Below are positions 1-20,934 of a stretch of DNA of 20,934 bases, in pieces. The DNA lies in the IMG/VR virus record IMGVR_UViG_3300030060_003090, positions 1 through 20,934 of that record. One strand, written 5' to 3'. How positions within the stretch are numbered: the first letter of the stretch is position 1; every line of letters begins with the position of its first letter. A program made the translations under genes and the position numbers. Under the pieces are notes generated by a model. That model was not told where the DNA came from. It did no database searches and saw only the letters and a program-made list of their open reading frames with translations. This DNA comes from a virus.

Positions 1-164
1 CTAGTTTTGAAAACTACCGCTATCCAGAAAAGAAAAAAGACCAAAGACTGAAGGAAGAGCCGTTGAAAGATGGTTTGAATGACCATGCCTGTGATGCGAC
101 TCGCTATCTATTCGTCAACCTTTTCCCTATACGTAGTAGAACCGCAGGAGTTATAGACTTTTAA
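1..164 (+). CDS. terL: terminase large subunit, C-terminal fragment (partial)
   Basis: This is the 3' end of a gene entering from the left edge; the open frame starts at base 3 and stops with TAA at 162-164. The visible 53 residues include the stretch NDHACDATRYLF about 25 residues before the end. That Asp/His...Asp...Arg-Tyr pattern is typical of the end of the RNase H-like nuclease domain of phage large terminases, the motor that cuts and packages DNA into the prohead. The stop codon overlaps the portal start by one base (TAATG), the usual terminase-portal junction. The ATPase domain lies outside the window, so family and packaging type cannot be judged. The call rests on the short motif plus position directly upstream of the portal gene. 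Confidence 0.8.
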   Translation, partial: SFENYRYPEKKKDQRLKEEPLKDGLNDHACDATRYLFVNLFPIRSRTAGVIDF

Positions 165-1486
165 TGATTATACAAGATTTATCAGAACAGATTATTATCG
201 ATAGCCTTTCGGACTATCTTAACAGAATAGAAACACAGCGCACAAAAGAGCGTGAGTACCTTCTAGATTTTTACGAAGGTATCAACATGGAAGAATACGT
301 AGGAGAGTATTTTGGTTCAGAATCCCTACAACAGGTTCCGCTATTCTCACAAAACTTAACCAAAAGAGTTTGCAAAGCCAGGGCGCAAAGTTACCGAAGA
401 CCACCGCGTATGAATGTGGACAGTAGGTATGTTGACCTTGCGGATATGCAAGATCTCAATACAAAACGTAGACAGCTAGAGCAATTGACTTTCCTATTAG
501 GAACCATGGCTTTTCGTAGTGTTTGGAACCCCAGAAAGAATATGGTCGAGTATGAACTATTGCCATTCTTTGAGCCACTATTCTTACCTGGAGAGAAAAA
601 GCCGTTTGGAGTAGTCTACGCACTTGAGAACGAAGGTATGTCTCGTCTTAGCTCCCAAGAGTTTGTCGTTTGGACAGAAGAACGCGATGGGATGCCAGGC
701 AGACACTTCGGTATCAATGCCGATGGAGAAAAGGTATCGTTCAACGAAGGCGATATTAATCCCTACGGTATCATCCCAGTATGCTTTGCTCACAGGTATC
801 AACCTATCAGAGACTTTTACGTAGGTGGTGCAGAGGACGTGGTCCGAGCAGACCTAGCTCTTTCAGTAGCAGCTATGGAAATATCATTATGTATCAGACT
901 TGGTGCGATTGGTGTTAAGTTTGTTACAGGCGTAGATGATAGATCTCGCATATCTTTGGGCGTAGACAAAATCATTTACTTGCCAGAGGGAGCAAACTTT
1001 GGCGTAACTGGACCTAGTGCCGATATCAATCAGCTAATCAATGGTGCAAAGTTCTTGATAGAGCAAACCCTTAACAATAATCAACTGCGCGTAAAGTTCA
1101 TAGATTCACACGGTAACGCAGAATCAGCAGAAGCATTACGAATTCAAGAGATTGAGAATCACCAAGAGGTGCAGAACAATATCGAGGACATATGGCGTAA
1201 GTGGGAAGCGGATAGATATGCTATTGACCGCAGGATCATAGAAGTGCAAACAGGGCAGAATCTAAATCCAGAGATGATGGTAGACTTTGAAGAACCTCAG
1301 ATACTATCTCCATCAGAAGAGCGTGATATGTATACCTGGTTATTCCAGAACAAACTTGCCACACGCCAATCATATTTATTACTTAAGAATCCAGACCTAC
1401 TTCCAGAGGATGCACAAAAGCTTTTACAGGAAGTAGACGAAGCCGAGGGACAGCCAAATAGATTGCTTAATAGACTGCAAAGCTAA
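164..1486 (+). CDS. phage portal protein (SPP1 gp6-like)
   Basis: This 440-residue protein is the likely portal, the dodecameric ring at the head vertex through which DNA is packaged and to which the tail attaches. The length fits the SPP1 gp6-type portal family (usually about 400-500 residues). Internal features fit as well: a polar N-terminal helix ending in a QNLTKRVCKARAQSY segment, a central wing region, a long stem/crown helical part around residues 290-370 (NGAKFLIEQTLNNNQLRVKF, then HQEVQNNIEDIWRKWEADR), and an acidic C-terminus. The ATG overlaps the terminase stop, and the stop overlaps the next ATG at 1486. Position between terminase and the Mu F-like gene is the strongest evidence. 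I see no catalytic motif, as expected for a structural protein. Confidence 0.85.
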   Translation: MIIQDLSEQIIIDSLSDYLNRIETQRTKEREYLLDFYEGINMEEYVGEYFGSESLQQVPLFSQNLTKRVCKARAQSYRRPPRMNVDSRYVDLADMQDLNTKRRQLEQLTFLLGTMAFRSVWNPRKNMVEYELLPFFEPLFLPGEKKPFGVVYALENEGMSRLSSQEFVVWTEERDGMPGRHFGINADGEKVSFNEGDINPYGIIPVCFAHRYQPIRDFYVGGAEDVVRADLALSVAAMEISLCIRLGAIGVKFVTGVDDRSRISLGVDKIIYLPEGANFGVTGPSADINQLINGAKFLIEQTLNNNQLRVKFIDSHGNAESAEALRIQEIENHQEVQNNIEDIWRKWEADRYAIDRRIIEVQTGQNLNPEMMVDFEEPQILSPSEERDMYTWLFQNKLATRQSYLLLKNPDLLPEDAQKLLQEVDEAEGQPNRLLNRLQS

Positions 1487-2286
1487 TGGCCTTAGATCAA
1501 ACTATCGATAGTGCTGTCGAGGAGTTCAACAAAAGCCTCACAGAGGCACAAGACCTCTTCATAGAAGATGTTACTCAATTGCAGGAGGAAGGTCTAAGCA
1601 CAGAAGAGATCCTTTTGATTATAGCTGGGATATCAATGGCAGATTACTGGTTACAAGATTTAAAAATGCAGAAAGCTATCACAAGACTGATGGGCAGCTT
1701 TGATACCTTACTTGATGATGCTGTATTCTTTGGTAAGGTAACAGAGAATCAATTGTTCGCATTGCGCAGTATGCAGGAAGCCTCTATTCTACGTTACACT
1801 ACAGACCTTGGAGACAGGATCAGATTATCGTTAGTGCAGGGTGTATTGCAAAAGATGCCCAAGGCAGACATCAGACAAATGCTATTGCAAGACCTATCTA
1901 TCAAGCCATATCAAGTCAACACTATCATAGAGACTTCTATGGCCACCTATTCTAGATCACTTACGCTATTACAGCTAGAAGATAGTCCAGAACAAACATT
2001 GATATATGAAGGACCGCTAGATTCTAAGACTAGGCCTGTATGCATACGAATGCTCAAGGAAGGTGGGATGACACAGAATCAAGTAGAGGCTAAATACCCA
2101 GGTGCATTGCGTGACGGAGGCGGATTCAATTGTAGGCATCAATGGGTTCCATTGTCATCTAAAACGCGAAATAAGGATATACAGCAAAGAGCTAAAGTTG
2201 CATATCAAGGAATGATGGATAAAGCCAAAAGAAAAGGCAGAGCATTCAAAATACCAAAAACATTGGAGCAATACTATCGTGATTAG
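1486..2286 (+). CDS. minor head protein, phage Mu gpF-like head morphogenesis protein
   Basis: This 266-residue protein has an alpha-helical N-terminal half. Its C-terminal part (about residues 165-250) carries the Mu F-like signature: YEGPLDSKTRPVC, then a GG-containing loop and GGGFNCRHQWVPL. In that family the conserved D-x-x-TRxxC and NCRH residues mark a domain shared by SPP1 gp7 and Mu gpF minor head proteins, which sit inside the capsid near the portal and are ejected or aid assembly. The start ATG at 1486 shares a base with the portal stop, indicating translational coupling. The Cys/His residues could bind metal, but that is inference. The neighbours (portal before, gpG-like after) match the Mu head order. 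Confidence 0.85.
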   Translation: MALDQTIDSAVEEFNKSLTEAQDLFIEDVTQLQEEGLSTEEILLIIAGISMADYWLQDLKMQKAITRLMGSFDTLLDDAVFFGKVTENQLFALRSMQEASILRYTTDLGDRIRLSLVQGVLQKMPKADIRQMLLQDLSIKPYQVNTIIETSMATYSRSLTLLQLEDSPEQTLIYEGPLDSKTRPVCIRMLKEGGMTQNQVEAKYPGALRDGGGFNCRHQWVPLSSKTRNKDIQQRAKVAYQGMMDKAKRKGRAFKIPKTLEQYYRD

Positions 2287-2827
2287 CCTAGCAAAGATTT
2301 TTAAGTTTTCTGCCGTATTTTTTAATGCATTAGGGCAGAACGTTGTAAAGGCTCATGTTCGCCATGTTAGGCAATTAAAGAAAAGCCATACTGGAAAAAG
2401 GTTCCCATCTTATTTTGAGCCAAAAAGAAAGCAAGGCAAAAGAGGTCCATTAAAGCCTAAAATGAGTTATAAAGAAAAAAAAGGCCTAGGCATAGCTGCT
2501 CCAAATCAAATTAGCCGTAGTGAAGTCCCAGACTTAACACTTACTGGTGATATGCTTAACTCTATGAGATTAATTGTAGCAGAACCTAATGGATTTAGGT
2601 ATGGCATAACTGACCCAAAACAAGTAGAAAAGCTTGAGCGTAATCAAGCAGGTATTTTTGGTAAAAGAAAAAATACACAGAAAAAAAGAATTATATCTTC
2701 AAAGAATCATCCTATACCTCCAGATGTTAGAAAGATGATAGGAAAAGAAATGTCAAAACAGATCGTGAGACAAATTTCAAAAGAAATACGATCACAAGGT
2801 ATGGGCGTAAAGGTATATGAAATCTAA
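2279..2827 (+). CDS. putative Mu gpG-like virion morphogenesis protein
   Basis: This is a basic 182-residue protein starting with GTG at 2279, inside the last codons of the gpF-like gene. A GGAG at about 2263 can serve as ribosome binding site, and no ATG occurs near the N-terminus in this frame. Residues about 80-120 hold LTLTGDMLNSMR followed by FRYGITDPKQVEKLERNQ. This resembles the TG-x-L-x-x-S ... YA..hQ.G pattern of Mu gpG/tail-completion type proteins, in which an early beta segment is followed by a conserved glycine-rich contact to the particle neck. The order portal, F-like, G-like, scaffold, capsid is that of Mu, which supports the call. A general head-tail joining protein is the alternative. 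It is noticeably AT-richer than the gene before it. Confidence 0.5.
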   Translation: MISLAKIFKFSAVFFNALGQNVVKAHVRHVRQLKKSHTGKRFPSYFEPKRKQGKRGPLKPKMSYKEKKGLGIAAPNQISRSEVPDLTLTGDMLNSMRLIVAEPNGFRYGITDPKQVEKLERNQAGIFGKRKNTQKKRIISSKNHPIPPDVRKMIGKEMSKQIVRQISKEIRSQGMGVKVYEI

Positions 2828-2842
2828 ACAAAAAGGACAATC

Positions 2843-3370
2843 ATGGAACAAGATGCAAAAGTCGAGCAGACCGCTCAACCCTTAGAACAGGGCGAAGTTC
2901 AAGAAAACAACGACACTAACGCAGAGGTCGGAAGTTTAATCGCAGATGCGAAAAGATACAGAAAGCGTAGTCAAGAAGCAGAAGCCAAGCTAAATGAATT
3001 GCAAACTAAGCTAAACGAGCAAGAAGAAGAAAGAATGCAGAAAAACTCAGAATGGCAAGAGTTGGCATCAAAGTACAAGTCAGAACGAGACGAGTACAAA
3101 GCAATGGCGGATGAAGGCACTAAAATTAAAGAGACTGTCAGAAGTAGCCTTTTAGAGCAACTTGATGATGAAGACCGTGAATTTGCAATAGACTTACCAA
3201 CAGAGAAGTTGCAAAAGTTTGTAAATAGAACGGTAAAAACAAAAGTAAACACTAATGAATCTTATTCCGCGCCTATGCCAGATTCTAAGGTCAATCCATT
3301 TAAGGATATGACCAAAGACCAAAGGCAGAGCAATTGGACTAAGGTTCTCCAGAATTACGTTAGAAAATAA
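2843..3370 (+). CDS. capsid scaffolding protein
   Basis: This is a 175-residue, strongly hydrophilic protein. Residues 30-95 form a long uninterrupted helical, coiled-coil-like stretch (KRYRKRSQEAEAKLNELQ, then EQEEERMQKNSEWQELASKY). The C-terminal third is more basic and ends KVLQNYVRK. Phage scaffolds are typically acidic, helical, low in aromatic residues, end in a basic capsid-binding tail, and are encoded directly before the major capsid gene, as here (17 bases before the capsid ATG). No protease motif is visible, so proteolytic maturation is not implied. An AAAAGGAC at about 2829 is a reasonable ribosome binding site. Position and composition make the call firm, although scaffold sequences are poorly conserved. 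Confidence 0.8.
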   Translation: MEQDAKVEQTAQPLEQGEVQENNDTNAEVGSLIADAKRYRKRSQEAEAKLNELQTKLNEQEEERMQKNSEWQELASKYKSERDEYKAMADEGTKIKETVRSSLLEQLDDEDREFAIDLPTEKLQKFVNRTVKTKVNTNESYSAPMPDSKVNPFKDMTKDQRQSNWTKVLQNYVRK

Positions 3371-3387
3371 CGTAGAAGGGAAATATC

Positions 3388-4468
3388 ATGGCAATAAGTG
3401 AAAATTTTTCTGGTGCTTCGGTAACCACCACTACTGCCGCTAAATAAAATTGGCGGCATAAAATCGCGGAATTAAGCGGGAAGGCTAAGTCGTAAGATAA
3501 GCTAATCCGAACCGAAGGCGTAAGCCAGGGGCAGAGCATAGATCTTGAAATAACAGATCCACGAGGCCGCGACAACGAGAGTTGAAAAGATATGCCGAAC
3601 TTTAGGGAAACCTAAAGAAGTAGAGGATAAAAAGCCTTTACGGTAACAACTGAATTTTATCCCCGAGATTTGGACTGACGGTGTAAAGAATTACTTAGAA
3701 CGCGCTCTTGTATTTGAGCAAGTTGTTGATTCTTCGCTAAACGGTCTAGTCAAGGGTAGAGGAGATGTGTTCCACATTCCAAAATTAGCAGAAGCAAGTG
3801 ATGCAGCGAAGTCCGCAGAAACTCTTGTAACATACTCAGCTTCAACTCACGGAGAAGCTCAATTAACAATCGATCAGCATCGTTACGTTGCAAAATTGGT
3901 AGAAGACATAGCAAACGTACAGGCTACCCCTGGTCTTTTTGAGAAAGAAATTTCGACTATGGGTTACGCTCTAGCTAAGACCTACGATGCATTCATTGAG
4001 TCTAGGATTGAATCAGCTACCACCAACTCAACTGCATTAGGGACAGATAATGTTATTACCGCAGCAGAGTTACGCGGTGGTATGAAGACCTTGATGGAAG
4101 CAGACGTTCCAATCCAAGAATGTAACTTGATTGTAAGTCCAGCTCTTTACTCAGCATTGCTCGGAATCTCTGATTTCGTAGATGCTAGTAAAATTGGTGC
4201 AGGACAAGCTCCAACATATAATGGCCAAATCGGTCTATTGTATGGCATGAACGTACTAACCAGTACTGTCATGGGTTCAAGTGGATCAGCTGGTGTGGAG
4301 GTAGGATACATTGTGCATCCTTCAGCCGTTTCAGTTGCGAGACAGCTAGAACCAAGAGTACAGACAGAATACTCTGTTGACTTTTTAGGCAACAAAGTCG
4401 TTTCTGATATGCTCTACGGTGCAGTTGCAGTTTTTGAAGGTCGTATTCAAGAGTTCAAGAATCCGTAA
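3388..4468 (+). CDS. major capsid protein, gene split by a group I intron (exons 3388-3441 and 3653-4468)
   Basis: Unspliced, the ATG at 3388 (ribosome binding site AGAAGGGA) gives only 19 residues and stops at TAA 3445-3447. Removing 3442-3652 joins GCT codon 18 to AAT and yields one frame of 870 nt, 289 residues. The N-terminus reads MAISENFSGASVTTTTAA, continuing as NFIPEIWTDGVKNYLERALV. The FIPEIW...LVF motif near the N-terminus, followed by VDSSLNGLVKGRGDVFHIP, is typical of HK97-fold capsid proteins of siphoviruses of about 290-320 residues. Later parts include a helix rich in Asp/Ala (LAKTYDAFIES) and a C-terminus with YGAVAVFEGRIQEFKNP. The gene follows the scaffold. A GTG at 3767 could be mistaken for the start but lies deep within the coding sequence. 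Correct expression requires splicing. Confidence 0.92.
3442..3652 (+). ncRNA. self-splicing group I intron (subgroup IA-like), 211 nt, no internal reading frame
   Basis: The full group I core can be traced. P1: exon GCCGCU (3436-3441) pairs with the guide GGCGGC (3452-3457), giving the required U-G wobble at the splice site. P10: AAAAUU (3446-3451) pairs perfectly with exon 2 AAUUUU (3653-3658). P3: UCGCGG (3464-3469) with CCGCGA (3567-3572). P5 is about 3483-3486 with 3500-3503, capped by a GUAA loop. P6a is GGC-GUAA-GCC (3517-3526). P7: GCAUA (3536-3540) with UAUGC (3591-3595) inside CAGAGCAUAG and AAGAUAUGCC, the R and S consensus elements. An extra hairpin GAUCU/AGAUC (3541-3559) between P7 and P3 is the P7.1 hallmark of subgroup IA. 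P8: CAAC-GAGA-GUUG (3573-3584). P9: CUUUAGG-GAAA-CCUAAAG (3600-3617). A further P9-domain stem is 3620-3626 with 3635-3641. The terminal G is 3652. P4 is short and less certain. Boundaries restore the capsid frame exactly. Confidence 0.95.
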
Positions 4469-4482
4469 CAACTAAACATCTT

Positions 4483-4506
4483 GTGGGGGTATTCATTTAC
4501 CCCCAC
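4483..4506 (+). other. stem-loop after the capsid gene
   Basis: GTGGGGGTA (4483-4491) and TACCCCCAC (4498-4506) form a perfect 9-bp stem with a six-base loop, beginning 14 bases after the capsid stop. It is followed by TTGGGAC, not a T-run, so it does not look like a standard intrinsic terminator. It may act as a weak or partial terminator, or as an RNA-stabilising hairpin that sets the capsid transcript level. It also makes the GTG at 4483 an unlikely start for the downstream gene. Confidence 0.55.
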
Positions 4507-4518
4507 TTGGGACAACAT

Positions 4519-4734
4519 ATGTATATAACACACGATTATCAATGTAACAAATGCAAAGCTATCTTTGAAGCAATGCTATTGAAAGATGAGAAAGCAGTCT
4601 GCTATTGCGGTTCTAGGGACGTTAAAAGGCTCATGAGCGCACCTTTGTTTGAATTGAAGGGTAATGATTGGCCTGGAAAAGAAAACAAGGCTAATAGCGA
4701 TTGCCGTAGGATGGGGCAAGGACAAAAAATATAA
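4519..4734 (+). CDS. FmdB-type zinc-ribbon protein
   Basis: This 71-residue protein starts MYITHDYQCNKCKAIFE. Cys9-x-x-Cys12 and Cys28-x-Cys30 (CYCGS) form two knuckles of a short zinc ribbon, and the Y-C-x-x-C-x-x-F-E and RLMSAP elements are characteristic of the FmdB/CxxC_CxxC_SSSS putative regulatory family. The start at ATG 4519 is preferred over GTG 4483, because the extra 12 codons would lie in the stem-loop. No strong ribosome binding site is visible; TTGGGAC at 4507-4513 is weak. Small FmdB-like proteins are common in phage late regions, but their role is unknown; zinc and perhaps nucleic acid or protein binding are inferred. The last codons carry TATAAT by chance. Confidence 0.75.
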   Translation: MYITHDYQCNKCKAIFEAMLLKDEKAVCYCGSRDVKRLMSAPLFELKGNDWPGKENKANSDCRRMGQGQKI

Positions 4735-4779
4735 TGTAGTCTATTTCCTCATTTAATGAAGTCTTAACAGAGGAAAAAT

Positions 4780-7700
4780 ATGGCAAATTATAACTCAAGC
4801 TTTACTGGTGCGCAGATTGACAGCGCAGTAGAGCGAACCAACTCCACAGATGTAACAGCAGGAACCATTACTGCATCTAAAACAGTCGTTGTTGATTCTA
4901 ACAAGGACATTACTGGATTTAGAAACATCACAGCTACAGGCACAATTACTGCCGATAGTTTTACTGCTACAGGGAATACCACGATAGGCGATGCTGCTAC
5001 AGACACGATCGCAATCAATTCCACTATCACAACAGATTTAATCTTTGAAGGTTCATCAGCAGATGCAAATGAACTAACACTTACCCCAGGTAATCCTAGC
5101 GCAGATCGTACTATAACCTTACCAGATGCTACTGACACACTTGTGGGTAAGGCTACATCGGACGTACTTACTAACAAAACTTTAACTTCTCCAGATATCA
5201 ACTCGCCAGACATTGATGGCGGTACAGTAGATGCTATCACATCTCTGACCGTAGCAAACAATGTAGATATAGGTAGCTTTGACTTACGAGCAGCTACATT
5301 AACCGCAGATGGACTTACTAGCGGTAGAGTGGTCTTCGCTGGGACTAATGGTGTTCTTAGTGATGATTCTGATTTATCTTTTAGTGGTTCAACACTATCT
5401 GCGACCAATCTTACTTCCTCTGGTACAGTATCATTCGGAACTCTTACAGACTCTGGAGAGTCAATCGCTATCACTAAGTTTGTCGATGAAGGAGATGCCA
5501 TAGCTTCTAACGACAATGATACCACAATACCGACTTCAGCAGCAATCAAAGATTACGTAGATACGCAAGATGCTGCGATAGCTTCTGATACATTGACCTT
5601 TACTAACAAGACCTTTGATGTAGAAGCATCGGGCAATAGCATATCTAACATAGATGTTGCAGATTTAAAATCTGGAGTTTTAGATACAGATATTTCTAGC
5701 GTATCTAGCTCAGATGATACAATAGCTTCTGCAAAGGCAATCAAGACTTATATTGATTCACAGGTAACTGCCCAGGATCTTGACTTCCAAGGCGATAGCG
5801 GTGGAGCGTTATCTATTGATTTAGATTCTGAAACCATAACCTTTGCTGGTGGCACAGGAGTTGCAACCGTTGGCTCTGGCAACACGGTCACTTTTAATTC
5901 TGTAGATTCAGAGATTGTACACGACAATCTTAGTGGCTTTGTAGCGAATGAACATATCGATCATAGCGGAGTCACGCTAACTGCTGGTAATGGTTTAAGT
6001 GGTGGTGGCGACATTACTGCTTCAAGGACCTTTGCATTAGATTTGAATGAATTATCAACAGAAACATCGATTGCAGATGCTGATTTTATTGCTATGGTTG
6101 ATGCTGATAATGATGGATCTCGTAAAATTACTTTTGAAAATTTAGAAGATGCTATTTTTGCATCTGTTAGTGGTGATATAGCCATAACAGAAGCTGGTGT
6201 AGCTACGATTCAAGCAAATAGTGTTGCACTAGCCACCGATACAACAGGAGATTTTGTTAACTCCATCACCGCAGGTACAGGCTTAACATCTACAGGTGCA
6301 ACAAGCGGAGAGAATATATCTCATAGTTTAAGTGTTGATGCGAGCCAAACTCAGATAACTGCTGTAGGTGCATTAGATGCAGGGTCAATCACAAGTGGGT
6401 TTGGTAATATAGATAACGGCTCTAGCACAGCAAACTTTGGTTCTACCACCGTAGACTCATTAAGTGTATCAGATGGCAACATAACAAACGTAGGAGATAT
6501 TGCATTAGATTCTATTAGCGCAGATGGCTCCACTATCAATATAGCAATAGGCGATAGTACATCTGATGTATTTACAATCAAAGAAGGCTCTAATAAATAC
6601 TTTGCAATAGCAACATCTGAATCTGCTGAGAATATAGCGATTGGTACAGGGGTTAGCGGAACTGCTATATCCATTGGACACTCTACTTCTGTTACTACAG
6701 TTAATGATAATTTAATAGTCACAGGCGATTTGACTGTCAATGGTGCAACTTCCACAATTTCTACTACAAACACAGTAGTTTCAGACACTTTGATAGAGCT
6801 TGGCAACGGAACCTCTGGAACACCAGCTAATGACTCTGGTATTGTGATTGAAAGAGGTAGCGCAGACAATGCATTCTTAGGCTTTGATGAATCTGATGAT
6901 AAGTTTATCGTAGGTACAGGTTCTTTCACAGGTGCATCAACAGGCTCATTGACAATTACCACAGGAACCTTAAAAGCAAACATTGAGGGTAACTTAACAG
7001 GCAATGTCACAGGAACTGCTACTAACGCAACTCATGTTAACGTAGCTGATAATGAGAGTACAAACGAAAATAATTTAATACCTTTTATTGAAGATACTTC
7101 CGCTACAGGAAATGTAGGATTAGAATCTGACGGAGACTTACACTACAATCCATCAACAGGCAGACTTACTGCAACGCAATTAGCAGGAACTTTACAAACC
7201 GCAGCACAGACAAATATTACAAGCACAGGTGCGCTTGATGGTGGAAGTATAACTTCTAACTTTGGAGCTATAAACACAGGCTCAAGCAATATAACCACAA
7301 CAGGTGTTGGCACATTTGGTTCATTGGATATCTCTGGAGACATTGATGTTGATGGAGCTACTAATTTAGATAACGTAGATATAGATGGTGATGTTGATAT
7401 TGCAAGTACACTTACAGTAAACAATACTGCAACAATCACAACAAGCAATGCAAACGTATTAACCTTAAAAAGCGAAGATACGGATGCTGCTAATATATTT
7501 AGGATTATAGCAGATGATAACGGATCGGTGTTTACGGTTGATAAAGATGCAAACGATCATGGCGAGGTCTTTGTCTTTGACGGAAGCGGAAACTCAAACG
7601 TAAAACTTTATGGCGGAACTGGTCAAATCGTAGCTTCCTCACTAGATATATCTGGCGATATAGATATTGACGGCACAACCAATCTTGATGTAGTTGATAT

Positions 7701-9279
7701 TGATGGTGCAGTAGATATGGCATCAACGCTGACCGTTGCTGGGGATGCTAACTTTGATTCTAATACTTTGTTTGTAGATGCATCTGAAAATAAAGTGGGT
7801 ATCCAAACAAATTCACCATCATATGAATTAGATGTGCAAGATAGCGACCAAGCTGACATAAGGGTAAGTGGTGGAAATCAAGGGAGAGTAATTTTTACTG
7901 ATACTGGTGGCACAAGTGGTGCAAGGAATTGGGATGTAAAAGTTTCTGACGATGTTTTTCAAATTAGAAATTTAGCCGATGATTATGGGAGTATTTTAAA
8001 TACTCCTTTTACAGCAGATACAAATGGAAATATTGGTATAGGTGTGACTCCTGAAGATTGGGATACTGCTAACGCTTTTAAGGTATTACAATTAGGATTA
8101 GGTGCTTGTGTGGCTGGTTATGGTACAAGTACACCTCATGCTATTCTTGGTAATAATATTTACTTTGATGATACCAATAATAAATGGCAGTATATAGTAA
8201 ATAACACAGCTACTTTATATCATCAAAATAATGATGGTAAGCATGTTTGGTTTACTGCAGTTTCTGGGAATGTGGATGCTGAAGTTACTTTAAATGAGAG
8301 AATGGTAATATTAAACGATGGAAAGATTGGTATTAACACAAGTAGTCCAAGTTATTTATTGCATGTCAGAGCTGCTGATGGTGATTCAGCTAATAATTTA
8401 GTTGCAAGATTTGAAAACCTTGAAGCTAGTGCTGGTGAAAGCAGAGGAGTACAGATTACTGCTGGTTCTAATGCAAGTGATTATCCTTTTCTTATTGAAA
8501 ATGCTGCTGGTACTGAATTATTAAGAGTACGAGGTGATGGAAATGTTTCAATGGCTGGAAACTTAACACTAAGTGGAAATCTTACTACTTCTGGCAATAT
8601 TGAACATGACGGAACTATAACAACAGATATTACAACAAACAATACTGGGCATGACTTCAGACTTCATGCAGATAATAGTTTTGTTAATAGCATTGATAAT
8701 TTCTTTGATGGTGCAAGTGCTGCTTCATCTTTTATGAGATTTAAAGTTGCAAGTGGCTCTGGCTCACAAACAACAATAATGGATTTAAAAGGTGATGGAA
8801 CACTTGCAATGGGTACTATGGGAACTAATAATGACGGCTTTGAAGTTATTGCAAATAGTTCTGTAGGTGGTTTGTTATCATTAAGCTCAAGCACAGAAAC
8901 AGACCAAGAAAGAATGAGATTTTTTAATGGTAATGGAAAAATTGGAACTATTAAAACAAATGGCTCTGCTACATCTTTTAATACAAGCTCAGATTACAGG
9001 TTAAAGGAAAATGAAGTTCCTTTATCCAATGGGTTAGAAAGATTGAATAATTTAAGCCCCTATAAATTTAATTTTAAAAATGATAAAGAAAATATTGTAG
9101 ATGGATTTTTTGCCCATGAAGTGCAAGAATTTGTACCTAATGCAGTTTCTGGCGTAAAAGATGGGGAAGAAATGCAACAAATAGACCATTCAAAGTTAGT
9201 GCCTTTGCTTGTAGCATCTGTTCAAGAGCTATCAGCAAAAGTAGAAGAGCTTGAAAAAACTTGCAAAGATTGTTGTTAA
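4780..9279 (+). CDS. giant phage fibre with C-terminal Peptidase_S74 chaperone domain
   Basis: This 1499-residue fibre has a ribosome binding site (AGAGGA) just before the ATG. The N-terminus (YNSSFTGAQIDSAVE) resembles the short anchoring motif at the start of many phage fibres. Residues about 20-1000 are Thr/Ser/Asp/Gly/Ala-rich beta-type repeats (TLTNKTLTSPDINSPDIDGG, ITAGTGLTSTG). Residues 848-880 and 954-986 are a near copy of each other. The C-terminal domain from about 1404 contains SDYRLKEN, then GFFAHEVQEFVP and HSKLVPLLVASVQELSAKVE, matching the S74 intramolecular chaperone. Ser1404 and Lys1409 have the five-residue spacing of the endosialidase self-cleavage dyad, so the last 96 residues are probably cut off after trimerisation. 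It ends in a coiled coil and CKDCC. The gene lies in the head region rather than after the tape measure, so head fibre and tail fibre are both possible. Confidence 0.9.
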   Translation: MANYNSSFTGAQIDSAVERTNSTDVTAGTITASKTVVVDSNKDITGFRNITATGTITADSFTATGNTTIGDAATDTIAINSTITTDLIFEGSSADANELTLTPGNPSADRTITLPDATDTLVGKATSDVLTNKTLTSPDINSPDIDGGTVDAITSLTVANNVDIGSFDLRAATLTADGLTSGRVVFAGTNGVLSDDSDLSFSGSTLSATNLTSSGTVSFGTLTDSGESIAITKFVDEGDAIASNDNDTTIPTSAAIKDYVDTQDAAIASDTLTFTNKTFDVEASGNSISNIDVADLKSGVLDTDISSVSSSDDTIASAKAIKTYIDSQVTAQDLDFQGDSGGALSIDLDSETITFAGGTGVATVGSGNTVTFNSVDSEIVHDNLSGFVANEHIDHSGVTLTAGNGLSGGGDITASRTFALDLNELSTETSIADADFIAMVDADNDGSRKITFENLEDAIFASVSGDIAITEAGVATIQANSVALATDTTGDFVNSITAGTGLTSTGATSGENISHSLSVDASQTQITAVGALDAGSITSGFGNIDNGSSTANFGSTTVDSLSVSDGNITNVGDIALDSISADGSTINIAIGDSTSDVFTIKEGSNKYFAIATSESAENIAIGTGVSGTAISIGHSTSVTTVNDNLIVTGDLTVNGATSTISTTNTVVSDTLIELGNGTSGTPANDSGIVIERGSADNAFLGFDESDDKFIVGTGSFTGASTGSLTITTGTLKANIEGNLTGNVTGTATNATHVNVADNESTNENNLIPFIEDTSATGNVGLESDGDLHYNPSTGRLTATQLAGTLQTAAQTNITSTGALDGGSITSNFGAINTGSSNITTTGVGTFGSLDISGDIDVDGATNLDNVDIDGDVDIASTLTVNNTATITTSNANVLTLKSEDTDAANIFRIIADDNGSVFTVDKDANDHGEVFVFDGSGNSNVKLYGGTGQIVASSLDISGDIDIDGTTNLDVVDIDGAVDMASTLTVAGDANFDSNTLFVDASENKVGIQTNSPSYELDVQDSDQADIRVSGGNQGRVIFTDTGGTSGARNWDVKVSDDVFQIRNLADDYGSILNTPFTADTNGNIGIGVTPEDWDTANAFKVLQLGLGACVAGYGTSTPHAILGNNIYFDDTNNKWQYIVNNTATLYHQNNDGKHVWFTAVSGNVDAEVTLNERMVILNDGKIGINTSSPSYLLHVRAADGDSANNLVARFENLEASAGESRGVQITAGSNASDYPFLIENAAGTELLRVRGDGNVSMAGNLTLSGNLTTSGNIEHDGTITTDITTNNTGHDFRLHADNSFVNSIDNFFDGASAASSFMRFKVASGSGSQTTIMDLKGDGTLAMGTMGTNNDGFEVIANSSVGGLLSLSSSTETDQERMRFFNGNGKIGTIKTNGSATSFNTSSDYRLKENEVPLSNGLERLNNLSPYKFNFKNDKENIVDGFFAHEVQEFVPNAVSGVKDGEEMQQIDHSKLVPLLVASVQELSAKVEELEKTCKDCC

Positions 9280-9280
9280 G

Positions 9281-9508
9281 ATGAATGAAAAGATTAAAAA
9301 ATTTACTTACAGATTTAATAGCTTTTATAATGGTGTGTTTATTACTGCTTTGCTTGTTTGTGTATTCGCTTGGTCTTGTAATGAATATTACTTTGGTAAA
9401 AGCGAGGAAGAGATTTCAGAAGAGATAATGAGATCAGCGTTTGTTGCTGACTCACTTTTAGGAGAGATAAAAATGATGTTAGGCGACTCAAGCATGGTGA
9501 ACAAATAA
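9281..9508 (+). CDS. small single-pass membrane protein of unknown function
   Basis: This is a 75-residue protein starting at ATG 9281, one base after the fibre stop. An in-frame TTG at 9251 inside the fibre gene is less likely because it would overlap and lacks a ribosome binding site. A basic N-terminus (MNEKIKKFTYRF) is followed by one hydrophobic segment (about residues 16-32, YNGVFITALLVCVFAWS), then a charged, acidic C-terminal half. The topology resembles small phage membrane proteins, but nothing ties it to a known holin or spanin, and no lipobox is clear (the Cys at the end of the segment is followed by Asn). Its TAA overlaps the next ATG (9508). Function is unassigned. Confidence 0.65.
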   Translation: MNEKIKKFTYRFNSFYNGVFITALLVCVFAWSCNEYYFGKSEEEISEEIMRSAFVADSLLGEIKMMLGDSSMVNK

Positions 9509-9774
9509 TGGCAGTACGCAGAAAGCCATTAAGTGCTACCGTTCGTAAAACATTAAGAGCAAAAGCAAAGTCTAGTAGGTATTCCTATACAACACTTGCC
9601 AAGGTGTACCGTCGCGGTCAAGGGGCGTTCTTGAGTAGCGGATCGAGGCCTAGGACCAGCATGGTAGCATGGAGCATGGGCAGGGTAAATAGCTTTTTAC
9701 GTGGCTCTAGAAAGCATGATACAGATTTAAGGAGAAAAAGACGTGTCAAAAAGAAAACGCGTTCCAAAAGATAA
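9508..9774 (+). CDS. small highly basic protein 1
   Basis: This 88-residue protein has 29 Lys/Arg. The central part (YTTLAKVYRRGQGAFLSSG, then TSMVAWSMGRVNSFLRGS) looks like a real folded domain, with spaced aromatic and Gly residues. The C-terminus is almost entirely basic. I recall similar proteins of unknown function (DUF-type) in aquatic phages and large viruses, but cannot confirm a family name. It opens a run of four basic genes with stop/start overlaps. Its last 32 bases also encode the start of the next protein in another frame. Nucleic acid binding, for example to packaged DNA, is an inference from charge alone. Confidence 0.75.
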   Translation: MAVRRKPLSATVRKTLRAKAKSSRYSYTTLAKVYRRGQGAFLSSGSRPRTSMVAWSMGRVNSFLRGSRKHDTDLRRKRRVKKKTRSKR

Positions 9775-9922
9775 GAGGACAGGACTTCCAAAAAAGTATC
9801 TTAGCAGATTAAAGGGAAGAAAACGCTCAAAACGTGCATCATTACTAAAAAAGATGAGCAAGTTATATAAATCTGGCAAAAGAATACCCAGATCCATGTT
9901 TAAAGCTAGAGTAAAAAACTAA
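9743..9922 (+). CDS. small highly basic protein 2 (GTG start)
   Basis: This is a 59-residue protein beginning at GTG 9743, inside the end of the preceding gene. AAGGAG at 9729-9734 is a good ribosome binding site at 8 bases spacing. It is extremely basic (26 Lys/Arg of 59, one Asp), starting VSKRKRVPKDKRTGLPKKYL and ending IPRSMFKARVKN. The spaced GLPKKYLSRLKG element suggests a conserved small domain rather than random low complexity. TAA shares a base with the next ATG at 9922. It is short and easily missed. Function is unknown; nucleic acid or capsid-interior binding is plausible only from charge. Confidence 0.75.
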   Translation: MSKRKRVPKDKRTGLPKKYLSRLKGRKRSKRASLLKKMSKLYKSGKRIPRSMFKARVKN

Positions 9923-10101
9923 TGGCAAAGAATTTAAAAGGCATTAGCCTTAAGAAGTTGACAAAAAGACAAAAAAGTCAGATGCAATCGCACAAAACGC
10001 ATCACACCAAAAGACATTTAGCGAAGATGGCCTCAGAAATGCGTAAAGGCAAGACCTTTGCACAGAGTCATCGCATTGCACAAAGAATGGTAGGAAAATA
10101 A
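9922..10101 (+). CDS. small basic protein 3
   Basis: This 59-residue protein (MAKNLKGISLKKLTKRQKS ... SHRIAQRMVGK) has 17 Lys/Arg and five His, predicted as two helices. It starts on the base where the preceding gene stops (TAATG) and ends the same way at 10101. The ATG-first reading and exact stop/start chaining with both neighbours support it as a real gene. Alternating hydrophobic and basic positions in LAKMASEMRKGKTFAQSHRI would give an amphipathic basic helix. No family is assigned with confidence. Confidence 0.75.
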   Translation: MAKNLKGISLKKLTKRQKSQMQSHKTHHTKRHLAKMASEMRKGKTFAQSHRIAQRMVGK

Positions 10102-10373
10102 TGGCCGTCACCTACCGAGGAGAGCGTTTTTCTGGCTATAACAAGCCAAAGCGTACTCCTAGGCATAAAACCAAAAGCCATGCAGTTTTAGCGAAAGTTG
10201 GTAGTAAGATAAGACTAATTAGGTTTGGACAGCAAGGCGTTCGCGGAGCTGGTAAGAATCCTAGGACTGCAAGGGCGAAAGCAAGAAGAAAATCATTCTT
10301 AGCTAGGCACAGAAAGAATATAGCAAAAGGCAAGATGTCTGCTGCGTTCTGGGCAGCTAAGGTAAAATGGTAA
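10101..10373 (+). CDS. small highly basic protein 4
   Basis: This 90-residue protein has 27 Lys/Arg. Its order is GYNKPKRTPRHKTKSHAVLA, a short beta-like part (KIRLIRFGQQGVRGAGKNP), a very basic helix (TARAKARRKSFLARHRKN) and a C-terminal motif MSAAFWAAKVKW. The overall plan of KxRLIRFGQQGVxGAG, KARRKSFxARH and AxxWAxKVKW is one I recall from conserved hypothetical proteins of phages; the DUF number cannot be confirmed here. The ATG overlaps the previous stop. It is the last of the basic run. The internal conserved-looking Trp/Gly pattern suggests a defined fold, not simply a charged tail. Confidence 0.8.
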   Translation: MAVTYRGERFSGYNKPKRTPRHKTKSHAVLAKVGSKIRLIRFGQQGVRGAGKNPRTARAKARRKSFLARHRKNIAKGKMSAAFWAAKVKW

Positions 10374-10383
10374 AGGAAAAACA

Positions 10384-10608
10384 ATGGCAAAAAAAGAAAA
10401 AGAACAAAAGCCAATGCTTAACTTAGATGGAACAGAATACGATATCGAATCCATGAGCGATGAGCAGAAGGCAATGACAAATCACATCGCTGATCTTTCT
10501 AGAAAGATTGATTCGATGCAATTCAATATGCAACAATTGCAATTTGGAAAGAGTGCGTTTGTCAATGCTCTAAAAGAATCTTTAGAGAAAAAGGAAGAGG
10601 AAGCATAG
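10384..10608 (+). CDS. small coiled-coil protein, DUF6447-like
   Basis: This 74-residue protein has a ribosome binding site (AAAGGA) 6 bases before its ATG. LNLDGTEYDIESMSDEQKAM is followed by a helix (HIADLSRKIDSMQFNMQQLQ) and ends in LKESLEKKEEEA. The pattern I/L-x-x-DG-x-x-YDlEsMSdeqk followed by a coiled coil is one I recall from phages, including cyanophages, as a protein of unknown function (DUF6447-type). It is overall acidic at the end, in contrast to the four basic proteins before it. Its stop codon lies within the loop of the terminator that follows, so the gene closes this transcription unit. Confidence 0.75.
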   Translation: MAKKEKEQKPMLNLDGTEYDIESMSDEQKAMTNHIADLSRKIDSMQFNMQQLQFGKSAFVNALKESLEKKEEEA

Positions 10609-10620
10609 GCTTCCTCTTTT
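10595..10620 (+). terminator. intrinsic transcription terminator
   Basis: AAGAGGAAGC (10595-10604) and GCTTCCTCTT (10609-10618) form a perfect 10-bp stem with an ATAG loop that contains the stop codon of the gene before. Counting the stem's last two T, the hairpin runs into TTTT (10617-10620). It separates the fibre/basic-protein block from the lysis-like block. The T-run is short, so partial read-through is likely, and no obvious promoter lies in the 15 bases before the next gene. Confidence 0.75.
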
Positions 10621-10635
10621 ACCAAAGGGGAGAAA

Positions 10636-10896
10636 ATGCCAGAACAATGGGTAGAATTAGGATTTGCGGGACTTAGTGCTACCATTCTTTTTATGACGTT
10701 CAAATGGATGACCAATGAGCTAAATAAAAAGATTGATGACTTACATGAGATAATCATTAAACTTATAGATGCAAAGAATGGTATGGTTGACAAGTTTCAA
10801 GATCTGAACGATGAAATAACTGACCAACTAAACTACATAGAGGCATCGATCGGAAATGGTCGCGGTTCTAAACAGAGAAGGAAATCTGGCAAATGA
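10636..10896 (+). CDS. membrane-anchored coiled-coil protein, possible lysis accessory
   Basis: This 86-residue protein has a strong ribosome binding site (AAAGGGGAG) before ATG 10636. Residues 7-24 form one hydrophobic helix (LGFAGLSATILFMTFKWM), followed by a long charged coiled coil (about 27-72) and a basic C-terminus (GSKQRRKSGK). A short N-terminal membrane anchor plus coiled coil is seen in phage lysis accessory and spanin-like proteins, and the genes after it (holin-like protein, endolysin) support a lysis role. No direct family signature is visible. Its TGA overlaps the next ATG (ATGA). Confidence 0.6.
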   Translation: MPEQWVELGFAGLSATILFMTFKWMTNELNKKIDDLHEIIIKLIDAKNGMVDKFQDLNDEITDQLNYIEASIGNGRGSKQRRKSGK

Positions 10897-11042
10897 TAGA
10901 TTCGTTAAAAACTTTAGGCAATGCAACAGTAGGCGTAGGAGTTTGGTGGGTCAACCTTCCAATGATATTACAAATGATGGTATCAGTTTTGACCATCACA
11001 TATATTGGAATTAAAATAAGTAAGGAACTTAAAAATGGGTAA
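10893..11042 (+). CDS. small holin-like membrane protein
   Basis: This 49-residue protein starts on ATGA at 10893 and is too short for default gene callers. Its sequence has a Gly/Val segment (GNATVGVGVWWVNLP) and a clear transmembrane helix (about residues 24-41, MILQMMVSVLTITYIGIKI), ending in a short basic tail (SKELKNG). Size, one or two hydrophobic segments, and position directly before an endolysin-like gene match small phage holins, which form the pores that let lysozyme reach the wall. The WW-x-x-(L/I) followed by a membrane helix is a pattern I recall from marine phage proteins of this position. Functional assignment is inferred, not proven. Confidence 0.6.
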   Translation: MIDSLKTLGNATVGVGVWWVNLPMILQMMVSVLTITYIGIKISKELKNG

Positions 11043-11211
11043 AGAAATAGCAAAGTGGATGGCAGTCGAAGAGAATAGAAATATGATGAGAGATGCTTTA
11101 AATCGTGATGTCAATATTCCTATTATTGATGAAAAGCTAGAAGAGAAGGTCTTTGGAACCATGCTTGACGTTATAGCAAAGGTCATGGAAGCTGCTTTTA
11201 AAGATGATTAA
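11035..11211 (+). CDS. hypothetical small protein
   Basis: This 58-residue protein starts at ATG 11035, within the last codons of the holin-like gene, with AAGGA at 11022-11026 as ribosome binding site. It is helical and mixed-charge (MGKEIAKWMAVEENRNMM, later EKVFGTMLDVIAKVMEAAF) and ends eight bases into the next gene. No membrane segment is visible. The tight overlaps on both sides indicate co-expression with the lysis-like genes. I do not recognise the family; an antiholin or regulator is possible only by location. Confidence 0.65.
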   Translation: MGKEIAKWMAVEENRNMMRDALNRDVNIPIIDEKLEEKVFGTMLDVIAKVMEAAFKDD

Positions 11212-11692
11212 CATCCCACAAATAAGAGAGGCTATTGATGATACTCTCTTGGCTATGGGCGATAGATTCTTTAGCAAACACGCCTCGGATCTTGTCTTTG
11301 AGACAGGACTCGTGGAGTCACGCTATGAATATATTAAGCAATTAGGTAGTGGCCCAGCTAGAAGCTTTTGGCAGATAGAGCCAGATACCGCAGTAGATAA
11401 CATAAAGAACTATCTAGCATATAGAGAAATAGATACAGAGAAGATGGCTGATGCAAGTTATCTATCGGTGCAGACTTGGCAAAGTGAAAACCCAAGAATG
11501 TGGGAGAATCTCTTGCACTATACGCTAAACTGCGGAATCATACATTGCAGATTAAAGTATTGGAGAGTTCCAGAGAAATTGCCTACTACCTTGGAAGAAA
11601 GAGCAAAATATTGGAAGCAATGGTATAATAGTGGAAAAGGCAAAGGCACAGAATCTCACTACATAGAAATCGTAGAGGCACATAACAAATGA
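11204..11692 (+). CDS. endolysin-like lysozyme/transglycosylase
   Basis: This is a 162-residue protein without a signal peptide. Residues 30-60 read LVFETGLVESRYEYIKQL then GSGPARSFWQIEP. The Glu38-Ser followed by a Gly-rich turn and S-F-W-Q-I-E-P is the pattern of lysozyme-superfamily and transglycosylase phage enzymes, where the Glu is the acid catalyst and the WQIEP strand lines the substrate groove. The middle region binds the fold with NPRMWENLLHYTLNCGIIHCRLKYW, and the C-terminus (RAKYWKQWYNSGKGKGTESHY) matches the aromatic end of such domains. It would cleave peptidoglycan glycan strands. Upstream holin-like genes support a role in lysis; a virion-associated wall-degrading enzyme is the alternative, because neck genes follow. 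Its stop overlaps the next start. Confidence 0.7.
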   Translation: MINIPQIREAIDDTLLAMGDRFFSKHASDLVFETGLVESRYEYIKQLGSGPARSFWQIEPDTAVDNIKNYLAYREIDTEKMADASYLSVQTWQSENPRMWENLLHYTLNCGIIHCRLKYWRVPEKLPTTLEERAKYWKQWYNSGKGKGTESHYIEIVEAHNK

Positions 11693-11916
11693 CATTAGCA
11701 GAAGAAATGCAAATCATGTTTGATGAACTTAGGGCCATAAAACACATGAATAACAGTATCAAGGCTCAAATGGAAGAGAATGTGTCCTTAGAAGGGGTCA
11801 AGAAGGTGGCTACATTAATCACTATGGTCGATAATCTTGTTATCCCAGATGTAGTATCCTTTTTTGAAGATGTGGACGATATGGGCGGATTTAGAGAACA
11901 AGGGGGAGTAGCATGA
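11689..11916 (+). CDS. hypothetical small helical protein
   Basis: This 75-residue, mostly helical acidic protein runs from MTLAEEMQIMFDELRAIKHM through a hydrophobic helix (VKKVATLITMVDNLVIPDVV) to DVDDMGGFREQGGVA. The ATGA overlap at the start and end (TGA 11914-11916 within the next ATG) links it to the endolysin-like gene and the following structural gene. The hydrophobic stretch is interrupted by charged residues and is unlikely to cross a membrane. No family recognised. Its position leaves open a chaperone, a small neck component or a lysis regulator. Confidence 0.65.
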   Translation: MTLAEEMQIMFDELRAIKHMNNSIKAQMEENVSLEGVKKVATLITMVDNLVIPDVVSFFEDVDDMGGFREQGGVA

Positions 11917-12890
11917 CCACAAGACTAGAAGCATTTTGTAATATCACCACCGATCTTCAAGGCATAGAACCAGCAATCGATAGTTTTGATCGCAAAAGAT
12001 TAGTGCAAAACTTTAGCTCTCATGCTACCAATGTTCATGTTGCTCACGATAGTGGATTTGTTAGCCAGGCTTATATAGATGGCAAAGAAGCTAATATGCA
12101 GACCCAGTTATCTGATGTTGATTCTACAGACGATGCATTCTACGATTCTAGTGCAGATGCATTGTATGTCTTCAGCGTTGTTGACCCCGACAACCTAACC
12201 ATTGAAGGCGCAGAGGACTGGGCAACCGTTAAAGAAAGAGTGGTCAATGAGCAATCTGATAGAATACGTTCATATATTAATAGACCTATCTTTGAAAGAT
12301 TGAAGTCAGAAGACCAAGGTGCATCATCCAGGACCTATGATTTTATACTCATTAATGCTAATGCAGGACTTGCTGTAGCTGAACTAATGCGACCAATTGA
12401 CTTTCAAAGGGCGCAGGACCTTGAAGAACGCTATATCTCTCCAGATGGCGATGGTATGCTTGATAGACTTAAAAGAGGCGATTATGCGCTTTGGAATGAG
12501 GCTACCTATGAAAAGAATGAAGGCAGGGTAGTTCCTGTCTCTATCAATGCCAATACTACAGGGTACATTGCAGATACGAAAGTATATGGACTACCTCATG
12601 TAGATTATGATGATGTAAGAATTAAGATTACCGCAGGAGGTACATTTAGCTCTGGAACAGCGAATACTACGGTCAAGTATTCTGTATTTGTAAGAAATGA
12701 CGACGGACTAGGAGTAGAAGAGGTAGTGCAGAGTGAAGAAATAAATGGTAGCTATCAAGTGATGGCCTACGGTATTGATATAAGATTTAGCGAAGGGGTC
12801 TATACGACCAATGATGAATGGAGCATAATCGTTCAAGGTGAACCCGAAGAACATGGATCAGTAAAATCAGAGCAAATAAGTAGGAGATAG
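11913..12890 (+). CDS. putative neck or head-tail structural protein
   Basis: This 325-residue protein starts at ATG 11913 with a strong AAGGGGGAG upstream. The N-terminal half is alpha/beta, with several Asp-rich loops (QLSDVDSTDDAFYDSSADAL), then helices around RERVV-like sequences (WATVKERVVNEQSDRIRSYI) and LAVAELMRPIDFQRAQDLEE. The C-terminal third (from about residue 210) is beta-rich and Gly/Thr-rich (ITAGGTFSSGTANTTVKYSV), ending with a beta-sandwich-like segment. Helical N-terminal domains that combine an Arg-rich helix with a LMRP...DFQRA element resemble gp15/gp6-type head-tail connectors, here fused to a beta domain that could contact the tail. I do not have a firm family match. 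Position between lysis and tail genes supports a virion structural role. Confidence 0.6.
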   Translation: MTTRLEAFCNITTDLQGIEPAIDSFDRKRLVQNFSSHATNVHVAHDSGFVSQAYIDGKEANMQTQLSDVDSTDDAFYDSSADALYVFSVVDPDNLTIEGAEDWATVKERVVNEQSDRIRSYINRPIFERLKSEDQGASSRTYDFILINANAGLAVAELMRPIDFQRAQDLEERYISPDGDGMLDRLKRGDYALWNEATYEKNEGRVVPVSINANTTGYIADTKVYGLPHVDYDDVRIKITAGGTFSSGTANTTVKYSVFVRNDDGLGVEEVVQSEEINGSYQVMAYGIDIRFSEGVYTTNDEWSIIVQGEPEEHGSVKSEQISRR

Positions 12891-12892
12891 TC

Positions 12893-12973
12893 ATGGGATA
12901 TGGAATGGGCGCATACCGAAAAAAAGGCAAGAAGAAGAAAAAGAAGAAAGTCAAAGTAAGAAAGCGCAAGTAA
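12893..12973 (+). CDS. 26-residue Lys-rich peptide
   Basis: This very short frame starts at ATG 12893, 2 bases after the previous stop, with TAGGAGA at 12881-12887 as ribosome binding site. The peptide reads MGYGMGAYRKKG, then a run of seven Lys and VKVRKRK; 15 of 26 residues are Lys/Arg. Good start context, exact fit into the gap before the next gene (GTG at 12977), and similarity in style to the basic proteins at 9508-10373 support it as real. It could be a nucleic-acid-binding or virion peptide, but a translational leader for the GTG-started gene downstream is also possible. Confidence 0.5.
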   Translation: MGYGMGAYRKKGKKKKKKKVKVRKRK

Positions 12974-12976
12974 ACC

Positions 12977-13420
12977 GTGCCTATCCTCTTCACAGAAGTC
13001 TTTAAAGACAATGTTTTAGATCCGTTAATCTCTCTTCTTCATACAGAATTCACTAGAGTGCCAATACATCACGATGTAGAATTCAAGCCACGCGGGAGCT
13101 TCTTCTTAAGAATGATTCCTATTAATGACAACATCGTTGAACAGACTGTTCAAGATCAGATTAGAAACTATTCAATCCTAATTCGTTTTTACAGAAAAAC
13201 TCCAGGACGAATAGATAGAGAAGATAATTTTAGGCAACTTATGAATTTTACAGATAGACTAAAAAGATTGATTGGCAACAACTCAAACTACAAGCCATCT
13301 GATGTTTACAAATGGCATGATGGTCGCATATCCTCAATAAGTTTTCAACCCGATATAGATGAGGATGAAGCTCAGTATCAATGTGCTGATGCCTTATTTG
13401 AGTGTACGGTATTAGTATGA
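12977..13420 (+). CDS. putative head-tail/tail-completion protein, paralogue A
   Basis: This is a 147-residue protein with GTG start at 12977, just after the Lys-rich peptide. Key segments are FKDNVLDPLISLLHTEFTRV, then FFLRMIPIND, NYSILIRFYRK, MNFTDRLKRLI, YKWHDGRISSI and a C-terminal strand FECTVLV. A helix that recognises a short terminal domain, alternating with strands and a YxWH...(R/K)(I/L) motif, is the plan of tail terminator/minor tail proteins located between head connector and tail tube genes in siphoviruses. The adjacent gene is clearly its paralogue. No firm family identity, but the length of about 130-160 residues, position and fold pattern fit a neck ring protein. Confidence 0.6.
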   Translation: MPILFTEVFKDNVLDPLISLLHTEFTRVPIHHDVEFKPRGSFFLRMIPINDNIVEQTVQDQIRNYSILIRFYRKTPGRIDREDNFRQLMNFTDRLKRLIGNNSNYKPSDVYKWHDGRISSISFQPDIDEDEAQYQCADALFECTVLV

Positions 13421-14004
13421 TTACTTTTAATAGAACATATAATCAAAATGTCTTAGACAATTTAAGCTTAATAATACAACAAGAGTTTGAGAATATACCA
13501 ATAAGATTTGATAGTACATTTCGTGGCAATGCATTTTTTCAACTTATACCGCAATCTGATGAATTAATAGAATTAAGAACAGATGGTGCTATACGAGAGT
13601 ATGGATTGCAAATTAAATACTATGAAAAGAATTATGGCTTATACACGAAGAGAAGAAATCTAGACAATAGAGTTAAGATTATTGAAAGATTGAAAGAGCT
13701 TATAAGAATCAATACTGCAAGTATCGTTGATATTCTTTTCTTTCAGACATCTGATGGTAAAAACTTATTTACAAGTGATGGTAATCAATTCACAATATTT
13801 AGAAGACCATTGCTAGTTACTTCTGATGATGCATTCTTTATAACTAGTGATAATTTAGCACTTGCTCCAAAACCAGAAGAGATAGAATATGATTGGCATA
13901 ATGCCAGGCTTGAGTCTGTAGTTTATGAGCAAGATGAAGAGAATCAAAGATACTTGGTCGGCTCTGTAGACTTTCGCTGTGTAGTTGAAGAAGTATATGC
14001 GTAA
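13417..14004 (+). CDS. putative head-tail/tail-completion protein, paralogue B with inserted TSD repeats
   Basis: This 195-residue protein begins at ATG 13417 (ATGA overlap with the previous stop) rather than at GTG 13402. It is related to paralogue A throughout: NQNVLDNLSLIIQQEFENI with DNVLDPLISLLHTEFTRV, FFQLIPQSDE with FFLRMIPIND, YGLQIKYYEK with YSILIRFYRK, and YDWHNARLESV with YKWHDGRISSI. Between the helix (residue about 100) and the YDWH motif (158) it has an extra stretch of about 50 residues containing four TSD motifs at 111, 119, 135 and 143 (QTSDGKNLFTSDGNQF; VTSDDAFFITSDNLAL). This looks like a small surface repeat inserted into the duplicated gene. The base composition is more AT-rich than that of paralogue A. 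Confidence 0.65.
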   Translation: MITFNRTYNQNVLDNLSLIIQQEFENIPIRFDSTFRGNAFFQLIPQSDELIELRTDGAIREYGLQIKYYEKNYGLYTKRRNLDNRVKIIERLKELIRINTASIVDILFFQTSDGKNLFTSDGNQFTIFRRPLLVTSDDAFFITSDNLALAPKPEEIEYDWHNARLESVVYEQDEENQRYLVGSVDFRCVVEEVYA

Positions 14005-14022
14005 ACTAATTAGGTATTATTG

Positions 14023-14196
14023 ATGGCAAAATACAAAGCAAAAAAGTATATCAACCACTATAACGGTTATAACGGTCTAGATGTTAAAGATTGGCAAAAG
14101 CTGAATAATGGAGAGATCGTTGATTTGAATGAAGTGCCAAAAGAGGCAAAACGATATTTAGAAAAAGTATCAATAAGTAAGAAGGAGTCTAAGTAA
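14023..14196 (+). CDS. hypothetical small protein
   Basis: This 57-residue protein starts at ATG 14023 and ends on the base where the tail tube gene begins (TAATG at 14194-14198). A basic N-terminus, MAKYKAKKYINHYNGYNGLD, is followed by VKDWQKLNNGEIVDLNEVP and a Lys/Glu C-terminus. The L-N-x-G-E-x-V-x-L-x-E-V-P-x-E-A pattern looks like a compact beta/helix domain seen in short phage proteins between neck and tail tube genes. The ribosome binding site is weak (TAGGTATTATTG before the ATG). No function assigned. Confidence 0.65.
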   Translation: MAKYKAKKYINHYNGYNGLDVKDWQKLNNGEIVDLNEVPKEAKRYLEKVSISKKESK

Positions 14197-15209
14197 TGGC
14201 TTTAGATGGAGCAGCATTTAGTCCAAAAGAATTTGGCCTAGCAATACAAGCTGAAACAACAATAGGTACAGCAAAAACAGATGGTATGACGCGCGTGAAT
14301 GTAGACAGCGTAGAGATGCCATCATTTAATTTAACACAAGTAATGGATGTACGAAGTGGCTCTGCTGGAAGAGTAGCAGATGGCGATGATGTATTCATTG
14401 ATCAAAAAGGTGTTACAAAAGAAATATCGTTCTCTGGTGTTTTAGATACAACAGTCGCAGCTTTATTGATACAGAACTGCATTGCAAAAGAAGACTCCTC
14501 TAATATTGTTTCTATTGCATACGATTATTCCCCACCAGAACTAGAGACTGGTGACAATTCTTCAGTTACTATTGCTGATACTATTACAATAGCAGTATTA
14601 AATCCAAATACTGGCTCTAACCATAATATGATTTTACCTGGATGTGTTATCTCTTCTTTAACTATATCTGGTGATATGGGAGATGAGTCTGGCAGATTAA
14701 AGTTTTCGGCTACTGCAAGAACAGGGTATATTGCAACCTTTAATCAAGCAGCTCCAACAGTTAGCTCATCATATGGCACTACCTTCTATTCATTGGCTAC
14801 ACTTTCAAGTGGTGATGCAAAGAAAATTGGTGGCTGTGATGATCCAGTAGTTCAAAGCTTTTCACTTAGTATAGAAAACCCCTCTGAATTTATTGGACAG
14901 GCAGATTCAAATGGTAATCCAGAGGCAATTGTTCGAGCAGTTCCAGAGATATCAGTTAACCTTGATGCAACCGTTAAGTACGATGCGAATACTGGCACAC
15001 TTATGAACACGATGAATACTGGAGCGAATGCACCTTTTTACATGGGAACACACGCTACCATAGGTGATGGGTCAACTTCTTTTGCGTTTCAGTCAGACAA
15101 TGCTAGGATCACAAGTTTAGCGTACAACGAAGCTAATGCGATGATGATAGATGTTAGCACAAAAGCTGTTGCAACCTCAAGTGGTAACTTGTTCCAAATA
15201 CACTATTAG
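14196..15209 (+). CDS. major tail tube protein
   Basis: This 337-residue protein has a ribosome binding site (AAGGAG at about 14182). Its beta-rich sequence begins FSPKEFGLAIQAETTIGTAK, with repeated motifs typical of siphovirus tail tube proteins: KEISFSGVLDT, CVISSLTISGDMGDESGRLK, FSLSIENPSEF and EISVNLDATVKY. The GDMGDESGRLKFSAT segment and a later NPS...SVNLDATV pairing reflect two similar beta-barrel layers, as in tail tube proteins that stack as hexameric rings. It is placed right before the tail chaperone frameshift pair and tape measure, which is the canonical siphovirus order. At 337 residues it is on the long side and may carry an extra surface domain. Confidence 0.85.
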   Translation: MALDGAAFSPKEFGLAIQAETTIGTAKTDGMTRVNVDSVEMPSFNLTQVMDVRSGSAGRVADGDDVFIDQKGVTKEISFSGVLDTTVAALLIQNCIAKEDSSNIVSIAYDYSPPELETGDNSSVTIADTITIAVLNPNTGSNHNMILPGCVISSLTISGDMGDESGRLKFSATARTGYIATFNQAAPTVSSSYGTTFYSLATLSSGDAKKIGGCDDPVVQSFSLSIENPSEFIGQADSNGNPEAIVRAVPEISVNLDATVKYDANTGTLMNTMNTGANAPFYMGTHATIGDGSTSFAFQSDNARITSLAYNEANAMMIDVSTKAVATSSGNLFQIHY

Positions 15210-15211
15210 TA

Positions 15212-15240
15212 TTGATATTTTGCTTTACTTGCTCTAAATT
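15212..15240 (+). promoter_or_regulatory. candidate sigma70-type promoter for a near-leaderless transcript
   Basis: TTGATA (15212-15217; 5 of 6 to the -35 consensus) and TAAATT (15235-15240; 4 of 6 to the -10) are separated by exactly 17 bases in the intergenic gap. The ATG at 15247 lies only 6 bases beyond the -10, and no Shine-Dalgarno sequence precedes it, so a transcript from here would be leaderless or nearly so. In AT-rich DNA such matches are common; this is a weak call. Confidence 0.3.
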
Positions 15241-15246
15241 TAGCGC

Positions 15247-15513
15247 ATGGTAAAAACAAAGAACGGTAATTTTGAAGTACGCTCTATAACCTTTGGAGAG
15301 CGTAGAGAGTTACACAGGTTAGAGATGAAAACCTTTTGGGATGAATCTTTAGACCAAGATGCTTACTTTGAATTGCTAGACTGGGTTATGAAAAAAGCAT
15401 TTATAAACCCAGAAGAAACTCTTCAAAAATTTAATGATGCTGAAATCGATGAAATATTAAATGAGATTTACCTACATTACAAAGGCTTGTCTAAAAAAAA
15501 GAACTCAAAGTAA
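15247..15513 (+). CDS. tail assembly chaperone, G product
   Basis: This 88-residue protein is encoded between the tail tube and tape measure genes. It runs MVKTKNGNFEVRSITFGERRELHR ... FWDESLDQDAYFELLDWVMKKAF ... EIDEILNEIYLHYKGLSKKKNSK. Small acidic helical proteins at this site are tail assembly chaperones (lambda gpG-type) that coat the tape measure until tube polymerisation. Its 3' end holds the slip site A AAA AAG (15495-15501), which makes it the non-shifted product; the shifted one is described in the next entry. No Shine-Dalgarno site lies before ATG 15247, which is unusual here. Confidence 0.8.
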   Translation: MVKTKNGNFEVRSITFGERRELHRLEMKTFWDESLDQDAYFELLDWVMKKAFINPEETLQKFNDAEIDEILNEIYLHYKGLSKKKNSK

Positions 15514-15917
15514 GAATCTCCACTTGGTGTAACTATTTCGGGTGGGGAAATAGTTTGTATCCACAAAAAGCTGACCAATATTACGCTCAAAGTCCTACTC
15601 TCGGAACCCTTACAAAATTCACAGAAAAAGAAATATGGTATGAATGTGATCGTATCATTGAAGAGGGTAAGAAGAATAAATTTACCATAGGTCAAAATCT
15701 TTACTACAATTTATCGTTTTTTTGTAATCCTAAATTTTTCTTTGATGGTGAGATTGAAAAGTGTGTAGAAGAGTTTTTCCTATCAACAAGACTTAAAATG
15801 CCTATAGCTAACAATCTTTATGATGCTGAGGCAAGGGCCATTGACATCTTTCGCCTTATTAGTGAAGAGCTAAATGCTTGTGAAAACAGAGCAAAGGAAA
15901 TGAATAATGGCAAATAA
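15247..15917 (+). CDS. tail assembly chaperone GT fusion made by programmed -1 frameshift
   Basis: Ribosomes slipping back one base on A AAA AAG leave codon 85 of the G frame and continue from GAA at 15501 in the -1 frame, which is open from 15495 to the stop at 15915-15917. The product is 223 residues (85 from G plus 138), continuing ELKVRISTWCNYFGWGNSLY, then PQKADQYYAQSPTLG and ending CENRAKEMNNGK. Without the shift, the T part has only a TTG at 15555 as start, within a stem-loop, and no ribosome binding site, so fusion explains it far better. In lambda the T domain recruits tail tube protein and G coats the tape measure. The stop overlaps the tape measure start (15907) by 11 bases. Confidence 0.85.
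15495..15501 (+). promoter_or_regulatory. programmed -1 ribosomal frameshift slip site (A AAA AAG)
   Basis: In the G frame, codons AAA (15496-15498) and AAG (15499-15501) are preceded by A, giving the canonical A AAA AAG heptamer used by dnaX and many phage chaperone genes. It is inside an eight-A run (15493-15500). After a -1 shift the next codons are in the T frame. The G stop codon (15511-15513) is only 10 bases downstream, so shifted and unshifted products are both made. Confidence 0.85.
15518..15555 (+). promoter_or_regulatory. putative frameshift-stimulating hairpin or pseudoknot
   Basis: AACTATTTC (15531-15539) and GAAATAGTT (15547-15555) form a perfect 9-bp stem with loop GGGTGGG. 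CTCCAC (15518-15523) can pair, with one G-U, to GTGGGG at 15542-15547, mostly in that loop, so an H-type pseudoknot is possible (the last G would be shared between helices). The distance from the slip site is 29 bases for the hairpin alone and 16 for the pseudoknot, longer than the usual 5-9, so the stimulatory role is inferred. Confidence 0.5.
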
Positions 15918-17823
15918 ATTTGTTATAGAAGTAGTAGCAAAAGGTTTTAAGAATCTAGAGTCTCAATTAGGCAGAGCAGACGCAGCTACAAAAGGTTACG
16001 AAAAGTCAGCAGGAAGAGCTAGAGGCACAACATCTGGCTTTAGAAGAGAGATAGGTGCTTTAAGAAACAATATCTTATTGTACACTTTTGCGATTGGTTC
16101 TGCTGTTAGGGTAACTAGCGGATTTTTAAGAGCAGCATCTGATGCACAAGAAAATTTAAGTAAATTTAAAGTAGTTTTTGGCGATGCATCACAAGAAGCA
16201 TTAAGCTTTGCCAATACACTTGCAAGTAGCTTCCAAAGATCTAATTCAGAAATTATATCTCTCTTAGCCTCCCTGCAAGATACCTTTGTACCATTAGGAT
16301 TTTCTAGAGACAGAGCAAGGCAATTATCTCAAGCATTGACAGAGCTATCTTTTGATATCGGCTCATTCAACAACGTAGCAAGTCCAGAAGTGGCTCACGC
16401 TTTAACATCAGCGATTGTTGGTAACCATGAAGCGGTCAGAAGGTTTGGAATTGTTCTAACAGAGGCACAGTTACAGCAAGAAGCATTTAGAGTTGGCATA
16501 ACAAATTCTAATAGACAGCTTACTGCTCAAGAAAAAGTCTTGTCAAGAGTGTCCTTGATTATCGATAGCACTAAAGATGCTCAAGGAGATTTGTTAAGAA
16601 CGCAGGATGAGTTTGCAAACAGGGTCAGAGCTTTAACTTCTGAGTTTAGAAACTTGCAAGAAGAGATAGGTAGATTTTTAATACCATTTGCAGAAACTGG
16701 ATTAGGGTTTTTACAAATTGAAAGAATTAAGGCCTATGCTGCTTCTATTACAGTTGTAGGGACTGCCTATGCGGTTTCAAGGGTTAAGGCTTTAAAATTT
16801 ACTACATCTATAAAAGCTGCTGAATTAGCTGTTACAAGAACAAAATTTGGACTCTTGGCTCTCGTAGTTGGCCAATTGGGTACAGAATATTTATTGTCTA
16901 GACAAAAAGCAGACGACTTTTCAGTAAGCCAAGAAGAGGTTAATAGCCTAATGAAAGATTTAGGTGTCATTACTTCAAAGGCAAATAAAGAGCTTTCAAC
17001 TTTAGATACATTAATGAAAAGAATTTTATTAGGAGAAGCAGTTCCAAGCGATATCGTCCAAAAGCAACTAGCAGAGCAATTTAGTAAAACTGTATTGCCA
17101 AAACCAGAAAGACCAGAAATTGAAATTGATTTAACAGGTCAAGAAAAAGCCAAGCTTAAGTTGGCTGAAATGAGAGAAGAAGCTGAATTATTAAATGATT
17201 TTACTAAAGATAGCTTTGTAGATATAGATAAATTTGTTTTAGAATCTATGGAAAGCAGTATAGGAGGGATGGAAGAGCTAGTTGATGGTATGAGAAAAGC
17301 TCTTTTTAGCGCAAATAAAGACATTAGAGATAATCTTTCCAAACCTTTTGAAGAGTTTAGCAGAGTCCTATCAAATGCTATATTGCAAACAGATGATTTA
17401 GGTAAGGCTTTTGAAAAAACATTTGACATATTAAAAGCACAAATAATAGCAAAAGCGGCTGAAATAGCAATTTTACAGGCTTTAGGTGTGCCTTCTGGCG
17501 GAGGCGGTGGTGGTGGATTCTTTGCAAAATTATTTACAGGACACACAGGTGGAAGTATAAGCAAAAAAGGCATTCAAACCTTTAATCAAGGGGGGCAAGT
17601 GCGTGGAAGAGATGATGTGCCTATACTTGCACAGGCTGGTGAATATATTATAAAAAGAGATTCTGCTGAGTCAATAGGCTTAGATGCTTTAAATGAAATC
17701 AATGAGACAGGAAGAGTGAGTTCTTTTAACATTAATTTTAACGCTCCAGTAACTAATGCTGATTTTGTAAGGGATGTAGTTGCTCCAGAGCTACAGAAAG
17801 TTATAAACGGCAGTCTTGCATGA
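15907..17823 (+). CDS. tail tape measure protein
   Basis: This 638-residue protein sets tail length and is later ejected into the cell envelope. The N-terminus (KFVIEVVAKGFKNLESQLGR) is followed by long helical Ala/Arg/Glu-rich stretches typical of tape measures, with FLRAASDAQENLSKFKVVFG and LAEMREEAELLNDF helices. The hydrophobic segment at about 290-330 (YAASITVVGTAYAVSR; FGLLALVVGQLGTEYL) is the usual membrane-interacting part. A Gly run (about 533-540, GGGGGGGFF) is followed by FNQGGQVRGRDDVPILAQAGEYIIKRDSAE, a conserved C-terminal motif of this family. With about 1.5 angstroms per residue, the tail would be near 95 nm, in the siphovirus range (rule-of-thumb inference). The start overlaps the end of the T frame, and its stop overlaps the next ATG. 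Confidence 0.93.
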   Translation: MANKFVIEVVAKGFKNLESQLGRADAATKGYEKSAGRARGTTSGFRREIGALRNNILLYTFAIGSAVRVTSGFLRAASDAQENLSKFKVVFGDASQEALSFANTLASSFQRSNSEIISLLASLQDTFVPLGFSRDRARQLSQALTELSFDIGSFNNVASPEVAHALTSAIVGNHEAVRRFGIVLTEAQLQQEAFRVGITNSNRQLTAQEKVLSRVSLIIDSTKDAQGDLLRTQDEFANRVRALTSEFRNLQEEIGRFLIPFAETGLGFLQIERIKAYAASITVVGTAYAVSRVKALKFTTSIKAAELAVTRTKFGLLALVVGQLGTEYLLSRQKADDFSVSQEEVNSLMKDLGVITSKANKELSTLDTLMKRILLGEAVPSDIVQKQLAEQFSKTVLPKPERPEIEIDLTGQEKAKLKLAEMREEAELLNDFTKDSFVDIDKFVLESMESSIGGMEELVDGMRKALFSANKDIRDNLSKPFEEFSRVLSNAILQTDDLGKAFEKTFDILKAQIIAKAAEIAILQALGVPSGGGGGGGFFAKLFTGHTGGSISKKGIQTFNQGGQVRGRDDVPILAQAGEYIIKRDSAESIGLDALNEINETGRVSSFNINFNAPVTNADFVRDVVAPELQKVINGSLA

Positions 17824-19979
17824 GCATAACTTTTAGCACAACATATTCTGAGCATATTGCTCAAAAGTCTGTTAAAGAAAATTGGTTAGTACAGCTATAT
17901 TATGGAGATGAAACTAATTTTACAGGTTTAGCTTTTAGAGATACAACTGTAGGAAGTATTCAGTATTTAGGAGCAATATCTAATAGCCCATCTATTAGGT
18001 CATCTATAAATTTAAAAGAATCAACATCGCAAACATCAAATATAACAATAGAACTTGCTAACTTCAATTTCAACGGATCAGATTTTAGCACAGAGCTTGT
18101 ATATGGGACCAATAATTATTTAAATAGAACCGTAAAGATATATTCACAACTTGCAAACGATTCTACACTAGCGAACTGCAATCAGATTTACCAGGGAAGG
18201 CTTGTTTCTGTAAATCATACGCATAGTAGCATAACTTTAGAAGTAGAAGAAAAAAGGCCATGGGACTATATAACTTTTCCACAAGACAAAGCTGCTCAAA
18301 AGAACATATATATACCTGTTGTTTATGGTGATTATACAGGGAATACTATAGGCGATAAAGTAAGAAGCATGGAAAAGAGTGTATTTCCAGCTCCAGTTTT
18401 ACGCCTTGGTGATACAGATATATTAACATTAATGCCAGATTCCTCCTCTGGTATTCTGCCACACTATTACGAAACCAGCCTAGATGCTTTTATTCCGCTT
18501 GAAACAAGTGAATATACAAGTGCTACGCAGAGCAATGCTAAATATGACTCTTCTGCTAACATAGGTTTAATTAAAAAGACATTAGAAAGATCTTTTAAGA
18601 CAGACCCTATTTCTGTTGCAGATACAGATGAAGCTGACTCTGGAACGTCAGACAATATACTTTTATATAGTCATAGTGGATTTGCAATATTGACAAATTC
18701 TATTTCAATTAGTGATACGGCTGGAACGGCTGAAAGCAAACAAATAGAATACAATTTTCCATCAATAACGGGGAAGTTTACTGCACTTAAGGCTATATGC
18801 GATGCAGATATTTCTATAGGCTTAAATGGAACAAGTGGCAATTATCTTTCTCAGCTATTTTTTGTTCATGGTGGTAACCTAAGAGAGTTTACATCACTAG
18901 CTAATAACAGCTCAAGCAGCAACACTACTATCGATTTAGGATCACAGAATTTAGATATACTATCTGTAGCATATACAAGTAATAATAATCAGCTAGACAC
19001 TCCTTTCAAAATACAAGCAACAATTGATCTAAATAACGCAGTACAAGCAGATATTGTAGGCGCACATCAAATCAATGAGTTCCAATTGGAAATGAAGGTA
19101 AAGAATAATTTCGATGACCCAGAAAGATTGGCTACAGAAAAAGATTTAGAAAAGCTTGAGTATTTATATTTTGGACATGACGGAAGAAATAATGATTTTA
19201 CTGGCGGTTCTGGTGTAGCTGATACAGGACTAGAAATACATAGGAGTTTATTGACTAGATTTGCAGGAGTTGATTCTACTCCCACGAATTATTCTTCTGG
19301 ATTAAATATAGAAAGTCAAAGGGTTACTAGCGCGTGGAAAGGTAGGCTTTTTCATTTAGAACCTATAGCATTAAAAGATGTGTTAGAGCAATTGCAATAC
19401 GAATTTGGTTTTATATTTAAGTTCAGACCAGACGGTTCTACGTCATATATCTATATTAAAGATTCTTATGCAAGTGGCGATGTAGTGACTACGCTAAATA
19501 CTGATGATATAGCCAATATCAAAGTTCAAAATAGTCCTTTTACAGAGTTGCAAACAAAGCTTGAAATAAACTACGTAAAACATCCTGCAAAGACTAATGA
19601 GTATACGGTATCACAAACATCGGCAGATACCAGCGGAAGTAGTGCTAGAACAAAATATAATATTGGAGCTAAAGAGAACATAGTCAATGTTAATTTAGAT
19701 TATAACGTTAATAAGCCTGGTAGTACAGAACTTAGCACAGGCAATCCAAACGATGGATTTTCTGATTATTATTTTAACATATTTGGTGATGTTAAAAAGA
19801 TTGTAAGTTGCGATATATTTAACATAGAAAAAGGTTATTTGCTAGAAACAGGAGATATAATACAATTTGGTACGATGCCATTTGATCCGTTTGGTAGCAA
19901 TTGGAATAATTATTACATGGTGACAAGCATTACTAGGTCACCGAATAAAGTATCAATAGTTTGTAGAGAGGTTGGCTAA
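17820..19979 (+). CDS. tail tip / baseplate hub protein
   Basis: This 719-residue protein starts with ATG 17820 on the ATGA overlap with the tape measure stop. Residues 1-180 (FSTTYSEHIAQKSVKENWLV, then SNITIELANFNF and IYQGRLVSVNHTHSSITLEV) look like the beta-barrel distal tail part that caps the tail tube. The middle is beta-rich with Ser/Thr/Asn repeats. The C-terminal third (VTSAWKGRLFHLEPIALKDV; YEFGFIFKFRPDGSTSYIYI; IFNIEKGYLLETGDIIQFG) resembles the hub domains of gp27/tail-associated proteins. It follows the tape measure, as distal-tail and hub genes do, and probably combines both roles in one chain. No lytic catalytic motif is seen. Exact family unproven. Confidence 0.7.
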   Translation: MSITFSTTYSEHIAQKSVKENWLVQLYYGDETNFTGLAFRDTTVGSIQYLGAISNSPSIRSSINLKESTSQTSNITIELANFNFNGSDFSTELVYGTNNYLNRTVKIYSQLANDSTLANCNQIYQGRLVSVNHTHSSITLEVEEKRPWDYITFPQDKAAQKNIYIPVVYGDYTGNTIGDKVRSMEKSVFPAPVLRLGDTDILTLMPDSSSGILPHYYETSLDAFIPLETSEYTSATQSNAKYDSSANIGLIKKTLERSFKTDPISVADTDEADSGTSDNILLYSHSGFAILTNSISISDTAGTAESKQIEYNFPSITGKFTALKAICDADISIGLNGTSGNYLSQLFFVHGGNLREFTSLANNSSSSNTTIDLGSQNLDILSVAYTSNNNQLDTPFKIQATIDLNNAVQADIVGAHQINEFQLEMKVKNNFDDPERLATEKDLEKLEYLYFGHDGRNNDFTGGSGVADTGLEIHRSLLTRFAGVDSTPTNYSSGLNIESQRVTSAWKGRLFHLEPIALKDVLEQLQYEFGFIFKFRPDGSTSYIYIKDSYASGDVVTTLNTDDIANIKVQNSPFTELQTKLEINYVKHPAKTNEYTVSQTSADTSGSSARTKYNIGAKENIVNVNLDYNVNKPGSTELSTGNPNDGFSDYYFNIFGDVKKIVSCDIFNIEKGYLLETGDIIQFGTMPFDPFGSNWNNYYMVTSITRSPNKVSIVCREVG

Positions 19980-20755
19980 TGTCACAATTTTTTATATATC
20001 CATTCAATGGCAGACCTGTATCTGCACAAGTACAAAACGGAACCATAACAGATTCAGCTACAGGTGGAGCGTTTACTAATACTGGAACATCGGTAACAAA
20101 CCCCATGAGGCTTTTTGATGATAGCATAGGAACTGCAACCGATTTCCCTGCTGCTCATAGGGTAGTCATGGTAGATAAAGGAGCTGCTAGTGTTGGGCAA
20201 ATAGATAGGATAGCCTTTCATAGTACAGCGGCCGATACTGACGGTATAAGATTCTTTACTAATACTGCAGCTGACAATTCTACTACAAGTAGCTTTGCAA
20301 CGACAGATGCTATTACAGCAGGATGGAACATTCTTGAACCAACTGCAGCTGCTTCCGAAAGATATTATTATATGGCTGCATATGAAGGGCAGGTCAATAC
20401 TATAACAGAGCTAATAATTGGTAAAAAGCTTGATTTAACCAATGTTAAATTAGCGGGAACTGAGGGAGCAAACTACGGCAACACTCAAACTATGTCTCAT
20501 GGTGGTGTAGAATTTTCAAGTCAAAGACATGACAGAAAACGATTCTTTAACTTTGAACTAACATTTATAAACGAAACTTATAAAACATCACTTGAAACCA
20601 TGAGAGACTCTGTAGATCTCTCACATCATAAGTTCTTATACTATGACGGTAGTGAATATATATATGTCCGTATGTCTGATGACAGCTTACGTTTTAAGGA
20701 AGTGGCGTTCGGAGTATATGATACTTCTATCAAGCTTACTGAGCAACTAAGCTAA
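19979..20755 (+). CDS. putative distal tail / minor tail protein
   Basis: This 258-residue protein begins on the base where the hub gene stops (TAATG). The N-terminal half is beta-rich with a domain like a discoidin/carbohydrate-binding jelly-roll (FNGRPVSAQVQNG; RVVMVDKGAASVGQIDRIAF; SERYYYMAAYEGQVNTITEL, GKKLDLTNVKL). The C-terminal half (GGVEFSSQRHDRKRFFNFEL; KTSLETMRDSVDLSHHKFLY; GVYDTSIKLTEQLS) resembles a distal tail protein domain that measures or contacts the preceding ring. A receptor-contacting tail tip protein is plausible. It is the last gene of the tail module and its 3' end overlaps the convergent integrase by 20 bp. No family is confirmed. Confidence 0.6.
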   Translation: MSQFFIYPFNGRPVSAQVQNGTITDSATGGAFTNTGTSVTNPMRLFDDSIGTATDFPAAHRVVMVDKGAASVGQIDRIAFHSTAADTDGIRFFTNTAADNSTTSSFATTDAITAGWNILEPTAAASERYYYMAAYEGQVNTITELIIGKKLDLTNVKLAGTEGANYGNTQTMSHGGVEFSSQRHDRKRFFNFELTFINETYKTSLETMRDSVDLSHHKFLYYDGSEYIYVRMSDDSLRFKEVAFGVYDTSIKLTEQLS

Positions 20756-20934
20756 TCATCTTTCGCTGTAGTGTGTGGACAGCTTTGGTCTTGTCCTTCA
20801 TGTTCCAATCAGCATAACAAGCTTCCGTGACCGCTACGTTAGAGTGACCCAGATGTTCTTTTACAGCGTAGATATTCTCAGTTTCTCGTAGCATCATAGT
20901 GGCGGATGTATCTCTAAGGTCATGAACCGTAAAA
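20736..20934 (-). CDS. int: tyrosine recombinase / phage integrase, C-terminal fragment (partial)
   Basis: This is the C-terminal end of a gene on the - strand that enters from the right edge; 65 residues are visible before the stop (TAA complement 20736-20738). The motifs HDLRDTSATMM (His and Arg of the HxxR box), LGHSNVAVTEACYADW (the LGH His, then Tyr nucleophile 10 residues later) and a short basic tail identify a tyrosine recombinase of the phage integrase family, which cuts and joins attP and attB DNA. Box I Arg is outside the window. In most family members Asp8 is His (HxLRHT), a variation. Its convergence with the tail gene, with no intergenic space, is unusual. It is the only gene on this strand and implies a temperate phage. 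Confidence 0.88.
   Translation of the reverse strand, partial: FTVHDLRDTSATMMLRETENIYAVKEHLGHSNVAVTEACYADWNMKDKTKAVHTLQRKMISLVAQ

Follow-up and report, generated by a model that had tools for sequence, protein, structure and literature searches.

The major capsid gene of the phage represented by IMG/VR record IMGVR_UViG_3300030060_003090, analysed here as a single stretch of 20,934 nt (the window), is interrupted after codon 18 by a 211-nt insert (3442–3652), which can be assigned with a probability of about 95% to the ORF-less group I introns, probably of the IA type; its two exons would be spliced into a message for a 289-aa capsid protein, and the intron would belong to a family that has colonised this gene time and again. 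The window comes from an uncultured phage that is probably marine. The capsid reading frame begins at ATG 3388, downstream of a Shine–Dalgarno-like AAGGG, and ends at TAA 3445–3447, the second codon of the insert, while the frame of exon 2 is open over 3653–4468. Joining the exons without the insert restores the frame exactly. The match of exon 2 to the major head protein family PHROG 267 (1e-38) and to Pfam Phage_capsid_4 (2e-9) identifies the predicted product as a major capsid protein; capsid relatives obtained in the host search (84,980 genomes) were only ~25% identical, plus one short match. The coordinates of the exons, the insert and the stop codon given in an earlier reading made from the sequence alone (the sequence-only reading) were right, including the stop two codons past the 5′ splice site and the 289-residue product expected after removal of 3442–3652; two uninterrupted relatives join identical exon ends. 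The features of the gene and of the intron are listed in Table 1.

Table 1. Coordinates of the capsid gene exons and of the intron elements in the window.
Feature	Position	Strand	Remarks
Capsid gene exon 1 (codons 1–18, MAISENFSGASVTTTTAA)	3388..3441	+	uninterrupted homologues L002, L003
P1 exon strand UGCCGCU, U at 5′ splice site	3435..3441	+	co-varies with guide 3452–3458 in relatives
Group I intron, 211 nt, no ORF	3442..3652	+	
P10 strand AUAAAAUU, pairs with exon 2 3653–3660	3444..3451	+	
UAA stop in frame with exon 1, in P1 loop	3445..3447	+	
Internal guide sequence GGCGGCA (P1 3′ strand)	3452..3458	+	
P3 5′ strand UCGCGG	3464..3469	+	100% paired, 22 introns; 5/6 pairs with compensatory changes
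P4 5′ strand CGGG	3477..3480	+	3′ strand 3506–3509
P5 stem-loop	3483..3503	+	GGCU 3483–3486 / AGCU 3500–3503
P6/P6a stem-loop	3512..3529	+	
P7 5′ strand GCAUA, guanosine-binding helix	3536..3540	+	100% paired
P7.1 hairpin between P7 and P3′ (IA-type feature)	3541..3559	+	4/5 pairs with compensatory changes
P3 3′ strand CCGCGA	3567..3572	+	
P8 hairpin	3573..3584	+	
P7 3′ strand UAUGC	3591..3595	+	
P9 hairpin	3600..3617	+	helix register imperfect in alignment
Second 3′-domain hairpin (P9.1-like)	3620..3641	+	partly misaligned between families
Terminal (omega) G of intron, 3′ splice site	3652..3652	+	
Capsid gene exon 2 (codons 19–289, NFIPEIW...)	3653..4468	+	PHROG 267, Pfam Phage_capsid_4

Elsewhere in the window, positions 4780–9279 encode a probable tail-fibre protein of 1499 aa, carrying a Peptidase_S74 chaperone domain at its C-terminus, and positions 20736–20933 (minus strand), at the contig end, encode the C-terminal end of a tyrosine integrase (Pfam Phage_integrase), which suggests that the phage may be temperate.

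Where the insert begins and ends is set by the empty-site alleles of relatives L002 and L003, which carry the same capsid gene uninterrupted exactly at the insertion point of the window, so that a precise insertion, empty sites and a restored frame are all found together. The upstream DNA of the window and of its close empty-site relatives is 96–97% identical; window and L003 show 96.5% identity over the stretch between base 1 and the splice site and 92.5% identity onward from 3653, with a single difference of 211 nt in between. Alignment leaves the boundaries with a sliding ambiguity of two bases, which is resolved by the rules of the U–G pair at the 5′ splice site and the terminal G. In principle, the contigs of the relatives that lack the insert might derive from cDNA. 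Entries L004 and L062 are one contig, in which the start of the capsid gene occurs twice, with and without an intron at nt 60; this is probably an assembly mixture of two strains.

The structural features expected of a group I intron are present at both ends of the insert. The exon–guide helix P1, with its U–G pair at the splice site, comprises 7 bp, slightly more than the GCCGCU/GGCGGC pairing first proposed; P10 (AUAAAAUU with AAUUUUAU) comprises 8 bp instead of six, and the intron ends in G3652. The complementarity proposed for P3, P7, P8 and P9 was likewise recovered, P9 in an imperfect alignment register. The signal exceeds chance, as judged from a folding z-score of −4.3 and from the covariance-model matches given below. 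An alignment of 22 introns, all from the same capsid gene, was folded de novo and returned P3–P6, P7.1, P8 and part of P9, the pseudoknotted P7 being counted separately. P3, P7, P8 and P7.1 are 100% paired across the 22 introns with compensatory changes, which in P7 affect two of the five pairs (variants GCAUA/UAUGC, GACUA/UAGUC and GCGUA/UACGC). The covariation score is 0.432 versus 0.170 for shuffled alignments, and none of 500 shuffles scored as high. A test for subgroup IA, which has extra P7.1/P7.2 hairpins, found one covarying hairpin between P7 and P3. The guide, in turn, co-varies with silent wobble bases of the exon (UGCCGCU/GGCGGCA, CGCUGCU/GGCAGCG and AGCUGCU/GGCAGCU).

Covariance-model searches lead to the same assignment. 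The search with Rfam Intron_gpI, which the sequence-only reading had named as a check, gave a full-length match (all 253 positions aligned, 32.9 bits, E = 7e-7 on a 341-nt stretch), but with a score below the RF00028 gathering cut-off of 50 bits, which is an annotation threshold and not a biological feature. At the gathering threshold Rfam gives no match in the window; default Rfam annotation thus misses this intron, whose score lies under the curated cut-off, as well as most of its relatives, and capsid genes of the lineage are consequently likely to be called truncated or fragmented. A second model, R2, built from introns at other sites only and from none at the site of the window, matched the window out of sample with 163.6 bits (E~5e-57), gave no match in the intron-less L002, L003 and L004, and recovered, as a positive control, two introns of phage Twort in regions that Rfam too calls group I. 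Together, the empty-site alleles, the covariation of the core, the out-of-sample model and the exon–guide covariation strongly uphold the central proposal of the sequence-only reading, a group I intron in a capsid gene of two exons.

The structure suggests how the gene would be expressed. Ribosomes translating exon 1 would reach the UAA two codons into the intron and halt before the catalytic core, so that the core would be free to fold. By standard group I chemistry, a guanosine held in P7 would attack after U3441, and the freed exon 1, held by P1, would attack after G3652 with P10 aligning exon 2, whereupon the exons would be joined in frame. The idea that an in-frame stop may shield the folding core from ribosomes is not new (PMC3984707). 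An in-frame stop near the 5′ end, starting at or before intron nt 20 and lying within the first 22 nt, is found in all 26 distinct introns, as against a mean of 10.8 and a maximum of 20 in the shuffled control, although, the introns being related, the 26 stops are not independent events; the early stop is kept although the sites differ in reading-frame phase.

Other explanations of the interrupted frame fit these data poorly. The insert might be a decayed intron or mark a disrupted gene, with a shorter capsid protein made from GTG 3767, where an ORF does begin with AGAGGAG just upstream. However, every relative, with or without an insert, conserves the 38 residues encoded ahead of 3767, and AGAGGAG itself belongs to conserved coding sequence (GRGD), while the guide is a perfect fit to the exon, the core shows no loss and removal of the insert restores the frame exactly, which makes this explanation very unlikely. 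Over short times a dead intron would look identical to an active one; the intact frame, the pairing of the exon guide and the conserved core nevertheless argue against a dead intron, and splicing of the window intron is the reading that we infer from its sequence.

A stop codon right at the start of the insert would also be expected if ribosomes skipped it through translational bypassing of the kind known from T4 gene 60, with no RNA splicing involved, but against this stand the full group I core, the covarying P3–P7 pseudoknot, agreement with the U–G and terminal-G rules, and P10; moreover, the sites lie in phases 0 and 2, many inserts not being multiples of three. The window is a metagenomic contig, and the partly duplicated capsid start of L004/L062 has the look of an assembly mix, so that an intron of another phage might have been joined artificially into the capsid gene; however, independent contigs of different samples, among them L007, L016, L020–L022 and L052–L055, repeat this architecture, with guides matched to each exon. 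Given the group I core, the phases and this recurrence, bypassing and an assembly artefact were both rejected as extremely improbable.

A group I intron is by no means confined to the window, as a tblastn search of the spliced protein against 61 IMG/VR relatives, with refinement of the splice sites, found ORF-less capsid introns, each of about 211–258 nt, in about half of them. They occupy ten sites in the 870-nt gene, at nt 51, 54 (the site of the window), 60, 71, 173, 302, 360, 393, 704 and 792. A single capsid gene can contain four introns (L052, sites 54/173/302/792; L055, sites 54/173/704/792) or three (L059, sites 60/173/393). The introns at site 60 are a separate type, recognised by Rfam (74 bits), and those at the other sites form one family. 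Comparison of the neighbouring splice sites 51 and 54 showed that the intron at 690–930 of L017 has a 5′ half of the site-51 type and a 3′ half of the site-54 type, and looks like a recombinant of the two; its splicing would drop one alanine codon.

All introns found by the lineage model R1 in 18 lineage contigs, some of 30–36 kb, lie in the capsid gene, a result which covers the model's own intron family and says nothing on other intron types elsewhere. Rfam with a relaxed E-value found no group I introns in four long lineage contigs and missed even the known capsid introns, and so is unusable for excluding introns elsewhere in them; a search by sequence pattern for introns of the site-173/393 type gave no match. 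Beyond this gene, introns of the same family, which share a core signature of 16 bases, were found in other capsid genes, in tape-measure-like genes on contigs of isolate genomes and, in other phages, in terminase-like genes, the names of these host genes being judged from translated flanks. R1-type introns were observed at several sites of a second, unrelated gene in L072, L094, L067, L093, L081 and L096, which possibly encodes another major capsid protein family; in L140, three introns fall in a stretch of about 1.1 kb. They were also observed in a tape-measure-like gene of L077, L126, L088, L075, L155 and others (contigs of isolate genomes), where the insertion point is conserved and precedes the residues MTMYEDQG or MTMFEDQG.

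The distribution of the introns points to movement. On their own tree they group according to insertion site, with 8 changes of site, the lowest number possible for 9 sites, and on the capsid tree they are patchy (6 changes for site 54); the introns of the window and L053 are 95.7% identical, compared with 72.3% for the capsid exons. The family would thus appear to pass from phage to phage at fixed sites, jumps to new ones being rare. Relatives L014, L057 and L059 are 99.6–99.7% identical over kilobases and differ by one or two introns, of 229 nt at site 393 and of 231 nt at site 173, so that gain or precise loss must be recent, and they constitute a natural set for studying it. The capsid gene is normally among the most highly expressed genes of a phage, and these data indicate that even there small introns lacking an endonuclease can be maintained and remain polymorphic; the long-open question of how they move becomes testable on natural 99.6%-identical pairs.

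No homing endonuclease ORF is present in the 211 nt of the window intron, and HNH, HNH_3 and LAGLIDADG_1 gave no match in the 18 lineage contigs. GIY-YIG matches were found in 8 of the 18 contigs, only away from the capsid gene and, where inspected, between early genes; since they occur in phages both with and without capsid introns, they are not linked to the introns, and the free-standing GIY-YIG genes were rejected as the mobilising enzyme. In L271, L272 and L273, a GIY-YIG gene (135–150 aa) holds a conserved place among the early genes of the lineage, and its product is a candidate trans-acting homing endonuclease. Without an endonuclease of its own, the intron may move by phage recombination, a trans-acting nuclease or reverse splicing. 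A bolder proposal, which we regard as possible but doubtful, is that one ORF-less group I family has, in this lineage, the capsid gene as its dedicated multi-site niche and reaches new sites through reverse splicing of its RNA or with the help of a trans-acting nuclease, not through its own endonuclease, in which case virion production would need up to four successive self-splicing events.

The sequence-only reading set an intron in the main structural gene apart from those established in DNA-metabolism genes and some structural genes of phages; the intron itself stands, but the implied novelty was overstated, since phages Tuc2009 and LittleE and crAss-like phages precede it. Introns interrupting the major capsid gene were reported for lactococcal phage Tuc2009 and mycobacteriophage LittleE, in the latter with splicing shown by RT-PCR and the type called most likely group I (PMC3706429); the Tuc2009 record annotates its capsid intron as group I. 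Unlike the window intron, these introns carry an endonuclease gene, occur one per gene and reside in unrelated capsid genes. In a crAss-like phage of the Zeta group, the capsid gene is in five fragments, with several group I introns (PMC7886860), and in this it resembles the lineage of the window, but the crAss-like phages are larger and have introns and inteins in many genes, as well as intron-encoded domains, whereas the introns found here are ORF-less, about 211–258 nt long and, as detected by the model, located in the capsid gene only. The ORF-less group I introns of Jug phages are of comparable size (about 206 nt on average), and metatranscriptomes support the splicing of 37 of 76 (PMC12363816); Jug phages, however, are huge gut phages with introns in many genes, e.g., terL and nrdD. 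Staphylococcus phage Twort (orf142) and related staphylococcal phages are similar to the lineage in having several small introns in one gene; R1, like R2, matches the Twort introns in regions also found by Rfam, and staphylococcal phages share 80–89% DNA identity over a 70-nt core stretch, but the host gene, hosts and splice sites of Twort are different and the overall similarity is low. As far as the literature searched shows, what is unusual in the lineage of the window is the concentration of ORF-less introns at ten sites of one late gene, together with their polymorphism between near-identical phages.
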